Assembly: GCA_017619375.1 (NCBI GenBank)
Contig: JAFZSL010000075.1
Location: 62,001-126,000, forward strand
DNA length: 64,000 bases
Source: Prevotella sp.
Lineage (GTDB): Bacteria > Bacteroidota > Bacteroidia > Bacteroidales > Bacteroidaceae
Reading direction: 5' to 3'
A program made the translations under genes and the position numbers. Position 1 is the stretch's first letter. Each line of letters starts with the position of its first letter. The notes beneath the pieces were generated by a model. It saw nothing but the letters and a program-made list of their open reading frames with translations. It made no database searches and was not told where the DNA came from. Of this stretch, positions 1-64,000 are shown in pieces.

Positions 1-390
1 TGTTATAATGGATTAGTAAAAAAGTTTGTTTTTTGAAACGAGGGTGGCTTGAAATGGATAGCCACCATACAGAATGATGATATAGATTAGTTTCGACCAA
101 TTTGATAGACGGTGCAAAGTTAATGTTTTTTTTCCTTAACGATGATGTTTTTTTGCCATAATGTGTTATTTTTTTGTTTTTAAGGACTTGTTGGCTTCCA
201 TCCGGAATGTTTGTACGACCTGACCTCGAATTTGTTTGCTACAAGGTATGGGCAAAAATCCCCTAAAGTCGTAGGGGCGGGTCTTGTGCCCGCCCGAAAA
301 CAACAAACAAGTAACTTGAAGTTTGGGTCGTTCTTTTAGCAAATCTCTACTTTTCTCAGCCAACCTTGGCATTCATCCTTTGGTAAAATC
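1..390. other. Left-edge intergenic region
   Basis: No convincing gene lies here. A hairpin with arms GGTGGCT (43-49) and AGCCACC (60-66) is present. A minus-strand TAACTTTG box (115-122) could be the -7 element of a gene that starts left of the window. A GC-rich palindrome is described separately at 260-295. Short open frames across the region have no recognisable protein features. Confidence 0.5.
260..295. repeat. GC-rich palindromic element
   Basis: GGGCGGG (275-281) pairs with CCCGCCC (289-295) across a short loop, and CCCCTA (260-265) can alternatively pair with TAGGGG (272-277). Neither alternative is followed by a T-run, so a simple terminator is not the best reading. The shape is that of a repetitive extragenic palindrome, which often exists in many genomic copies. 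Only one copy occurs in this window, so the repeat assignment is inference. Confidence 0.45.
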
Positions 391-1122
391 CTACATCGGC
401 AGGAGTTCTTTCAGACAATACCACCAGGCAGTGAAGATGTTTTTGGACGACCAGAAGGAGACGAGGATGGAGTTGATGTTGAACAGCAGGGCCGTGGCGA
501 TGAAAGAATATGAGAAGAAGTAGGGATATTGGTTGATGTCCGTCTGGTAGTTTCGTGTGTCATGTGAGAAGTAAACAAAATGGAAGGCGAGTGTAACGCC
601 AAGCAGGATGTCGTAAATCCACAGTCCATCAGTAGCGATGATGGGTCTTAGCATCAGGAGGAAATAGGAATAGATGGGCAGACAGTAGGGGGCCAGTGAA
701 ACGAAGATGCCAGAGATTGACCCTCCGGAGGTGTGTATCACTCCGGACCGCTCCCCTGCTTGGAAATTACTCAGTTTCCGCAACATGAGGAGTGAAACGA
801 CGGCGTGTGTCAACTCGTGAGTGAAGACCTCGAACCATTGCAGGTTCTTGTAAAACCATGAAACCCTCAGCCTTACTAACCTCCCAAGGAAGGTGATGTC
901 TCGGGACCTGGCATTGCGCTTTGCCAACCATCTCAACACAAGGTATGTCAAAGCACCGACAGCAGTCCACTGATACATCTCCAGATTCCCCCACATCGTC
1001 ATGGGAGGCGTCGGGAAGATGACTGCCTTCACGATGCGAAAGGTCTCATAAGCCAGCAACAAAGCCAGCAGGAACAGTAAGGTGCCGAAAATGTATTTTA
1101 TACCGTTGGCGCTTTTAGACAT
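391..1122 (-). CDS. Membrane protein with HExxH motif (M50-like metalloprotease candidate)
   Basis: A 243-residue integral membrane protein with hydrophobic stretches at about residues 10-35, 50-65, 130-160 and 165-225. The sequence THELTHAV places an HExxH zinc-binding motif at H102-H106 next to a membrane segment, as in M50-type intramembrane proteases. A second zinc ligand motif typical of site-2 proteases is not obvious, so catalytic activity is inference. A minus-strand TATCTTTG box at 1152-1159 lies about 30 bp upstream and fits a Bacteroidota -7 element, which supports this start. It is divergent from kdsA and appears monocistronic. Its substrate is unknown. Confidence 0.6.
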   Translation of the reverse strand: MSKSANGIKYIFGTLLFLLALLLAYETFRIVKAVIFPTPPMTMWGNLEMYQWTAVGALTYLVLRWLAKRNARSRDITFLGRLVRLRVSWFYKNLQWFEVFTHELTHAVVSLLMLRKLSNFQAGERSGVIHTSGGSISGIFVSLAPYCLPIYSYFLLMLRPIIATDGLWIYDILLGVTLAFHFVYFSHDTRNYQTDINQYPYFFSYSFIATALLFNINSILVSFWSSKNIFTAWWYCLKELLPM

Positions 1123-1259
1123 AGACTTCCTTCATTTTTATTTTTCTTTTGCAAAGATAATGCAAAAAAGCATCTTTCATTGACATAAAAACAAATTCTT
1201 TTTTCCAACAAGCTAATAATTCGATATTTTTAACTACATTTGCAGAAAAATCAAAGAAC

Positions 1260-2012
1260 ATGCGACCCATCTTCATTGCAGGCCCGTGCGTGATAGAATC
1301 CATGCACTTGCTTCAAACGGTTGCCGAGGAGTTGGTGGCCATCAATTCCCGTCTGGGCATCGACATCATCTTCAAATCCTCTTTTGACAAAGCCAACCGC
1401 ACGTCGGCCTCCTCGTTCCGGGGACCGGGCATGGACAAAGGCCTTCAGATGCTTTCCGACATCCGCTCTTCATATGGCCTGCGCATTCTCACAGACATCC
1501 ATGAGTCGTGGCAGGCTGCCCCTGCCGGCGACGTCGCCGACGTCCTGCAGATACCCGCCTTCCTCTGCCGTCAGACAGACCTGCTCATCGCTGCTGCACG
1601 CACCGGCCGCACGGTGAATATCAAGAAGGCGCAGTTCCTCAGCGGTCGCGACATGCGCTACCCTGTGGAGAAGGCGTTAGATGCCGGCGCCAGTGAGGTG
1701 TGGCTCACGGAGCGTGGCAACACCTTCGGTTACAACAACCTTGTGGTGGATTTCCGCAACATCGCAGATATGTTGGATATCGTACCCCGCGTGGTGATGG
1801 ACTGCACTCACAGCGTGCAGCGCCCTGGCGGCGACGGCGGAAAGACAGGTGGCGACCGGCGTTTCGTCCCCTCCATGGCACTTGCCGCCAAGGCTTTCGG
1901 TGCCACAGGCTATTTCTTCGAGGTGCACCCCGACCCCGACCATGCACTAAGCGACGGGCCTAACATGCTACCATTGAACCGCTTGGAGGAAGTGGTGAAG
2001 ACGCTCCTCTGA
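1260..2012 (+). CDS. kdsA: 3-deoxy-8-phosphooctulonate synthase (Kdo-8-P synthase)
   Basis: This cytoplasmic TIM-barrel enzyme condenses phosphoenolpyruvate with arabinose 5-phosphate to give Kdo-8-phosphate for LPS. The start IAGPCVIES carries Cys10 where metal-independent enzymes have Asn. With His184, Glu221 and Asp232 it gives the four metal ligands of the metal-dependent (Aquifex-like) class. The motifs KANRTS and QRPGGDGGKTGG are also typical. At 250 residues it is somewhat shorter than the E. coli enzyme. The -7 box TACATTTG at 1235-1242 gives a very short leader. kdsD follows after 57 bp, so the two probably form an operon that makes and uses arabinose 5-phosphate. Confidence 0.95.
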   Translation: MRPIFIAGPCVIESMHLLQTVAEELVAINSRLGIDIIFKSSFDKANRTSASSFRGPGMDKGLQMLSDIRSSYGLRILTDIHESWQAAPAGDVADVLQIPAFLCRQTDLLIAAARTGRTVNIKKAQFLSGRDMRYPVEKALDAGASEVWLTERGNTFGYNNLVVDFRNIADMLDIVPRVVMDCTHSVQRPGGDGGKTGGDRRFVPSMALAAKAFGATGYFFEVHPDPDHALSDGPNMLPLNRLEEVVKTLL

Positions 2013-2069
2013 ACACAGGGCTGTTCCAGAACCTTTCCATAACCATCAATCAGCAAAAGCTACAAGACA

Positions 2070-3044
2070 ATGAGCAACACTTCCAGCGACCGATTGGCGC
2101 AAGCACGCACCTATGCCGCACAATGCATCAGAGACGAAGCAAATGCTCTGAACGAACTCATAGGACAGTTGGATGAGAATTTCGACCATGCCGTAGAGAT
2201 GATCTACCACTGCCGAGGCAAGGTGATAGTCACCGGTGTGGGAAAAAGCGGCAACATCGGCGCCAAGATCGCTGCCACCTTCTCCAGCACCGGCACACCA
2301 TCCTTCTTCATCAACCCGCTCGACGTCTATCACGGAGACCTCGGAGTGATGACCTCCGACGATGTGGTGCTGGCATTGAGCAACTCAGGCCAGACCGACG
2401 AGTTGCTGCGATTCATACCCATCGTGCTCCATATGAACATCCCCATCATCTCCATGACGAGCAACGCAGACTCCCTGTTGGCCAAATACTCTTCTGCACA
2501 TATCCTGGTGAAAGTGTCGAAGGAAGCATGCCCGCTGAACCTCGCCCCGACGAGCAGCACCACCGCAGCCCTTGCCATGGGCGACGCACTTGCTGTGGCC
2601 TTGATGGAAGTGCGCCACTTCCGTCCGCGCGACTTCGCACAGTTCCATCCCGGTGGGGAGTTGGGTAAACGCCTTCTCACAACCGCCCGTGACGTGATGA
2701 AGAGCGACGATCTTCCTATTATCCCCTCCGATATGCATCTTGGCGAAGCCATCATTCATGTGAGCAAGGGTAAGTTGGGCCTTGGCGTCTCCCTTCGAGA
2801 CGGCAAGGTGGAAGGGTTGATTACCGATGGCGACATACGACGTGCCATGGAGCGGTGGCAGTCGGAGTTTTTCGACAAGACCGTCAGCGACATCATGACC
2901 ACTTCTCCAAAATGTGTCACTCCTTCTACGAAAGTGACCGAAATCCAACGTATTATGAATAAGTACAAGGTTCACACGGTGTTGGTGATCGACCAAGAGC
3001 GTCACCTTTTAGGCATCGTCGACCATTACCGTTGTATGATATGA
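2070..3044 (+). CDS. kdsD: Arabinose-5-phosphate isomerase (KpsF/GutQ family)
   Basis: This cytoplasmic enzyme interconverts ribulose 5-phosphate and arabinose 5-phosphate, the substrate of KdsA encoded just upstream. The 324 residues have the family layout: an N-terminal SIS sugar-isomerase domain (about 35-185, with GVGKSGNIGAKIAATFSSTG and SNSGQTDELL) and a tandem CBS pair (about 205-320, with ITDGDIRRAME). Length matches E. coli KdsD and KpsF. The gene lies 57 bp after kdsA and 13 bp before the phospholipase D gene, consistent with one transcript. The CBS pair may bind a regulatory nucleotide; that is family knowledge, not visible here. Confidence 0.93.
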   Translation: MSNTSSDRLAQARTYAAQCIRDEANALNELIGQLDENFDHAVEMIYHCRGKVIVTGVGKSGNIGAKIAATFSSTGTPSFFINPLDVYHGDLGVMTSDDVVLALSNSGQTDELLRFIPIVLHMNIPIISMTSNADSLLAKYSSAHILVKVSKEACPLNLAPTSSTTAALAMGDALAVALMEVRHFRPRDFAQFHPGGELGKRLLTTARDVMKSDDLPIIPSDMHLGEAIIHVSKGKLGLGVSLRDGKVEGLITDGDIRRAMERWQSEFFDKTVSDIMTTSPKCVTPSTKVTEIQRIMNKYKVHTVLVIDQERHLLGIVDHYRCMI

Positions 3045-3057
3045 TTCAGTCATCGTT

Positions 3058-4329
3058 ATGAAAAAAAGCGCCTTCTTTTTCCTCCTGCTCTTCATCGGGC
3101 TTTCCAACGCTCGTTCCCAAAGCAGCGACTCGCTCATCGTCAAGCAGTTGGAACGTGAACATGTCACCTTTTCCCACGACAACAGCGTGGTGCTGCTGAT
3201 GAACGGTCAGGAGAAATTCGACGATATGTTCGCGGCCATACGCCAGGCCAAAAGCAGCGTCCACTTGGAATATTTCAATTTCCGTAACGACTCCATCGCC
3301 GGCTTGCTCTTTGACTTGCTGGCGGAGAAGGCGAAGGAAGGTGTGGAGGTGCGCGCCCTCTTCGACGGCTTCGGCAATGACTCCAACAACCAACCATTGA
3401 AGAAGGAGCATTTGAGTGCCATCCGTGCCTCCGGGGTGGAAATTTATGAGTTTGACCCCATCCGCTTCCCATGGATTAACCATGTGTTCTCTCGCGACCA
3501 CCGGAAAATCGTTGTCATCGACGGTCAGGTGGCTTATACGGGAGGCATGAATGTGGCCGACTACTACATCAATGGTACGGAAGTGGTGGGGGAGTGGCGC
3601 GACATGCATTGCCGCATCGAGGGAGAGGAGGTGAACACGCTTCAATGCATCTTCTTGAAAATCTGGAACAAGGTGAGCCCCACCCATGTGAATTATGATG
3701 CGAAATATTTCCGCCTCACGTCAAATGAAAGTCCCTATTTCAAGGGCTTGAAGCCAGACACCACTTCCAATGCCTTCCACAAGACGGTGGGTGTCATCAA
3801 CCGCGAGCCACGCACGAGCAACAAGATTATCCGGCAGTTCTATTGCAATGCCATCGACGACGCCCGGGACAGCATAAAACTGGTCAACCCTTACTTAACC
3901 TTGAACGGAACAATGAAACGTAAACTGTACAAGGCTGCGAAGCGTGGGGTGAAAGTGGAGGTGATGGTGTCGGCCAAGAGCGACATCCCTTTGACGCCCG
4001 ACTGCGTCTTCTACAACGTCCACAAGATGATGAAAAAGGGTATCGATGTGTGGATTTACGAGCCTGGATTCCATCACACGAAGATCATCATGGTGGATGG
4101 CAAGTTCTGTACGGTAGGTAGTGCGAACCTCAACAGCCGCAGCCTACGATGGGACTATGAGGAGAATGCCGTCATCATCGACCCGGAGGTCACTCAGCAG
4201 TTGTGCGACATGTTCGAGCGTGACAAGGCCAAAAGTTTCTACCTGACACCTGAGACATGGGACAAATTCCGCACACGATGGCAGAAGACTGTAGGGTGGT
4301 TCGCACATCTCCTCGCACCTTGGATGTAA
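3058..4329 (+). CDS. Exported phospholipase D-family protein (cardiolipin synthase-like)
   Basis: A 423-residue protein with two HKD catalytic motifs, HRKIVVID (His148, Lys150, Asp155) and HTKIIMVD (His340, Lys342, Asp347), each followed by the usual GG/GS turn. This is the layout of bacterial cardiolipin synthases and phosphatidyl transferases. It lacks the two N-terminal transmembrane helices of ClsA. Instead it begins with a cleavable-looking signal peptide (residues 1 to about 20), so it probably acts in the periplasm or on the outer leaflet. It follows kdsD by 13 bp, suggesting co-expression with LPS sugar genes. Cardiolipin synthase is the likeliest role, but a phosphatidyl hydrolase cannot be excluded. 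Confidence 0.8.
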   Translation: MKKSAFFFLLLFIGLSNARSQSSDSLIVKQLEREHVTFSHDNSVVLLMNGQEKFDDMFAAIRQAKSSVHLEYFNFRNDSIAGLLFDLLAEKAKEGVEVRALFDGFGNDSNNQPLKKEHLSAIRASGVEIYEFDPIRFPWINHVFSRDHRKIVVIDGQVAYTGGMNVADYYINGTEVVGEWRDMHCRIEGEEVNTLQCIFLKIWNKVSPTHVNYDAKYFRLTSNESPYFKGLKPDTTSNAFHKTVGVINREPRTSNKIIRQFYCNAIDDARDSIKLVNPYLTLNGTMKRKLYKAAKRGVKVEVMVSAKSDIPLTPDCVFYNVHKMMKKGIDVWIYEPGFHHTKIIMVDGKFCTVGSANLNSRSLRWDYEENAVIIDPEVTQQLCDMFERDKAKSFYLTPETWDKFRTRWQKTVGWFAHLLAPWM

Positions 4330-4338
4330 AAGAGAAAA

Positions 4339-4376
4339 TCGGAACTTTTAGTGAGTATCGGAGTTTTTAGGAGATT
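4339..4376 (+). repeat. Short array of 10-bp AGGAG-type repeats
   Basis: Four imperfect units (TCGGA, TAGTG, TCGGAG, TAGGAG) start at 4339, 4349, 4358 and 4368, so the spacing is 10, 9 and 10 bp. The array sits between convergent genes. It resembles the larger 7921-8050 array and is on the same strand. Confidence 0.45.
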
Positions 4377-4394
4377 CCAGAAAAACTAAAAAAA

Positions 4395-4997
4395 CTAAAT
4401 GCTGTCAATGCTCACGTAGCCTTTCATGACGGCGTGGATGGTGAGGGCCGACACGCTTCTTATACCCAGCTTCTCGGTGATGTTCTTGCGATGGGTGATG
4501 ACGGTGGTGAGGCTGATGTTGAGTCGTGCGGCAATCTCCTTGTTGATGAGTCCTTGCGCCAGGAGTGAAAGCACTTCCACTTCCCTTGGGGTAAGGTCAC
4601 TTTTTGCGTTTTTCGCTGGTAGTGGCATGTTCTTCCCATGGGCGTGCCCCTTTTGTTGTACCATGAGGAGTGACTTGACCAACTGTTTTTCCGGGACGTT
4701 GACGCAAAGGCAATGGAAAGGCGCCAACAACGACTGATGGTCATCTTGGGTGGTGAGAACGATGGTTTTGTGCTTTCTATCGAGAAAAAACTGCCTGTCG
4801 GTGAGCAAGAGGTTGAAATCCACGAAGATATGGAAGAACCGATCTGGGTCGTCGTCGCAAAACTCCTGTACGGAAGAAAAGGCCACAATCTTCACATCGG
4901 GCACGATGGGTACGATGCATTGCAGGAGTTGCTTCAACCCCAGCACAGTGAGTGAGTTGCGGCAGATGATGGCAATCTGCGGCTTATCCCATTTCAT
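4395..4997 (-). CDS. LuxR-type DNA-binding protein with degenerate receiver domain
   Basis: A 200-residue cytoplasmic regulator. Residues about 135-195 form a LuxR/NarL helix-turn-helix (LTPREVEVLSLLAQGLINKE, then TVITHRKNITEKLG). The N-terminal 110 residues are receiver-like in pattern but lack the acidic pair near the start (IAIICRNS is found instead), so phosphorylation may not control it. A possible acceptor aspartate lies in IFVDF. Its ATG overlaps the nrdG stop by 4 bp, which implies translational coupling with the anaerobic ribonucleotide reductase genes. It might regulate that operon or respond to redox state; this rests on context only. Confidence 0.8.
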   Translation of the reverse strand: MKWDKPQIAIICRNSLTVLGLKQLLQCIVPIVPDVKIVAFSSVQEFCDDDPDRFFHIFVDFNLLLTDRQFFLDRKHKTIVLTTQDDHQSLLAPFHCLCVNVPEKQLVKSLLMVQQKGHAHGKNMPLPAKNAKSDLTPREVEVLSLLAQGLINKEIAARLNISLTTVITHRKNITEKLGIRSVSALTIHAVMKGYVSIDSI

Positions 4998-5458
4998 TTC
5001 CAGAAGACAGGAGTTACATCTGTGAAGTCGTCGCCGGAGGCTTTCTTGTACAGCCTTTGGTTGGTGGTGCTGTCCTTAAGGCATCCCAGGTGTGCGATGT
5101 ACGGTCCTACCTTGATGTAGTCGAAGTCGCTCTTCTTGACAAATGAAGGCACCCTTTGCCTGCCGCTATACCAGGCCACTTTGAGCTGTGGAAACATCTT
5201 GTGCACATACTTGGCCATGATGTTGACATACTTAGGGTCGGCATCGCCTCCCATGAAAGCGATGCAAGTGATGTCGTCCCCATAGTTTTTCACCATTTGC
5301 TCGATGACCATCGGCGTGAGTGGCGTGCCTATGTCCTCCCATAGGTATTTGCTGTGGCAGCCCGGGCAGTGGCAGGGGCAGTTGGAGATGTTGATGGCGA
5401 GAGTCACCTCGTCGGGTATTTCCTGGAATACGATTCCAGTATTGACATACTTCATCAT
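4994..5458 (-). CDS. nrdG: Anaerobic ribonucleotide reductase activating protein
   Basis: A 154-residue radical SAM enzyme that installs the glycyl radical on NrdD under anoxic conditions. The cluster-binding motif CHCPGC lies in CPCHCPGC (CxxxCxxC) near residues 28-35, binding the 4Fe-4S cluster and S-adenosylmethionine. A glycine-rich stretch MGGDAD follows near residue 70. Length is typical. It lies 41 bp downstream of nrdD on the same strand and overlaps the LuxR-type gene by 4 bp. Two adjacent Met codons occur at the start and either could be used. Confidence 0.94.
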   Translation of the reverse strand: MMKYVNTGIVFQEIPDEVTLAINISNCPCHCPGCHSKYLWEDIGTPLTPMVIEQMVKNYGDDITCIAFMGGDADPKYVNIMAKYVHKMFPQLKVAWYSGRQRVPSFVKKSDFDYIKVGPYIAHLGCLKDSTTNQRLYKKASGDDFTDVTPVFWK

Positions 5459-5499
5459 GGTAATTGTAGGGGTGTAAGTTTTGAATGATATGAATGTTC

Positions 5500-7599
5500 T
5501 CAGACCGTGTATTGCTTGTTACCCGCATAGAACCTCCTTTGGGCTTCTTCCTGCCGTGGCTCGGAGAAGTTGCTCACCCGTTTGAGATATCCTATGATTC
5601 TTGTCATATAGTCGACATTTTTGGAATGGCAGTGCGGGCATTCCTTGAGGTATCGTTTGTCGATGTGTCCGCAGTCGTTGCAGATGGTGTTGGGGATGTT
5701 GAAGGTGAAATAGTTGCATCCCTCTTTTGCTGCCACCTTGAGCAGTTGCCTGTATTGCTGTTGTGTGAGGTGCTCCTCGAGATTCATATGCAGCGCCGAA
5801 CCTCCGGTGAGGTGCTCGATATAGGGTGCGCCATGCAGTTTGAACTTGTCGATGATGTTGAGGGAGTCGTCCTCCACGATGTAGAAATAACTGTTGTAGC
5901 AGTCACGCGGCACGAAATAGCCATCCTCCTTGTCCCACTTGGCGTGCTTGACACCGACATTTTCTGCCGGAATCATCTCGCAGTTGAAGAGGATGTCCTT
6001 CGAACGGTATTGCTTGTTGTATTTCTCGACCAGCCCCAGGACGCCTTGCACGAATGCGAGGTAGTCGGGGTTGTCTGTGATTTGCAGTCCCATGAATTCG
6101 GCTGCCTCGACGAGCCCGTTGACGCCGATGGTGAGGTATTGCCTTCCTATGTTGATGTATCCGGCATCGAAGAGTGGAAGCATGCCATGTTCCTTGAGTT
6201 CCTTGAGATTTTCGTTATAGGCGAGTTGCACCTTGTGGCACAGGTCGATGATTCCACCAAGGTATTCCTTGTAGTCCATGCCGTTGTTGACCGCATACTG
6301 GATGCATCTGTTGAGGTTGATGGTGAGTACGCTCTTGGAGCCGGTGGAGACGCCTCCCGCTCCGAGGGTGTAGCTGAAACCATTGTCCTGTATCTCGTTA
6401 CGGAGTCGGCAGCAGGAACTGAGGGAGTCGGCATTGTCGCTCATATAGGTGAAGAAGGAGTGCCCCTCTGCATACATCTCTGCGGTGAAGTCGCCCCATT
6501 CCTTGTCGATGACATCGCCGTCCTGGGTGAGCAGTGCCATGGTTTCCACGGGGAAGGTGAGCACGGCCTTTGTCCTCTCCTTGTTGAACCATTTCATGAA
6601 CCTTTTTTGCAGCCATGACAATCCTTCCCAGTCAGGTTGTGAACCATCGGGGAAATAGAAGTTTCCGAAAAGGCTTTCAAAATAGTATTTGTCATAATAA
6701 GCAATGTTCCAGAACACTGCTTGGTAGTTGCGCGCCCCTGTGGGTTGGTTGATGGAATAGACGATTTGTTCGAAACAGTCTGTAATCATCTTGTCGATGG
6801 TCCTTTGCTTGACGGAGAGGTCCACCACTTTGTCAGGGTTTTTCCAATAGTCGTTCCCGTATTCCAATCCAACAAAATAGTTGAGATACATGAGGAACTC
6901 CGGTGTGGCGCATGCGCCGCTGAGCATGCTGGAGACCATGAAGACCATGTTGACAAACCCGCCACAGAATGACTTGAGGTTGGTGGGGGCGGTGGAGTTG
7001 CCACCTATGGACATCGTCCCGCCGATGAGCCATGGATACATGGTGATGGATGCGCAATAGTTGGCGAGCGATGTCTCGTCGTTCTTATATATAAAGTGGT
7101 GGGTGAGCTTGTCAATGTATTCATCGGCCAGTTCCTTCCCATACATTTTCTTGATTCTGTCAGTGAGCAACCGCCTGTTGAGTCTGATGAAGCTCGACTT
7201 GGGCAGTTCGCCGATGAGGGTGGCTATGTTTTTGTGCTCCACGTTGGCGTTGGCGTCATATTTTGAACCGGTTGCGGCATTCGCTGCATCAACATAGTCT
7301 GCCAAAAATCTCAACCGCTCCATAGTCTCCCTGTCCTCAGTATGCTTCTGCCTGTAGAGCATGAACGACTTGGCAACCTTAAAGTGACCCTCTTTCATGA
7401 GAGCCTCTTCCACCATGTTCTGGATATCTTCCACGGTGATGTTGTCGGTGATGTTCAAGTGGCTGATAATCTTTGAAATAGAACCAAGATCGGCCGACTC
7501 TCCAACAGAGTGGAAAGCCTTGATGATGGCGTTCATGATCTTGTCCAACGAGAAGCGGTCGCGCTTGCCGTCGCGCTTCAAAATAGTATAATCCCTCAT
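5500..7599 (-). CDS. nrdD: Anaerobic ribonucleoside-triphosphate reductase (class III)
   Basis: This cytoplasmic glycyl-radical enzyme reduces ribonucleoside triphosphates to deoxy forms without oxygen. The 699-residue protein has an N-terminal ATP-cone (KRDGKRDRFSLDKI onward, about residues 1-95), the catalytic barrel, a C-terminal zinc site (CNDC, then CPHC) and the glycyl-radical loop RIIGYL with Gly near residue 670. The frame stays open to 7758. However, a minus-strand TATCTTTG box at 7725-7732 lies inside that extension, and the family N-terminus begins at MRDYTILKRDG, so 7599 is preferred, with a leader of about 110 nt. It heads the nrdD-nrdG-LuxR operon. Confidence 0.95.
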   Translation of the reverse strand: MRDYTILKRDGKRDRFSLDKIMNAIIKAFHSVGESADLGSISKIISHLNITDNITVEDIQNMVEEALMKEGHFKVAKSFMLYRQKHTEDRETMERLRFLADYVDAANAATGSKYDANANVEHKNIATLIGELPKSSFIRLNRRLLTDRIKKMYGKELADEYIDKLTHHFIYKNDETSLANYCASITMYPWLIGGTMSIGGNSTAPTNLKSFCGGFVNMVFMVSSMLSGACATPEFLMYLNYFVGLEYGNDYWKNPDKVVDLSVKQRTIDKMITDCFEQIVYSINQPTGARNYQAVFWNIAYYDKYYFESLFGNFYFPDGSQPDWEGLSWLQKRFMKWFNKERTKAVLTFPVETMALLTQDGDVIDKEWGDFTAEMYAEGHSFFTYMSDNADSLSSCCRLRNEIQDNGFSYTLGAGGVSTGSKSVLTINLNRCIQYAVNNGMDYKEYLGGIIDLCHKVQLAYNENLKELKEHGMLPLFDAGYINIGRQYLTIGVNGLVEAAEFMGLQITDNPDYLAFVQGVLGLVEKYNKQYRSKDILFNCEMIPAENVGVKHAKWDKEDGYFVPRDCYNSYFYIVEDDSLNIIDKFKLHGAPYIEHLTGGSALHMNLEEHLTQQQYRQLLKVAAKEGCNYFTFNIPNTICNDCGHIDKRYLKECPHCHSKNVDYMTRIIGYLKRVSNFSEPRQEEAQRRFYAGNKQYTV

Positions 7600-7724
7600 T
7601 GTGTTAATAATGATATTTTGGAAAACATTTCCTCTCTCAATTTTCAAAAAGTTTCCCGTTTTGGTCAACTTTTGAAAGTTCAAACAAAAACAAGTTGCTA
7701 AAAAGTAGATTTTGAAATCGGTTA

Positions 7725-7732
7725 CAAAGATA
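7725..7732 (-). promoter_or_regulatory. nrdD promoter -7 box
   Basis: TATCTTTG on the minus strand matches the Bacteroidota -7 consensus TAnnTTTG. No clear TTTG -33 element is seen at the expected distance. Confidence 0.55.
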
Positions 7733-7920
7733 ATATTTTTATCTCTTTCGACCTTCATTTTCGATGATGAAAAAATGCGATTTAAGGAATTTTAATAATT
7801 GAAATCTCGCGCTCGCTTGGCCTTTTTTATTTATTTTTAGGTGTTGTGTTTGGGTATTAGCACATTACGCATTTCTTTCCCATTTCTCGGGAAAAATGTT
7901 TTTCTCCGAAATTAGAAGGT

Positions 7921-8050
7921 CGATGGTAGGGGAGGATGGGAGGTATCGGGATCGGGTAGGAGGTAATAGGAGGTAATAGGAGGTATTAGGAGGGAGTAGG
8001 AGATATTGGGAGAGAGTAGGAGGTGTTGGGAGAGAGTCGGAAGTATTGGG
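7921..8050 (+). repeat. Thirteen-unit 10-bp periodic purine-rich repeat array
   Basis: Thirteen consecutive 10-bp units each end in GG preceded by TA, TG or TC. The core consensus is roughly AGGAGGTATT with the last four bases TAGG or TGGG. The period is exactly 10 bp with no slippage over 130 bp, close to one helical turn. All purine-rich units are on the plus strand, between divergent nrdD and prsW and about 60 bp before the prsW promoter. Smaller arrays of the same kind occur at 4339, 19181, 28631 and 57991. Confidence 0.85.
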
Positions 8051-8110
8051 ATTTTCCTTGATTGCTATATATAAAAGAGGATGCCTCTTCGTCAAAAAAA
8101 CGGATATATA

Positions 8111-8142
8111 TTTGGTGGTATGTCTGAAAATGCATATCTTTG
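8111..8142 (+). promoter_or_regulatory. prsW promoter
   Basis: TTTG (8111-8114), a 20-bp spacer and TATCTTTG (8135-8142) match the Bacteroidota sigma-70 consensus. It places the transcript start near 8149 and rules out a protein start at 8081. Confidence 0.8.
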
Positions 8143-8191
8143 TCGTGATAATCATACTTATATTCTTATTCACCCTTTTAAAAATGTGTCT

Positions 8192-8905
8192 ATGTTGTTC
8201 TTGCTGATATTGGCCGTTCTACCTTCCATACTTCTGTTCTTGTACATTTATATGAAGGATCCCATCCCGGAACCTTTTCGGCTTTTGTTCAAGGCATTCG
8301 TTTACGGTATGGTAGCATGCATCCCCATCATCTTCGTGGAAAGCATCTTAATGCCTATCGTGTCTGCATTCGGAGAAAACGTCTTAGGCGCTACCATAAA
8401 GGCTTTCTTTGGGGCGGCGTTGCCGGAGGAAGGCTTTAAATTGCTCGCTTTATGGTTGATCTTACGGAAAAATCCCTATTATGACGAGCACTATGATGGC
8501 ATCGTCTATTCCGTGTGCGTCGGACTGGGCTTTGCCACCGTGGAAAACATAGCATATGTGATGGGCTCCGGCGATATGATGGTGGCTATCTCAAGGGCTT
8601 TCCTGGCTGTGCCTTGTCATTACGCTTGTGCCGTGTTGATGGGCTATTTTTATTCTGTCTACAATTTCGTCGACGATTCGGATCGGGTGAAATGGTCCAT
8701 TCTGTTGGCGCCGATCCTGGCCCATGGCATATACGACTCCATCGCCTTTCTTATCACAATCCTTCCTGAACTCTCAGGCGTCATCATGATTGTCCTTTGC
8801 TTCTTCTGCATCAAACTGCATCAATATTGCAAGAAGCATATCGACAAGCAACTGGCACAAGATGGGAATATACGAAAACGAAGGGACAGGGATTTGGAAG
8901 CGTAA
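8192..8905 (+). CDS. prsW: PrsW-family intramembrane metalloprotease
   Basis: A polytopic membrane protein of about 237 residues with family motifs in order: PEEGFK (Glu79, Glu80, Lys83), ENIAYV (Glu118) and VPCHYACAVLMG (His143). Together these form the presumed metal site. In Bacillus, PrsW cleaves an anti-sigma factor, but no anti-sigma gene is adjacent here, so the substrate is unknown. The promoter at 8111-8142 excludes the upstream ATG at 8081, and the Met at 8192 begins directly with the first membrane helix. It is monocistronic and is followed by a REP-like element. Confidence 0.8.
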   Translation: MLFLLILAVLPSILLFLYIYMKDPIPEPFRLLFKAFVYGMVACIPIIFVESILMPIVSAFGENVLGATIKAFFGAALPEEGFKLLALWLILRKNPYYDEHYDGIVYSVCVGLGFATVENIAYVMGSGDMMVAISRAFLAVPCHYACAVLMGYFYSVYNFVDDSDRVKWSILLAPILAHGIYDSIAFLITILPELSGVIMIVLCFFCIKLHQYCKKHIDKQLAQDGNIRKRRDRDLEA

Positions 8906-8935
8906 AAGATTGAAGCAAGGTATTCAGTTTGATAT

Positions 8936-9039
8936 TTCGACCGCAGGTCAATCTTCAAAGTTGCGATTAAGTGAGAGCAGACCAAGCTTGCTTGTAGTCT
9001 GCCGAGCGTGAGCAACTTCGACCGTAGGTCAATCTTCAA
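8936..9039. repeat. REP-like palindrome flanked by 23-bp direct repeats
   Basis: Two 23-bp copies (8936-8958 and 9017-9039, 22 of 23 identical, both with GGTCAATCTTCAA) flank an imperfect palindrome. Its nested arms are AAGTTGC/GCAACTT (8958-8964, 9012-9018), GCAGAC/GTCTGC (8977-8982, 8997-9002) and CAAGC/GCTTG (8983-8994). No T-run follows. The direct repeats with an internal hairpin suggest a mobile REP or MITE-like unit. Confidence 0.7.
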
Positions 9040-9071
9040 TCTTCAATCTTCAATCTTCAATTTTCAATCTT
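9029..9071 (+). repeat. Heptamer tandem repeat
   Basis: About six copies of TCAATCT in tandem, one with a change to TCAATTT, extend from the second 23-bp direct repeat into the 3' end of the neighbouring minus-strand gene. This looks like slippage at the edge of the REP-like element. Confidence 0.75.
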
Positions 9072-9443
9072 TCTAAAGCAAACCATGAGCAGCAAGGCTG
9101 CCTGTATGATAAAGAGTATGGCTATCACTCCCCATCCTAAGATGTAAAACACCTTGTTATACGGGATGTCACGCTGAGGTTTGAGCCATTTCGCATACCC
9201 AAAGGCGGCTGTTGTGATGATAATCAGTCCTAATGCCTCTCTCCATGCTCTGGTAGTCCATACGAGCTCTATGATTTGGATGGCTTTGCCTGTTGCAGCA
9301 GCATATAGCACATATGCACAATTGTATAGCGCGTTTCTTGTTCGTTGGTTTTGCCTTGACTTGTCCACGCAATAAACAGCCAAGAGGATGATGGCGGCAA
9401 GGATTACCCCCTCTCTGAACAAAGGATGATAGATGAAACCCAT
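9057..9443 (-). CDS. Small membrane protein, unknown function
   Basis: A 128-residue protein with four predicted membrane helices, at about residues 8-25, 40-60, 70-85 and 97-120. The basic loops KSRQNQRTRN and KWLKPQRD lie between helices. I do not recognise the family. The C-terminal codons run into the heptamer repeat region, so the last few residues may be derived from the repeat. It is on the same strand as rny but follows it after a hairpin, so it may have its own promoter or weak read-through. Confidence 0.55.
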   Translation of the reverse strand: MGFIYHPLFREGVILAAIILLAVYCVDKSRQNQRTRNALYNCAYVLYAAATGKAIQIIELVWTTRAWREALGLIIITTAAFGYAKWLKPQRDIPYNKVFYILGWGVIAILFIIQAALLLMVCFRKIEN

Positions 9444-9465
9444 GGGTGTGTTGTATTATTGAAAG

Positions 9466-9491
9466 ATGGCCACCCCCAGGGGAGTGGCCAT
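9466..9491 (-). terminator. Hairpin downstream of rny
   Basis: ATGGCCAC (9466-9473) pairs with GTGGCCAT (9484-9491), with further C:G pairs in the loop. On the minus strand it is followed by a short CTTTC tract, so it is a weak intrinsic terminator. Confidence 0.5.
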
Positions 9492-9528
9492 GATGTGTAT
9501 CTTCTGTGTCTTTGTTTACAGCAAGGGC

Positions 9529-11070
9529 CTACTTGGCGTATGCCACCGACCTGGTTTCCCTGATGACGGTGATTTTCACTTGACCGGGATATGTCATCTC
9601 GTTTTGGATCTTGTTGGCGATTTCTCCAGAGAGTGCCTCTGACTCCTTGTCGTCCATCTTGTCGGCCCCAACGATGACACGTAATTCCCTTCCTGCCTGA
9701 ATGGCATATGTCTTAGTGACGCCGGGATAACTCATGGCAATGGCCTCGAGGTCGTTGAGTCTCTTGATGTAAGCCTCCACGATTTCCCTTCTGGCTCCAG
9801 GTCTTGCTCCGGAGATGGCGTCGCAGATTTGCACAATGGGTGCAAGGAGAGTGTTCATCTCCAGTTCGTCGTGGTGAGCACCGATGGCGTTGCAGATGTC
9901 AGGTTTCTCCTTGTATTTCTCTGCGATTTTCGCACCGTAGAGTGCGTGTGGCAAGTCGCTTTCCTCGTCAGGCACCTTGCCGATGTCGTGCAGCAGTCCT
10001 GCTCTCTTTGCCTTTTTCGGGTTGAGGCCGAGTTCGGAGGCCATGACAGCGCAGAGGTTGGCTGTTTCCCTGGCATGCTGCAGGAGGTTTTGCCCGTAAG
10101 ATGAGCGGTATTTCATCTTTCCGATGATTCTGATGAGTTCAGGGTGGAGTCCATGCACGCCGAGGTCGATGGCGGTCCTCTTTCCTATTTCCACCACCTC
10201 GTTGTCGAGTTGCTTCTTCACCTTGGCCACGACCTCTTCGATTCTTGCCGGGTGTATCCTTCCGTCAGCGACGAGTTGGTGGAGGGCAAGTCTGCACACC
10301 TCTCTTCTGATGGGGTCGAAGGCGGAGATGACGATGGCCTCGGGAGTGTCGTCGACGACGATTTCCACACCGGTGGCAGCCTCGAGGGCCCTGATGTTTC
10401 GTCCCTCCCTGCCGATGATCCTGCCTTTCACCTCGTCGTTGTCGATATGGAAGACGCTGACGGAGTTCTCTATGGCCGTTTCGGTGGCTACTCTTTGGAT
10501 GGTTTGTATGACGATTTTCTTCGCCTGTGCGTTGGCGTTGAGTTTAGCCTCGTCCATGATTTCGTTCACATAGCTTGCGGCGTCGGTCCTTGCCTCATCC
10601 TTAAGGCTCTCCACAAGCCTTCTCTTTGCTTCTTCGGCGCTGAGTCCTGAGAGTTCTTCCAACTTCTCCCTCTCCTGGTTCTGCATCTTCTCAAGTTCCT
10701 CTTGCTTGAGTGTGAGAAGTTTCTTCTCATTGTCGATGCGTTTCTGGCTTTGGTCGATTTCCTGCCTTCTTCTTCCCAGTTCCTCTTGTTTTTGGTTGAG
10801 GGATGTTTCCTTTTGCTTGAGTCTGTTTTCGTTTTGCTGAAGTTTTTGGTTCCTGGACTGCACCTCTTTTTCAAGTTCAGCCTTTTTGTTGATGAATTTC
10901 TCCTTGACTTCGAGCAATTTCTTTTCCTTGATGACATCCGCTTCTTTCTTGGCGGCGTCTATCATCTCATTGTATTTCCCCTTGACAACGTGGAGAAACA
11001 TCATGTAGCCAGCGAAAACACCTACCACGAGGCATACGATTGCTACAATAATGGCAACTATCAGGTCCAT
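9529..11070 (-). CDS. rny: Ribonuclease Y
   Basis: A membrane-anchored endoribonuclease that starts mRNA decay. The 513 residues show an N-terminal membrane helix (residues 3-25), a long charged coiled coil (about 30-200), a KH RNA-binding domain ([15 protein letters not shown]) and an HD domain ([12 protein letters not shown]) followed by the conserved C-terminal region. The Met at 11070 starts directly before the membrane anchor as in other RNase Y proteins; the frame is open to 11136 but that extension has no family match. It follows zapA after a 145-bp gap that may hold a structured RNA. Its presence alongside an RNase G (17.6 kb) gives two decay nucleases. Confidence 0.95.
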
Positions 11071-11082
11071 ATTATTAAAGTA

Positions 11083-11215
11083 TATTAAAGTTAGTATTGA
11101 TGATATTCGCACATTCGAGCCTCCTTCGAGGCCCATCCTCTTTGTTCCTTTCCCTCAGGTGCAGGGTCGTTGCCCTGTTCCTCAAGTTTCTTCGTTTGCT
11201 TGCGGCACAGGGCCT
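11083..11215 (-). ncRNA. Candidate structured RNA between zapA and rny
   Basis: The spacer can form several hairpins: GCCTC/GAGGC (11119-11132), CAGGG/CCCTG (11162-11177) and GGCC/GGCC overlapping the zapA stop (11211-11222). Its base composition is unlike the AT-rich leader next to rny. It could be the 5' leader of rny or a separate small RNA. I cannot assign it to a known family. Confidence 0.25.
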
Positions 11216-11536
11216 TCAGGCCTTTTCGCCCAAGGCATCCTCTATCTCCTTCGTAAGAGTGGTGAGAATATCATGGTAAGGTTGTGTGTCATTGCGCTTC
11301 AATTCTTTCTCATATTTGAGTGCAATGTCAACCAATGCCATATATAATATTTCAATCGTACCCTTTTTCCCTTGCGCACGATTGGTATAGACATTCACAA
11401 TACTGGTTACAAGTGCTGCTGCCTTGCGATACACCTCCTCCTCCTCTCTGTTGACCCTGATGGGGATTTCGGTGTCGCAGACGCGCAATCTTATATGTAG
11501 TTTATCCTTGTTCTCCTCTGGCATTGTCCACGTCAT
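11216..11536 (-). CDS. zapA: Cell division protein ZapA
   Basis: A 106-residue FtsZ-ring stabiliser. The N-terminal globular part (about 10-50) contains the ZapA signature, with IRLRVCDTEIPIRVNREEE followed by YRKAAALV. The C-terminal half is a predicted coiled coil used for dimerisation and tetramer formation. It overlaps the upstream coiled-coil gene by 4 bp (ATGA), which points to translational coupling. Gene order coiled-coil protein, zapA, rny runs on the minus strand. Confidence 0.88.
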   Translation of the reverse strand: MTWTMPEENKDKLHIRLRVCDTEIPIRVNREEEEVYRKAAALVTSIVNVYTNRAQGKKGTIEILYMALVDIALKYEKELKRNDTQPYHDILTTLTKEIEDALGEKA

Positions 11537-11826
11537 TTCTCACTTAGGAGCGTGATGCACTTGTTGACACTCCTTATCAGTTTGGCGAGCCTGGCCTTTG
11601 CGGCCTCCATGTCGCCCTCGCTCACCTGGAGCATCTTTGCCGTCATCAAGCTTTCGTAATCATCCTGTCTTGTCTTGAGTTGCTCCATGAGCTTCTCTTT
11701 TTCCACTTTGCAGTTCGCCAAATCCTGCTTGAGCTGCTCGTTTTCCTCGCACACGCGGTTGTAGAGCAGCATCAATTGCCTGACTCGTGTAGCAAAAAGC
11801 GCAATGGTCTTCTCTTCAACAGTCAT
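11533..11826 (-). CDS. Small coiled-coil protein coupled to zapA
   Basis: A 97-residue protein that is almost wholly coiled coil (LMLLYNRVCEENEQLKQDL onward to about residue 60), rich in Glu, Lys and Leu. Its stop overlaps the zapA start by 4 bp. It may act with ZapA at the division ring, in the manner of ZapB, but I see no sequence signature that proves this. The start at MTVEEKTIA (11826) is chosen because the upstream extension to 11874 is hydrophobic and unlike the rest of the protein. Confidence 0.65.
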   Translation of the reverse strand: MTVEEKTIALFATRVRQLMLLYNRVCEENEQLKQDLANCKVEKEKLMEQLKTRQDDYESLMTAKMLQVSEGDMEAAKARLAKLIRSVNKCITLLSEK

Positions 11827-11934
11827 GATTCGTAATTTGCGCACAAAATTACTGCAAAAAAACAGAATAACCAAAAAAAGGAGGCTTTTTTTGTCATGAT
11901 GAGCCTTGTGCAGCCCTTGCCGGGCGTGAAAGGG

Positions 11935-12567
11935 TCATTTTTTGTCGTCTTCGGCTTTTTGCTTCGGCTCTTTCTTCGCCAGCATGACAACCTGGTAGAC
12001 GAAGTCGGTGACCCATTGCTGTGAGAAGGCAAGCTTTTGGTTGTATTTCCTGACGGATAGCACGGTTTTTGTCACTCCCGGGTCGGAGAAGTCGTTCTTG
12101 TTGAACACATCGTTGATGGTTTTCTCCGTCATGGTGTAAAGAGCTTTCTTGAAAAAGGAGGGCAGTCTGAGCTTGAACTTCATGAGGTTTCCCGTAAGCA
12201 TCATGAGGTCTTGCATGAAGGCTTGGAACTGCAGGATGAAGGGTTGCACGTCGGTGATTTTCTTGCAGTTTTTCTTGACGGATGCATCAAGTTCCTTGAA
12301 GAAGTCATCGTTGGTGTCATAAAGATCTTTCATCATTTTCCTGCATTTGCTTTTCTCGCCCACACCCAGCTTGTTGTTGACAGTAGGCACTTTAAGCGTG
12401 GTCTTGAACGTCCTCAAGTCAGGAAGCATGGCCAAGTTGGTGATGCCTATCCTTTCTGCGAGTGACGCTTGCAGATATACCCTTACGAGTGTCATGTAGT
12501 CTTCCATTCCACCCACTTTTACTTCTTCTTTGTCTTTTTTCCCGAAAAGTCTTGAAAAGAATCCCAT
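11935..12567 (-). CDS. Conserved hypothetical protein, Lys-rich
   Basis: A 210-residue soluble protein beginning MGFFSRLFGKKDKEE and ending in a charged tail (KEPKQKAEDDKK). It is predicted to be mainly helical with many Lys and hydrophobic residues. I do not recognise a family. A minus-strand TAACTTTG box at 12605-12612 lies about 40 bp upstream and supports the start. It is followed by the coiled-coil/zapA/rny genes after about 110 bp that include a short A/T-flanked palindrome near 11871-11892, so it may be a separate transcript. Confidence 0.6.
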   Translation of the reverse strand: MGFFSRLFGKKDKEEVKVGGMEDYMTLVRVYLQASLAERIGITNLAMLPDLRTFKTTLKVPTVNNKLGVGEKSKCRKMMKDLYDTNDDFFKELDASVKKNCKKITDVQPFILQFQAFMQDLMMLTGNLMKFKLRLPSFFKKALYTMTEKTINDVFNKNDFSDPGVTKTVLSVRKYNQKLAFSQQWVTDFVYQVVMLAKKEPKQKAEDDKK

Positions 12568-12780
12568 ATTCTGAAAAAATTATGATTAGTTGTGATTATG
12601 GGTGCAAAGTTATGCAAAAAAAGGCGAAATGTCTAAAGAAATAATAAAAAAAGGAATATTTTCAAGGATTAAGTTTTTCGTATTGAAGTTTTATTTGTAA
12701 CTTTGCGGCCTAAAATGTCCCAATGGCATAATTGACCGATTGGTCCGTTGTATCAGAAAAAGGAAAAAGAAAGTGACGGT

Positions 12781-13659
12781 ATGAAAGGAATCGTATTGGC
12801 AGGCGGTTCAGGAACACGGCTTTACCCGATAACCAAGGGGATCAGCAAGCAGTTGATTCCGATATTCGACAAGCCGATGATTTACTACCCCATCTCGGTA
12901 TTGATGCTCTCCGGCATCCGCGACATACTGATTATCTCCACCCCCACCGACCTTCCAAGTTTCAAGCGCCTGTTAGGCAGCGGCGAGGAGTTTGGTGTGC
13001 GTTTTTCCTATGCTGAGCAACCAAGTCCCGATGGTCTTGCCCAGGCATTCATCATCGGCGAGGAGTTTATCGGCAACGACACCGTCTGCCTCATCCTTGG
13101 CGACAACATTTTCCATGGTTCCGGCTTCACCGGCCTCCTTCACCAAAGCGTGGCCGCTGCAAACGAGGGGCTTGCCACCGTGTTCGGCTACTATGTCAAC
13201 GACCCACAGCGATATGGCGTTGCAGAGTTCGATAGTGCTGGAAATTGCTTGAGCATCGAGGAGAAACCCTCATGCCCCAAGAGCCACTATGCCGTCGTGG
13301 GGTTGTATTTCTACCCCAATTCAGTCATCGAGATAGCCAAAGGCATCCGTCCCAGCGCCAGGGGTGAGTTGGAAATCACATCGGTGAACCAGGAATACCT
13401 TCGTCGTGGGGAATTGAAAGTGCAGACCTTCCGCCGTGGGTTCACATGGCTTGATACCGGGACACATGACAGCCTTGCCGAGGCGAGCACATATATCGAG
13501 GTGATAGAGAAGCGTCAGGGGTTGAAGGTGGCTTGCTTGGAGGAGATAGCCTGCAAGAACGGCTGGATCACCCGGGAAACCCTGCTTTCTTCCGCCCGCC
13601 AGATGCTCAACAACGACTACGGACAATATCTCCTCCGCCTAGCGGAACGGACCTTATGA
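12781..13659 (+). CDS. rmlA: Glucose-1-phosphate thymidylyltransferase
   Basis: This enzyme makes dTDP-glucose from glucose 1-phosphate and dTTP, the first step to dTDP-rhamnose and related sugars for O-antigen and capsule. The N-terminus has the nucleotidyltransferase signature [11 protein letters not shown] and [15 protein letters not shown], and the rest matches the family over 292 residues. A Met at 12748 is also in frame, but 12781 fits the family start. A TAACTTTG box (12698-12705) lies upstream. The other dTDP-rhamnose genes (rmlBCD) are not in the window. A Wzc-like kinase follows 35 bp later, consistent with a polysaccharide role. Confidence 0.94.
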
Positions 13660-13694
13660 TATAAAACAAGAAATCACAAACATAAAAAACAGAA

Positions 13695-16232
13695 ATGGAA
13701 GAGAACAAAAACGCGCAAACTCCGGAAAGCCTGAAGAAAGATAACAATGAGGAAGTTTCATTCTTCAATTTCAATCAGCTTTTCCAGACATTCATTCTTA
13801 ATTGGCAGTGGTTTGCACTCTCGTTGATCATTGCCCTTGGCATCACAGCCATATATTTAAGGTATACGACGCCAAGATTCCAGTCTTCCGCCAAGATGCT
13901 GATCAAGGACGAGGATAACAACACCCGCAGCCGTGGTGGTCTTCTCAGTGCCGCCAACCTGGGTATGATATCCCAAACGGAAGGTATTGACAACGAGATG
14001 GAGATCCTCTCCTCGCACGCCTTGGCCGCCGATGTGGTGAGGGACTTGAAACTTTATGTAAGTTACCAGTTGAAGGGTCGTGTGAAGAACATTCTCGTAT
14101 ACAAGACCCAGCCTGTCACGGTGGACATCGATGCCGCTCATCTTGACAACATCAAGGTGCCCATCAACTTGACCATCACCAAGAATAATGGAAACTACTT
14201 GATTTCCGGAACGTACTACGTGACAAACGAGGAAGGCTCCTCCAAGGGTCCGTACACGATAGAGAAGACCTTTACTTCGCTTCCACAGACAGTGAAGACA
14301 CGAGCCGGCAACCTCACATTCTCCTCCAATGGCAACACAAAGTGGGCCAATGGCGGTACGCTTTTCGTAACCATCAGTTCACCTATGGCCGCTTGCAAGA
14401 AGTTCAAGAGGTATTTCAGCGTGAACCCCACTTCCAAGAACACCTCCATCGTGAAGATGTCCATCGTGGATGAGATTCCACGCCGTTCTCTTGACTACCT
14501 CAACCAACTGGTGTTGTGCTACAACCGTCAGGCCAACGAGGACAAGAACGAAGTCGCCTACCGTACCGAGGAGTTCATCAACGGTCGTTTGGAGAAGATC
14601 AATGCCGAACTTGGCGAGACAGAAGGCCAGTTGGAGGCATACAAGAAAAGCCAGCATATGACGGAACTCCGCATGAATGCCAACGCAGCCATGACCGGTT
14701 CCACCGAGTACGACCATCGCCTTTCCGAGGCCAACACCCAGGTCGCCCTCCTCAACAGCGTCTCCGACTTCATGGACCGCTCCGAAAACGAATACCAGAC
14801 GCTTCCCTCCAACGTGGGCTTGAGCGATGCCACAGCATCCTCACTCATCAACAAGTACAATGAAATCGTGTTGCAACGCAACCGCCTTCTGCGCACCGCT
14901 TCAGAGGAAAGCCCCGCCGTTCTTCCCCTTACCGCTCAGCTCGATGACATGAAAGCCACTATCAGGCGCGCCATGGACCAGAGCAGGAAGAACATTGAAA
15001 TCCAACGCAACGCTTTGCAGCAGCAATATAGCAAGTTCTCCAGCCAGGTTTCTGCTACTCCTGAGCAAGAGCGTATGCTCACGCAGATTGGCCGTCAGCA
15101 AGAGGTGAGGTCAGGCCTTTACCTCATGCTTCTCCAAAAACGTGAGGAGAACTCCATCTCCCTGGCTTCAACTGCCGACAAGGGCAAGTTGATCGAAGCT
15201 CCGGAAAGCATCGGGCAAATCACTCCTGTCCCCACGGTGGTGATTCCTATCGCACTCGTTGCAGGCCTCCTTATCCCCGGTCTCATCTTGTTCCTCTTGA
15301 AACTCTTCCGTTATAAGATCGAGGGTCACGATGATGTTGCACGCCTCACTCAGCTTCCCATCATTGCCGACGTGGCTGTGGCAAGCGAGACGGCGAAGAC
15401 AAAGGCCGACATCGTTGTGCATGAGAACAAGAACAACCAGATGGAGGAAATCTTCCGAGCGATGCGTACCAACGTGCAGTTCATGCTACGGGAGGGACAG
15501 AAAGTCATCATGTTCACCTCCACCACGTCAGGTGAGGGCAAGACCTTCAACTGTGCCAACCTTGCGGTGAGTTTCGCTCTCCTGGGGAAGAAAGTGGTGT
15601 TGGTGGGTCTTGACATCCGCAAGCCTCGTCTTGCTGAGTTGTTCGAAATAGACGACCACAAGCACGGTATCACACCGCTCCTCGCCCAAGAAAACCCCAG
15701 CGAGGATGACGTGAAGGCCCAAATCATTCCTTCTGGTGTGAATGGCAACCTCGACTTGCTGCTCGCCGGACCCGTCCCGCCCAACCCGTCTGAGTTGATT
15801 TCTCGTCAGTCGCTCGACATCGTCATCGGCTACTTGAAAGAAAACTATGACTATGTGCTGATAGACACCGCTCCTGTAGGTCTTGTCACTGATACGCTTC
15901 AAGTGGGACGTGTCATCGACGCCACCATCTACATGTGCCGCGCCGACTATACTCCGAAGTCAAGCTTTGACTTGGTGAACTCCCTTGCCAACGAGAAGAA
16001 ACTGCCCAACATGGCCATCGTCATCAACGGCATCGACATGTCGAAGAAGAAATATGGCTACTATTATGGCTACGGCAAGTATGGCAAGTACAGCCGCTAC
16101 ACCAGTTACGGCAAATACGGCAACTACGGTTCGTCCTACGGCGGCTATGGTGGCTACGGCACCTATGGCTCTTATGGTGGATACAGCAACAGCCACTACG
16201 GAAACAAGAACGACACCTCCATCAAGCTATAA
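13695..16232 (+). CDS. Wzc-like polysaccharide co-polymerase and tyrosine autokinase
   Basis: An 845-residue inner-membrane protein that controls capsule or exopolysaccharide chain length and export. It has an N-terminal Wzz domain between two membrane helices (about residues 37-55 and 515-540) with a long periplasmic coiled coil. A cytoplasmic BY-kinase follows, with Walker A TSTTSGEGKT (about 607-616), Walker A' VVLVGLDIRKPRL and Walker B YVLIDTAP (about 720). The tail from about residue 785 has 18 tyrosines in about 50 residues, mixed with Gly, Ser and Lys, and is the presumed autophosphorylation cluster. The usual outer-membrane export partner (Wza) is not adjacent. Confidence 0.92.
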   Translation: MEENKNAQTPESLKKDNNEEVSFFNFNQLFQTFILNWQWFALSLIIALGITAIYLRYTTPRFQSSAKMLIKDEDNNTRSRGGLLSAANLGMISQTEGIDNEMEILSSHALAADVVRDLKLYVSYQLKGRVKNILVYKTQPVTVDIDAAHLDNIKVPINLTITKNNGNYLISGTYYVTNEEGSSKGPYTIEKTFTSLPQTVKTRAGNLTFSSNGNTKWANGGTLFVTISSPMAACKKFKRYFSVNPTSKNTSIVKMSIVDEIPRRSLDYLNQLVLCYNRQANEDKNEVAYRTEEFINGRLEKINAELGETEGQLEAYKKSQHMTELRMNANAAMTGSTEYDHRLSEANTQVALLNSVSDFMDRSENEYQTLPSNVGLSDATASSLINKYNEIVLQRNRLLRTASEESPAVLPLTAQLDDMKATIRRAMDQSRKNIEIQRNALQQQYSKFSSQVSATPEQERMLTQIGRQQEVRSGLYLMLLQKREENSISLASTADKGKLIEAPESIGQITPVPTVVIPIALVAGLLIPGLILFLLKLFRYKIEGHDDVARLTQLPIIADVAVASETAKTKADIVVHENKNNQMEEIFRAMRTNVQFMLREGQKVIMFTSTTSGEGKTFNCANLAVSFALLGKKVVLVGLDIRKPRLAELFEIDDHKHGITPLLAQENPSEDDVKAQIIPSGVNGNLDLLLAGPVPPNPSELISRQSLDIVIGYLKENYDYVLIDTAPVGLVTDTLQVGRVIDATIYMCRADYTPKSSFDLVNSLANEKKLPNMAIVINGIDMSKKKYGYYYGYGKYGKYSRYTSYGKYGNYGSSYGGYGGYGTYGSYGGYSNSHYGNKNDTSIKL

Positions 16233-16238
16233 TCTCCC

Positions 16239-16673
16239 ATGGTCATCGCAGTAGATTTCGACGGCACCATTGTGGAGCATCGCTATCCGGAGATTGGTCC
16301 TGAAATACCTTTCGCCATCGACACGCTGAAGATGCTCATTGCCGACCGCCACAAGGTGATCCTTTGGACGGTGCGTGAGGGGGAACTTTTAGACCAGGCT
16401 GTGGAATGGTGCCGCCAGCGAGGTGTGGAGTTCTACGCAGTCAACAAAGACTATCCTGAGGAGAAAAAGGAGTACAACAACCATTTCTCACGCAAAATCA
16501 AGGCAGAGGTGTGGATTGACGACCGCAACGTAGGCGGATTGCCCGACTGGGGCACGATGTACTCCATGATCAAGGAGGGCAGGTCGTTCAAGGACATGAT
16601 CTCCGATGCACGCAAGACAAGCCTGAGCGACCACTCCGCCCCCAAGAGGAAGAGCTGGTGGAAAGGCAAATGA
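16239..16673 (+). CDS. HAD-like hydrolase (BT0820-type small protein)
   Basis: A 144-residue protein with the HAD motif I, AVDFDGTIVEHRYP, giving the nucleophile Asp and second Asp at residues 5 and 7. It continues with a short Rossmann-like fold (HKVILWTVREG) and WIDDRNVG near residue 90 as a likely motif IV. This is the pattern of small Bacteroidota HAD proteins of unknown substrate. It lies 6 bp after the Wzc-like gene, so it is probably co-transcribed with the polysaccharide genes. A role as phosphatase on a nucleotide sugar or phosphotyrosine is possible but unproven. Confidence 0.75.
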   Translation: MVIAVDFDGTIVEHRYPEIGPEIPFAIDTLKMLIADRHKVILWTVREGELLDQAVEWCRQRGVEFYAVNKDYPEEKKEYNNHFSRKIKAEVWIDDRNVGGLPDWGTMYSMIKEGRSFKDMISDARKTSLSDHSAPKRKSWWKGK

Positions 16674-16697
16674 ATTTCCTTAAGGTAAAAAAATAAT

Positions 16698-16731
16698 GCA
16701 AGAGCGGCATGGGCATCCATGCCGCTCTTGC
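16698..16731. terminator. Perfect 15-bp hairpin after HAD gene
   Basis: Two 15-base arms around a GCAT loop pair perfectly (16698-16712 with 16717-16731). Downstream on the plus strand there is no T-run, while upstream is an A-rich tract, so it would be a better intrinsic terminator for minus-strand transcription. On the plus strand it may stabilise the 3' end of the kinase/HAD mRNA. Confidence 0.6.
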
Positions 16732-16931
16732 GTTCATACAGGCTCCCTCAAGGTGCATGGCACCCCTTGATGCTGAAAAACATCCTGGAAAAGTAAAAAT
16801 TCTTTATCGTTCGGCAACTCGGCACATCATGGTCGAAATGTCTACTTTCATCAAGATAAAGCATTAAAATAGTGCCTCTTAGACTAAAATTGGAATTTTC
16901 TTAAGAAAAAAATCAAAAAATGCAAAAAAGA

Positions 16932-16963
16932 TTTTCTTATCACATTAAAAACTCGTATATTTG
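16932..16963 (+). promoter_or_regulatory. Promoter of the HU gene
   Basis: TATATTTG (16956-16963) fits the Bacteroidota -7 box. A TTTT (16932-16935) sits 20 bp upstream as a weak -33 element. Confidence 0.55.
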
Positions 16964-17016
16964 CATTCCATTTGAAAGAATAAGTAAAATTTATCAACAA
17001 CAAAATTATAATTAAA

Positions 17017-17313
17017 ATGACCAAAGCAGATATCATCAGCAAGATTTCGTCCCAAACAGGTGTTGCCAAGAAGGACGTTTCCACCACCGTAGAGGCATTT
17101 ATGGAAGTGATTAAAGACAGCCTTCTTGAAAAGGAGAATGTCTATTTAAGAGGGTTCGGTAGCTTCATCGTTAAGCATCGTGCCGAGAAAACCGCTCGCA
17201 ATATCTCGAAGAATACGACGATTGTGATAGAGGCACACGACTTTCCCAGCTTCAAGCCTGCAAAGAGTTTTGTCAGCAAGATGAAGGGCGAGGCTGTGGA
17301 AAGTGAAGACTAA
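17017..17313 (+). CDS. HU/IHF-family DNA-binding protein
   Basis: A 98-residue nucleoid protein that bends DNA. It shows the HU pattern: KADIISKISSQTGVAKKD at the start, the dimer core LRGFGSFIVKHR, and the flexible arm region NISKNTTIVIEAHDFPSFKP before the C-terminal helix. Length is normal. An AT-rich upstream region with a TATATTTG box gives its own promoter. The downstream neighbours are a 29-residue ribosomal-type protein and RNase G, so nucleoid, ribosome and RNA-decay functions are grouped here. The subtype (HU or IHF-like) cannot be decided from sequence alone. Confidence 0.92.
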   Translation: MTKADIISKISSQTGVAKKDVSTTVEAFMEVIKDSLLEKENVYLRGFGSFIVKHRAEKTARNISKNTTIVIEAHDFPSFKPAKSFVSKMKGEAVESED

Positions 17314-17368
17314 CACTTCGCATAGATTGGTCAAAACATATTCATCAATCCATTCAAATCATTAAACC

Positions 17369-17458
17369 ATGCCAAACGGAAAGAAGAAAAAAGGCCACAA
17401 GATGGCCACCCACAAGCGCAAGAAGAGACTGAGAAAGAACAGGCATAAGAGCAAGTAA
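17369..17458 (+). CDS. 29-residue basic ribosomal-type protein (mS38/bS22-like)
   Basis: A short coding sequence with the peptide starting MPNGKKKKGHK and ending KRLRKNRHKSK. More than half of the residues are Lys, Arg or His. The C-terminal half resembles the AURKAIP1/COX24 motif found in the mitochondrial protein mS38 and in small bacterial ribosomal proteins of the bS22 type. Its place just upstream of RNase G and downstream of HU, with 55 bp to the HU stop, fits a conserved small ribosomal gene. It is too short for standard gene finders. The identification rests on motif recognition and composition. Confidence 0.7.
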   Translation: MPNGKKKKGHKMATHKRKKRLRKNRHKSK

Positions 17459-17477
17459 GCCACAAGCTGAACACTCC

Positions 17478-17538
17478 ACAGCCTATTCGGCTGTATGGCG
17501 TGTCAAGAGATTCCGTTGATGGAATTTGTTGACATGCC
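17478..17538 (+). promoter_or_regulatory. Two hairpins in the rng leader
   Basis: ACAGCC/GGCTGT (17478-17494) is followed at once by a longer hairpin, GGCGTGTCAA (17497-17506) with TTGACATGCC (17529-17538), which also contains TTCC/GGAA pairs, and then a GTTTTGTT tract. The second could be a terminator of the small ribosomal gene or an attenuator. Hairpins in the 5' leader of RNase E mRNA mediate autoregulation in E. coli; a similar role here is inference. Confidence 0.5.
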
Positions 17539-17567
17539 GTTTTGTTATCAAGTAAAGATTCTGTAGA

Positions 17568-19142
17568 ATGACCAGCGAAGTAGTGATTGATGTCCGTGCA
17601 AAGGAGATCTCGATAGCTCTTCTGGAAGACAAGAAGCTGGTAGAGTATCAGAGTGAAGCCCGCTCGGCATCTTTTTCTGTAGGCAACGTCTACATCGCGA
17701 AAGTGAAAAAACTCATGCCAGGCCTTAACGCCTGCTTTGTAGATGTTGGTTTTGAACGCGACGCCTTTCTCCATTATCTTGACTTGGGTAGCCAATACCA
17801 CTCTTACGCCAAATACCTCAAGCAGGTACAAAGCGACAGGAAGAAACTTTATCCCATCACCAAAGCAAGCCGTCTTCCCGACTTGAAGAAGGACGGCAGC
17901 ATCGCAACCACGCTGACTGTCGGTCAGGAAGTGCTGGTGCAGATTGTAAAAGAGCCTATATCGACAAAAGGCCCACGACTTACAGGAGAGTTGAGCTTTG
18001 CAGGGCGTTACCTGGTGCTCATACCCTTCAATGATAAAGTTTCCGTATCGACAAAAATCAAGAGCGGCGAGGAGCGCGCTCGCCTGAAACAAGCCATCCA
18101 GAGCATCAAGCCCCGGAATTTCGGAGTGATTGTTAGAACAGTCGCCGAGGGAAAGCGTACGGCAGAACTCGACACAGAACTGAAAATCCTCTTGAAACGT
18201 TGGGAAGACGCCATTACGAAAGTGCAGAAGACACAGAAGCGTCCACAGATGGTCTTTGAGGAGACGAGCCGCTCAGTTGCCTTGCTTCGCGACCTCTTCA
18301 ACCCTTCGTATGAGAACATCTACATCAACGATGAAGAGGTGTGGAGGGAAGTGAAGGACTATGTCACACTGATTGCCCCTGAAAAGGCTGGCATAGTCAA
18401 GCTCTACACAGGCCAGGTGCCCATTTTCGACAATTTCAACGTCACGAAGCAGATCAAGTCGAGTTTTGGGAAGACCGTCAATTACAAGCACGGCGCCTAC
18501 CTGATCATTGAGCACACTGAAGCGATGCACGTGGTGGACGTGAACAGCGGCAACCGTACGAGGTCGGCCAACGGCCAGGAAGCCAATGCGTTGGACGTGA
18601 ACCTCGGAGCTGCCGATGAATTGGCCCGGCAGTTGCGACTACGCGACATGGGAGGCATCATCATCGTCGATTTCATCGATATGAACCTTGCAGAAGACCG
18701 TCAGTTGCTTTACGAGCGCATGTGCAAGAACATGCAGAAAGACCGTGCACGCCACAACATCCTGCCCTTGAGTAAATTTGGTCTTATGCAAATCACACGA
18801 CAGCGTGTCAGACCTGCGATGGACGTCATTGTGGACGAAACATGCCCCACCTGCTTCGGTAGGGGGAAGATTCGTTCAAGCATCGTGTTCACCGACCAGT
18901 TAGAGAGTAAGATTGACCACCTAGTCAACAAGATAGGCGTCAAGACCTTCTACTTGCACGTTCATCCTTACGTGGCTGCCTACATCAATCAAGGCGTGAT
19001 ATCCTTGAAACGAAAATGGCAGTTCAAGTATGGTTTTGGAGTGCATGTCATTTCCTCTCAGAAACTTGCTTTTTTGCAGTATGAATTTTATGACGCGAAA
19101 AAGCAATACATAGACATGAAAGAGGAAATAGAGACGAAATGA
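17568..19142 (+). CDS. rng: Ribonuclease G/E family endoribonuclease
   Basis: A 524-residue cytoplasmic RNase that processes rRNA and degrades mRNA. An S1 domain (about residues 35-125) precedes the RNase E/G catalytic domain, with Asp324 in VVDVNSGN and Asp368 in VDFIDMN as the magnesium ligands. The zinc-link CPTCFGRG (Cys426, Cys429) allows tetramer formation. There is no long C-terminal degradosome scaffold, so it is RNase G-like in length. The leader carries two hairpins, and a strong terminator follows the stop. Confidence 0.95.
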   Translation: MTSEVVIDVRAKEISIALLEDKKLVEYQSEARSASFSVGNVYIAKVKKLMPGLNACFVDVGFERDAFLHYLDLGSQYHSYAKYLKQVQSDRKKLYPITKASRLPDLKKDGSIATTLTVGQEVLVQIVKEPISTKGPRLTGELSFAGRYLVLIPFNDKVSVSTKIKSGEERARLKQAIQSIKPRNFGVIVRTVAEGKRTAELDTELKILLKRWEDAITKVQKTQKRPQMVFEETSRSVALLRDLFNPSYENIYINDEEVWREVKDYVTLIAPEKAGIVKLYTGQVPIFDNFNVTKQIKSSFGKTVNYKHGAYLIIEHTEAMHVVDVNSGNRTRSANGQEANALDVNLGAADELARQLRLRDMGGIIIVDFIDMNLAEDRQLLYERMCKNMQKDRARHNILPLSKFGLMQITRQRVRPAMDVIVDETCPTCFGRGKIRSSIVFTDQLESKIDHLVNKIGVKTFYLHVHPYVAAYINQGVISLKRKWQFKYGFGVHVISSQKLAFLQYEFYDAKKQYIDMKEEIETK

Positions 19143-19144
19143 GT

Positions 19145-19179
19145 AACGGGAAACCTGAGAGGTTTCCCGTTGTTTTTTT
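19145..19179 (+). terminator. rng terminator
   Basis: AACGGGAAACC pairs with GGTTTCCCGTT around TGAGA, followed by seven T. This is a clear intrinsic terminator. Confidence 0.85.
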
Positions 19180-19180
19180 G

Positions 19181-19205
19181 GAGAGAGTAGGAGGTTTTAG
19201 GAGCC
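19181..19205 (+). repeat. Two to three 10-bp AGGAG units
   Basis: GGAG motifs recur every 10 bp (about 19180, 19190, 19200) between convergent rng and the C10 peptidase gene. This is the same unit and strand as the large array at 7921-8050. Confidence 0.5.
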
Positions 19206-19206
19206 T

Positions 19207-21252
19207 TTATGGCTTGACCAACCTTTTCCCATCCTTGGAGACGATGACGCCATGGTGTGAGGCCCCGTGCTTCAATCTCCTCCCTTGAAGGTCGTAGGAT
19301 TGCGCTGGCACCTGTGCCGGGGTGGTGTTCTCCGCCTCGTCGATGCCATCCTCCAAATTGGCGTCGAATTCCTTGATGTTCCGCCCGTATTCTTTCCATC
19401 CCTTGGCGTTGCGATAGGTTTGCTTGGTGCCTCTTGGCACGTAGAGTGTGCGCAAGGAGATGTCAAGTGGGTCGATGGCCGTCGCGTCAATGGCGGGCGG
19501 TGTCGTGGCGTTGACATAGGTTTTGATGAGGTCGAAGCACCTGTTGAATGCGAACGCCCCTATGGAATCGACGCTATTGGGCAGGGTAATCCTTTCATAG
19601 AGGAACCTCCCTGCAAAGGCATAGGGGTGCACCACCTTCACGCCGTTGGGCACTACGTAGTCCAGGTCGTCGCCCATTCCGGGCAAGCATTCTATCAATT
19701 CGTCTCGCTCCTTGTTCATCACGAAACTCCCTTCCACGATGAAATCGCTCTCCTCGACAGCCTTCAGGTATACACGGTCGAGGTTGTTGCATCCGGCGAA
19801 CACGCCGTCGCCATACCCCAGGAGCAGGTCGGGCAGGGTGACATCGACAAGGAAGGTGCAGTTGGCAAATGCCTTGTCAGGCATCACGTCGTCGTCGGTG
19901 ATACAGAGGCTGTCGTCCTCGATGAGGAAGGGTTCTCCTCCCTTCACCACACGTGCCTCGGCAAGGTTGAGCACGGACAAGTTGCCAAAGGCGACCTTTC
20001 CGTCCACATCCCTTCCAGCCATTTGGCGAAGCGTCCGCAAGTCGGTGCTGTTGATGCTTCCTTTCACTTTCAGGCACACGATGGAGTCGCGTTGCTCGGC
20101 GAGGATTTCGTCCAGCGTTCCCGGTGTTTCCACCGTCACTTCGACGGTGTCGGCTTCCAACCATTCCGGCGTGCACCTCACCACCAAGTCTTGGTAATAC
20201 CTGAAATCATAGAATCCATAATACACCAATAGTGAAGCGAGATTGAAATATCCGTCTTCTGATCCTCCCCATCCCCAGTTGATGTAGATGTACCCATTTT
20301 TGTTGTATCCATTCAGCACGAACTCGTGACCACTGTAACTTTCATCAGACCCACCGTAGATGATGGGGATTCCCCGGCTGATATGGTCGAAGATGATGTT
20401 CATCCATTGGGTGTCGGTATAGTCTTTTTTGTCTATGGTGACCGCAAAGGGGTACCTGAGGTTGTTGCGCAGTCCGTAGCATAAGGTTTCATTGTAGGCT
20501 CCAGTGCCGTTGTAATCATATACGGCTTTCATGGCCAACCCCACATGATACATGAGTTTGGCCACCGCCTTCTTTCTCGCTTGGTTGCCTCTTGGAAATG
20601 GTCCTTCTTCTTCGTAATATTCATTCAGCATCAAATTGTAATCAAACGAGTCATTGTCGAGAACCGCCTCAAGCCGCTCGCCGTTGAAATCAGCGAACGG
20701 GAAATAGGTGAATACGGTGCCGGTGCCATGGTCGGGCCATTCGAAATACTTGAGCACTTGGGCTGTAGCCGTCGCCACGCATCCTGTGGGGCAATAGTTG
20801 GGGCAAAGGTCGTTATATGGCTCCGACTGATCCCATAGCGTCTTCAGCAGCGGTGCCACCCTTTCAGGATATCCCAACGATTCAGGTGTCACTTGGCTGA
20901 GCAGCGGGGCGTTGGCAGGGTCGGCCGTCACCTTGTCCACCACATCGAGCCACCATTTGAAATGGGGGTTGGTGGTCTCGGAATCATATGCTGTCTCCGA
21001 CCACCCCATCACTTCGGGAAAGGCGTCGTCGGTGGTGACAACGGCAAAGCCGCCATTGTCATAGCCCATGACCGCTACGCCTTCGCGCATTTCTTGCATT
21101 TGCAGGTCGCCCACGAGCCGTTTGCCGGCAAGGCGCCCCTCCACAGCCAGCACTTTGGCTGCTGCGGATTTCATATCCTCCACTGTCCTGGGATTGGACC
21201 AAGCATAAGACGCCACGGTGGCCAAGACAGTGAGCAAAATAGTTTTCCTCAT
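19207..21252 (-). CDS. Secreted C10 (streptopain-like) cysteine protease with BspA-type LRRs
   Basis: A 681-residue exported protease. A signal peptide (residues 1-19) precedes a propeptide and the C10 catalytic domain, with Cys158 in CPTGCVATATAQ, His309 in GHEFVLNGYN and Trp326 in INWGWGG. The Cys-His spacing is close to that of streptococcal SpeB. From about residue 430 there are BspA-type leucine-rich repeats (for example FANCTFLVDVTLPD). The C-terminus has SYDLQGRRL and VIVSKDGKRLVKP, a tail common on Prevotella secreted proteins. The family includes the Prevotella protease interpain. The AlaX-like gene lies 21 bp upstream on the same strand. Confidence 0.9.
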   Translation of the reverse strand: MRKTILLTVLATVASYAWSNPRTVEDMKSAAAKVLAVEGRLAGKRLVGDLQMQEMREGVAVMGYDNGGFAVVTTDDAFPEVMGWSETAYDSETTNPHFKWWLDVVDKVTADPANAPLLSQVTPESLGYPERVAPLLKTLWDQSEPYNDLCPNYCPTGCVATATAQVLKYFEWPDHGTGTVFTYFPFADFNGERLEAVLDNDSFDYNLMLNEYYEEEGPFPRGNQARKKAVAKLMYHVGLAMKAVYDYNGTGAYNETLCYGLRNNLRYPFAVTIDKKDYTDTQWMNIIFDHISRGIPIIYGGSDESYSGHEFVLNGYNKNGYIYINWGWGGSEDGYFNLASLLVYYGFYDFRYYQDLVVRCTPEWLEADTVEVTVETPGTLDEILAEQRDSIVCLKVKGSINSTDLRTLRQMAGRDVDGKVAFGNLSVLNLAEARVVKGGEPFLIEDDSLCITDDDVMPDKAFANCTFLVDVTLPDLLLGYGDGVFAGCNNLDRVYLKAVEESDFIVEGSFVMNKERDELIECLPGMGDDLDYVVPNGVKVVHPYAFAGRFLYERITLPNSVDSIGAFAFNRCFDLIKTYVNATTPPAIDATAIDPLDISLRTLYVPRGTKQTYRNAKGWKEYGRNIKEFDANLEDGIDEAENTTPAQVPAQSYDLQGRRLKHGASHHGVIVSKDGKRLVKP

Positions 21253-21273
21253 ATGATTATAATGATGTGAAAG

Positions 21274-21741
21274 TCAGGGCACCACCTTGAACCTGACGCG
21301 GAAGACGTGCGTGTGCTCGTCCCAGTTGGTGCCTAAAAGTTCGAAATGACCTATCTGTCCGGTTGACCGCACATGCTTTCCTATGCACGGGCATACGTCG
21401 TAATCGCCGATTCTCACCAGTCGGATGGTCTGTGATGCGTCTTCAGGAAGCCTTGAGGCATCCACGTCGTCGGGCAGGTGGTCTTTGTCCACCATCTCGA
21501 ACGTCACAGGCAGGTCATCCTCTATCAACTGGTTCATCATGCGTTCTATCTCCTTCTCCTGTTTGCGGTCGGGCTTTCGCTCCAACACATAGGAGATTTT
21601 GCTCTTCTTGCGCTCCACATGCGCGTTGCTTGACCTTTCGCAGCCGAACATCCTCACCATTGTCTGGTTGAGCAGATGCTCAGCCGTGTGCGCAGGTGGG
21701 AATTCATCCTTGTTATGGTCGTTGAAAACAGGGTCGTTCAT
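21274..21741 (-). CDS. AlaX-type alanyl-tRNA editing protein
   Basis: A 155-residue free-standing editing domain that removes serine or glycine wrongly loaded on tRNA-Ala. The zinc ligands are visible as HTAEH (His18, His22) and CPCIGKH (Cys119, His123), the arrangement of the AlaRS editing domain. Length fits the short AlaX class. A strong minus-strand promoter lies 42-73 bp upstream (21783-21814). The protease gene follows 21 bp downstream, so they may share a transcript without an obvious functional link. Confidence 0.85.
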   Translation of the reverse strand: MNDPVFNDHNKDEFPPAHTAEHLLNQTMVRMFGCERSSNAHVERKKSKISYVLERKPDRKQEKEIERMMNQLIEDDLPVTFEMVDKDHLPDDVDASRLPEDASQTIRLVRIGDYDVCPCIGKHVRSTGQIGHFELLGTNWDEHTHVFRVRFKVVP

Positions 21742-21782
21742 GAATGATTCTATGCTAAAATTCCATTATTCACTATCGCAAT

Positions 21783-21814
21783 CAAAGGTAAAGAGAAAAA
21801 GTGAGATAGCCAAA
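21783..21814 (-). promoter_or_regulatory. Promoter of the AlaX gene
   Basis: On the minus strand TTTG (21811-21814), a 20-bp spacer and TACCTTTG (21783-21790) give an almost perfect Bacteroidota promoter. Confidence 0.8.
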
Positions 21815-21846
21815 ACTTTTTGGCTTTTTTCCTTTCAATCCTCAAT

Positions 21847-22674
21847 TTATTTAATCAGTTCTTTTGGTATGAGATTGTAATCGAACATCACTTCGGAGTG
21901 GTTGTCCCATATCAGTTCTTTTTTCAAGACTTTTCCTGTGGCTCTGTCGATGGTCTCCCTGTATATTTTGGACACACGGTAGAATTTCCCGTTTCCCTCT
22001 TTATGGAAATGGTGTCCTTCCTCCACAATCTTATATATGGTGGGGTAGGGGGCGGTGGTGCGCAATTCCGTGAAGAGGTCGTCGCCCTCGCACCATGTGC
22101 AGAGTTGCACTGGTTGCTTGGTGTCATTGCGGAATCTCAAGTCTATGAAATTATAGTTCACCGACGTTCCAGCACTGAAAGGAATCCTTTTCCCACCCGG
22201 GTCGGGTGCCAATGCGTCAGAGTGGTGATGTACTTCGGTGATGGTGAGCGGGCTGTGGAGTATGATTAGATTGAGGTTGTTGGCCAGGTTGCAGAGGCCT
22301 CCACCCACACCAGCCACCAGTTTCCCGTTCACAATGACCCTGCCTTCCGCGAATCCGTTTCTCTTCGATGTCTTTCCCACTCTTTTCCAGAACGAGAAGG
22401 TCTCCCCCGGCATGACCACGAGTCCGTTGATGCGTGAGCACGCCAGCCTTATGTTGCCGGCCTTGTTCTGCTGTAATTTCTCATCGATGCCTGGTCCTCG
22501 TTTGATCATGTTGTTGTGTTGTTCATAGACCAACACCTCCAATCGCTCTTCTTGTTTTACCTGGGCATATTTTTCTTTGCCCAACCAATTTTTCAGGTGT
22601 CTTTTGCATATCTCCTTTTGCAAGGATATGGCGTAAGTCAGCGGGCTTATCTCACAAAAATTCTTCCTTCTCAT
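21847..22674 (-). CDS. VanW-family protein
   Basis: A 275-residue protein of the VanW family, first named from vancomycin-resistance clusters but of unknown biochemical role. The family core is visible in NGLVVMPGETFSFW and GVGGGLCNLANNLNL, followed by HSDALAPDPGG. It lacks a clear signal peptide. Its start (22674) overlaps the upstream methyltransferase stop by 4 bp, and the earlier in-frame Met codons lie inside that gene, so 22674 is preferred. It is the last gene of a three-gene overlapping operon. Confidence 0.85.
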   Translation of the reverse strand: MRRKNFCEISPLTYAISLQKEICKRHLKNWLGKEKYAQVKQEERLEVLVYEQHNNMIKRGPGIDEKLQQNKAGNIRLACSRINGLVVMPGETFSFWKRVGKTSKRNGFAEGRVIVNGKLVAGVGGGLCNLANNLNLIILHSPLTITEVHHHSDALAPDPGGKRIPFSAGTSVNYNFIDLRFRNDTKQPVQLCTWCEGDDLFTELRTTAPYPTIYKIVEEGHHFHKEGNGKFYRVSKIYRETIDRATGKVLKKELIWDNHSEVMFDYNLIPKELIK

Positions 22675-23369
22675 CCTTTGTCTTGTTTTACGAATTCGTA
22701 TATCAGGTAAGAACTGTATGCTTTCAACCAACCGTTGGCCATGGCATAGTCGAATTTTAGCAGAGGCCATCGAATTCCCTCTGGCAGCCGATGCAAGGGC
22801 AGGAGCATCACCCCAAAGGTTCTTTGCATGGTGAAAAGTCCTTCTGCCATTTTTTGCATCTCTTCTTGCGCCATCTCCGTTCCCCCATGCCATGAAGCCT
22901 GGCGGTGATGAAGCAGTTGACGCCTTTTCTTCGAAGGGATGTCCATGATGAAGCGCCCCCCTGGTTTCAGTATTCGGTGTACTTCCTTGAAAATCTCGCT
23001 GATGGTAGCCGGTTCAAGATGCATCATCAAGTGAAAGGAATACACCATGTCGAACATCTTGTCGGGGAATCCTGTTTCGTTGGCCGAAGCCTGTTTGAAT
23101 GTCACCGAGGGATGCCGTTGCCTGGCAAGTTTCATCATCTCTGCACTGGCGTCCAGCCCATGTGTGGCATAGTTGGTCAGCCTTCCCGTGCCGCAGGCCA
23201 TGTCAAGCCTCAGTCCGTCGGTCCGTTGTCCTTCCATCAGCAAGTCCATCGCCCTTCTTTCTTCGGCGTCGATGAACCTGCCGTAACTGTTGTCAAACCT
23301 GCTCTCGTCGTATGTGGTGGCTATCGAGTCGTAGTAGTCCACCACTTCACTTTTCATCTTTTCTTTCAC
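22671..23369 (-). CDS. Class I SAM-dependent methyltransferase
   Basis: A 232-residue cytoplasmic methyltransferase. The SAM-binding motif I is DMACGTGRL (about residues 55-63), followed by the acidic loop GLDASAEMMKLA and by FDMVYSFHLMMHL as motif post-I/II region. This is the UbiE/Methyltransf_11 pattern. The substrate cannot be inferred. It overlaps both neighbours by 4 bp (TIM-barrel gene upstream, VanW gene downstream), so the three proteins are likely made together. Confidence 0.85.
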   Translation of the reverse strand: MKEKMKSEVVDYYDSIATTYDESRFDNSYGRFIDAEERRAMDLLMEGQRTDGLRLDMACGTGRLTNYATHGLDASAEMMKLARQRHPSVTFKQASANETGFPDKMFDMVYSFHLMMHLEPATISEIFKEVHRILKPGGRFIMDIPSKKRRQLLHHRQASWHGGTEMAQEEMQKMAEGLFTMQRTFGVMLLPLHRLPEGIRWPLLKFDYAMANGWLKAYSSYLIYEFVKQDKG

Positions 23370-24124
23370 TTCTCGTCTTGACTATTGGTTTCAACCATGT
23401 ATTCACACACAGTGTTGATTTGTTCGCGGATTTTCTCAAGGTGGTCTCCTTCAACGGCATCCGTGGCTTCGGAATCCATCGTCTTTCCTACCTTTTCCCT
23501 TAGGAATTTCCCCTCGAAAAATGCACTGCCGATGGTGTATGCCCACGGATTCACCTCTCTGACCTCGTCGAGACGTTCAAAGCCATCAATGCTTCCTGCC
23601 AGGCACACTGGTGCTTCCACCTCTTTGGTGAAGGTGCTGATGAGTTTGCGCGCATCTCCTTCGTAGCGATAGCCCAGAAGGTCAATGCCAAAGACCCCTT
23701 TTGCCAGATATCCAAGTGCTTCATCGATGATTTCATCCATCGTGCCGGTTAGCACGGAGGGGCGTCCTGTCACTTTCCCGACAAAGGGCATGTATCTCAA
23801 ATTGTGAGACTTGCAGAAGTCATTGATGGAATCGAAGTATTTCGTTCCCATCATCACATCGCAGCCGCATTGGAAAGCCAGTTCGGCCCCCGCCATGCCT
23901 TCCTCTTCCGTATATCCCACCACTTCGAGGAACGTCGTCATTCCACACGCCTTCATCCACGAGAAGAGGCTTCTCATCTCTTCGGGAGGCAAACGGTGCT
24001 CTTTCATTCCCCAGCACCGTGCTTTCGATTCCCGGCAATGTTCGAAGATTTTCGCAGCGTCGCTCACCGTGAAGTCGTGATGGGTGAGCATGACAATCAA
24101 CTCTGGTTTTCCTGATATTATCAT
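23366..24124 (-). CDS. TIM-barrel protein, function unknown
   Basis: A 252-residue soluble protein with the beta-strand and loop pattern of ribulose-phosphate-binding TIM barrels: repeated hydrophobic strands and, near the C-terminus, CLAGSIDGFERLDEV followed by AYTIGSAFFEG, which resembles a phosphate-binding loop. Family assignment to a specific enzyme is not possible; it may be an aldolase or isomerase. Its stop overlaps the methyltransferase start. A minus-strand TATTTTTG box (24144-24151) is 20 bp upstream and gives a very short leader. It leads the three-gene operon. Confidence 0.65.
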   Translation of the reverse strand: MIISGKPELIVMLTHHDFTVSDAAKIFEHCRESKARCWGMKEHRLPPEEMRSLFSWMKACGMTTFLEVVGYTEEEGMAGAELAFQCGCDVMMGTKYFDSINDFCKSHNLRYMPFVGKVTGRPSVLTGTMDEIIDEALGYLAKGVFGIDLLGYRYEGDARKLISTFTKEVEAPVCLAGSIDGFERLDEVREVNPWAYTIGSAFFEGKFLREKVGKTMDSEATDAVEGDHLEKIREQINTVCEYMVETNSQDEK

Positions 24125-24308
24125 CTACATTATTTTAAATGTACAAAAATAGGTATATTACGTGAAAGCCCCAAATAAAGGGTTCTTTTTTTCATCATAC
24201 GACTAAGTAAAAGAGGTTCAATGGTTCTTCAACAAAGTTTCAATGGTGCACATCCGTTTTTTTTGCGTTAATCTTTCATGATTTTTTTCACGTCTCTGCT
24301 TTATTTCG

Positions 24309-24316
24309 TAAGTTTG
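24309..24316 (+). promoter_or_regulatory. yraN promoter -7 box
   Basis: TAAGTTTG matches TAnnTTTG, with only a T-rich tract at the -33 position. It lies inside an upstream in-frame extension beginning at 24278, so it supports the yraN start at 24347. Confidence 0.55.
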
Positions 24317-24346
24317 CATGCAATAACCAAAAGAGAAGACGAATCA

Positions 24347-24718
24347 ATGGCCACACACAACGACTTGGGAGCATGGGGCGAGCGTGTCGCTGCAGACTAT
24401 CTGCGAGGCAAGGGCTACAGCATACGCCATCAGAACTGGAAGATCGGGCACCGCGACCTCGACATCGTGGCGTTCACCCCGGATGGACAGACGGTGGTCG
24501 TGGTGGAAGTGAAGACACGGCGCAATACCGACTACGTTGCGCCCGAGGCTGCAGTGGATTGGAAGAAAGTCCGCAACCTCGCCTCAGCCGCCAACGCCTA
24601 TCTGCAACGCTACCGCCTGGATGCCGACGTGCGTTTCGACATCATCACTGTCGTGGGTGACGGCACTCATGCCGACATAGACCATTTGGAGGATGCCTTT
24701 CCCGCCCCGATGTGGTGA
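24347..24718 (+). CDS. yraN: YraN/UPF0102-family nuclease-fold protein
   Basis: A 123-residue protein with the restriction endonuclease-like fold of the YraN family: GAWGERVAADYLRGKGYSI at the start and the core DLDIVAF, VVVVEVKTRRN, giving the D...ExK metal site. The biological role is not firmly known; links to DNA processing have been proposed. A TAAGTTTG box (24309-24316) supports the start used here. An 8-bp hairpin (CCTTGTGC at 24754 with GCACAAGG at 24778) lies in the spacer before thrA, where the next promoter begins. Confidence 0.85.
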   Translation: MATHNDLGAWGERVAADYLRGKGYSIRHQNWKIGHRDLDIVAFTPDGQTVVVVEVKTRRNTDYVAPEAAVDWKKVRNLASAANAYLQRYRLDADVRFDIITVVGDGTHADIDHLEDAFPAPMW

Positions 24719-24862
24719 TGATGGAGAAGAAATGACTGCAGAACGGGATTCTTCCTTGTGCCTGGGTTCGACAATGAGCACAAGGTCATGCCTATGGGAT
24801 GGCCTGGATGGCCTTATGTAAGAATAAATCGCGAAAATCTTCCGTATTTCGGCTATTATTCG

Positions 24863-24870
24863 TAATTTTG
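24863..24870 (+). promoter_or_regulatory. thrA promoter -7 box
   Basis: TAATTTTG at 24863-24870 fits TAnnTTTG; no clear -33 box. It overlaps the first in-frame ATG (24870) and thus favours the start at 24930. Confidence 0.55.
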
Positions 24871-24929
24871 TGCCGAATTATGGACAAGGCCCCTTTTGTT
24901 TCGGGGTTCCAAATGACAAGAAAGACAAG

Positions 24930-27365
24930 ATGAAAGTATTGAAATTCGGCGGAACGTCCGTGGGTTCCGTAAAGAGCATTCTTAGTTTGAAGCGCATCGT
25001 GGAGACGGAGTCCCGTCGCACACCGGTGGTAGTGGTGGTGAGCGCCCTTGGGGGCATCACCGACAAGTTGATTGCCACATCGCAGTTGGCCTTGAAAGGC
25101 GACGAGAGTTACAAGGATGAGTTCCAGGCAATGGTGGACCGCCATCATCGCATGATCGACACCGTCATCACCGAGCCACACGACCGCGAGCATCTAACCA
25201 GCACCATCGACACGTTGTTCGAGCAGTTGAAAAGCATATTTTTCGGTGTCTACCTCATCCACGACCTCAGCGAGAAGACCCTCGATGCCATCGTGAGTTA
25301 CGGTGAGCGCTTGAGCAGCCATATCGTTGCCGCCATGGTGAAGGGTGCGAAATGGTATGACTCACGTCCGATGATCAAGACTTTCCGCAAGAACGGCCGC
25401 CACACGTTGGACAGTGAGTTGACCAACCGTCTTGTGCGTGAGACGTTCGCCGAACTTCCCCAGGTGTCGCTCGTCCCAGGCTTCATCAGCATGGACCGCG
25501 ACACGGGCGAGATTACCAACCTGGGCCGTGGCGGCAGTGACTACACCGCAGCCATCATCGCCGCCGCCCTTGATGCCGAGACATTGGAAATCTGGACGGA
25601 TGTCGATGGATTCATGACCGCCGACCCGAAGGTGATCAAGAGTGCCTACACCATTAACGAACTGAGTTATATAGAGGCGATGGAGCTTTGCAACTTCGGG
25701 GCGAAAGTGATCTATCCTCCCACCATCTATCCCGTCTGCGTGAAAAACATCCCCATTTGGGTGAAGAACACGTTCAATCCCTCCAATGCCGGCACCATCA
25801 TCAAGGAGAAGGTGGCTGACGACCGAAAGCTCATCAAGGGCATCTCGAGCATCAGCGGGACGACGCTCATCACCGTCACCGGTTTGTCGATGGTGGGTGT
25901 CATCGGTGTGAACGAGCGCATCTTCAGCACCCTCGCCGCCAATGGCATCTCCGTCTTCATGGTGTCGCAGGCTTCTTCGGAGAACTCCACCTCCATCGGC
26001 GTGCGCGACACGGAAGCCCAAAAGGCCGTCGAGGTGCTCGACGAGGAGTTCGCCAAAGAGATAGAGACAGGAGCCATGTTCCCCATGCATGCCGAAAGCG
26101 GGCTGGCCACCATCGCCATCGTGGGCGAGAATATGAAGCACACACCAGGCATCGCCGGCAAACTTTTCGGCACGCTCGGACGTAGCGGCATCAGCGTGAT
26201 AGCCTGCGCCCAGGGTGCTTCGGAGACGAACATCTCCTTCGTGGTGGACGGGCGTTTCCTCCGCAAGTCGCTCAACGTGCTTCACGACTCCTTCTTCCTT
26301 TCCGAATACAAGGTGCTCAACCTCTTCATTTGTGGCATCGGCACGGTGGGCAGCAAACTCATTGAGCAAATCCGCGCCCAATATGAATTGTTGATGGAGC
26401 GCAATAGGTTGAAACTCAATGTGGTGGGAATAGCTTCGTCGAAGAATGCCATCTTCACCCGCGACGGCATCAATCTTGACAACTACAAGGAACAATTGCA
26501 GCAGTCCACACCAAGTGACACGCAGCGCCTGCACGACGAGGTGATTGGCATGAACATCTTCAACAGCGTTTTCGTCGACTGCACGGCGAGCCGAGAAGTG
26601 GCCAGTCTCTACCAATCGTTCTTGGAACACAACATCAGCGTCATCGCCGCCAACAAGATTGCCGCCTCCTCAGACTACGACACCTATCGCGAGTTGAAGC
26701 AGACGGCACTTCGCCGTGGCGTGAAATTCCGCTATGAGACCAACGTGGGTGCAGGTCTGCCCATTATCGGCACCATCAACGACCTGGTGAATTCTGGCGA
26801 CAAGATACTGAAGATCGAGGCCGTGCTGAGCGGGACGCTCAATTTCATCTTCAACGAAATAGCTGCCGATGTGCCCTTCTCTGAGACGGTTCGCCGCGCC
26901 AAGGAGCAAGGCTACAGCGAGCCAGACCCACGTGTGGACCTCAGCGGCACCGACGTGGTGCGCAAGTTGGTCATCCTCACCCGCGAGGCAGGCTATCAGG
27001 TGGAGCAGGGCGACGTGGAGAAACGCCTTTTCGTTCCCACTGAATTTTTCGAAGGCAATGTGGAAGAGTTCTGGAAAAAGTTGCCAAACCTTGACGACGA
27101 CTTCGAGAAGCGCCGCCAGAGATTGGAAGCAGAGGGCAAGCGTTGGCGCTTCGTGGCGGTGATGGATCACGGCAAAGCCAGCGTGGCGCTGCAAGAGGTG
27201 CCGCAGGGGCATCCCTTCTACAACCTTCAAGGCAGCAACAACATCGTGATGCTCACCACCGAGCGTTACCGCGAGTTCCCCATGCTCATCCAGGGCTATG
27301 GCGCCGGAGCCAGCGTCACCGCAGCCGGTGTCTTCGCCAATATCATGAGCATTGCCAACATCTAA
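24930..27365 (+). CDS. thrA: Bifunctional aspartokinase/homoserine dehydrogenase
   Basis: This 811-residue enzyme catalyses the first and third steps from aspartate to homoserine for threonine and methionine. The N-terminal aspartokinase begins KVLKFGGTSVGS and includes the region WTDVDGFMTADPK. Central ACT domains (about 320-460) bind the feedback amino acid. The C-terminal homoserine dehydrogenase has an NAD(P)-binding segment near FICGIGTVGSKL and the catalytic region GAGLPIIGTINDLVNSGD. The start at 24930 is supported by the promoter box and by homology. It ends 10 bp before the apgM-like gene, consistent with an operon. Confidence 0.95.
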   Translation: MKVLKFGGTSVGSVKSILSLKRIVETESRRTPVVVVVSALGGITDKLIATSQLALKGDESYKDEFQAMVDRHHRMIDTVITEPHDREHLTSTIDTLFEQLKSIFFGVYLIHDLSEKTLDAIVSYGERLSSHIVAAMVKGAKWYDSRPMIKTFRKNGRHTLDSELTNRLVRETFAELPQVSLVPGFISMDRDTGEITNLGRGGSDYTAAIIAAALDAETLEIWTDVDGFMTADPKVIKSAYTINELSYIEAMELCNFGAKVIYPPTIYPVCVKNIPIWVKNTFNPSNAGTIIKEKVADDRKLIKGISSISGTTLITVTGLSMVGVIGVNERIFSTLAANGISVFMVSQASSENSTSIGVRDTEAQKAVEVLDEEFAKEIETGAMFPMHAESGLATIAIVGENMKHTPGIAGKLFGTLGRSGISVIACAQGASETNISFVVDGRFLRKSLNVLHDSFFLSEYKVLNLFICGIGTVGSKLIEQIRAQYELLMERNRLKLNVVGIASSKNAIFTRDGINLDNYKEQLQQSTPSDTQRLHDEVIGMNIFNSVFVDCTASREVASLYQSFLEHNISVIAANKIAASSDYDTYRELKQTALRRGVKFRYETNVGAGLPIIGTINDLVNSGDKILKIEAVLSGTLNFIFNEIAADVPFSETVRRAKEQGYSEPDPRVDLSGTDVVRKLVILTREAGYQVEQGDVEKRLFVPTEFFEGNVEEFWKKLPNLDDDFEKRRQRLEAEGKRWRFVAVMDHGKASVALQEVPQGHPFYNLQGSNNIVMLTTERYREFPMLIQGYGAGASVTAAGVFANIMSIANI

Positions 27366-27375
27366 CCCCGACGAA

Positions 27376-28617
27376 ATGAAGCATATCATCATCTTGGGCG
27401 ACGGGATGGCCGACCACGCCATCGAATGCCTTGGAGGCCGCACTCCCTTGCAGGCAGCCGACACTCCCTATATGGACATGCTGGCCCGCAAAGGGCGCAA
27501 TGGTAGATTAGTGACCGTTCCGGAGGGTTTCCCTCCCGGTTCTGAAGTGGCCAACACCGCCATCATGGGTTATGACCTCGACAAGGTGTATGAAGGCCGC
27601 GGACCGTTGGAGGCCGCCTCCATCGGATATGAAATGGCTTCTGAAGACATGGCCATCCGCTGCAACATCATCTGTCTTGCCGACGGCAAAATCAAGAACC
27701 ACCATGGCGGTCACCTCGCCACCAGTGACGGTGACACCCTCATCCGCTATTTGGACGAACATTTGGGAAATGATCGGGTGCGGTTCATCACAGGCATCCA
27801 ATACCGTCACCTGTTGGTGGTGAAAGGGGGCAACAAACACATCACCTGTTCACCTCCACACGACCATCCCGACGAACCTTGGCAACCTCTCTTGGTGAAA
27901 GGCGACACACCGGTGGACAGCCCTGCCGACAAGGGGAGGATGACCCCGGAAGAGACCGCAGAATTGCTCAACGACCTCATCGTCCGCTCGCAAGAACTCC
28001 TTGCAGCCCATCCCTTCAACCAGAAACGGAGGGAGGAGGGGAAAGACGAGGCCAATTCCATCTGGCCTTGGAGTCCCGGATACCGCCCTTCGATGGAAAC
28101 CATCGGTGAAATGTTTCCGGAAGTGAAGAGTGGCAGCGTGATATCCGCTGTCGACCTCATCAAGGGCATCGGCCACTACGCCGGACTGAACATCGTGGAA
28201 GTGGAAGGCGCCACCGGCCTTTATGACACCAACTATGAGGGGAAGGCCGTTGCTGCCATCGAGGCGTTACGTCACGAAGACTTCGTCTTCCTGCATTTGG
28301 AGGCGAGCGACGAGGCTGGACATGACGGAGACCTTGACTTGAAAATCCGCACGATAGAATATCTCGACCATCGTATCGTGGAACCCATATACAACGAGGT
28401 GAAGCATTGGGACGAACCCGTATGCATCGCCGTCCTTCCCGACCATCTCACCCCGGTGGAGACGCGGACCCATGTGAAAGGTCCCGTGCCTTTCCTCATC
28501 TGGCATAGGGACATCACCCCCGATAATGTCTTGCTCTATGATGAGACAAGCGCAGTGGCAGGGTCGTATGGCTTGCTGAAGCTGGGAGAATTCATCCGGG
28601 CTTTTATGAGGAGCTGA
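27376..28617 (+). CDS. Cofactor-independent phosphoglycerate mutase-like protein, candidate homoserine kinase
   Basis: A 413-residue protein of the archaeal-type ApgM branch of the alkaline phosphatase superfamily. The metal and active-site motifs GDGMAD near the start, GSEVANTAIMGYD and, near the C-terminus, PDHLTPVETRTHVKG are visible. In Bacteroidota this gene stands next to thrA, and comparative genomics has proposed that it replaces the missing homoserine kinase ThrB. Here it lies 10 bp after thrA, while thrC is at 60.3 kb and no GHMP-type thrB is in the window. A true phosphoglycerate mutase role cannot be ruled out. Confidence 0.85.
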   Translation: MKHIIILGDGMADHAIECLGGRTPLQAADTPYMDMLARKGRNGRLVTVPEGFPPGSEVANTAIMGYDLDKVYEGRGPLEAASIGYEMASEDMAIRCNIICLADGKIKNHHGGHLATSDGDTLIRYLDEHLGNDRVRFITGIQYRHLLVVKGGNKHITCSPPHDHPDEPWQPLLVKGDTPVDSPADKGRMTPEETAELLNDLIVRSQELLAAHPFNQKRREEGKDEANSIWPWSPGYRPSMETIGEMFPEVKSGSVISAVDLIKGIGHYAGLNIVEVEGATGLYDTNYEGKAVAAIEALRHEDFVFLHLEASDEAGHDGDLDLKIRTIEYLDHRIVEPIYNEVKHWDEPVCIAVLPDHLTPVETRTHVKGPVPFLIWHRDITPDNVLLYDETSAVAGSYGLLKLGEFIRAFMRS

Positions 28618-28630
28618 AGCCTCCAAAATG

Positions 28631-28680
28631 TTTTAGGAGAAAATCAGGAGGTTTTAGGAGCAAGTAGGAGGTTTTAGGAA
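28631..28680 (+). repeat. Five-unit 10-bp AGGAG repeat array
   Basis: Five units with AGGAG or AGGAA every 10 bp, with T-rich or CAAGT linkers, lie directly after the apgM-like gene stop and before a convergent gene. Unit and orientation match the 7921-8050 array. Confidence 0.75.
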
Positions 28681-28691
28681 GACTTTTCTTC

Positions 28692-29030
28692 CTAATATTT
28701 ACTGTTGTTGAGGAATTGAGAGTGGTTGAGGTGTCTGCGCTCCTCAATGAAATCCTCCAATCCCAGACGGTCAAGATATTCGTTGGAGATGAAATGGTTT
28801 TTGTAAAGTTTGTTCACCTTGAAAAGCAATGGGGCCATCTCTTCTTTCAAGGTGGCCAATTCCTTGTCGGTGAAGAGGTGATTGGGGGCTGTGAGCACCT
28901 GCAACCTCACATGGAACTGCCTCGCCTCAACAGCGCATTTCCTCGCTTCAACTCTCAAGTAGATGGCATAGGCAATCACTGCCGCCAAGAGAAGAACGGC
29001 CACGATACAAGAAACAATAATAATATTCAT
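28692..29030 (-). CDS. Small single-helix membrane protein, unknown function
   Basis: A 112-residue protein with one N-terminal membrane helix (about residues 3-25) and a charged cytoplasmic or periplasmic part, mostly helical (LKEEMAPLLFKVNKLYK). No family is recognised. A good minus-strand -7 box (TAACTTTG, 29239-29246) sits about 210 bp upstream, so the gene may have a long leader. It is convergent with the apgM-like gene. Confidence 0.5.
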   Translation of the reverse strand: MNIIIVSCIVAVLLLAAVIAYAIYLRVEARKCAVEARQFHVRLQVLTAPNHLFTDKELATLKEEMAPLLFKVNKLYKNHFISNEYLDRLGLEDFIEERRHLNHSQFLNNSKY

Positions 29031-29402
29031 CGCTGAAGATTCGATTTTAATTTATTTTCTTTTTTTTGTAAAAACATTTCCAATTCAAGTGGCGGCAAGC
29101 CGACCAACCTTTGGTTTGGCTTTGCTGAAGTAGCATGCGTAAGTTGTAGTCAATGCAGGGAGTGAGATTTATCCCGTTTTGTCACCTTGGTGACGTTGCT
29201 GCAGGTCCTCTATGGTATGAAAAGACCTTCTTTCGTGGCAAAGTTACTATTTTTTCTGGAGACGCCAATCAAAAATTGGAAAAAACAAACTCCTTTTTAT
29301 GAAAGGGTGATAGAAATGCATTCCCTTTCGACTCTATTGTCATAAAGATGGCTTTTGCCATATGAACAGTATGAAGTTTATTAATCGTTTAATTTTACTA
29401 AA
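29031..29402. other. Leader and intergenic region before the VWA gene
   Basis: This 372-bp stretch contains a minus-strand promoter-like pair (29239-29269) and, downstream of it on the minus strand, possible hairpins including GTCACC/GGTGAC (29180-29193) and a GCCAAACC stretch able to pair with GGTTGGTCGGC. On the plus strand ATGGC/GCCAT (near 29347-29361) precedes the VWA gene. No gene is supported. Confidence 0.5.
29239..29269 (-). promoter_or_regulatory. Minus-strand promoter with long leader
   Basis: TAACTTTG (29239-29246) with an ATTG element (29266-29269) 19 bp upstream. It would drive the small membrane protein at 28692-29030 with a leader of about 200 nt. Confidence 0.4.
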
Positions 29403-30143
29403 ATGGAAAACAAGGAAGAGAAAAAGGCTATGAAGACACAGATTTACAACTTGGTGGTCCTCGACCGTAGCGGTTCGATGCAAAGCATGCGCAAGGCCGC
29501 GGTCGACGGTTTCAATGAAACCCTTGCCGGCATCAAGAAAGCTCAAGAGCGTTATGCCGAGACCCAGGATCATTACATTTCGTTGGTGGCATTCTGTAGT
29601 TGCTCCACCGACAAGATTTATGACAAGGTACCCGTCGCCGAGGCTCATCCCATGAAGTTAAAAGACTACCAACCCTGCTGCTGTACACCGCTTTATGATG
29701 CCATGGGGTTCGCCATCACCGATATTCAGCGTCATGTCAAGGATATTAAGGATGTTGCCATTTCTGTCACCATCATCACCGATGGATACGAAAACGCGTC
29801 AAAGGAATTCACGCGCACTTCCATCAGGGCGCTTGTGGAGAGTCTGAAAGGGCAAGGGTGGACCTTCACTTTCATGGGAGCCAACCAAGATGCTGCCCTC
29901 ACCGCCGAAACCCTCGCCATTCGCTACTCCGCTAATTTTGATGCCACTGAAGACGGTGTGAGAGAAGCTTACTATAGAGATTCACGTTCAAAGTTCTCGT
30001 GGTTTGGCAAACTCAACGCTTCTTTTAGTCAAAGAATGATGATGGATGAAGATGACAGGATGAAGATGAATTCAGAAATGGCCGACATCGCTTTCGACGA
30101 GACGGAGACAGAAGACGAAGAGAATTATAATTTGGACGTCTGA
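29403..30143 (+). CDS. VWA (von Willebrand factor A) domain protein
   Basis: A 246-residue soluble protein. The metal-ion-dependent adhesion site DRSGSM (Asp21, Ser23, Ser25) begins the VWA domain, with TPLYDAMG and ITDGYEN as the other MIDAS loops. The C-terminal 35 residues are very acidic (ending ETETEDEENYNLDV). There is no signal peptide, so it acts in the cytoplasm, perhaps as a partner of an AAA ATPase or in stress response as in other bacterial VWA proteins. No such partner gene is adjacent. It ends before a bidirectional terminator. Confidence 0.75.
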   Translation: MENKEEKKAMKTQIYNLVVLDRSGSMQSMRKAAVDGFNETLAGIKKAQERYAETQDHYISLVAFCSCSTDKIYDKVPVAEAHPMKLKDYQPCCCTPLYDAMGFAITDIQRHVKDIKDVAISVTIITDGYENASKEFTRTSIRALVESLKGQGWTFTFMGANQDAALTAETLAIRYSANFDATEDGVREAYYRDSRSKFSWFGKLNASFSQRMMMDEDDRMKMNSEMADIAFDETETEDEENYNLDV

Positions 30144-30173
30144 TAACAGACGATAGGAAAAGTTGAAAAGAAG

Positions 30174-30207
30174 AAGACTTGGCCAAGCTTGGCCAAGTCT
30201 TTTTTTT
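30174..30207. terminator. Bidirectional terminator
   Basis: A 28-bp perfect palindrome (30174-30201) with seven or more T after it on the plus strand. It serves the VWA gene and, in the other direction, the MscS-like gene. Confidence 0.85.
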
Positions 30208-30229
30208 GTCAGAGTGAGCGGAGTGATTA

Positions 30230-32569
30230 TCAATTTGCCGGGATGATATGCAGGTCGCGTTGAGGAAATGGGATGGTGATGTTGTTGTCCTTCAAGGTCT
30301 GGTAGACACATTCAAGCACCAGGCAGTCGTCACTGTATTGGGAAATCACTGGCACCCATATCGCCACCTTGAGGTTGACACTGCTATCTCCGAATTCGCG
30401 GAGCAACACTTGCACCGGATGCTGGTTGGGGTCTTCTTTGACGAAGGGCAGGTTGGATAATGCCCCCACGAGTAATTTGCGTGTGTTGTTGATGTCGGTG
30501 CCGTAGGCCACGCCCACGTCGAGGAGACGCAATTCGTAGCCGGAGGTTTTCGTCATGTTCTTGTAGTTCTTGGTGAACAATTGGCTGTTCTGGAAGGCAA
30601 TCACCGAACCGTCCACCGACTCCAGCATCGTGCTGGTGTAGCTGATGGAACTCACTTTTCCGCGTATGCCGTCGCATATGATCCAGTCACCCACCTTGAT
30701 GCGTCCGGCCATCAGTGAGATGCCATAGTAGATGTTTTCAAGGATGTCCTTCGATGCGAAGCCCACACCGGTGGAAAGTCCTCCCGAGACTACCACGAGC
30801 CAGGTGTTGTCCACATGGCAGATGGCAAGGCTGATGATGAGCCACAAGCCCCACACAAGCAGTTGGATGATGTTCCTCCCCATGACGAATCGGCTTTCAG
30901 CCGAGAAGGGGTCTTTTTGATTGAAATAATGTTTCAGCAGTGCTTGGGCTGTGTGGTTGAGGTAGGAGAACACCATCCATAGGATGATGACCAAGGCGAT
31001 GTTCAGTACGCTGATGGTGATGTTGGAGGATTCAATGAACTTGTATGTGAAGATGCGCCATGTCAGTTCCGTGAGGTTGAACACGGAAGCCGCCCAGTAG
31101 ATGGCCAGTAGTACCGACATCACTCCCAATGCAGGCAGCAGGACGCTATAGAGGAGGTCGTAGTGCCATGACTGCGTGATGGGCTTGTCTTCCAGATGAT
31201 GCCGTTGGCCCCATCTCTTGATCCATGAGCGCAGGCAGGTGATGGTTAGGATGCAGGTGAGCTGCATGATCCACCAGATGAGAAGTTGGACGCTGAGCAG
31301 CGTGAAGCCAATCCATGAACTGATGACGGAGATGACGAAAACGATGGCGGAGATATAGGTGTAGAACACATCCAACTGTGGGATGTTGTGGTTGTGCCGT
31401 GACACCACCCACCATTGCCAGATGGCACAACAGAGGAGGATGGGAGGCAGGATGAGGTTGACCAACTCGTTGGGTACGAGTATGATGCGGAAGGCGATGA
31501 CGATGAATCCTATGGCAATCAGTGGCGCGTAGATGCGAAGTGCGCTCATGATTTGGTCCGAACTCACGCGTAGCAGCAATGACACGAGGATGACACCCAG
31601 CAGCCAGGCATACTGCGTGAGAAGTCCGCTCGCCATGATGAAGAAATTCTGGTTCCAGAAGATGCGTATGATTTGCAGTGCGATGGCGAAGATGATGACG
31701 GTGGCTGCCATGATGATGGCCGAGCGCTTGTTGCCCATGCTGTCGCTACCCAGGTGTTTCCTCACCATCCTGGTGCCGAGAAAACTGATGGACATGGCGG
31801 CGAGGGCGAAGATGCCCATCGTGATGAAGAGTCCGATGATCATGCGGCTGTCCCAATCCGATTTCACCTTCGATGGCAGGTATTTCTCCTGCACCGTGTC
31901 TTTAGTCTTCGACACACGTGACCGGAAATTGGACAGGATGGTGAGGTAGTTGTCGCCGCCGTTGACGAAGATGTTGCTTTGTATCTCGTTGTATCGGTTG
32001 TTGGCGTAGCTGTTCATACGCTCCAGACGCTCCTCTGTCTCCTTGTAGATATCGATGTAATCACTCATGCTCTGACGGTTCTCCCAAAGCATGCGGCTGA
32101 TGCACACCGCGAGCGTCAGGCAGACGTTGCGGTTCACCTTGGTGGTGTCGGGGAGGTTGCGCGTGTACATCTTGTCGAGGCTTGTCTTCAAGCTGTCGTA
32201 ACGGGCGATTTCAGAGTCGATGTTCTCGATGCTCATGCGGAAGGGAAGAATCTTCCGGTGGTAGTCCTTGTACAATTGGGTCACCTCGTTGCACGCATAG
32301 GTCAGGTCGAAGACGTACTCGTTCTTTTGAGAGTAAAGCATCAGCGCGTTTTGGTTGCTGCGATTGGAGATGTCAACCAATTCGCGTATGATTTGTTCGC
32401 GATATTTCTTGTGACTCTTCGCTTCGTTCTGGAGGTCTTTGTAAAAGGAAGTCATCTCCTCGCGCAATATGGAAAGCGTAGAGTTCAAATCCCTCTCCTT
32501 CAGCACGGCATGGCCGGGAAGGGCGGACAACAGCAACGGCAGCAATAGCAACAGGATTTTCTTTTTCAT
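30230..32569 (-). CDS. Large MscS-family mechanosensitive channel
   Basis: A 779-residue inner-membrane protein. A signal peptide (MKKKILLLLLPLLLSALPGHA) leads to a periplasmic helical domain of about 200 residues, then a multi-helix membrane region, and a C-terminal MscS channel core with STGVGFASKDILENIYYG and the beta domain near KVGDWIICDGIRGKVSSISY. The layout resembles MscK or YbiO-like large MscS proteins that release solutes on hypo-osmotic shock. The start at 32569 is used because the promoter (32620-32650, minus) leaves no room for the upstream Met at 32614. The gene is divergent from the BadF-type kinase. Confidence 0.85.
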   Translation of the reverse strand: MKKKILLLLLPLLLSALPGHAVLKERDLNSTLSILREEMTSFYKDLQNEAKSHKKYREQIIRELVDISNRSNQNALMLYSQKNEYVFDLTYACNEVTQLYKDYHRKILPFRMSIENIDSEIARYDSLKTSLDKMYTRNLPDTTKVNRNVCLTLAVCISRMLWENRQSMSDYIDIYKETEERLERMNSYANNRYNEIQSNIFVNGGDNYLTILSNFRSRVSKTKDTVQEKYLPSKVKSDWDSRMIIGLFITMGIFALAAMSISFLGTRMVRKHLGSDSMGNKRSAIIMAATVIIFAIALQIIRIFWNQNFFIMASGLLTQYAWLLGVILVSLLLRVSSDQIMSALRIYAPLIAIGFIVIAFRIILVPNELVNLILPPILLCCAIWQWWVVSRHNHNIPQLDVFYTYISAIVFVISVISSWIGFTLLSVQLLIWWIMQLTCILTITCLRSWIKRWGQRHHLEDKPITQSWHYDLLYSVLLPALGVMSVLLAIYWAASVFNLTELTWRIFTYKFIESSNITISVLNIALVIILWMVFSYLNHTAQALLKHYFNQKDPFSAESRFVMGRNIIQLLVWGLWLIISLAICHVDNTWLVVVSGGLSTGVGFASKDILENIYYGISLMAGRIKVGDWIICDGIRGKVSSISYTSTMLESVDGSVIAFQNSQLFTKNYKNMTKTSGYELRLLDVGVAYGTDINNTRKLLVGALSNLPFVKEDPNQHPVQVLLREFGDSSVNLKVAIWVPVISQYSDDCLVLECVYQTLKDNNITIPFPQRDLHIIPAN

Positions 32570-32619
32570 CGGGAGAGAATTATGCGGTGTACATTCCAAT
32601 CTTTTTCCAATCATGCATG

Positions 32620-32650
32620 CAAAGGTACTAATAAGAAAGAGAAAATCAAA
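32620..32650 (-). promoter_or_regulatory. MscS gene promoter
   Basis: TTTG (32647-32650 on the minus strand), a 19-bp spacer and TACCTTTG (32620-32627) form a consensus Bacteroidota promoter. Confidence 0.8.
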
Positions 32651-32666
32651 AAACTTCTTCTTTTAT

Positions 32667-32697
32667 TTTGCATTACGACAACCTTGCGTTACCTTTG
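32667..32697 (+). promoter_or_regulatory. BadF-type kinase promoter
   Basis: TTTG (32667-32670), a 19-bp spacer and TACCTTTG (32690-32697) form a consensus promoter. The facing promoter of the MscS gene starts only 16 bp away. Confidence 0.8.
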
Positions 32698-32718
32698 TCC
32701 CTCAAATCCATACAAAAC

Positions 32719-33573
32719 ATGCTTCATACCATGACATTGATAGCCGACAGTGGAAGTACGAAGACCGACTGGTGCCTGGCACGAGATGGCGAGATGGTGG
32801 CAAGGATTGCCACGCAAGGCATCAACCCCTTTTACCAGAGTGATGAAGACATCATACGCATATTGGAAGACGAGTTGTTGGCACAGTGGCCTGCCGACTT
32901 GGAGAACGCTCAGGAAGTCTTCTTCTATGGAGCCGGCGTGAGACCGGAGATGTCGGTTAGGATGGAGCGCTTGGTGGGCGAGGTCACACAGGCGGCTCGC
33001 GTGGAGGTGCACGGCGACCTCCTGGGGGCGGCACGTGCGCTCTTCGGAAGAGAGGAAGGCATCGCCTGCATCCTCGGCACCGGTTCCAACTCCGGCCTAT
33101 ACGATGGCACGCACATCGTGCAGAACACTCCGCCCCTGGGTTTCATCCTTGGTGACGAGGGCAGTGGGGCCGTGATGGGAAAGCGTTTCGTGGCCGACCT
33201 GTTCAAGGGGCTGATGCCGCAATGGCTCTTGGAAGAATTCAAGGCTGCCACACATCAGGACGTGGCGGACGTCATCCAATCCGTCTACCGCCAACCCTTG
33301 CCCAACAGGTATCTGGCGCAGGTCACAAGGTTCATCCACCAACATCTGCAGGTCGAAGAGGTGAATGCTCTTGTCGTGGACAATTTCTGTGACTTCTTCC
33401 GCAGGAACCTCGTGCAGTACCGGCGACGCGACCTGCCTGTCAAGATGATTGGCAGCATCGCCTTCCATTTCCACGAACAGTTGGCGCGCGCCGCCGAAAT
33501 GGAAGGGTTTGTACTCTGCGGCGTCGAGCAAGGCCCCATGGAGGGATTGGTGACCTTCCATGGGTCGGTTTGA
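32719..33573 (+). CDS. BadF/BadG/BcrA/BcrD-family ATPase, N-acetylglucosamine kinase-like
   Basis: A 284-residue member of the sugar kinase/Hsp70/actin fold. The phosphate-1 motif IADSGSTKTDWCLA near the start and GTGSNSGLYD near residue 115 match N-acetylglucosamine kinase-like proteins of Bacteroidota; LGDEGSGAVMG follows. It probably phosphorylates an amino sugar in cytoplasmic recycling. The promoter at 32667-32697 places the start at 32719 (or the nearby Met 32731). It is followed by a decayed fragment of another gene. Confidence 0.85.
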   Translation: MLHTMTLIADSGSTKTDWCLARDGEMVARIATQGINPFYQSDEDIIRILEDELLAQWPADLENAQEVFFYGAGVRPEMSVRMERLVGEVTQAARVEVHGDLLGAARALFGREEGIACILGTGSNSGLYDGTHIVQNTPPLGFILGDEGSGAVMGKRFVADLFKGLMPQWLLEEFKAATHQDVADVIQSVYRQPLPNRYLAQVTRFIHQHLQVEEVNALVVDNFCDFFRRNLVQYRRRDLPVKMIGSIAFHFHEQLARAAEMEGFVLCGVEQGPMEGLVTFHGSV

Positions 33574-33590
33574 CACCAGGCCCGGGGAGG

Positions 33591-33728
33591 GAAACATTCA
33601 TATCGGGAATGTTACCAGAAGAGGCAGATTACTATAATGGTCGGCAAGGTGACGAGTGGGATGCCCTAAAAGACATGGTTATGGCGATGCGGGGATTTTA
33701 TATTAATGGCAATCTATTATTTGTTTAG
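33591..33728 (+). pseudogene. Remnant of a DUF2238 (YjdF-like) membrane protein gene
   Basis: An open stretch encodes NGRQGDEWDALKDMVMAM, which fits the conserved GxQGDxWDxxxDM motif near the C-terminus of DUF2238 proteins. The region before it (ETFISGMLPEEADYY) also looks family-like, but it begins inside the intergenic region directly after the BadF stop and ends at a TAG (33728). The full protein normally has about 200 residues with several helices, so this is a degraded 3' part. Identification is from motif memory only. Confidence 0.4.
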
Positions 33729-33821
33729 AAATAAGTTCTGATAAAACCTCGTGAACGGCAAAGGATTTGTAAAGATAATAGGTATGTAAAAGATTAAAAA
33801 TTATTTAATATTCGTTTATTA

Positions 33822-33854
33822 TTTGTCGTTATTCGACAAAAATCAATATCTTTG
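33822..33854 (+). promoter_or_regulatory. Promoter of the DUF2975 gene
   Basis: TTTG (33822-33825), a 21-bp spacer and TATCTTTG (33847-33854) match the consensus. It sets the start of the gene at 33889. Confidence 0.8.
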
Positions 33855-33888
33855 CCCCAGATTTGTTTCACCAAAAGATAACTTGATT

Positions 33889-34374
33889 ATGAACGTGAAA
33901 ATGATTGGAAGACTCAAATGGCTCTGCTACATGTCGCTGTTTGTATGTGCATGTTGGTTCTTGTTCGTCTGCTACCAGAACTTCAATTTCATATTTGATA
34001 CGGCGCACCGCCATATCCACCTGGATGCGAAAAACACAATAGTGGCCTACACCGCCACCATCTTCGTTTTGCACCTTCTCTTTACGTTCGGACTGATAGC
34101 AGCCTTCGTCACTTTCTTTGTTAATGTGCTGCGAGGTATAAGAAGAGAGGAACTATTCCCTAAAGCCAATGTGGCCGTTATCAATATTGGTGCCATACTG
34201 ATTTTCCTGCAGACTGTGGCTGCCGACAATTTCGATCAGGTTTTCATTGTTGATGGCCCTGGACAAATCGTCCTCACATCAAATCCTTTTGTATACGCTC
34301 TGGCATTGCTCGTTTTTGGAGCCATGTATAAGATAGCCTATGATGTGGCGACAGAACACGACTTGACAGTATGA
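33889..34374 (+). CDS. DUF2975-family membrane protein
   Basis: A 161-residue protein with four membrane helices (about residues 10-30, 45-75, 95-115, 130-155). The arrangement, ending in NPFVYALALLVFGAMYKIAYD, matches DUF2975 proteins, which are usually encoded next to a small Cro/C1-type regulator as here (15 bp downstream). The pair is known from many Firmicutes and Bacteroidota, but its function is unclear; membrane stress sensing is one possibility. The promoter at 33822-33854 excludes the ATG at 33823. Confidence 0.75.
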   Translation: MNVKMIGRLKWLCYMSLFVCACWFLFVCYQNFNFIFDTAHRHIHLDAKNTIVAYTATIFVLHLLFTFGLIAAFVTFFVNVLRGIRREELFPKANVAVINIGAILIFLQTVAADNFDQVFIVDGPGQIVLTSNPFVYALALLVFGAMYKIAYDVATEHDLTV

Positions 34375-34389
34375 AAGGAGGAATGGCGC

Positions 34390-34593
34390 ATGATTATGGT
34401 TAATCTTGACGTGATGATGGCACGGCGGAAGATGTCGCTCAACGAACTATCCGAGCGTGTGGGCATTACCATCACCAATCTATCGAAATTGAAGACGGGC
34501 AAGGCCAAAGCCATACGGTTCAGCACACTTGATGCCATATGCAAGGCATTGGATTGTACACCTGCCGACATTTTGGAATATGTTAACGAGTAA
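34390..34593 (+). CDS. XRE/Cro-type HTH regulator
   Basis: A 67-residue helix-turn-helix protein with MSLNELSERVGITITNLSKL as the DNA-binding element and LDAICKALDCTPADIL at the end, as in YozG-like regulators. It is paired with the DUF2975 gene (15 bp upstream) and followed 5 bp later by the carboxypeptidase regulatory-domain gene. It probably regulates this small operon, perhaps under control of the membrane partner. A Met at 34396 is an alternative start. Confidence 0.8.
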   Translation: MIMVNLDVMMARRKMSLNELSERVGITITNLSKLKTGKAKAIRFSTLDAICKALDCTPADILEYVNE

Positions 34594-34598
34594 TTTAT

Positions 34599-35450
34599 AT
34601 GGAGCGTATCTTGTATCTCGCCATTATTCAGGCCGTTTCCTTTTTTTCCTTTTCAGCATCGGCCCAGACTACCGTCAAAGGCCATGTGGTCAACGAGCGG
34701 GGTGAGGCGGTGGAGTATGTCAGCATTGGTTTCGAGGAAGACAGCGTGGGTGTCATTTCCGATGCACGCGGACATTTTGTGCTCGACATTCCAGCGGGCA
34801 GGAAAGACGATCTGTCCTTCTCGCACGTGTCCTATCAGACAGAAACGGTTCCCTTCCATGTTTATAGCCAGACCAACGAACTCACGGTGAAGTTGAAAGA
34901 CAAGGTGGTGGAATTATCCGAGGTGGTAATAGGCAAGAAGAGCAAGCCCCAAACGCTTTCGGGCAAGTCGTGGGTCGGTTTCGGAGTTGCTGGTTTCATT
35001 AGTGGCGTTAGCTATACGAATAACTATGAATGGGGACCGATTTTCTCCAACTCGAAAGACTATGTGCTTAGCGACATCCTCATCATGGTGAAGGAATGCC
35101 TGTTCGAGCAGTGTACGCTGAGTTTCAATGTCTATGAGGTACATGGCCAACGATTTGTCAATGTCCTCAACATGCCCATCTATCAAGTTGTTAGTCCTGC
35201 CGACAATGGCAAACTCTTGGATGTCACTCCTACGGAAAATATCGTGCTGAAAGGGACGCAGAAATACTGTATCTGTCTTAGCATTGTTGATACCAAGGGC
35301 AAGGGAGCCATCTATTTCCCCCTCACTTTCAAGAGCAGTTACGCTCGCAACACGGTCAAGGGCAAGCGCCGCAAATTGCCTGCTTGTCCTTCTATCATGG
35401 TGAAGGGATACAAGATGAATGATGGATATGCAGACGGAGATGAAATGTAA
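34599..35450 (+). CDS. Exported protein with carboxypeptidase-like regulatory domain
   Basis: A 283-residue exported protein. A signal peptide (residues 1-23, ending SASAQ) precedes a CarboxypepD_reg-like domain (about 25-95, with GHVVNERGEAVEYVSI and DARGHFVLDIPAG) of the type found at the N-terminus of SusC and other outer-membrane proteins. The rest (about 115-283) has no TonB-dependent receptor barrel and is not recognised. It follows the HTH gene by 5 bp, so the regulator may control an envelope protein. Confidence 0.65.
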   Translation: MERILYLAIIQAVSFFSFSASAQTTVKGHVVNERGEAVEYVSIGFEEDSVGVISDARGHFVLDIPAGRKDDLSFSHVSYQTETVPFHVYSQTNELTVKLKDKVVELSEVVIGKKSKPQTLSGKSWVGFGVAGFISGVSYTNNYEWGPIFSNSKDYVLSDILIMVKECLFEQCTLSFNVYEVHGQRFVNVLNMPIYQVVSPADNGKLLDVTPTENIVLKGTQKYCICLSIVDTKGKGAIYFPLTFKSSYARNTVKGKRRKLPACPSIMVKGYKMNDGYADGDEM

Positions 35451-35604
35451 GAAATACAAACTCTCCACAACCTCAGCCCCATTGGTGTCCAGCGTGGAAA
35501 CTGTCACCATCAGGTATGCAGATGCATGCAATGACAACAAAAACTTTGCGTAGTGCTAAAATGGCGCTAATTTTTGATTCAAGGAAGGATTATTTTCACT
35601 TTTG

Positions 35605-35636
35605 TTAGCATTATTTCCTTTTTTTTGCTATCTTTG
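35605..35636 (+). promoter_or_regulatory. nuo operon promoter
   Basis: TATCTTTG (35629-35636) is a consensus -7 box. The -33 element is weak (TTAG at 35605-35608, 20-bp spacer; TTTG lies 4 bp further away). Confidence 0.55.
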
Positions 35637-35692
35637 CACCGCTTTATGCTGTTTCTCTCTACAAGGGAACTATCAACATTAAACACATATAT

Positions 35693-36043
35693 ATGTATTT
35701 CACTTTGTTAATAACCGTCATCCTGACGGCAGTTGTCTTGGTGTTAGGCGCTTACGTCATCGCCAAGTTGATTGGACCTCGGTCGTACAACAAGGTAAAA
35801 GGTGAACCATTCGAGTGCGGTATTCCTACGCACGGGTCCTCTTGGATTCCCGTGTCGATAGGCTATTACCTCTTCGCCATCCTTTTCCTCATGTTCGACA
35901 TCGAGACGGTTTTTCTTTACCCATGGGCCGTGGTGGTTCAGGAGTATGGTGTGATGGCGATTGCCAGCATCGGCTTCTTCCTGCTCGTGCTCGTATTTGG
36001 CTTGGCTTATGCCTGGCGGAAAGGAGCGTTGGAATGGATGTAA
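35693..36043 (+). CDS. nuoA: NADH-quinone oxidoreductase subunit A
   Basis: A 116-residue inner-membrane subunit of complex I with three membrane helices and the conserved loop KGEPFECGIPTHGSSW between helix 1 and helix 2, then FDIETVFLYPWA. It is part of the proton-pumping membrane arm near the quinone site. nuoB starts 10 bp before its stop, and the whole set nuoA to nuoN follows on the same strand. A promoter box lies about 60 bp upstream. Confidence 0.93.
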   Translation: MYFTLLITVILTAVVLVLGAYVIAKLIGPRSYNKVKGEPFECGIPTHGSSWIPVSIGYYLFAILFLMFDIETVFLYPWAVVVQEYGVMAIASIGFFLLVLVFGLAYAWRKGALEWM

Positions 36044-36732
36044 GGAAACCGCGTATCAAGAGCATTCCATACGAGGAGTTCAAGGACAATGAGACCTTGG
36101 AGAAACTGGTGGAAGAGCTCAATGAAGGTGGCGTCAACGTTGTCACGGGAAGCCTGGACCAACTCATCAACTGGGGAAGGTCCAACTCCCTATGGTCGCT
36201 TACTTTCGGAACATCTTGCTGTGGCATCGAGTTCATGGCTGTCGGCTGTGCTCGCTACGACTTCTCGCGCTTCGGCTTCGAGGTCACCAGGAACTCACCA
36301 CGTCAGGCCGACCTTATCATGACCGCCGGCACCATCACCCACAAGATGGCGCCTGTGTTCAAGAGACTCTACGACGAGATGGCCGAGCCCAAATACGTCG
36401 TCGCCGTGGGTGGCTGCACCATCTCTGGAGGACCTTTCAAGTCGAGTTACCATGTCGTCAAGGGCATTGAGGAAATCGTGCCCGTGGATGTCTACATTCC
36501 CGGATGTCCTCCGAGACCCGAGGCCATCCTCTACGGCATGATGCAGTTGCAGAGAAAGGTGAAGATTGAGAAATTCTTCGGTGGCGCCAACCACAAGCAA
36601 AACGCCGAGGAGCGTGAGCAAGGCCTTTCCAACGAGGCCATCGCCTCTGGGTGGAAAAAGCCTATCGTCGTCACCGACGTACCAGAGGATTTCGTCAACG
36701 AACTCAATAAAGGCAAGGAGGGAGAGCAATGA
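36034..36732 (+). CDS. nuoB: NADH-quinone oxidoreductase subunit B
   Basis: A 232-residue peripheral subunit that holds cluster N2. The four cysteines are seen in TSCCGIEFM, AVGGCTISGG and PGCPPRPEA. The N-terminus is longer than in E. coli by a short charged segment, and a C-terminal extension follows the core. Its start (MDVRKPRIK) overlaps the nuoA stop, and its own stop overlaps the nuoCD start by 4 bp, so the three are translationally coupled. Confidence 0.95.
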   Translation: MDVRKPRIKSIPYEEFKDNETLEKLVEELNEGGVNVVTGSLDQLINWGRSNSLWSLTFGTSCCGIEFMAVGCARYDFSRFGFEVTRNSPRQADLIMTAGTITHKMAPVFKRLYDEMAEPKYVVAVGGCTISGGPFKSSYHVVKGIEEIVPVDVYIPGCPPRPEAILYGMMQLQRKVKIEKFFGGANHKQNAEEREQGLSNEAIASGWKKPIVVTDVPEDFVNELNKGKEGEQ

Positions 36733-38291
36733 AATTAGACTTCATCAACGTATCGTTCGATAACTTCAGCAAGGAAATGAGAGAGCTGAAGGAAAAGAAG
36801 CATTACGACTACCTTGTCACCATAGTGGGTGAGGACTTCGGCGAGGAAGGACTGGGATGCATCTACATCTTGGAAAACACTGAAAACCATGAGCGTGCCA
36901 GTGTGAAAACCATCGCCAAGAAGGTAGACGAGGACTTTGTCATCCCATCCGTCATCGACATCTGGAAAGCCGCCGACCTCCTCGAAAGAGAGGTTTATGA
37001 TTTCTATGGCGTCAAGTTCCTCGGACACCCCATCATGGAGAGGTTGTTCCTGAGAAACGACTTCAAGGGGCATCCTTTCAGGAAAGACTGGCAATTCGAC
37101 GACTCCTACTCCCTCGAGGACGACGAGGAGAGTGAATACGCCAACACCTACACCCTCGACGACAACGGCAAACTGGTGTGCACCCGCCACCGGCTGTTCG
37201 ATGAAAACGAATATGTGGTCAACGTCGGACCTCAGCACCCCTCCACACACGGCGTGCTCAGGTTGCAGACCGTCCTCGACGGCGAGGAGGTCAAGCGCAT
37301 CTATCCGCACCTGGGATACATCCACCGCGGCATAGAAAAGATGTGGGAGGGATACACCTATCCGCAGACTCTTGCGCTAACCGACCGACTCAACTACCTC
37401 TCCGCCATGATGCACCGCCACGCCCTCGTGGGAGTCATCGAAGAAGGACTCGGCGTGGAGCTCTCCGACCGCATCAAGTACATCCGCACCATCATGGATG
37501 AGTTGCAGCGTCTCGACTCCCACCTTCTTTATTGCGGATGCTGCGCACAGGACCTTGGCGCACTCACCGCCTTCCTCTACTGCATGCGCGACCGCGAGCA
37601 TGTGCTCAACGCCATGGAGGAGACAACCGGCGGCAGACTCATACAGAACTACTACCGCATCGGAGGACTGCAAGACGACATCGACCCCAATTTCGTGGAG
37701 AATGTCAAGACACTATGCACCTACCTCCGCCCGATGATTCAGGAATACATGGACGTCTTCGGCGACAATGTCATCACCCACAACCGCTTCGAGCGTGTAG
37801 GCGTGATGAACCGCGAGGACTGCATCAACTACGCTGTCACTGGACCTGCGGGACGTGCCGCCGGATGGGCCAACGACGTGAGGAAAAACCATCCCTATGA
37901 CATGTATGACAAGGTGGAGTGGAAGCAAATCCTCTTGCCTGGAGCCGACTCCATGGACCGCTATCTCGTGCACATCCAGGAGATGTATCAAAGCTTGGAC
38001 ATCATCGAGGCACTCATCGACAACATCCCCCAAGGCGAGTTCTACATCAAGCAGAAACCCATCATCAAGGTGCCTGAGGGACAGTGGTACTTCTCCGTGG
38101 AAGGAGCCAGCGGCGAGTTCGGTGTCTACCTTGACTCCAGGGGAGACAAGAGCCCTTACCGCATGAAGATGCGTCCCATGGGACTCACGCTCGTAGGAGC
38201 CCTCGACCCCATGCTGAGAGGACAAAAGATAGCAGACCTTGTCACCACGGGAGCCGCCATCGACTTTGTCATTCCAGACATTGACAGATAA
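36729..38291 (+). CDS. nuoCD: NADH-quinone oxidoreductase subunit C/D fusion
   Basis: A 520-residue fused subunit. The NuoC part (about 1-130) contains EREVYDFYGVKFLGHP, and the NuoD part begins near VNVGPQHPSTHGVLRL and includes the quinone-site region. Such C/D fusions occur in several bacteria, and here the short NuoC part (about 130 residues) is typical of the Bacteroidota form. It connects the quinone module to NuoB. Confidence 0.95.
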   Translation: MKLDFINVSFDNFSKEMRELKEKKHYDYLVTIVGEDFGEEGLGCIYILENTENHERASVKTIAKKVDEDFVIPSVIDIWKAADLLEREVYDFYGVKFLGHPIMERLFLRNDFKGHPFRKDWQFDDSYSLEDDEESEYANTYTLDDNGKLVCTRHRLFDENEYVVNVGPQHPSTHGVLRLQTVLDGEEVKRIYPHLGYIHRGIEKMWEGYTYPQTLALTDRLNYLSAMMHRHALVGVIEEGLGVELSDRIKYIRTIMDELQRLDSHLLYCGCCAQDLGALTAFLYCMRDREHVLNAMEETTGGRLIQNYYRIGGLQDDIDPNFVENVKTLCTYLRPMIQEYMDVFGDNVITHNRFERVGVMNREDCINYAVTGPAGRAAGWANDVRKNHPYDMYDKVEWKQILLPGADSMDRYLVHIQEMYQSLDIIEALIDNIPQGEFYIKQKPIIKVPEGQWYFSVEGASGEFGVYLDSRGDKSPYRMKMRPMGLTLVGALDPMLRGQKIADLVTTGAAIDFVIPDIDR

Positions 38292-38311
38292 CCACGCTAA
38301 AACATTCAAAT

Positions 38312-39406
38312 ATGTTACATTATCTTGATTTTTCCATAGTAACACAATGGTTCGACTCATTGCTGCGCGACACGCTGGGGTTGGGCGACTTCTGGGCCAT
38401 CCTCATCGAGTGCGTCATCGTCGGACTGTTCATATTGGTGGCATACGCCCTCATCGCCATCGTGCTCATCTTCATGGAGCGCAAGGTGTGTGCCTATTTC
38501 CAATGCCGCCTGGGCCCCATGCGCGTGGGACCGTGGGGCACGCTGCAGGTGTTCGCCGACGTGCTGAAGATGCTCATCAAGGAAATCTTCTTCGTCGACA
38601 GGGCCGACAAACTGCTGTATGCTGTGGCGCCCTTCCTTGTCATCATTGGCTCGGTGGGAGCCTTCTCGTTCCTCCCTTGGAACGCAGGGGCGTTGGTGCT
38701 TGACTTCAATGTGGGCGTGTTCTTGCTCACCGCCATCTCTTCCATCGGCATCGTGGGTATCTTCCTTGCAGGATGGGCATCCAACAACAAGTACTCCGTC
38801 ATCTCCGCCATGCGTGGAGCCGTGCAGATGATTTCTTACGAGATTTCGCTCTGCCTGTGCCTCATCACCGCCGTCATCCTCACCCAGACCATGCAGGTCA
38901 GCGGCATTGTGGAAGCACAGCACGGACCTTGGAACTGGCTCATCTTCAAAGGCCACATCCCCGCCATCATCGCCTTCCTCACCTTCCTCGTCGCAGGAAA
39001 TGCAGAGGCCAATCGCGGACCGTTCGACATGGCTGAGGCGGAGAGTGAGTTGACTGCCGGCCACCACACCGAGTACTCCGGAATGGGATTCGGCTTCTTC
39101 TACCTCGCCGAATACCTCAACCTCTTCATCATCTCAGGCATTGCCGTCACCGTCTTCCTCGGAGGATGGGAGCCCATCTGCATCGGCGTGGCGGGCTTCG
39201 ATGAGGTGATGGACTACATACCGGGCATCGTCTGGTTCATGGGCAAGACGTTCCTCATCGTCTGGATCCTGATGTGGATCAGGTGGACTTTCCCCCGCCT
39301 GCGCATCGACCAGATTCTCAAGTTGGAATGGAAATACATCATGCCGCTGTCGCTCATCAACCTGGTGCTGATGACCTTGGTGGTGGCTTTCGGACTCCAC
39401 TGGTAA
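38312..39406 (+). CDS. nuoH: NADH-quinone oxidoreductase subunit H
   Basis: A 364-residue membrane subunit with eight or so helices that forms the quinone-binding channel with NuoB and NuoD. The conserved loop FDMAEAESELTAGHHTEYSG is clear, as is MERKVCAYFQCRLGP near the N-terminus. It follows nuoCD by 20 bp. Confidence 0.95.
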   Translation: MLHYLDFSIVTQWFDSLLRDTLGLGDFWAILIECVIVGLFILVAYALIAIVLIFMERKVCAYFQCRLGPMRVGPWGTLQVFADVLKMLIKEIFFVDRADKLLYAVAPFLVIIGSVGAFSFLPWNAGALVLDFNVGVFLLTAISSIGIVGIFLAGWASNNKYSVISAMRGAVQMISYEISLCLCLITAVILTQTMQVSGIVEAQHGPWNWLIFKGHIPAIIAFLTFLVAGNAEANRGPFDMAEAESELTAGHHTEYSGMGFGFFYLAEYLNLFIISGIAVTVFLGGWEPICIGVAGFDEVMDYIPGIVWFMGKTFLIVWILMWIRWTFPRLRIDQILKLEWKYIMPLSLINLVLMTLVVAFGLHW

Positions 39407-39451
39407 TATGAAAAAGGAAGTCTAAACGACCTTCAGAAAAAGAATAAGAAA

Positions 39452-39982
39452 ATGGAAAACAAATCATATTTCGGCGGTATCGCGGATGGAGTGAAGACGC
39501 TCGCCGTGGGTTTGAAAACCACTCTCAAGGAGTATTTCACACCCAAGTCGACCGAGCAATATCCCGAGAACCGCAAGACCACGCTGCATGTCGCCAAGAG
39601 GCACCGTGGAAGGCTTGTCTTCAAGCGCAACGAGGACGGCACCTCCAAATGCACTGCCTGCACGCTGTGTGAGAAGGCTTGTCCCAACGGCACCATCAAG
39701 ATTGTATCGGAGATGCGTACCGACGAGGCTACCGGCAAGAAGAAGCGCGTGCTTCTCGACTACCAATACGACTTGGGCGACTGCATGTTCTGCCAGTTGT
39801 GCACCAATGCGTGCAACTTCGACGCTATCGAGTTCACCAACGATTTCGAGAACAGTACGTTCGACCGTGGTGCGCTGGTGTTGCACCTTGACAAGGAGGT
39901 TTACGAGGGTGGTTCGCTGCCCGGCCTCATCGAGGGAGGAGCTCCACTCGTCATCGGCAAATTCAATACTAAAACCAAATAA
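39452..39982 (+). CDS. nuoI: NADH-quinone oxidoreductase subunit I
   Basis: A 176-residue subunit with two 4Fe-4S clusters (N6a, N6b). The motifs are CTACTLCEKACP and CMFCQLCTNACN; in the second the usual Pro after the last Cys is Asn. The arm connects the donor side to NuoB. With NuoEFG absent, NuoI is the natural docking point for an unknown electron donor such as ferredoxin. Confidence 0.93.
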   Translation: MENKSYFGGIADGVKTLAVGLKTTLKEYFTPKSTEQYPENRKTTLHVAKRHRGRLVFKRNEDGTSKCTACTLCEKACPNGTIKIVSEMRTDEATGKKKRVLLDYQYDLGDCMFCQLCTNACNFDAIEFTNDFENSTFDRGALVLHLDKEVYEGGSLPGLIEGGAPLVIGKFNTKTK

Positions 39983-39987
39983 GGACC

Positions 39988-40497
39988 ATGGCCAATATCA
40001 TTATGTTCTGCATCCTCGCAGTCGTCATCTTGGGTTCGGCTGTGATGTGTGTCGCCACAAAGAGTTTCATGCGGGCGGCCACGTTCCTGCTCTTCGTGCT
40101 CTTCGGAGTGGCAGGCCTTTATTTCCTTATTGACTACACCTTCCTGGGAGCCGCTCAAATCAGTGTCTATGCAGGAGGTGTGACCATGCTCTATGTCTTC
40201 GCCATACAACTCGTCTCCAAGCACACGCTGCAAGGTGTGGCCGAGCGCCTTCGTGGAAAGAAGGTGGTTGCCGGCGCCCTCGTCGCCCTCGCCGGGTTCG
40301 CCATGGTGTTGTTCATCCTTCTCAAGCACAAGTTCGTATCCCTGGCCATCCCCAACGAGGAGGTGCCCATGCAAGAAATCGGTCAAGCGCTCATGGGGGC
40401 GGAAAAGTTCCAGTACGTCCTCGCGTTCGAGTTCATCTCGGTATTCCTGCTCGCTTGCATCATCGGTGGAATCGTCATTTCAAGAAAGGACAAGTAA
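39988..40497 (+). CDS. nuoJ: NADH-quinone oxidoreductase subunit J
   Basis: A 169-residue membrane subunit with five helices; the conserved YAGGVTMLYVFAIQLVS region is near residue 65. It lies 5 bp after nuoI and 1 bp before nuoK, and belongs to the proton-pumping arm. Confidence 0.92.
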   Translation: MANIIMFCILAVVILGSAVMCVATKSFMRAATFLLFVLFGVAGLYFLIDYTFLGAAQISVYAGGVTMLYVFAIQLVSKHTLQGVAERLRGKKVVAGALVALAGFAMVLFILLKHKFVSLAIPNEEVPMQEIGQALMGAEKFQYVLAFEFISVFLLACIIGGIVISRKDK

Positions 40498-40498
40498 C

Positions 40499-40807
40499 AT
40501 GATACCAGTAGAATACTTCCTCGTACTAAGCACGCTGCTCTTTTTCATCGGCGTCTTCGGATTTGTCACGCGTCGCAATTTGATAGCGATGCTCATCTCG
40601 ACCGAACTTGTCCTCAATGCCGTGGACATCAATTTCGCTGTGTTCAACAGGCTGCTCTATCCCGGACAGCTTGAAGGCTTCTTCTTCACGCTCTTCTCCA
40701 TCGGTGTGGCAGCTGCCGAGACAGCCGTTGCCGTGGCCATCATCATCAACGTTTACCGCAGGTTCAATAGCGACCAGGTGAATCGTATAGAGAACATGAA
40801 ACTATAA
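40499..40807 (+). CDS. nuoK: NADH-quinone oxidoreductase subunit K
   Basis: A 102-residue MrpC-like subunit with three helices. The conserved glutamates in MLISTELVLNAV (residue about 37) and AAAETAVAVAI (about 72) sit inside helices and take part in proton movement. The start MIPVEYF is 1 bp after the nuoJ stop. A longer frame to 40193 overlaps nuoJ and is not used. Confidence 0.92.
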   Translation: MIPVEYFLVLSTLLFFIGVFGFVTRRNLIAMLISTELVLNAVDINFAVFNRLLYPGQLEGFFFTLFSIGVAAAETAVAVAIIINVYRRFNSDQVNRIENMKL

Positions 40808-40868
40808 AATCATAAAAGGTGGACAGGGTGGTTTTTCCCACCCTTAAACCCAAAACCTATCACAACAT

Positions 40869-42854
40869 ATGGATTACAGTTATGCTTTTCTGATACTTCT
40901 CCTGCCTGCATTCTCCTTCCTCGTATTGGGACTTTGCGGCATGAAGATGTCTCACAAGGTGGCAGGACTCGTTGGCACCACGGTATTGGCCATCGTCACG
41001 GTCCTTTCCTACTATACGGCATTCACGTATTTCTCCGCCCCGAGGTTGGACAATGGGGCTTTCGCGGCCATCGTGCCATTCAATTTCACGTGGCTGCCTT
41101 TAGGGAAACTCAGTTTTGACATGGGCATGCTGCTCGACCCCCTTTCGGTCGTCATGCTCATCGTCATCTCCACCGTGAGCCTCATGGTGCACATCTACTC
41201 CTTCGGCTACATGCACGGTGAGAAGGGATTCCAGCGTTACTACGCATTCCTTTCTCTCTTCACCATGTCGATGCTCGGACTGGTGGTGGCTACCAACATC
41301 TTCCAGATGTACCTCTTCTGGGAGTTGGTGGGTGTGAGTTCCTATCTGCTCATCGGCTTCTACTACAAGCTGCACTCCGCAGTGGCGGCTTCGAAGAAGG
41401 CGTTCATCGTCACCAGGTTTGCCGATATGTTTTTCCTCATCGGCATCCTCATCTTCGGATACTACACTGAGTCGTTCAGCTTCACTTTCGTCAACAACAT
41501 CGATGCTGCGGGATTGGCCCACGTATGTGAACCGTCGAAGGCTGTGGCCGCTGGTGGTTTCATCATTCCTACGGCCCTCGTGCTGATGTTCATCGGCGGT
41601 GCCGGCAAGAGTGCCATGTTCCCGTTGCACATTTGGTTGCCTGATGCCATGGAGGGCCCCACGCCTGTGTCGGCACTCATCCACGCCGCCACGATGGTGG
41701 TGGCCGGAGTCTTCCAGTTGGCACGCATGTTCCCCTTGTGGATCCAATATGCGCCCAACGCCCTGCCCATCGTGGTGTGGGTGGGCGTGTTCACCGCTTT
41801 CTATGCTGCAGCCGTGGCATGTGCGCAGACCGACATCAAGCGTGTGCTGGCCTTCTCCACCATCTCGCAGATTGCTTTCATGATGGTGGCTCTCGGCGTA
41901 TGCCTGCCAGGACATCACGGTGCCGTGCTTGACAACCACGCACAACTGGGTTACATGGCTTCCATGTTCCACCTCTTCACCCATGCCATGTTCAAGGCTT
42001 GCCTCTTCCTCTGCGCCGGTTGTGTCATCCACGCCGTGCACTCCAACGAGATGGCGCTCATGGGCGGGCTGCGCAAGTACATGCCGGTCACCCACATCAC
42101 CTTCCTCATCTCATGCCTTGCCATTGCCGGCATCCCCTTCTTCTCGGGATTCAGCTCCAAGGATGAGATCATCACGGCATGCTTCGAATACAGTCCCGTG
42201 GTGGGATGGATCATGACGGGTGTCGCCGCCATGACGGCCTTCTACATGTTCCGCCTCTATTACGGCATCTTCTGGGGCACGGAGAACAAGGAGGCTCACG
42301 AGCACCACACGCCACACGAGGCTCCTGCCACCATGACGGTGCCTCTCATCATCCTCTCTGTCATCACCGTGGGTGTGGGCATCTACACCACCTTGGCAGG
42401 ATTCCTGGGATGGGATGGAAGTTTTGGTTACTTCGTTTCCGCCACAGGCGAGAACTACACCATCCATTTCGATACGAAAGTGGCTGCCACTTCCACCATC
42501 ATCGCCATCTTGAGCATCTGTCTGGCCACCTATATCTACAAGGGTGAGCGTCAGCCCATCGCCGACAAGCTCTACGCCGCCATGCCCAAGTTGCACCGTG
42601 CGGCCTACAAACGGTTCTATATGGACGAGGTGTGGCTCTTCATCACTCACAAGATCATCTTCAACCTCGTGTCGAAACCCATCGCATGGTTCGACCGCCA
42701 CGTCATCGACGGGACGTTCAACTTCATGGCCTGGGGCACCAACGAGGCTGGTGAGAGCATCCGCGGCTGGCAGAGCGGCGACGTGCGCCAGTATGCCGTA
42801 TGGTTCCTCACCGGAAGCGTGGCCATTACCTTATTGTTGTTATGTGCATTGTAA
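40869..42854 (+). CDS. nuoL: NADH-quinone oxidoreductase subunit L
   Basis: A 661-residue antiporter-like subunit at the distal end of the membrane arm. It shows about 14-16 helices, including LFWELVGVSSYLLIGFYY, WLPDAMEGPTPVSALIHAAT and the long C-terminal lateral helix region. It is the first of three antiporter-like subunits (L, M, N). A 61-bp gap after nuoK has no terminator. Confidence 0.95.
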   Translation: MDYSYAFLILLLPAFSFLVLGLCGMKMSHKVAGLVGTTVLAIVTVLSYYTAFTYFSAPRLDNGAFAAIVPFNFTWLPLGKLSFDMGMLLDPLSVVMLIVISTVSLMVHIYSFGYMHGEKGFQRYYAFLSLFTMSMLGLVVATNIFQMYLFWELVGVSSYLLIGFYYKLHSAVAASKKAFIVTRFADMFFLIGILIFGYYTESFSFTFVNNIDAAGLAHVCEPSKAVAAGGFIIPTALVLMFIGGAGKSAMFPLHIWLPDAMEGPTPVSALIHAATMVVAGVFQLARMFPLWIQYAPNALPIVVWVGVFTAFYAAAVACAQTDIKRVLAFSTISQIAFMMVALGVCLPGHHGAVLDNHAQLGYMASMFHLFTHAMFKACLFLCAGCVIHAVHSNEMALMGGLRKYMPVTHITFLISCLAIAGIPFFSGFSSKDEIITACFEYSPVVGWIMTGVAAMTAFYMFRLYYGIFWGTENKEAHEHHTPHEAPATMTVPLIILSVITVGVGIYTTLAGFLGWDGSFGYFVSATGENYTIHFDTKVAATSTIIAILSICLATYIYKGERQPIADKLYAAMPKLHRAAYKRFYMDEVWLFITHKIIFNLVSKPIAWFDRHVIDGTFNFMAWGTNEAGESIRGWQSGDVRQYAVWFLTGSVAITLLLLCAL

Positions 42855-42866
42855 AAAAATGAAGAA

Positions 42867-44378
42867 ATGAGTATACTGACTATTTTCGTTGTCATTCCCG
42901 TGCTCATGCTGCTGGGCTTGTGGCTCGCACGCACGCTCAACCAAGTACGCACGGTGATGGTGGTGGGAGCCTCCCTCCTGTTGGCATTGTCCATCTACCT
43001 GACCATTGATTTCATTCACTTGAGGCAAAGCCATCCGGCCGACCTCGAGCCGATGCTCTATACGGCAAGCGTGGAGTGGTTCAAGCCGCTGCACATCTGC
43101 TACTCCGTGGGTGTCGACGGCATTTCCGTTGTCATGCTGCTCCTCTCGAGCATCATCGTCTTCACCGGAACCTTCGCCTCATGGCAGCTGAAGCCGCTCA
43201 CCAAGGAGTATTTCCTCTGGTTCACCCTCCTCAGTTCGGGTGTCTACGGATTCTTCATCTGCACCGACATGTTCACCATGTTCATGTTCTACGAGGTGGC
43301 CCTCATCCCCATGTACCTGCTCATCGGCGTGTGGGGTAGTGGCGCCAAGGAGTACTCGGCCATGAAGCTTACTTTGATGCTCATGGGCGGCTCGGCCTTG
43401 CTCATCCTGGGCATCCTGGGCATCTACTTCTTCAGCGGGGCTTCCACGATGAACGTCATAGAGATTGCGAGGAACAATGCGCTGCCGGGGATGGAAATCG
43501 ACCACCACGTGCAGAACATCCTCTTCCCGTTCGTGTTCATCGGTTTCGGCGTGTTGGGAGCGCTCTTCCCGTTCCACACATGGAGCCCCGATGGTCATGC
43601 TTCGGCCCCGACGGCTGTCTCCATGCTCCATGCCGGCGTGCTGATGAAGTTGGGCGGCTATGGTTGTTTCCGCATCGCCATGTTCCTCCTGCCCCATGCA
43701 GCACAGGAACTGTCGTGGATATTCATCATCCTCACCACCATCTCGGTGGTATATGGAGCGTTGTCCGCCTGTGTGCAGACCGATTTGAAGTACATCAATG
43801 CATACTCGTCGGTGTCGCACTGCGGACTCGTGCTCTTCGCCATCCTCATGATGACACGCACGTCTTGCACGGGCGCCATCATCCAGATGCTGTCCCACGG
43901 TCTCATGACGGCCCTCTTCTTCGCCCTCATCGGCATGATCTACGGACGCACTCACACCCGTGACGTGCGCAAGTTGGGAGGACTGATGAAAATCATGCCT
44001 TTCCTTGCCGTGGGCTATGTGCTGGCAGGTCTCGCCAACTTGGGACTGCCGGGCTTCTCGGGCTTCGTGGCTGAGATGACCATCTTCGTGGGTTCGTTTG
44101 AGAACAACGACGTGTTCCACCGCACGGCCACCATCATCGCCTGCGGCTCCATCGTCGTCACCGCGGTCTACATCCTCCGCGTGGTGGGCAAGATCCTCTA
44201 CCAGAAGGTGGCCGACCCGCACTACGAGCAACTCACCGACGCCACATGGGACGAGCGGGTGGCTGTATGCTGCCTCATCTTCTGCGTGGCAGGCCTGGGC
44301 CTTTTCCCACTCTGGGCCAGCAACGTCATCAACGACGCCGTGGCACCCATCCTCACTGTCATTAATCCATCATTCTGA
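42867..44378 (+). CDS. nuoM: NADH-quinone oxidoreductase subunit M
   Basis: A 503-residue antiporter-like subunit with about 14 helices; conserved FYEVALIPMYLLIGVWG and HTWSPDGHASAPTAVSML are visible. It starts 12 bp after nuoL and ends 5 bp before nuoN. Confidence 0.95.
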   Translation: MSILTIFVVIPVLMLLGLWLARTLNQVRTVMVVGASLLLALSIYLTIDFIHLRQSHPADLEPMLYTASVEWFKPLHICYSVGVDGISVVMLLLSSIIVFTGTFASWQLKPLTKEYFLWFTLLSSGVYGFFICTDMFTMFMFYEVALIPMYLLIGVWGSGAKEYSAMKLTLMLMGGSALLILGILGIYFFSGASTMNVIEIARNNALPGMEIDHHVQNILFPFVFIGFGVLGALFPFHTWSPDGHASAPTAVSMLHAGVLMKLGGYGCFRIAMFLLPHAAQELSWIFIILTTISVVYGALSACVQTDLKYINAYSSVSHCGLVLFAILMMTRTSCTGAIIQMLSHGLMTALFFALIGMIYGRTHTRDVRKLGGLMKIMPFLAVGYVLAGLANLGLPGFSGFVAEMTIFVGSFENNDVFHRTATIIACGSIVVTAVYILRVVGKILYQKVADPHYEQLTDATWDERVAVCCLIFCVAGLGLFPLWASNVINDAVAPILTVINPSF

Positions 44379-44383
44379 AAGTC

Positions 44384-45838
44384 ATGAATTACAGTCAATT
44401 CCTATACATGGTACCCGAGGCAGTGCTCACCGGCATCCTCGTGGTGTTGTTCATCGCAGACTTCGCTTCTGAAAAGGATGAGCGCAGACCTTGGTTCAAC
44501 TTGTTCGCTTGCGTGCTCTTCGGCGTGCTCACTTTGGTGTGTGCGCTGCCGCTGAAGCCCAAGACGGCTTTCGGAGGGATGTATGTCACCAACGACGCCG
44601 TGAGCGTCATGAAAGCCATCCTCGCCCTGGCGTCTCTCGTCGTCGTCATCATGAGCCGGCAATGGATTTCCAAGAAGGAGAGCAGGCACCGCGAGGGTGA
44701 GTTCTACATGCTCGTGGCTTCCACCTTGCTGGGCATGTTCATGATGATGTCGTCAGGACATTTCCTCTTGTTCTATCTCGGATTGGAAATGGCCTCCATC
44801 CCCATGGCGTGCCTCGTGGCACTCGACAAGCACCGCAACAACTCGGCCGAGGGTGCCGCCAAGTACATCCTCACGGCGGCCTTCTCCAGCGGTGTGATGC
44901 TCTTTGGACTGTCCTTCATCTATGGCGCCTGCGGGACGCTCTATTTCGGCGACGTGGCAGCCAACCTGAATGTCAGCTACCTCACAGTCATGGGCATGGT
45001 GTTCTTCTTCAGCGGACTGGGCTTCAAAATCTCTCTCGTTCCCTTCCACTTCTGGACGGCTGACACCTACGAGGGTGCACCGACAGTGGTGACCGGTTAC
45101 CTGAGCGTGGTGTCGAAGGGTGCTGCAGCATTCACCTTCGCAGCCATCCTCTTCAAGGTGTTCCCGGCGCTGTACAACGAGTGGCACTATTTCCTCTACA
45201 TCGTCATCGTGCTGAGTATCACGGTTGCAAACCTGTTTGCCATCAGGCAGAAGGACCTCAAGCGATTCATGGCGTTCAGCTCCATCTCCCAGGCGGGATA
45301 CATCATGCTGGCCATCACGGGTGAGCAGACGATGGGCATCACGGCCCTCTCGTTCTACATCCTCGTCTATGTCGTGGCCAACCTTGCTGTGTTCTCCGTC
45401 ATCAGCGTGGTGGAACAAAACAACGGCGGCGTCACCAACATGGATGCTTACGACGGCTTCTACACCACCAACCCGAAACTGTCGTTCCTCATGACATTGG
45501 CGCTCTTCTCATTGGCGGGCATTCCACCATTCGCCGGTATGTTCAGCAAGTTCTTCGTCTTCATGTCGGGCGTGAGTGGCCACACCTTCGACACACGCAT
45601 CGGTGTGTTGGCCTACATCGTCGTCTTCATCGCGTTGGTCAACACGGTGGTGAGCCTTTACTACTATTTGCTCATCGTCAAGGCCATGTACATCAAGAAG
45701 ACCGAGAAGCCGCTGCCCACCTTCAAGAGCGACAAGAACACCAAACTCGCCCTCGCCATCTGCACCGCGGGCATCGCTGCTTTCGGCATCCTCAGTTGCA
45801 TCTACGAATGGATATACAACGCAGCAGACAAGTTCTGA
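44384..45838 (+). CDS. nuoN: NADH-quinone oxidoreductase subunit N
   Basis: A 484-residue antiporter-like subunit with about 14 helices, including FYLGLEMASIPMACLVALDK and the HFWTADTYEGAPT region. It is the last gene of the nuo operon and is followed by a strong terminator. No nuoE, nuoF or nuoG occurs anywhere in the cluster. Confidence 0.95.
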   Translation: MNYSQFLYMVPEAVLTGILVVLFIADFASEKDERRPWFNLFACVLFGVLTLVCALPLKPKTAFGGMYVTNDAVSVMKAILALASLVVVIMSRQWISKKESRHREGEFYMLVASTLLGMFMMMSSGHFLLFYLGLEMASIPMACLVALDKHRNNSAEGAAKYILTAAFSSGVMLFGLSFIYGACGTLYFGDVAANLNVSYLTVMGMVFFFSGLGFKISLVPFHFWTADTYEGAPTVVTGYLSVVSKGAAAFTFAAILFKVFPALYNEWHYFLYIVIVLSITVANLFAIRQKDLKRFMAFSSISQAGYIMLAITGEQTMGITALSFYILVYVVANLAVFSVISVVEQNNGGVTNMDAYDGFYTTNPKLSFLMTLALFSLAGIPPFAGMFSKFFVFMSGVSGHTFDTRIGVLAYIVVFIALVNTVVSLYYYLLIVKAMYIKKTEKPLPTFKSDKNTKLALAICTAGIAAFGILSCIYEWIYNAADKF

Positions 45839-45888
45839 TTCTTGAAGTTGGAGCAAGACATTTGCTTCAGACGATATAAAGAACAATC

Positions 45889-45918
45889 AAAAAGGCAGCC
45901 TCGGCTGCCTTTTTTTTG
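45889..45918 (+). terminator. nuo operon terminator
   Basis: AAAAAGGCAGCC pairs with GGCTGCCTTTTT around a two-base loop, followed by more T. This is an intrinsic terminator usable from both sides. Confidence 0.85.
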
Positions 45919-46138
45919 ATGATGATGGAAAGAATGTGAGTACCTTGCCAAAATCTTTAATCAACATCATTTTAAATGATTTTAGAGCCTTTTGTGAAAA
46001 TCTTGTAGGAAAGACCAATGTTGGTCATTTTTTTGTGTATTTTTGCAAAAACCTTTTCAACAATCAAACACTGTGTTTGGAGCAGTATGCATGGAGACGT
46101 GAAGTATGCCGTCACCATCTTGCCCAACCTTGTCAGTC

Positions 46139-47665
46139 ATGAGAGTCAACGGCCCCATCCAACTATTTCCCCTCCTGCGTGTTGCGGCATGCATGGCATT
46201 GGGCATCTTCCTCGGTTATGAGATGCGAGGAGCGATGCCTGAATGGGTGTGGATAGGCCTTTTGGTCATCTCCTTGTCATGCACCATGGTGTCGAGGAAG
46301 CACGATGTGCTGCAAGGGGTGTTGATTTGCTTTACCCTCCTTTTTCTTGGTGGCACCTTGGCCGTCAGGCAAAGTAGGCAGTTGGAAAGGCCGTTGCCGG
46401 AAGATGCCATCACCTATCGGGCGGTGGTGGCCACGCAACCGCAGGAGCGAGGAAAAGTGGTGCGCATGGACCTTTGGCTCCTTGAAGGCGATGATGCCCC
46501 ACGGAAGGTGAAAGCCTCGTTGCTCAAGGACACCCTCGTAAAGAGATACCAGCAGTTGAACGTGGGCGACGGCATCATCGCCACCTCGCGTATGCAGAAG
46601 CCTGAGAATTATTACAAATCCCATTTCAACTATCCCCTCTATCTTCGCTGCCATGGCTTCACCGCCACCACATTCATTCTGCCCGATGAATGGCGGAAGG
46701 CATCCCTCAGCCTGGAGAGCCTCTCACACCTCGACCGCACCATCCTGGCGGCCATGCGCTTCCGGCAGGCTACCCTGCGCCGCTACCTCACTCTGGGCTT
46801 GGACAACGAGGAGATGGCGGTAGCCGTGGCGATGGCGATGGGCGATAAGACACGTCTCACCAACGACCTGCGCGATATCTATTCCATCTCAGGCGCCTCG
46901 CACGTGCTCGCCCTCTCAGGATTGCATCTCGGCATCATCTACGTATTGCTTTCGCTCGTCCTTGGTGTCAGGAGGCGGGGTGCACTCCGCGAGATGGTTG
47001 TCATCCTCGGCATCTGGTGTTACGCCATCTTCACTGGTCTGTCACCCTCGGTGACGAGAGCCGCCATCATGATCACCATCTATGCCGCCGTGGGTCTGCT
47101 GCGACGCGACCGTATGTCGCTCAATGCCTTGGCGCTCACCGCCCTCATCATGATGGTGTGCAACCCGCTCTGTCTCTACGATGTGGGATTCCAGATGTCG
47201 TTCATGGCTGTTTTCGCCATCCTGGTGTGCTACAAACCCGTCAGCAGGCTCGTCCCAACAGAATTCCTTCAAAGGCACAGGGTGGTGAAATGGGTGTGGG
47301 CATTAGTGGTTGTTTCATGTTGTGCGCAGTTGGGCACCGCTCCGCTTACGGCCTATTATTTCGGTCGCTTCTCCGTCTATTTCCTGCTCACCAATTTCGT
47401 CGTGGTGCCATTGGCCACCATCGTCCTTTACCTCACTGCAGCCATGTTGGTGGCGGCGTTGGTGCCTTCACTCCTGCCATGGGTGGCAAAGGCGCTCGCC
47501 TTCGTGGTTACCTTGCAGACAGCAATGGCCAGATGGGTGTCCGGCCTGCCCGGGGCGAGTGTGGAGGGCATCGACATCAACCGCCTTCAGCTTTTCCTGG
47601 TCTATGTTGTCATCACAGCCCTTGGATACGTGGCGTGGCATTTCCTAAGGACCAAAAACAGGTAG
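46139..47665 (+). CDS. ComEC/Rec2-family membrane protein (competence domain)
   Basis: A 508-residue polytopic protein with an N-terminal DUF4131-like region and the ComEC/Rec2 core (SGASHVLALSGLHLGIIY, then FTGLSPSVTRAAIMI). This channel moves single-stranded DNA across the inner membrane in transformation. The C-terminal metallo-hydrolase domain of longer ComEC proteins is absent. The Met at 46139 is chosen, though a Met at 46106 is also in frame. A TATTTTTG box lies at 46038-46045. It ends before an AT-rich spacer. Confidence 0.85.
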   Translation: MRVNGPIQLFPLLRVAACMALGIFLGYEMRGAMPEWVWIGLLVISLSCTMVSRKHDVLQGVLICFTLLFLGGTLAVRQSRQLERPLPEDAITYRAVVATQPQERGKVVRMDLWLLEGDDAPRKVKASLLKDTLVKRYQQLNVGDGIIATSRMQKPENYYKSHFNYPLYLRCHGFTATTFILPDEWRKASLSLESLSHLDRTILAAMRFRQATLRRYLTLGLDNEEMAVAVAMAMGDKTRLTNDLRDIYSISGASHVLALSGLHLGIIYVLLSLVLGVRRRGALREMVVILGIWCYAIFTGLSPSVTRAAIMITIYAAVGLLRRDRMSLNALALTALIMMVCNPLCLYDVGFQMSFMAVFAILVCYKPVSRLVPTEFLQRHRVVKWVWALVVVSCCAQLGTAPLTAYYFGRFSVYFLLTNFVVVPLATIVLYLTAAMLVAALVPSLLPWVAKALAFVVTLQTAMARWVSGLPGASVEGIDINRLQLFLVYVVITALGYVAWHFLRTKNR

Positions 47666-47849
47666 GCGGAGACATTTCATTATCATTGTTGTTTGAAATG
47701 TCGGTTTCTTTGTTTGATTTGTCTTATTAAGGTTAGATTTGTCTTTCAAATGATAAGACTAATATGTATTTTTATTATTTTTGTCGATAATAGAAACCCT
47801 AACCTAAAGGCTTTACCCGACGCCTTACCTTGATAATTAGCAAACTACA

Positions 47850-48485
47850 ATGAAAAGAAAGACTTTCTTCATGCTGCTTTTGGCGGCATGCTTTGTGCTT
47901 CCCATAAGTGCACAACGCAAGATGGACGTACTCAGTCGAGGACTCGTAGCCGTGAAGACAGGCAATGGAGTGTTCCTCAGTTGGAGACGATTGGGAGAAG
48001 AGTACTATGACGTGACCTACAACGTCTATCGAAATGGTGTGAAACTCAACGACACACCGCTCATCGTGTCCAACTACACCGATACGGGAGGCACAAAAAC
48101 CAGTTCCTACACCGTGAAGGCCGTGGTGAGAGGGGTGGAACAGGCGGCATCGAAAGCCGTCACACCATGGGATGGTTACGTATACTCTTCCTCTTGGTCG
48201 GGCTATTTCGACATCCCCTTGGCCAAGGTGTATGACAATGCGGGCAACGACATCACTTCCACATACATCGCCAACGATGCCGAGGTGGCCGACCTCGACG
48301 GAGACGGCGAGATGGAGGTCATCATCAAGCGCATCAGCACGAAAGATGCCAACGACCTCTACGTCAGCCGCACCGACGGGGCATACGACCGCTTCGATGC
48401 CTACAAGCTAGAAGATATATTAGGAGCTAAAAAGAGCTGGGTTGGTATTCAGCCCAGCTCTTTTTGTAGAAATAGTGAGGTGTAG
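47850..48485 (+). pseudogene. Truncated rhamnogalacturonan lyase (PL11-like)
   Basis: The first about 185 residues match the N-terminal half of PL11 lyases that cleave the pectin backbone: signal peptide (1-21), a fibronectin-like part with WRRLGEEYYDVTYNVYRNG, and the first propeller blade with VADLDGDGEMEVIIKR. Homology stops near residue 186 (AYKL), after which the frame runs into the uvrA 3' hairpin and ends within uvrA at 48485. PL11 enzymes are about 600 residues, so about two thirds and the catalytic parts are missing. The fragment is probably inactive. Confidence 0.8.
48429..48465 (-). terminator. uvrA terminator overlapping its last codons
   Basis: AAAAAGAGCTGGG (48429-48441) pairs with CCCAGCTCTTTTT (48453-48465). 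The right arm encodes the last residues of UvrA and the stop sits in the loop. On the minus strand it is followed by a T-run. It would also stop plus-strand transcripts from the lyase fragment. Confidence 0.8.
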
Positions 48486-51274
48486 CCCTTTCCGCTGGCC
48501 GCCACCTCCTCTGGCGTGCCGGTGCACACTACATGACCGCCGCCACGGCCGCCGTCTGGCCCCATGTCGATAATGTGGTCGGCCAGTTTGATGACATCGA
48601 GGTTGTGCTCGATGACGATGACGGTGTTGCCACGGTCCACCAGACGTTGGAGGACGTCCATGAGAATGCGGATGTCCTCGAAATGCAATCCCGTGGTGGG
48701 CTCGTCGAGGATATAGAGTGTCTTTCCTGTGTCGCGCTTGGAGAGTTCCGTAGCCAGTTTCACGCGCTGGCTTTCTCCTCCGGATAGCGTGGTGGAGGGT
48801 TGTCCCAGTTTGACATAGCCCAGTCCTACGTCCTGCATGGTCTTGATTTTGTGCAGGATGTTGGGCACGTTCTCAAAGAACTCCACTGCTTGGTTGATGG
48901 TCATGTCAAGCACATCGGCGATGGACTTGCCCTTGTATCTCACTTCCAACGTTTCCCGGTTGTAGCGTTTGCCATGGCATATTTCACAAGGCACCATCAC
49001 GTCGGGGAGGAAATTCATCTCGATGTTGCGGTAGCCGTTGCCGCCGCAGTTCTCACAGCGACCGCCTTTCACGTTGAAAGAAAAGCGCCCTGGCTTGTAG
49101 CCGCGTATTTTCGCTTCTGGCAAGCCTACGAAGAGGGAGCGGATGTCGCCGAACACCCCTGTGTAGGTGGCGGGGTTCGACCTTGGCGTGCGTCCGATGG
49201 GCGACTGGTCCACGTTCACCACCTTGTCCACCAACTTGATGCCTTCGATGCTGTCGTAGGCCATGGGGGCTTTCAGCGAACGGTAGAATTGTTGGGAGAG
49301 GATGGGTTGCAATGTCTCGTTCACCAATGTTGACTTGCCTGAACCGCTGACACCTGTCACCACAATGAGTTTTCCCAAGGGGAATTCCACATCGACGCTC
49401 CTGAGGTTGTTCCCCTTGGCTCCCCTGAGCCATAGGCTGTTGCCGTTTCCCTTGCGGCGGTGGTCGGGCAGGGGGATGTGCTTCTCACCATTGAGGTATT
49501 GGCTGGTGATGGTGTGTTCTCGCAACATGGCTTCCGTGGGTCCTTGGAAAACCACCTCGCCGCCTTTGCGACCCGCCTCGGGACCGATGTCCACGATGTA
49601 GTCGGCGGAGAGCATCATCTCCTTGTCGTGTTCCACCACGATGACGGTGTTGCCGATGTCGCGTAATTGCTTGAGACTGGCGATGAGCTTGTCATTGTCG
49701 CGTTGGTGAAGGCCGATGCTGGGCTCGTCGAGGATGTAGAGCACGTTGACCAGTTGCGAACCTATTTGCGTGGCCAGGCGGATGCGCTGGCTCTCTCCTC
49801 CCGATAGGGTGGATGACTGACGGTTGAGGGAGAGGTAGTCAAGTCCTACTTCAAGCAGGAAGTCAAGGCGTGTGCGGATTTCCTTGAGGATTTCTGTTGC
49901 TATCTTACCTTCCTTCTTCCCAAGGTGTTGCTCGGCTTCATCGAGCCATTCCCGCAACTGGCTGATGTCCAGGTCGGAGGCCTCTGCGATGTTCTTGTCC
50001 CAAATGCGGAACGAGCGTGCCTCTATGTTGAGGCGCTGGCCCTTGCATTCCGGACAGGTGCATGTGGCAAGGAATTGGTCCGCCCATTTCTGTCCGCTGG
50101 CACTGTCGTCGTTCTCCATCACTTGACGGAGGTATTTGATGACGCCGTTGAATGGAACGAAATAGTCGCTGGACGTGTGGACGAGTTCTCTTGGTATGCG
50201 CACGTTGTTGAGCGTGCCGTAGAGCACTTCGGCAAGGGCTTCCTCGGGGATGTCGGCAACTGCGGTTTTCACCGTGCAACCCACCTTTTGCAAGATGGCG
50301 TCGATTTGCCAGAAAATCATCTGGTTCTTGTATTTCCCCAATGGGACGATGGCACCCTCTGCGATGGAGAGGCTGCGGTCGGGAATCACCTTGGCCAGGT
50401 CAATCTGGTTGATGTATCCCAATCCTTTGCAGTGTGGGCAGGCTCCCTCGGGAGAATTGAATGAGAAGCGGTTGGGGGCCGGGTCGGAATAGGAGACGCC
50501 GGTGGTGGGGCACATCAGACGCTTGGAGTAGTTGCGCAGGGTGTCGTCGGTCTTGTCGAGAATCATCACGATGCCTTCTCCTTGGCGCATGGCGGTGTCC
50601 ACGCTGCGGCGCAGGCGGTCGTCGTCCTTGCCTTGCACCTTCAACTTGTCCACCACCACCTCGATGTTGTGGTTCTTGTAGCGGTCCACCTTCATCCCTC
50701 GTTCTATCTCAAGTATTTCGCCGTCTACGCGGATGTAAAGGTAACCTTTGCGGCGCATGCTCTCGAAAAGTTCGCGGTAATGGCCTTTGCGCTGCCTGAC
50801 AAGGGGCGCGAGGATGTAGATGGCGTGCCCCTCGTAGCGTGTGAGAATCATCTCGAGCACCTTTTCCTCGGTGTATTTCACCATCTCTTCGCCCGTGTGA
50901 TAGCTGTAGGCGGTGCCGGCACGTGCCCATAGCAAGCGCATGAAGTCGTAAATCTCCGTGGTGGTACCGACGGTGGAGCGGGGGTTCTTGTTGGTGGTCT
51001 TCTGCTCAATGCTGATGACAGGACTCAGACCGGTGATCTTGTCCACGTCGGGGCGTTCCAGCCCTCCGAGGAAATTCCGTGCGTAGGCAGAGAAGGTCTC
51101 AATATATCGGCGCTGGCCCTCGGCATAGATGGTGTCGAAGGCAAGTGATGACTTGCCCGACCCTGAGAGGCCGGTAATCACTGTCAGACTGCCTCGGGGG
51201 ATTTCCACATCGATGTTTTTCAGGTTGTGGACACGGGCGCCCCATACATTGATTTTTTCGTCTTCCCGCTGCAT
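48449..51274 (-). CDS. uvrA: UvrABC system protein A
   Basis: A 941-residue ABC-type ATPase that finds bulky DNA lesions in nucleotide-excision repair. Two Walker A motifs are present ([15 protein letters not shown] and [15 protein letters not shown]), each with its signature TLSGGESQR. The zinc modules CPHCKGLG and CENCGGNGY...CEICHGKRY, plus CPECKGQR, are present. Length is normal. The 3' end forms part of the terminator. It lies upstream on the minus strand of the truncated lyase and appears monocistronic. Confidence 0.97.
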
Positions 51275-51313
51275 TGTTCTCCTTTTACTATTCTAACACG
51301 CTGTCATTCTTTC

Positions 51314-51377
51314 AAGGTCGGTCCTAAGGTCCTTAAGGTTTAAGGTCCTTAGGGCTTTTGGGGTCCTTGAGGTCTTT
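51314..51377. repeat. AAGGTCCTT tandem-like repeat
   Basis: AAGGTCCTT occurs twice (51327-51335 and 51342-51350), with degenerate copies (GGTCGGTCCT, GGGGTCCTT) on both sides. The unit is nearly palindromic. It lies between the CHU_C gene and uvrA. Confidence 0.5.
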
Positions 51378-51390
51378 ATTCCCTTGGGGA

Positions 51391-52122
51391 TTAGTTATCG
51401 CTGGCGGGGGTGGAGTCGGCCTTTTCAGAGAAGCCTCTCAGGAGGTTGACGTCGCGACGTATGTGGTATTTTCGTCCGTCGGCACCCTTGGCTTGTACGT
51501 CGACGAAATAGACACCTTGTCTTACGTCCTGGCCGTGGTGTGTGCCGTCCCAACCTCCGTCAGGGTCGTCCCACTCATAGATTTTCTGCCCCCAGCGGTT
51601 GAAGATGATGGCATGGAACTCCACAAGGCTTTGGTAACCTTCCTTGGCTTTGTAGATGTCATTGATACCGTCGCCGTTGGGTGAAAAGGCGTTGGGCATG
51701 TCGAGTTTGCTCTCGCTGATGGTGACACGCAAGGGATCCACTTCACTCCAATATTCATCGGTGTAGGCGATGGTATCGTTGCCTTGGGTGAAGATGGCGT
51801 AGCATACGATATGGTGGGAACCGGAGTCGGTGAAGGTGTATTCGGTGTCTTGCTCGTATCGGATGAGATAGGGCTCTTCGGACCCCGTCTCGCCTTCCTT
51901 GGTGAAACGCCATTCGTAATACTCGGTCCAACCATCGGTGTTCGAGGGGTTGGCTTGAAACCTGGCCTTCAAGGGAGCGGGGCCGGAATAATCTTCACTC
52001 GTCTCTTCCTCACCTTTGGCGTTGGTGTAGGTCGCCGAAGGGTTGATTTCCGGCACTATTTCTTGTGCACGGACGCTGGGAAGGCAGAACAATAACGCTA
52101 AGATGGTGATGATGCGTGTCAT
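51391..52122 (-). CDS. Secreted protein with CHU_C gliding-motility type C-terminal domain
   Basis: A 243-residue protein with a signal peptide (1-19), a PKD-like middle domain and a C-terminal CHU_C domain: FSPNGDGINDIYK, IFNRWGQKIYEWDDP and WDGTHHGQDVRQGVYFVDV. CHU_C domains mark type IX secretion type-B cargo in Bacteroidota, so the protein is probably exported by that route. Its function is unknown and it is short for this class. A TACCTTTG box (52147-52154) lies upstream. Confidence 0.8.
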   Translation of the reverse strand: MTRIITILALLFCLPSVRAQEIVPEINPSATYTNAKGEEETSEDYSGPAPLKARFQANPSNTDGWTEYYEWRFTKEGETGSEEPYLIRYEQDTEYTFTDSGSHHIVCYAIFTQGNDTIAYTDEYWSEVDPLRVTISESKLDMPNAFSPNGDGINDIYKAKEGYQSLVEFHAIIFNRWGQKIYEWDDPDGGWDGTHHGQDVRQGVYFVDVQAKGADGRKYHIRRDVNLLRGFSEKADSTPASDN

Positions 52123-52262
52123 GGATGATGTTTTCTTCTAAAAACGCAAAGGTAAGCAAAATAGTTTGTTTACTATTCCTCTTTAGGGATTTTTAAGGAT
52201 TGATGCAGACAGGTGTTCTTAGTGATCCTGGTTTACCTGGTATTCCTAAGGCAACAAGTGTC

Positions 52263-52865
52263 TTATATCAAGCTTTGCAGGCGTGCGATGTATTTTCCCA
52301 GGATGTCGAACTCCAGGTTGACGGTGGTTCCTATTTCGATGTGACAGAAGTTGGTGTTCTCCATCGTGTAAGGGATGATGGCCACTTGGAAGGTGCGCTC
52401 AGTGGGGGTGCAGACGGTGAGCGAGACACCATTGACGGTGACACTGCCCTTGTCCACGGTGAAATAGCCACGCCGTGCCATTTCGGGGGAGAAGTCGTGC
52501 TCGAAAGTGAAGTAGGTGCTGCCGTCGGCATCCTCCTTGGCGATGCAACGTGCGGTGCCGTCCACATGACCTTGTACGATGTGGCCGTCGAGTCGTCCGT
52601 TCATCAGCATGGAGCGTTCCACGTTCACCTTGTCGCCCACGGAGAGGAGACCGAGGTTGGAGCGCTCCAGCGTCTCGCGCATTGCGGTTACGGTATATTG
52701 GTCATTGTCGATGGCCACCACGGTGAGGCATACTCCGTTGTGGCTGACGCTTTGGTCGATTTTCAACTCGTTGACAAAGGAGCATGTCAGCGTGAAGTCA
52801 ACGTTGCCACCATCGCGTCTTATTGCGGTTACGGTGGCCATTTCTTCTACTATTCCGGAAAACAT
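52263..52865 (-). CDS. ribE: Riboflavin synthase, alpha chain
   Basis: A 200-residue enzyme that converts two 6,7-dimethyl-8-ribityllumazine molecules into riboflavin. Two lumazine-binding domains are visible, starting MFSGIVEEMATV and again KDEADG-like near residue 105, with GVCLTVV and GVSLTVC as the paired motifs. The start (52865) is the family start, although the frame stays open to 52898. A strong promoter is 230 bp upstream, so the mRNA has a long structured leader. No other rib gene is in the window. Confidence 0.9.
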   Translation of the reverse strand: MFSGIVEEMATVTAIRRDGGNVDFTLTCSFVNELKIDQSVSHNGVCLTVVAIDNDQYTVTAMRETLERSNLGLLSVGDKVNVERSMLMNGRLDGHIVQGHVDGTARCIAKEDADGSTYFTFEHDFSPEMARRGYFTVDKGSVTVNGVSLTVCTPTERTFQVAIIPYTMENTNFCHIEIGTTVNLEFDILGKYIARLQSLI

Positions 52866-52905
52866 GGGATAAGGCTTTTGGTGAGTGATAAGGAACAAAA
52901 AAAGA

Positions 52906-53082
52906 AGGTCGTATCGGTGATGTGATGAAAACTCCGTTTTCTAATGATTTGAGAGCTTTCCGTCTTTGTAATCCACCGGCTTTACAGCTCTCCTTTCGGA
53001 TGTGGCCCGCCATCGACAAGAGAAGTAATCTCTTTTTTTCGAAATAATTTGATGAGTATCCCGATCTAACCCGATACGACCT
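52906..53082 (-). ncRNA. Candidate structured leader RNA of ribE
   Basis: A 12-bp perfect inverted repeat closes the element: AGGTCGTATCGG at 52906-52917 and its complement at 53071-53082. Between them are four hairpins, at 52927-52941, 52951-52992, 52999-53014 and 53018-53034. On the minus strand the closing stem is followed by TTCTTTTTTT, which looks like a terminator. Conserved FMN-riboswitch sequences are not seen, so a new riboswitch, an attenuator or a stand-alone RNA are all possible. Confidence 0.5.
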
Positions 53083-53100
53083 AATGTCTCTTTCTTGGTG

Positions 53101-53132
53101 CAAAAATACGACTTTCCCCACAAATCTCCAAA
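53101..53132 (-). promoter_or_regulatory. ribE promoter
   Basis: TTTG (53129-53132), a 20-bp spacer and TATTTTTG (53101-53108) on the minus strand fit the consensus. Transcription would begin near 53094, just before the closing stem of the leader RNA. Confidence 0.75.
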
Positions 53133-53374
53133 TGTTTCACCCCAAATAAGTGTTTTTTTTTATCCCAAATTGGAAAATTTTCTTGGAGAAAGCCTTGGTT
53201 TCATTTATTAAAGACTCATCTGTTTTTTGCGGTTCTCTGTAGGTGCCGGTTATGCCGGCACTCCTATCATCATGGCTACTCTGGAATGCTACAATTACTC
53301 CCTGTCAGTCGTGGGTCTTTGACAAATCTCTCTAATTCGAGATAAGACCTCCCCACCATTCTATCCGGGATTGG

Positions 53375-54709
53375 TCACCAGCACGCGTCTTGAATGATTT
53401 CCCCGATGGTGGGGTGGATGTGTACGATGTCTCGCAGTTTGCTGAGTGTGACGTTTTGGGTCATTAGGGCGGAAGCTTCCTGGACCATGTCGGCGGAGTG
53501 TGCACCGAAGGCGTGACAGCCTATCAGTTTTTCTTCCTCTTGTGTGAACAGCAGTTTCACCATACCGTCGCTCTCGTCCATAGCCAAGGCCTTTCCGTTG
53601 GCGCGGTGGAAGCCTTTCTTACAGAAGTAGGGGATGTCGTTAAGCTTGCATTCCTCTTCGGTGGCTCCCACTCCGGCTGCCTCGGGATTGGTGAAGATGG
53701 CGGAGGGGATGATGTCGAGCACCATTTGGTCTTCACGTCCCATGAGCCTGTTCACCACATGCAGCCCTTGCGCCGTGGCAGCGTGGGCGAGCATGATGCG
53801 GCCGTTGACATCGCCAATAGCGTAGATGCCGACGCACGTTGTCTCAAAATGCTCGTCGACAAGGATGCCCGTCCGGGCGATTTCCACCTGAGTGTTCTCC
53901 AGCTGCAATCCGTCGGTGCGGGGTGCCCTGCCTGTAGCCATCAGCACCACGTCGGCTTCGGCCATGGCGCTTTTGCCTTTCCGTTCATAGACCACACCCT
54001 CGTCATTGATCTCTTTCACATTGGCTTGCATCACGAAGTTGATGCCTCGTTTGGAGAGAGTCTGGCGCAGTCGTTTGGCGATGTCGCTATCGAGCATGGG
54101 AAGGCATTCCTTCAGGTATTCCAGCACGGTCACCTCGCTGCCAAAACTGTTGAAGATGGAGGCGAACTCCATCCCTACTACGCCGGCGCCGATGATGGTC
54201 AAGCGGCGTGGAGGCGTCTTGATGTTGAGCAATTCCGTGGATGTCAATACTTTGGGGTGGTCGCATCCAGGGATGGGAATCCGCTTGGCCGTGGAACCGG
54301 TGGCGATGATGATGGTTGGAGCGGTGTATTCCTCGTCGCCCACGCCCACCACCTTGGGTGCCGTGAAGCTGGCCTTGCCCCTCACCAGTGTGATGCCGGG
54401 GGCAGAGAGGAGGGTCTCCACACCTTTCTGCAAGGTTTCCACCACTTGTTGCTTGCGCGCCTGCACTTGGCTGAAATCCAAGTCGTAGTTCAGATGCTGA
54501 AGTCCGAATGTCTCGGCCTTTCGTAGAGTGTCGACGATTTCGGCATTGCGGGCGAGTGTCTTGGTGGGGATGCACCCTGCATTGAGGCAGGTGCCGCCGA
54601 CGGCTCCTTCCTCGATGATGGTCACTTTGAGGCCGTTGCTGGCGGCATATGCAGCGGCCCTGTATCCTCCAGGGCCGCTGCCGATGATGATCAGGTCGGA
54701 TGTTAGCAT
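53375..54709 (-). CDS. lpdA: Dihydrolipoyl dehydrogenase
   Basis: The L-protein (about 444 residues) of the glycine cleavage system. An N-terminal FAD-binding motif GSGPGGYRAA and the redox disulfide pair in CLNAGC (Cys41, Cys46) are present, and the C-terminal active base in HIHPTIGEI. It reoxidises the lipoyl arm of GcvH with NAD. A longer in-frame start at 54742 overlaps the gcvPB stop by 4 bp; the family N-terminus fits 54709. It is the last gene of the operon. Confidence 0.95.
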   Translation of the reverse strand: MLTSDLIIIGSGPGGYRAAAYAASNGLKVTIIEEGAVGGTCLNAGCIPTKTLARNAEIVDTLRKAETFGLQHLNYDLDFSQVQARKQQVVETLQKGVETLLSAPGITLVRGKASFTAPKVVGVGDEEYTAPTIIIATGSTAKRIPIPGCDHPKVLTSTELLNIKTPPRRLTIIGAGVVGMEFASIFNSFGSEVTVLEYLKECLPMLDSDIAKRLRQTLSKRGINFVMQANVKEINDEGVVYERKGKSAMAEADVVLMATGRAPRTDGLQLENTQVEIARTGILVDEHFETTCVGIYAIGDVNGRIMLAHAATAQGLHVVNRLMGREDQMVLDIIPSAIFTNPEAAGVGATEEECKLNDIPYFCKKGFHRANGKALAMDESDGMVKLLFTQEEEKLIGCHAFGAHSADMVQEASALMTQNVTLSKLRDIVHIHPTIGEIIQDACW

Positions 54710-54738
54710 ATCGTTTCTGTTGTTGTCAAGGCTGTGGG

Positions 54739-56190
54739 TCAACCTTTCATCTTTTTGTAGGTGAGAATGGGCTGCCTTGCGGCTTTCACATCGTCCACCC
54801 TTCCGATGGGTGTGCTGTGCGGAGCGTTTTTCACCAAGTCTGGCTGTGTGGCTGCTTCCTCGGCGATGCGTCGCATCACTTCGATGAAACCATCGATGGT
54901 GTCAAGGCTCTCGCTTTCTGTCGGTTCTATCATCAGCGACTCATGGAAGAGAAGGGGGAAATAGATGGTGGGGGCGTGGTAGCCGTAGTCGAGCAGTCGC
55001 TTCGCCACGTCCATCGTTGTCACACCGGTGCTCTTGTCTTTCAAGCCGTCGAAGACGAACTCATGCTTGCATAGGCCGCTGATGGGCAGTTCATACAAGT
55101 CCTTGAGCGACTCCTTGATATAGTTGGCGTTGAGTGTGGCGAGCGGGCCGACCATGCGCAGATTTTCCCTGCCCATGGAGAGGATGTAGGTATAGGCTCT
55201 GACGATTACGCCGAAGTTGCCCAGGAAGGCGCCCACGCTGATGGCATCATTGTCGCTGAGGAGATGGTAGCGTTCGCCGTCAAAGGTGACGCGAGGGGAG
55301 GGGAGCAGGTGCTCCAAACCCTTGCGGACGCCCACGGGACCACTGCCGGGACCGCCGCCGCCGTGCGGGGTGGCGAAGGTCTTGTGGAGGTTGATGTGCA
55401 TCACGTCGAAGCCCATGTCGCCGGGACGGCAGACGCCGAGCAACGGGTTGAGGTTGGCTCCGTCGTAGTACATCAAGCCACCGCACTCATGAACGAGTTT
55501 GGCAATCTCGGGGATATCGCGTTCGAAGAGGCCCAGTGTGTTGGGGTTGGTCATCATCATGGCCGCCACGCTGTCGTCGAGCAAGGCACGCAAGTCGTCC
55601 ACGTCCACACATCCGTCGGCACGGCTCTTCACCTCTACAACCTCCAGGCCGCAAACGGCAGCGGAGGCGGGGTTGGTGCCATGGGCGGAGTCAGGGACGA
55701 TGACCTTCACGCGTTTTTCGTCACCACGTTCGAGGTGGTAGCTTCGGATGACCATCAGTCCCGTCAGTTCCCCATGTGCACCGGCGAAGGGGTTGAGGGT
55801 GAACGCCTCCATGCCGGCGATGGCGGAGAGGGATTGTTGCAAACGGTAGTACACCTCCAATGCGCCTTGGCATGTGCTTTCGGGCTGGAGGGGGTGCAAG
55901 GCGGTGAAAGCGGGCAGGGCGGCGGTTTCCTCGTCGATGACGGGGTTGTATTTCATCGTACAACTGCCAAGGGGATAAAAACCGTTGTTCACCCCGAAGT
56001 TGTTGGCGCTATGGTTGGTGTAGTGACGCACCACGGTCAGTTCGTCGCATTCTGGCAGCGCGGCTTCGTTTTCGCGCTGCATTTCTGGAGACAGTTCGTG
56101 GCGTTCGAAGGCGTCGGCAGGCAGCGAATAGCCTTTGCGCCCGGGTTTTGACAACTCGAATATCAATTGTCCGTATAGTCTGTTGTTCAT
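54739..56190 (-). CDS. gcvPB: Glycine dehydrogenase (decarboxylating) subunit 2
   Basis: A 483-residue PLP enzyme subunit. The PLP lysine lies in INLHKTFATPHGGGGPG. With GcvPA it decarboxylates glycine and passes the aminomethyl group to lipoyl-GcvH. The start at 56190 (MNNRLYGQLIFEL) follows the family. A Met at 56226 overlaps the gcvPA stop. Splitting of the P-protein into two genes is common in anaerobes. Confidence 0.95.
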   Translation of the reverse strand: MNNRLYGQLIFELSKPGRKGYSLPADAFERHELSPEMQRENEAALPECDELTVVRHYTNHSANNFGVNNGFYPLGSCTMKYNPVIDEETAALPAFTALHPLQPESTCQGALEVYYRLQQSLSAIAGMEAFTLNPFAGAHGELTGLMVIRSYHLERGDEKRVKVIVPDSAHGTNPASAAVCGLEVVEVKSRADGCVDVDDLRALLDDSVAAMMMTNPNTLGLFERDIPEIAKLVHECGGLMYYDGANLNPLLGVCRPGDMGFDVMHINLHKTFATPHGGGGPGSGPVGVRKGLEHLLPSPRVTFDGERYHLLSDNDAISVGAFLGNFGVIVRAYTYILSMGRENLRMVGPLATLNANYIKESLKDLYELPISGLCKHEFVFDGLKDKSTGVTTMDVAKRLLDYGYHAPTIYFPLLFHESLMIEPTESESLDTIDGFIEVMRRIAEEAATQPDLVKNAPHSTPIGRVDDVKAARQPILTYKKMKG

Positions 56191-56219
56191 AGATGTGGGT
56201 GTTTTTGGCTTCGCTGTGT

Positions 56220-57539
56220 TCAACATTCTTTCATCAGTCTCACGAGATGGTCCACCTCTTCCTTGGTGCGCTTCTCTGTGACGGCGATCATCATGGTGTG
56301 GTCTCCTGTCTTCAAGCCGCCGAGGATGCCGTGGGTGGCCAGGTGTTCCAGCAGGGCGTCCACGTCGCCGTCGTAGTCAATGCAGAATTCATTGAAGAAC
56401 TCCTTGTCGTAGGTCATGCGGTAGCGTCCTGTTGCCACAAGTTGTTGCGCGAGGTAGTGGGCAGCGTCGCATGAGCGTTGGGCGGCTTCCTTGACACCGT
56501 CCTTTCCCATGACGGCACAGTAGACGGTTGCCCAAAGCGCCATCAGGCTCTGGTTGGAACAGATGTTGGAAGTGGCTTTCTGGCGGCGGATATGTTGCTC
56601 ACGTGCTTGCAGGGTGAGGACGAAGACGCGTTGCCCGCGGCTGTCGGTGGTCATTCCGACGATGCGGCCCGGCAACTTGCGCATCAGTTTCTCGTTGCAG
56701 CACATGTAGCCCACGTACGGGCCGCCGAACGACATCGGTATGCCGAGCGACTGGCAGTCGCCCACGGCGATGTCGGCGCCCCATTCGCCGGGGGTGCGTA
56801 GTATGGCAAGGTCGAGGGCTACGCTGTTGATGACAAAAAGGGCTTTTTTCTCGTGGATGACATCGGCGAAACCGCTGAAGTCCTCCACGATGCCATGGCG
56901 GTTGGGTTGCTGCACCACCACGCCGGCCACGCCGCCTTCCTCGAGTTGGCGTTTCAGGTCTTCTGCATCGGTGACGCCTTCCTTCGAAGCGATGGTGGCG
57001 ATTTCCACATGGTGGAATCGCGCATAGGTGCGCACCACTTGAGCCGTCTTGGGGTCGAGGGTGTCGGAGAGCAACACGCGATTGGCTTTCTTCGATTGTC
57101 CTGCCGCCATCAGCACGGCCTCTGCGGTGGCTGTGGTGCCGTCATACATCGAGGCGTTGGATATGTCCATTCCTGTCAGTTCAGCCATCATGCTTTGGTA
57201 CTCGAAGATATAGTGCAGCGTGCCTTGGGAGATTTCGGCCTGATAGGGGGTGTAACTGGTGAGGAACTCCGACCTGCCGACGATGGATGGCACCACGGCT
57301 GGAGTGTAGTGGTCGTATATGCCGCCACCGGCGAAGATGGTGAGTGGTTGGTTCTTCTCACCAAGCCGTTCGAAGGTCTTCCGGATTTCCAGTTCGCTTT
57401 GGGCGTCGGGCAGGTCATAGTCGCCTTGGAGGCGGAGGCTTTCCGGCACCTCGGCGTAGAGGGCGTCGAGTGAATCGACGCTCACCTTGCTCAGCATCGA
57501 CTCAATGTCCTGCTGGGTGTGGGGGAGATATTTGTGCAT
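56220..57539 (-). CDS. gcvPA: Glycine dehydrogenase (decarboxylating) subunit 1
   Basis: A 439-residue P-protein subunit homologous to the N-terminal half of full-length GcvP, starting MHKYLPHTQQDIESML. The motif SLGIPMSFGGPYVGYMCCNE is visible. It pairs with GcvPB. It sits 34 bp after gcvH. Confidence 0.94.
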   Translation of the reverse strand: MHKYLPHTQQDIESMLSKVSVDSLDALYAEVPESLRLQGDYDLPDAQSELEIRKTFERLGEKNQPLTIFAGGGIYDHYTPAVVPSIVGRSEFLTSYTPYQAEISQGTLHYIFEYQSMMAELTGMDISNASMYDGTTATAEAVLMAAGQSKKANRVLLSDTLDPKTAQVVRTYARFHHVEIATIASKEGVTDAEDLKRQLEEGGVAGVVVQQPNRHGIVEDFSGFADVIHEKKALFVINSVALDLAILRTPGEWGADIAVGDCQSLGIPMSFGGPYVGYMCCNEKLMRKLPGRIVGMTTDSRGQRVFVLTLQAREQHIRRQKATSNICSNQSLMALWATVYCAVMGKDGVKEAAQRSCDAAHYLAQQLVATGRYRMTYDKEFFNEFCIDYDGDVDALLEHLATHGILGGLKTGDHTMMIAVTEKRTKEEVDHLVRLMKEC

Positions 57540-57573
57540 GGTTGAGGGTAGGTGGTTTTGCGGTGACCTTGTC

Positions 57574-57957
57574 TTATTCCTTGCAATGCTCTTGATATGC
57601 CTCGGCGTCCATCAGTTGGTCGAGTTCGGTCTTGTCGGTGAGTTCCACCTTGATGATCCAATGGGCATAGGCGTCTTCGTGCAACAATTCGGGATGGCCG
57701 TCAAGAACTTCATTCACCTCCACCACCGTGCCACTGACAGGCGAGAAGAGGGGCTCGGCACTTTTCTGTGTTTCCAACACACCGAATTCTTCTCCGACTT
57801 CAACCTCTTCTTCTTCCTCTTTTTCAATGTCTATGTATGTCACATTGCCCAATGCGTGTTGGGCGTAGTCGGTGATGCCGATATAGCCGAATTCGCCTTC
57901 TACTCTAACATACTCGTGCGACTCTGAATAGTAGAGTCCTTCCAATACTTTTGCCAT
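57574..57957 (-). CDS. gcvH: Glycine cleavage system H protein
   Basis: A 127-residue lipoyl carrier. Lys65 in LETQKSAEPLFSP is the lipoylation site. It shuttles the aminomethyl group between GcvP, GcvT and LpdA. The acidic stretch KEEEEEVEVGEE before the lipoyl loop is a family feature, slightly extended here. The lipoate ligase is in the same operon. The 10-bp AGGAG repeat array sits in the 78-bp gap upstream of it. Confidence 0.95.
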   Translation of the reverse strand: MAKVLEGLYYSESHEYVRVEGEFGYIGITDYAQHALGNVTYIDIEKEEEEEVEVGEEFGVLETQKSAEPLFSPVSGTVVEVNEVLDGHPELLHEDAYAHWIIKVELTDKTELDQLMDAEAYQEHCKE

Positions 57958-57990
57958 GATATTCTTGTTTTTTTGTGATTGATGTATAAT

Positions 57991-58035
57991 TAGGAGATAA
58001 TGGGAGATTATAGGAGGTTGTAGGACCTCCTGGGG
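57991..58035 (+). repeat. 10-bp AGGAG repeat array inside the gcv operon
   Basis: Units at 57991, 58001, 58011, 58021 and 58031 all begin TAGGA or TGGG, exactly 10 bp apart, in the gcvT-gcvH gap. AGGAGGT (58012-58018) can also pair with ACCTCCT (58025-58031) as a hairpin. Orientation is the same as in the other arrays, so here it is antisense to the operon. Confidence 0.7.
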
Positions 58036-59127
58036 TCATTTCTTGTAATGCTTGTCGTAGAATTTCTTTTTCACCACTTTCCCGGGGAAGGTCTTCTTGC
58101 GGATTTGGATTTCCAACGGGGTGTCCAAAGCGGCGGCGGCAGTGTCCACCAGAGCCATGCAGACACTTTTGTCGATAGAGATACAGTGATAGCCTGTGGT
58201 CACTTCGCCCACCTGCACTCCGTCGTGAAGAACGGCATAGCCGTGACGAGGCACGGCGCGGCCTTCCAACTCAATGCCGATCACGCGTTTCGTCACACCA
58301 TTGGCCTTCTGGGCAGCCAGTGCGTCCTTGCCGATGAAGTCGGCTTTGTCGAGTTTGCAGAACATTCCCAATCCTGCCATGATGGGTGATATCTCGGGCG
58401 ACAGTTCGTCGCCGTAAAGGGGAAGTCCCACTTCGAAACGGAGGGTGTCACGACAGCCGAGGCCGCAGGGCTTGCAACGTCCGCTCTCCATCAGCAATCG
58501 CCATTGGCGACGGATGAAGTCGTGGGAACCGTAAATCTCGAAACCGTCCTCGCCGGTGTAGCCGGTGCGGCTGACGATGATTTGCTCCCCGTCGATGTCA
58601 AGGGTCTTCGCTGTATAGAATGCAAGTTCCTTGCAAGGCAGTTGAAGCACGCTCTCCACTACGTCCTCGGCTTCAGGACCTTGTACGGCTATCTCTCCGT
58701 AATAGTCGGAGCAGTGGTCCATCTTTACGTCGTAGCCTTCGAGGTGTCCTTTCATCCATTCCACGTCCTTGTCAATGTTGGCTGCATTGATGACGAGGAA
58801 GTAGTCCTTCGGTTTCATGCAGTAGACGAGCAGGTCGTCCACAGTGCCACCATCGGGATAGCACATCATGCCATAGAATATCTTTCCGTCTGGTGCGCCA
58901 GAGATGTCGTTGGTGAAGATATGGCTTACGTATTTCTCCGCGTCGGGGCCGGTGATGCGCACCTCTCCCATGTGGGACACGTCGAATACGCCGCAAGCGT
59001 TGCGCACGGCATTGTGTTCATCGATGATCGAAGTGTATTGGATGGGCATTTCGAAACCTCCGAAGGGAGAAATCAACGCGCCGAGGCTCACATGCTCATC
59101 ATAAAGACAGGTTCTCTTGTTTTCCAT
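58036..59127 (-). CDS. gcvT: Glycine cleavage system T protein (aminomethyltransferase)
   Basis: A 363-residue enzyme that moves the methylene group from lipoyl-GcvH to tetrahydrofolate and releases ammonia. Typical segments include GVFDVSHMGEVRITGPDAEK and SRTGYTGEDGFEIYG. It follows lplA by 33 bp and precedes gcvH. No tandem glycine riboswitch is visible in the short lplA-gcvT gap. Confidence 0.95.
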   Translation of the reverse strand: MENKRTCLYDEHVSLGALISPFGGFEMPIQYTSIIDEHNAVRNACGVFDVSHMGEVRITGPDAEKYVSHIFTNDISGAPDGKIFYGMMCYPDGGTVDDLLVYCMKPKDYFLVINAANIDKDVEWMKGHLEGYDVKMDHCSDYYGEIAVQGPEAEDVVESVLQLPCKELAFYTAKTLDIDGEQIIVSRTGYTGEDGFEIYGSHDFIRRQWRLLMESGRCKPCGLGCRDTLRFEVGLPLYGDELSPEISPIMAGLGMFCKLDKADFIGKDALAAQKANGVTKRVIGIELEGRAVPRHGYAVLHDGVQVGEVTTGYHCISIDKSVCMALVDTAAAALDTPLEIQIRKKTFPGKVVKKKFYDKHYKK

Positions 59128-59160
59128 TATGCTTGTATTAATTGGTTGGAGTCTTATGGT

Positions 59161-60135
59161 TCATTCGGATAGCAGGATGTGGATGAGTTGATGGCGATGG
59201 AGGTGGGGAATGATGTCGCCAAGGTCTTCCTTCAGGGCTTGCTCCAACACCTCGGTAGTGAGGGCTTTTCCTCTCAGCGGGGCGATGATGCCGCCTTCCA
59301 AGTCGCCGGTGAGGAAAAAGTCGCCGGTGATGTCGAGGTCCTTGATGGTGTCGTTTTTCAACTCCAGGCACACTTCCAAGGTTCCCACCCCTTCGATGCG
59401 TCCCTTCCTTGTGACGCTATATCTTGGATTACGCCCATGAATGAAGTGGTCGGTGAAATAGATTTGTGACATCTCTTCTATCCTATCTACGGCGCGGGTG
59501 TCAAGGCAGACTTCCTTGTCGCAGATGTGTTTTAAGAGGAATGACTTCACTTCTTCCAGGCTTAGTCGGGTGTGGTCTTTCAACAATGTGATGTGCTGTC
59601 TCACACTCTCCACGCCTTTGCTGCGCAACTTCTCGTTGTCCGGTGTGATGCTGCCCACCATATGCTCCATGTTGGTGTCGTAGAGCAGGGTGCCATGGAC
59701 GATGCTCTTGCCTGGGATGTGGTAGCAAGCACTGCCGGAAACCTTGAGCCCGTCGATGAGGATGTCGTTGCGGCCGGTGGCCTTCGCCTCTATCCCCATT
59801 TTGTAAAGGGCAAGCACCACAAGGTTGATGTAGCGGTTGAAGGTGAGGTTGACGTGGTCGTCTTTCGTCACATAGGAGAGCATCAGGTTGCCCATGTCGG
59901 CATACACGCACCCACCTCCGCTTTTCCGGCGATAGGTCTCTATGCCGTAAGTACGGCAGTAGTCTATGTTCACCTCGCTTTCCATAAGTTGGTTGCGCCC
60001 GAAAATGACGGTCGGTTTCACTTGCCAGATGAAGAAACTGTCGTCCAGGTCCATCTCACGTGCCACGTATTCTTCCATGGCAAGGTAGAAGGGCAACTGT
60101 CGTGTCTTCTCTTCCGGGAGTGTGATGTGTGTCAT
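59161..60135 (-). CDS. lplA: Lipoate-protein ligase A
   Basis: A 324-residue enzyme that attaches lipoate (via lipoyl-AMP) to GcvH. RRKSGGGCVYADMGNLML and KVSGSACYH are the substrate-binding motifs of the family, and a C-terminal accessory domain is present. The start at 60135 fits the family; the frame is open to 60192. A minus-strand TATATTTG box (60214-60221) supplies the operon promoter. Placing the ligase first in a gcv operon links lipoylation directly to glycine cleavage. Confidence 0.92.
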   Translation of the reverse strand: MTHITLPEEKTRQLPFYLAMEEYVAREMDLDDSFFIWQVKPTVIFGRNQLMESEVNIDYCRTYGIETYRRKSGGGCVYADMGNLMLSYVTKDDHVNLTFNRYINLVVLALYKMGIEAKATGRNDILIDGLKVSGSACYHIPGKSIVHGTLLYDTNMEHMVGSITPDNEKLRSKGVESVRQHITLLKDHTRLSLEEVKSFLLKHICDKEVCLDTRAVDRIEEMSQIYFTDHFIHGRNPRYSVTRKGRIEGVGTLEVCLELKNDTIKDLDITGDFFLTGDLEGGIIAPLRGKALTTEVLEQALKEDLGDIIPHLHRHQLIHILLSE

Positions 60136-60213
60136 AGAATGTTTCTCAATACCTTGGGATATGATGATGGAAACTGAGTGGCAGAGGTGCATCTCAACTT
60201 CTCATTCTCTTTG

Positions 60214-60246
60214 CAAATATAATGCATTTTTCGTTTGCAAACAACG
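60214..60246 (-). promoter_or_regulatory. gcv operon promoter
   Basis: TATATTTG (60214-60221, minus) is a good -7 box; possible -33 elements are GTTG (60243-60246, 21-bp spacer) or TTTG with a short 16-bp spacer. Confidence 0.5.
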
Positions 60247-60276
60247 AAAAAGGGAGTTTTTTTCATGCCCTGGAAA

Positions 60277-60322
60277 ACGAAAAAAACGGGCTGTTTCATA
60301 TTCGTTTTGAAACAGCCCGTTT
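60277..60322 (-). terminator. thrC terminator
   Basis: A 14-bp perfect stem (60285-60298 with 60308-60321) with a long T-run on the minus strand directly follows the thrC stop. It separates thrC from the gcv operon. Confidence 0.9.
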
Positions 60323-60326
60323 GCTT

Positions 60327-61628
60327 TTATTCTTTAAGAAGATAAGCCTTGAAATCTTCAAATCGGCGTGACATCTCCACGCTCTTTTTTTGTCCTTTCA
60401 TGAATTCAGCCAACCTGTCGGGGATGTCGATGTCGGTACTTAGGATTTCGTCTACCTTTTCCTTGAATTTCGCCGGGTGTGCGGTCTCACAGAATACACC
60501 GGTCTCTCCTGGTTGCAACAACTCCCGGAGGGCTTGGTATCCACAGGCGCCATGGGGGTCGAGGACGTAGCCTGTGCGTTCGTGGCATTCACGCATGGTG
60601 GCACGTATGGCGTCGTCGCTGTAGGTGGCGCCGTCGATGTAGGCAATGACACGGGCGTGGGAGCCTCCATAGAGGTCGTAGACACGGGCGAAGTTGCTGG
60701 GGTCGCCTACGTCCATCGCATTGGCTAACGTTTGCTGACTGGCTTTCGGTTCGTATTTGCCTGTGCGCAGATATTGGTAGAAGATGTCATTTGCGTTGTT
60801 AGCCGCGATGAAACGCTTGATGGGAAGTCCCATCTCGTGGCCGAAAAGACCGGCGGTGATGTTGCCGAAGTTGCCGCTGGGAACGCACATCACCATATTG
60901 TCGCCTTTGCCAAGGGCTTTCATCCGTGCATAAGCATTGAAATAGTAGAACGCCTGAGGGAGGAAACGTGCCACATTGATGGAATTGGCACTTGTCAATC
61001 GCATGTGGGCATTGAGGTCGGCATCGAGGAAGGCTTGTTTCACCAATGCCTGGCAGTCATCGAACACGCCGTCAACCTCGATGGCGGTGATGTTGCGCCC
61101 CAAGGTGGTGAACTGGCTTTCCTGAATCTTGCTCACCTTGCCTTTGGGGTAAAGCACGTAGACGTGGATGCCGTCGACACCAAGGAAACCATTGGCGACG
61201 GCGGAACCTGTGTCGCCACTGGTGGCCACCAACACGTTTACCCGTCCGCTTTCTTCCTGATGGATGAAGTATTGCAGCAGACGAGCCATGAAACGAGCAC
61301 CCACGTCCTTGAATGCCAATGTGGGGCCGTGGAAGAGTTCGAGGGCGTAAATGTCTTCGTCAACCTTGGCTACGGGGCAGTCAAACGAAAGGGTGTCGGT
61401 GACTATGCGATGGAGGTCGTCTTCTGCAACATCCTCTCCAAAGAAGGCGTCGGCCACGGCCACGGCGATTTCTTGGAATGACATCTTGTCGATGCGGTCG
61501 TAAAACTCTTTCGGGAGGGGCTTGATACGCTCTGGCATGTAAAGCCCGCGGTCAGGGGCGAGACCTTTCACCACCGCTTCATGAAGGGTGGCCAAAGGGG
61601 CGTTCTTGTTGGTGCTGTAATATTTCAT
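60327..61628 (-). CDS. thrC: Threonine synthase
   Basis: A 433-residue PLP enzyme that converts phosphohomoserine to threonine. The PLP lysine is in GPTLAFKDVGARF (Lys107), and SGDTGSAVANGF is the phosphate-binding loop. The start at 61628 (MKYYSTNKNAP) is used because the extended frame to 61817 crosses a minus-strand TATCTTTG promoter box (61707-61714). It is far from thrA and the apgM-like gene in this window. Confidence 0.95.
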   Translation of the reverse strand: MKYYSTNKNAPLATLHEAVVKGLAPDRGLYMPERIKPLPKEFYDRIDKMSFQEIAVAVADAFFGEDVAEDDLHRIVTDTLSFDCPVAKVDEDIYALELFHGPTLAFKDVGARFMARLLQYFIHQEESGRVNVLVATSGDTGSAVANGFLGVDGIHVYVLYPKGKVSKIQESQFTTLGRNITAIEVDGVFDDCQALVKQAFLDADLNAHMRLTSANSINVARFLPQAFYYFNAYARMKALGKGDNMVMCVPSGNFGNITAGLFGHEMGLPIKRFIAANNANDIFYQYLRTGKYEPKASQQTLANAMDVGDPSNFARVYDLYGGSHARVIAYIDGATYSDDAIRATMRECHERTGYVLDPHGACGYQALRELLQPGETGVFCETAHPAKFKEKVDEILSTDIDIPDRLAEFMKGQKKSVEMSRRFEDFKAYLLKE

Positions 61629-61978
61629 ATGCGGTGTAGGAAATCGCTTTTGGGCGATTCGACCGCGAAGGTAGTAAAAATCATTGAATTGGACAACCTT
61701 TTTACACAAAGATAGCACTTTTTCGAGAAAACGGCAGCAGACATGGCTCCATTTCTGCAAAGAAAGCACTCTTCGCCCTTCGGACGTAGAAAGGCAGTGT
61801 CTCGGGAAAGAAAACAAACATTTCGTTATTTGTTTTGCTTTTCACTCGAATAGGATAAAATCCTCATGCTCGAAAAGAAATAACAGTCTTTTTGCTCGCT
61901 AAATCGGATTTTTCATTATCTTTGCGGTGGAAAGTCTATTAAAGTGTAAAATTGAAGATCAAGGACAAATATTCAACT
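61629..61978. other. thrC-lipoprotein divergent intergenic region
   Basis: Holds the thrC -7 box (61707-61714, minus) and the promoter of the lipoprotein gene (61891-61924). Nothing else is recognised. Confidence 0.6.
61891..61924 (+). promoter_or_regulatory. Promoter of the small lipoprotein gene
   Basis: TTTG (61891-61894), a 22-bp spacer and TATCTTTG (61917-61924) fit the consensus apart from one extra spacer base. Confidence 0.7.
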
Positions 61979-62323
61979 ATGATGAGAAAACAAGTATTAT
62001 CCATTATTGCCATTGTTGTGCTTTGCATCACCTTGGGCGCATGTAAGAAAGAGAGGGAAGTGGATGTCAACAAACTGAAAGACATCTTTATTGAAGGCAT
62101 ATCTAAAGAATTGGCTGAAGACGGAAAAACCCTTGTGGTTGACACCTTCTACCTCAATCCCGTGAATAATTATGATTATGCAGGGAAACTTTATGGCCAT
62201 GTCAACGATTCGTTAAAACTGTCTTATATCCTCTCTGTCAAAGAAGACGGCGATGACCTTGATGTGGAATGGGAGTTGGAAACGCCCGTTGTAAAACCTG
62301 TTGAAGAGGACTCAGAGGAATAG
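61979..62323 (+). CDS. Small putative lipoprotein
   Basis: A protein of about 114 residues with a lipoprotein signal: a hydrophobic N-terminus and the lipobox LGAC with Cys22. The mature part is acidic and ends in EEDSEE. No family is recognised. Met at 61982 is an equally good start, and one at 61952 is less likely because it would add a charged tail before the signal. The promoter at 61891-61924 fits. Its stop is followed by a convergent beta-helix gene. Confidence 0.7.
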   Translation: MMRKQVLSIIAIVVLCITLGACKKEREVDVNKLKDIFIEGISKELAEDGKTLVVDTFYLNPVNNYDYAGKLYGHVNDSLKLSYILSVKEDGDDLDVEWELETPVVKPVEEDSEE

Positions 62324-62343
62324 ATGATAGATGAAAGTGTACA

Positions 62344-64000
62344 TCATCTTTCATCCTTAATTTCCAAAGGACTGTGCCTCCATCCTGCAATGTTGAGTTG
62401 CTCCCATTTCACCACGCAACCATTGGTGGCGGTGTTGCCTGAGACTTGCATTTTGGAGGGGAGCACCCATTTGTTGTTTATCTCTCCGGCTTCGACGGGG
62501 TTGTAGTTGGGGCTGTATTTGGCAAGCACGAAACGTATCTTGGCATTTTTCTGACTGATGCGGAACGTGTTGTCCTTGATGCGCCACGAGGTGTTGTTGA
62601 GGAATTGCTCCTTTCCTTTCTTGTCCTTCCAAGCATAGGTGTTGAATAGTGAGACGACAAAGACATACTCCTTGTCGGAACCTCCTTCCCATGCCCTTGA
62701 AGAAAAGAGAGTGACTGCTTTGCCTTCCGACATGGTGTCGGAAGAGATGCGGTCGGCAATGAACGTGTTTTTTTCGCAGATAAAGTTTTCAGTGAAGATG
62801 TTGCTGCTCTCTGCCATGCCACCGATGTTTCCTCCACGGAAGTCGATGAGGTTGTGCGAGAAGGTGAAGGTCTTGAAAGGTGCGTTCTTTCTTGCCGGTG
62901 CCCATCTCTCTTGCAAGGTCAGCCCTTTGGCGGGGTCGCTGTTAAAGCAGTTGTCGCTGGAACACACTTGGATGGTGAGCATGTCATCGATGTTGATTTG
63001 GCTGTCTTTTGCTTTGCCCACCGTCCAGTCGAGGGTGTACTTGGAGGGATAGGTGACGGAAACAGGGTAGGTCCTTTCTGTCCACATACGTATGGCGGCG
63101 GCTTTGTCAAGAAGATATTTGTTGTGGGTGTAATACCTCACTGGGTCGGCATGGTCGTGCCCCTCGCGACGCCATGAATAAGGGAGCACCACACCCTTTC
63201 CCTTGCAGATGCCGATAGTCGTACTTCTGTCCGGATGGATGCGAAGTACGTTGGTTACCGTGTTTCCTACGTAATAGACGCTGTGGGCGGTGAGATAGGC
63301 GTCTTGCGTCCCCGGCATGCAGTCCACATCAGTCACTTTGCCGTTAGAGTCGGTGCGGGTGCAGATGGAACCCGCCGAGACGAAATGGCGGATGGTGTTG
63401 CCTATCATATACACTTGACCGGTTTCCGTGGAAACCGCCCCATAGGTCTTCGACCAGTTGTCGTGTTGGTAGTAGACATAGGGGTCACGTGTCCCATCGG
63501 GCTTCTTCCTGCTTGCTCCTTCGAAAGTGTTGCCAACAATCCATATCGGGCATGAGGCGTAGGCCATGGCGCCTGCATGGTTGACACGGCTCGTGATTTT
63601 CCCGGTGGCGTCTTTTTGTGGTTCCGATTTTTCTATCTCGTTGAGGATGGTGATGGAGATGGCTGTGCCTCCCCTGATGTTGAGGCAGGTGTTGCCCACG
63701 AACCTTGCCGTGTTGGTGAAGCGGGCGATGTCGCTCGCCACCATGGCATTGCCGTTGTGGGTGTTGCCTTTGACATACAAATGCTTGAGGCAATTATCGG
63801 GTATGAGGCGTCGACTGTCGTCCAACATGGGAATATTCTTGAAATAGAGGTAAATGGTTCTGCCTCCATAGGCTGCCTTACTGTCAAAGATGCAGTCGAT
63901 GGCTTGCACTTGGTCGATACCGTTGGAACAATCGACGTAGAACGTGTAGTATTCTCCTCCTCGGCGAGTGGTGATGTGGGCGTTGATGAGGTTGAGTGAA
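62344..64000 (-). CDS. Right-handed beta-helix protein, 5' part outside window
   Basis: About 551 residues are visible, and the frame stays open to the window edge, so the N-terminus is missing. Repeating short strands with N and G turns (for example GNTFEGA, VGNTVTNV, SHNLIDFRGG, EKNTFIAD) indicate a parallel beta-helix as in pectate lyase-like or surface proteins. No catalytic residues of a known polysaccharide lyase family could be assigned. There is no visible C-terminal sorting domain. The function is unknown; a polysaccharide-binding or -degrading role is possible. Confidence 0.7.
   Translation of the reverse strand, partial: SLNLINAHITTRRGGEYYTFYVDCSNGIDQVQAIDCIFDSKAAYGGRTIYLYFKNIPMLDDSRRLIPDNCLKHLYVKGNTHNGNAMVASDIARFTNTARFVGNTCLNIRGGTAISITILNEIEKSEPQKDATGKITSRVNHAGAMAYASCPIWIVGNTFEGASRKKPDGTRDPYVYYQHDNWSKTYGAVSTETGQVYMIGNTIRHFVSAGSICTRTDSNGKVTDVDCMPGTQDAYLTAHSVYYVGNTVTNVLRIHPDRSTTIGICKGKGVVLPYSWRREGHDHADPVRYYTHNKYLLDKAAAIRMWTERTYPVSVTYPSKYTLDWTVGKAKDSQINIDDMLTIQVCSSDNCFNSDPAKGLTLQERWAPARKNAPFKTFTFSHNLIDFRGGNIGGMAESSNIFTENFICEKNTFIADRISSDTMSEGKAVTLFSSRAWEGGSDKEYVFVVSLFNTYAWKDKKGKEQFLNNTSWRIKDNTFRISQKNAKIRFVLAKYSPNYNPVEAGEINNKWVLPSKMQVSGNTATNGCVVKWEQLNIAGWRHSPLEIKDER

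Follow-up and report, generated by a model that had tools for sequence, protein, structure and literature searches.

Intergenic arrays of a TAGGA core at 10-bp spacing in a Prevotella genome and some of its relatives

The tandem array between the divergent nrdD and prsW genes of this Prevotella sp. is one member of a dispersed intergenic family of spaced-core arrays, in which TAGGA(G), a core of 5-6 bp, is repeated at 10-bp intervals with a variable linker of 4-5 bp in between. The family is characterized by its spacing, its kept core, its placement between genes and its patchy spread, and in three related genomes the arrays also follow a rule of orientation relative to the neighboring genes. 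What remains as an explanation is recognition of the core, whether by a putative binding protein that benefits the host or by a process that spreads the arrays; a sequence-specific host factor is tentatively preferred. No report of a TAGGA spaced-core family was found in the literature searched, which included a minority of subscription papers and preprints. Throughout, the window denotes the whole 64,000-nucleotide stretch that was analyzed, the home genome is that of this Prevotella sp., and labels beginning with G and L denote other genomes and the loci examined, respectively.

The nrdD-prsW array and its family in the home genome

The initial annotation had described a single array of 13 AGGAG-type units with an exact 10-bp period, lying between divergent nrdD and prsW genes and next to a clear promoter. 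The array is confirmed, all 13 units falling in a single 10-bp register, and it is joined in the window by three shorter arrays on the same strand (Table 1). GG occupies unit positions 3-4 in 13/13 units, and the exact hexamer TAGGAG is present in six of them (7957, 7967, 7977, 7987, 7997 and 8017). The longest chain of GGAG at a step of 10 has 8 members in the window, whereas 200 shuffles of the entire window that preserved dinucleotides gave longest chains of 1-3, and chains of more than 2 were found on the plus strand only at steps 10, 20 and 30 when steps from 5 to 30 were scanned. The identity and divergence of the flanking genes are borne out by Pfam matches; the longest open reading frame of nrdD starts at 7758, from which the codon-usage script also called the gene, and the more likely start is given in Table 1. 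The promoter part of the description holds only partly: the element before prsW that is also found in a relative is TATCTTTG, and it lies 78 bp beyond the end of the array. The designation of TATCTTTG as a -7 element depends on the pattern TAnnTTTG, which we take to be the promoter consensus, and if nrdD starts at its likely position the array is flanked by this motif on both sides.

Table 1. Features of the window discussed in the text, with coordinates in the window
Feature	Position	Strand	Context or basis
13-unit 10-bp spaced-core array	7927-8056	+	divergent nrdD/prsW intergenic region
nrdD, anaerobic ribonucleotide reductase	5500-7599	-	Pfam; likely start, inferred
prsW-family intramembrane metalloprotease	8192-8905	+	Pfam; likely start
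TATCTTTG, likely -7 element of prsW	8135-8142	+	TAnnTTTG-type; also in G053 orthologue
TATCTTTG, likely -7 element of nrdD	7725-7732	-	TAnnTTTG-type; also in G053
3-unit array	19178-19207	+	between convergent genes
4-unit array	28645-28684	+	between convergent genes
4-unit array	57991-58030	+	short spacer between two minus-strand genes

The three-unit array is preceded by what appears by eye to be a terminator-like hairpin with a T tract and is adjoined by the stop codon of the gene to its right; an array of the same relative orientation occupies the orthologous place in G053 (L194). The first of the four-unit arrays ends in an inverted repeat, TTAGGAAGA..TCTTCCTAA, also recognized by eye, and the second presents CTCCTA on the mRNA sense. 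Elsewhere in the window (9029-9071), about six copies of the heptamer TCAATCT lie at the 3' end of a small minus-strand open reading frame (9057-9443).

Across the home genome, three phased TAGGAG motifs (up to 2 mismatches) were matched 94 times on the forward strand and 71 times on the reverse strand, overlapping matches being counted, and the reversed pattern was matched 0 and 2 times. Merging of matches yielded at least 40 arrays in the window and 37 further stretches, which are the basis of all analyses of home arrays; several weaker places listed for this genome lie outside that set. Among 100 listed pairs of TAGGAG up to 36 bp apart, 84 are separated by multiples of 10 bp (72 by 10 itself), 4 by 9 bp and 2 by 11 bp. 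The spacing is thus 10 bp and not a mixture of 10 and 11 bp. Two 10-bp steps account for the length of 125 of the 150 triples listed from other array-rich genomes (counted by eye in 6 of 15 genomes); one of these six, G502, mixes spacings of 9 and 10 bp (17 of 29).

Core, linker and distribution among relatives

When free units (those flanked on both sides by exact TAGGA neighbors) are considered, positions 1-5 carry 1.46-2.00 bits of information in all four genomes (n = 86, 166, 69 and 46), and linker positions carry 0.08-0.62 bits, the exceptions being position 6 in the home genome (1.16) and positions 9-10 in G065 (0.95 and 1.81), where the core reads CCTAGGA. Units of the home genome have G at position 4 in 86/86 cases and A at position 5 in 77/86. 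The two G that follow TAGGA are less well kept (71/86 and 55/86 home units) and are not kept in G065. The likeness to a Shine-Dalgarno sequence therefore falls on bases that are less well conserved, and the initial description of the repeat as an anti-Shine-Dalgarno complement is not supported. Position 5 is itself not strict, because many home units read TAGGT: among 228 pair starts at the home loci examined, 152 have A and 73 have T. A second test, aimed at lowering seed bias, fixed units 1, 2, 4 and 5 and scored unit 3, which was exact TAGGA in 138 of 150 listed rows (home genome 19/22, G508 95/99, G627 16/17, G357 8/12); these rows require exact neighbors, represent four of the six genomes searched, and overlap within arrays, so that they are not independent. 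Identical coordinates show that the genomes labeled G357 and G508 are those also labeled G052 and G053. As all arrays were located with TAGGA seeds, families with other cores are missed and some seed bias may remain. In the home rows the core is 97.3% identical per base and position 6 95%, and linker positions 7-10 are 38-54% identical among units; in the G508 rows the core reaches 99.0% and the linkers 57-68%, a smaller contrast than in the home genome.

In the home genome the linkers tend to alternate between two classes, producing a 20-bp super-period (59/110 changes, a value reached by 0/1000 within-array shuffles). The same alternation is seen in G052 (reached by 2/1000 shuffles), weakly in G053 (25/1000) and not in G065 (918/1000). 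Mismatch between the linkers of adjacent units is 50-62% across all gene contexts in the home genome, G053 and G052.

At least one exact triple is present in 67 of the 398 genomes of a genus sample (home genome included) and at least 10 in 27, and 331 have none; array matches number dozens to hundreds in some relatives. In a sample of the order, exact triples occur in 10 of 295 genomes, again including the home genome. Of 106 stretches matched in a scan of named genomes, 80 were listed, and at least 46 are titled Prevotella, Prevotellaceae or other Bacteroidales/Bacteroidetes, the remainder of those listed including Pseudomonas and other unrelated taxa; a further 17 stretches with exact triples come from a viral collection. 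The initial annotation had made the significance of the array depend on its presence in close relatives and on the pattern being commoner than expected. This test gives a split result: at the orthologous locus of the close relative G053 the array is missing despite the presence of TATCTTTG on either side, but the home genome contains the pattern far more often than its reversed control.

Judged by the flanking proteins, the home genome shares 8 array loci with G053 and 6 with G052 (raw counts). At the 10 distinct orthologous loci compared, copy number and linkers differ and the core is kept. Six loci (L039, L060, L044, L052, the window array at 19178, and L049) preserve the relative orientation and one (L033/L250) reverses it; the inverted arrays at the other three (L038, L035 and L057) do not lend themselves to a straightforward comparison. 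In each of the three genomes a single base separates the end of the L039 array from the start codon, and the difference among L060, L186 and L245 looks by eye like expansion by a 20-bp step.

Several other repeats were encountered. At the nrdD-prsW locus of G053 (L258, ~2340-2560), a different repeat (around cgacgcctcc and cctcttgcc) stands in place of the home array. In several spacers (L033, L182, L186, L188, L195, L210, L211) the TAGGAG-type units often follow a second repeat of 9-10 bp, of the CTAGTTTTCCTAG / CTAGTATTCCTAG type, and one array type seems to grade into the other. In the genus sample, G404 has no TAGGA triples and 9+1 matches to the reversed pattern, which consist of AGGAT every 10 bp; this is perhaps another species with another core. 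G258, which belongs to another family within the order, has 32 matches; those whose places were listed consist of TAGGAACTCA-like units and fall on several contigs. The Pseudomonas loci (L064, L077, L078, L091, L101, L111, L112, L117, L127, L130) contain direct repeats like TAGGAGCTGG or TAGGAGCCTG that adjoin a shared cgaggctgcgatcttt sequence, and represent a different repeat type.

Gene context and orientation

Gene context was assessed with genes called by our own codon-usage script, which gives approximate starts. The sample from G053 comprised 40 regions (45 of 49 arrays, picked from at least 100 listed places), that from G052 20 of 24 arrays picked among the matches listed, and that from G065 20 regions out of at least ~40 arrays listed. 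The arrays are intergenic, a single home array lying within a called gene. Among 124 arrays found in the home genome, G053 and G052, the 101 that are non-inverted and have two flanking genes were kept, and these comprise 34 in convergent, 12 in divergent and 55 in tandem contexts. Gene 3' ends lie within 60 bp of an array far more often than gene 5' ends (113 versus 33 in the same three genomes).

The orientation tests were confined to non-inverted arrays outside genes, and the promoter-dependence count additionally to arrays away from contig edges. Between tandem genes, the TAGGA strand is opposite to the genes in 43 cases and the same in 12 (p 3e-5), the bias being present in each genome (opposite:same, home genome 11:5, G053 21:4, G052 11:3). 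Close to the following gene it is 26 opposite to 1 same (tandem arrays within 60 bp of the next start), and the start-side count within 60 bp is 29 to 2. In G065 the tandem bias is absent (3 opposite, 6 same), and a first tandem count over mixed Bacteroidota loci, which pools several unit types and short contigs, was weak (20 opposite, 16 same) and carries no weight here. The bias depends on an intervening promoter motif: in the three genomes, spacers without TAnnTTTG between array and start carry UCCUA-sense and UAGGA-sense arrays in a ratio of 33:4, compared with 18:18 where the motif is present (Fisher p 3e-4). Several operon spacers (e.g., L039, L044, L178, L200) are nearly filled by the array. 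Replication-strand polarity was considered by way of the local GC skew at each array, which seems tied to gene direction, as judged on unordered contigs. Avoidance of Shine-Dalgarno sequences was considered as the cause of the orientation rule and rejected. In the 35 bases before the starts of 201 array-less home genes, AGGAG occurs 11 times and CTCCT 3 times; since AGGAG is not the rarer of the two, the rule cannot be put down to avoidance of AGGAG before genes in general. The corresponding counts were 3 versus 5 in G053 (117 genes), 0 versus 2 in G052 (53) and 0 and 0 in G065 (64).

At gene 3' ends both orientations are common (60 same-strand and 90 opposite-strand gene-array pairs in the three genomes, inverted arrays included). 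Where an array within 60 bp lies on the coding strand, its first TAG is often the stop codon of the gene, as found in 7/16 cases in the home genome, 5/22 in G053, 3/9 in G052 and 2/14 in G065 (17/61 over the four genomes). Some spacers contain facing arrays (TAGGAG and then CTCCTA) that could form a long hairpin (L038, L048, L057, L180, L208, L238).

The arrays between divergent genes probably lie outside mRNAs, because 10 of the 12 have the TAnnTTTG motif on both sides. Core mismatches are as rare there (5/165, 3.0%) as in convergent contexts (13/385, 3.4%), and since the core is kept in divergent arrays, its constraint does not seem to require transcription. In opposite-strand tandem arrays, mismatches number 6/360 (1.7%) where no promoter motif is present and 8/100 where one is; same-strand tandem arrays have 0/55 and 0/20. 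Linker mismatch in the divergent, convergent and promoter-less opposite-strand tandem arrays is 54-62%.

Known repeats and explanations for the kept core

Cyanobacterial STRR heptamers form dispersed short tandem arrays between genes; they resemble the TAGGA family in their dispersed intergenic occurrence and differ in that, as they are generally known, the heptamers are contiguous. Repetition of a whole unit, as in STRR or TAACTGA arrays, was not found here, given the low identity of home linker positions 7-10. The GGGNATC heptamers of Xanthomonas and Nostoc (Rehm et al. 2015, PMC4692102) form many intergenic arrays, with four units preferred; arrays no more than 50 bp from a start are mostly on the non-coding strand, and those equally close to a stop mostly on the coding strand (including overlap with stop codons). 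They are under-represented between divergent genes and in general show no tie to mobile elements. TAGGA arrays share with them short G-rich units, numerous intergenic arrays, scarcity between divergent genes, a general lack of ties to mobile elements and a similar placement rule, which agrees on the start side. They differ in a period of 10 bp instead of a contiguous 7-bp unit, in keeping only 5-6 letters beside a variable linker, in having no conserved GGG (position 5 being mostly A in the home genome), and in a mixed stop side, where opposite-strand arrays are also common. The TAACTGA heptamers, directly repeated in Beggiatoaceae, Cyanobacteria and a few Bacteroidetes, likewise form many, mostly intergenic arrays of patchy phylogeny, just before starts or over stop codons, with stop codons in all three frames of one orientation (MacGregor 2015, PMC4679880). 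Their 7-bp unit has no linker and is mostly forward to the start in the main genome described there, whereas here the core is spaced and TAGGA is antisense to the following gene in operon spacers. Both heptamer families repeat a whole heptamer and neither is a spaced core. The BrickBuilt MITE minisatellite of Porphyromonas gingivalis (Klein et al. 2015, PMC4596501) is also an intergenic tandem repeat family in a Bacteroidales genome, but its 23-nt units follow one another without spacers, and it has leader and tail subunits as well as ends that form inverted repeats. No leader or tail is common to the TAGGA arrays, whose flanks, compared by eye, are different at each array and extend into the ends of genes.

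A combination of kept core and variable linker is not what a plain neutral minisatellite would be expected to produce. Slippage of 10-bp units is compatible with the intergenic placement, the change in copy number between relatives and the fairly uniform linkers of G508, but unconstrained units would lose core and linker alike, and the explanation is therefore very unlikely. The initial view that the array is not random slippage thus fits the data, and so does the suggestion of a protein-binding platform, although the protein itself is putative. The accompanying claim of exact helical phasing is weakly supported at best. Selection for bending or wrapping of the DNA, with a purine tract on every helical turn, would agree with the strict 10-bp period and, in the home genome, with the alternation of G-rich core and more A/T-rich linker, yet a bend would tolerate the 11-bp steps that are almost absent. 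For 13 units at a 10-bp step the vector sum reaches 0.90 if a turn measures 10.2 bp, but only 0.48 if it measures 10.5 bp. Phased A-tracts are absent as well (the only A/T tract of at least 4 in 7928-8056 lies at 8051, at the end of the array), and selection on composition alone would not preserve TAGGA letter by letter; little speaks for a bend, which is as improbable as the minisatellite. Even less can be expected of an array of sites for a BREX-type methyltransferase. TAGGAG is identical in all six letters to the methylation site of Bacillus cereus BREX, the adenine at position 5 being the methylated base (PMC6326788). However, position 5 is often T in home pair starts, and G065 keeps CCTAGGA instead. 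A BREX system would also call for a PglX gene; a motif scan of 339 kb of home DNA (~8% of the genome) found one NPPY-type protein, of 540 aa. An element acting at the RNA level is unlikely but deserves more weight than these. Once transcribed, the array might load Rho (UCCUA, G-poor, at 10-nt intervals) or be bound by an RNA-binding protein, and so act in operon spacers and at 3' ends, in line with the tandem bias and its dependence on promoter motifs. Against it, a terminator located 1-60 bp ahead of a start codon would shut off the gene that follows, both orientations are common at 3' ends, and divergent arrays keep the core equally well. Rho loading in particular fits poorly because arrays lie in spacers a few bases before start codons; first suggested by the tandem bias, it was demoted, as the strict bias lies inside operon spacers lacking the promoter motif and 3' ends carry both orientations.

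Two explanations in which the core itself is recognized carry most of the weight. Molecular drive without benefit to the host, in which core-primed strand misalignment or template switching would renew the arrays, broken cores would fail to spread and linkers would be reshuffled from a pool, is a realistic possibility. Turnover at orthologous loci (including the apparent 20-bp step), the alternation of linker classes and the patchy spread all favor it, but slippage would copy linkers too, yet adjacent linkers differ at about half or more of their positions, and 5-6 bp of priming seems short for such events. The leading explanation, held tentatively and with considerable reservation, is that the core is kept by a sequence-specific host factor that recognizes it in DNA, with one site per repeat, and that the arrays turn over. 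The main reason for preferring a factor acting on DNA is that the constraint on the core does not seem to need transcription, and this explanation is ranked slightly above molecular drive because adjacent linkers are too different for copying alone. The factor would most likely be a DNA-binding protein occupying successive repeats along the array. Arrays would grow and shrink, probably in 10- or 20-bp steps, and would persist where they do little harm, between terminators and promoters and at 3' ends, those in operon spacers settling mainly with UCCUA on the mRNA. The patchy distribution pulls toward molecular drive and against a host factor, the absence of exact triples from most congeners being odd for an important host function. 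The missing nrdD-prsW array in G053, the smaller contrast between core and linker in G508, the lower share of exact free units in G357, the core mismatches in promoter-bearing opposite-strand tandem arrays, the common TAGGT and the lack of tandem bias in G065 likewise count against it.

On a more speculative and rather doubtful extension of the host-factor explanation, a lineage-restricted putative DNA-binding protein of some Prevotellaceae would read a TAGGA in each 10 bp and coat the arrays at intergenic sites that number from dozens to hundreds. This would constitute an undescribed chromosome-wide system of polar sites, acting in insulation, supercoil control or nucleoid order, in which related species use the same core and spacing with different linkers. 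Intergenic tandem arrays of bacteria are easily written off as products of slippage, and core letters kept genome-wide between drifting spacers make the function of such arrays testable. Because unrelated G-rich repeats in Xanthomonas and Nostoc follow a similar orientation rule, there may be a general limit on which sequences can be transcribed immediately ahead of a start codon.
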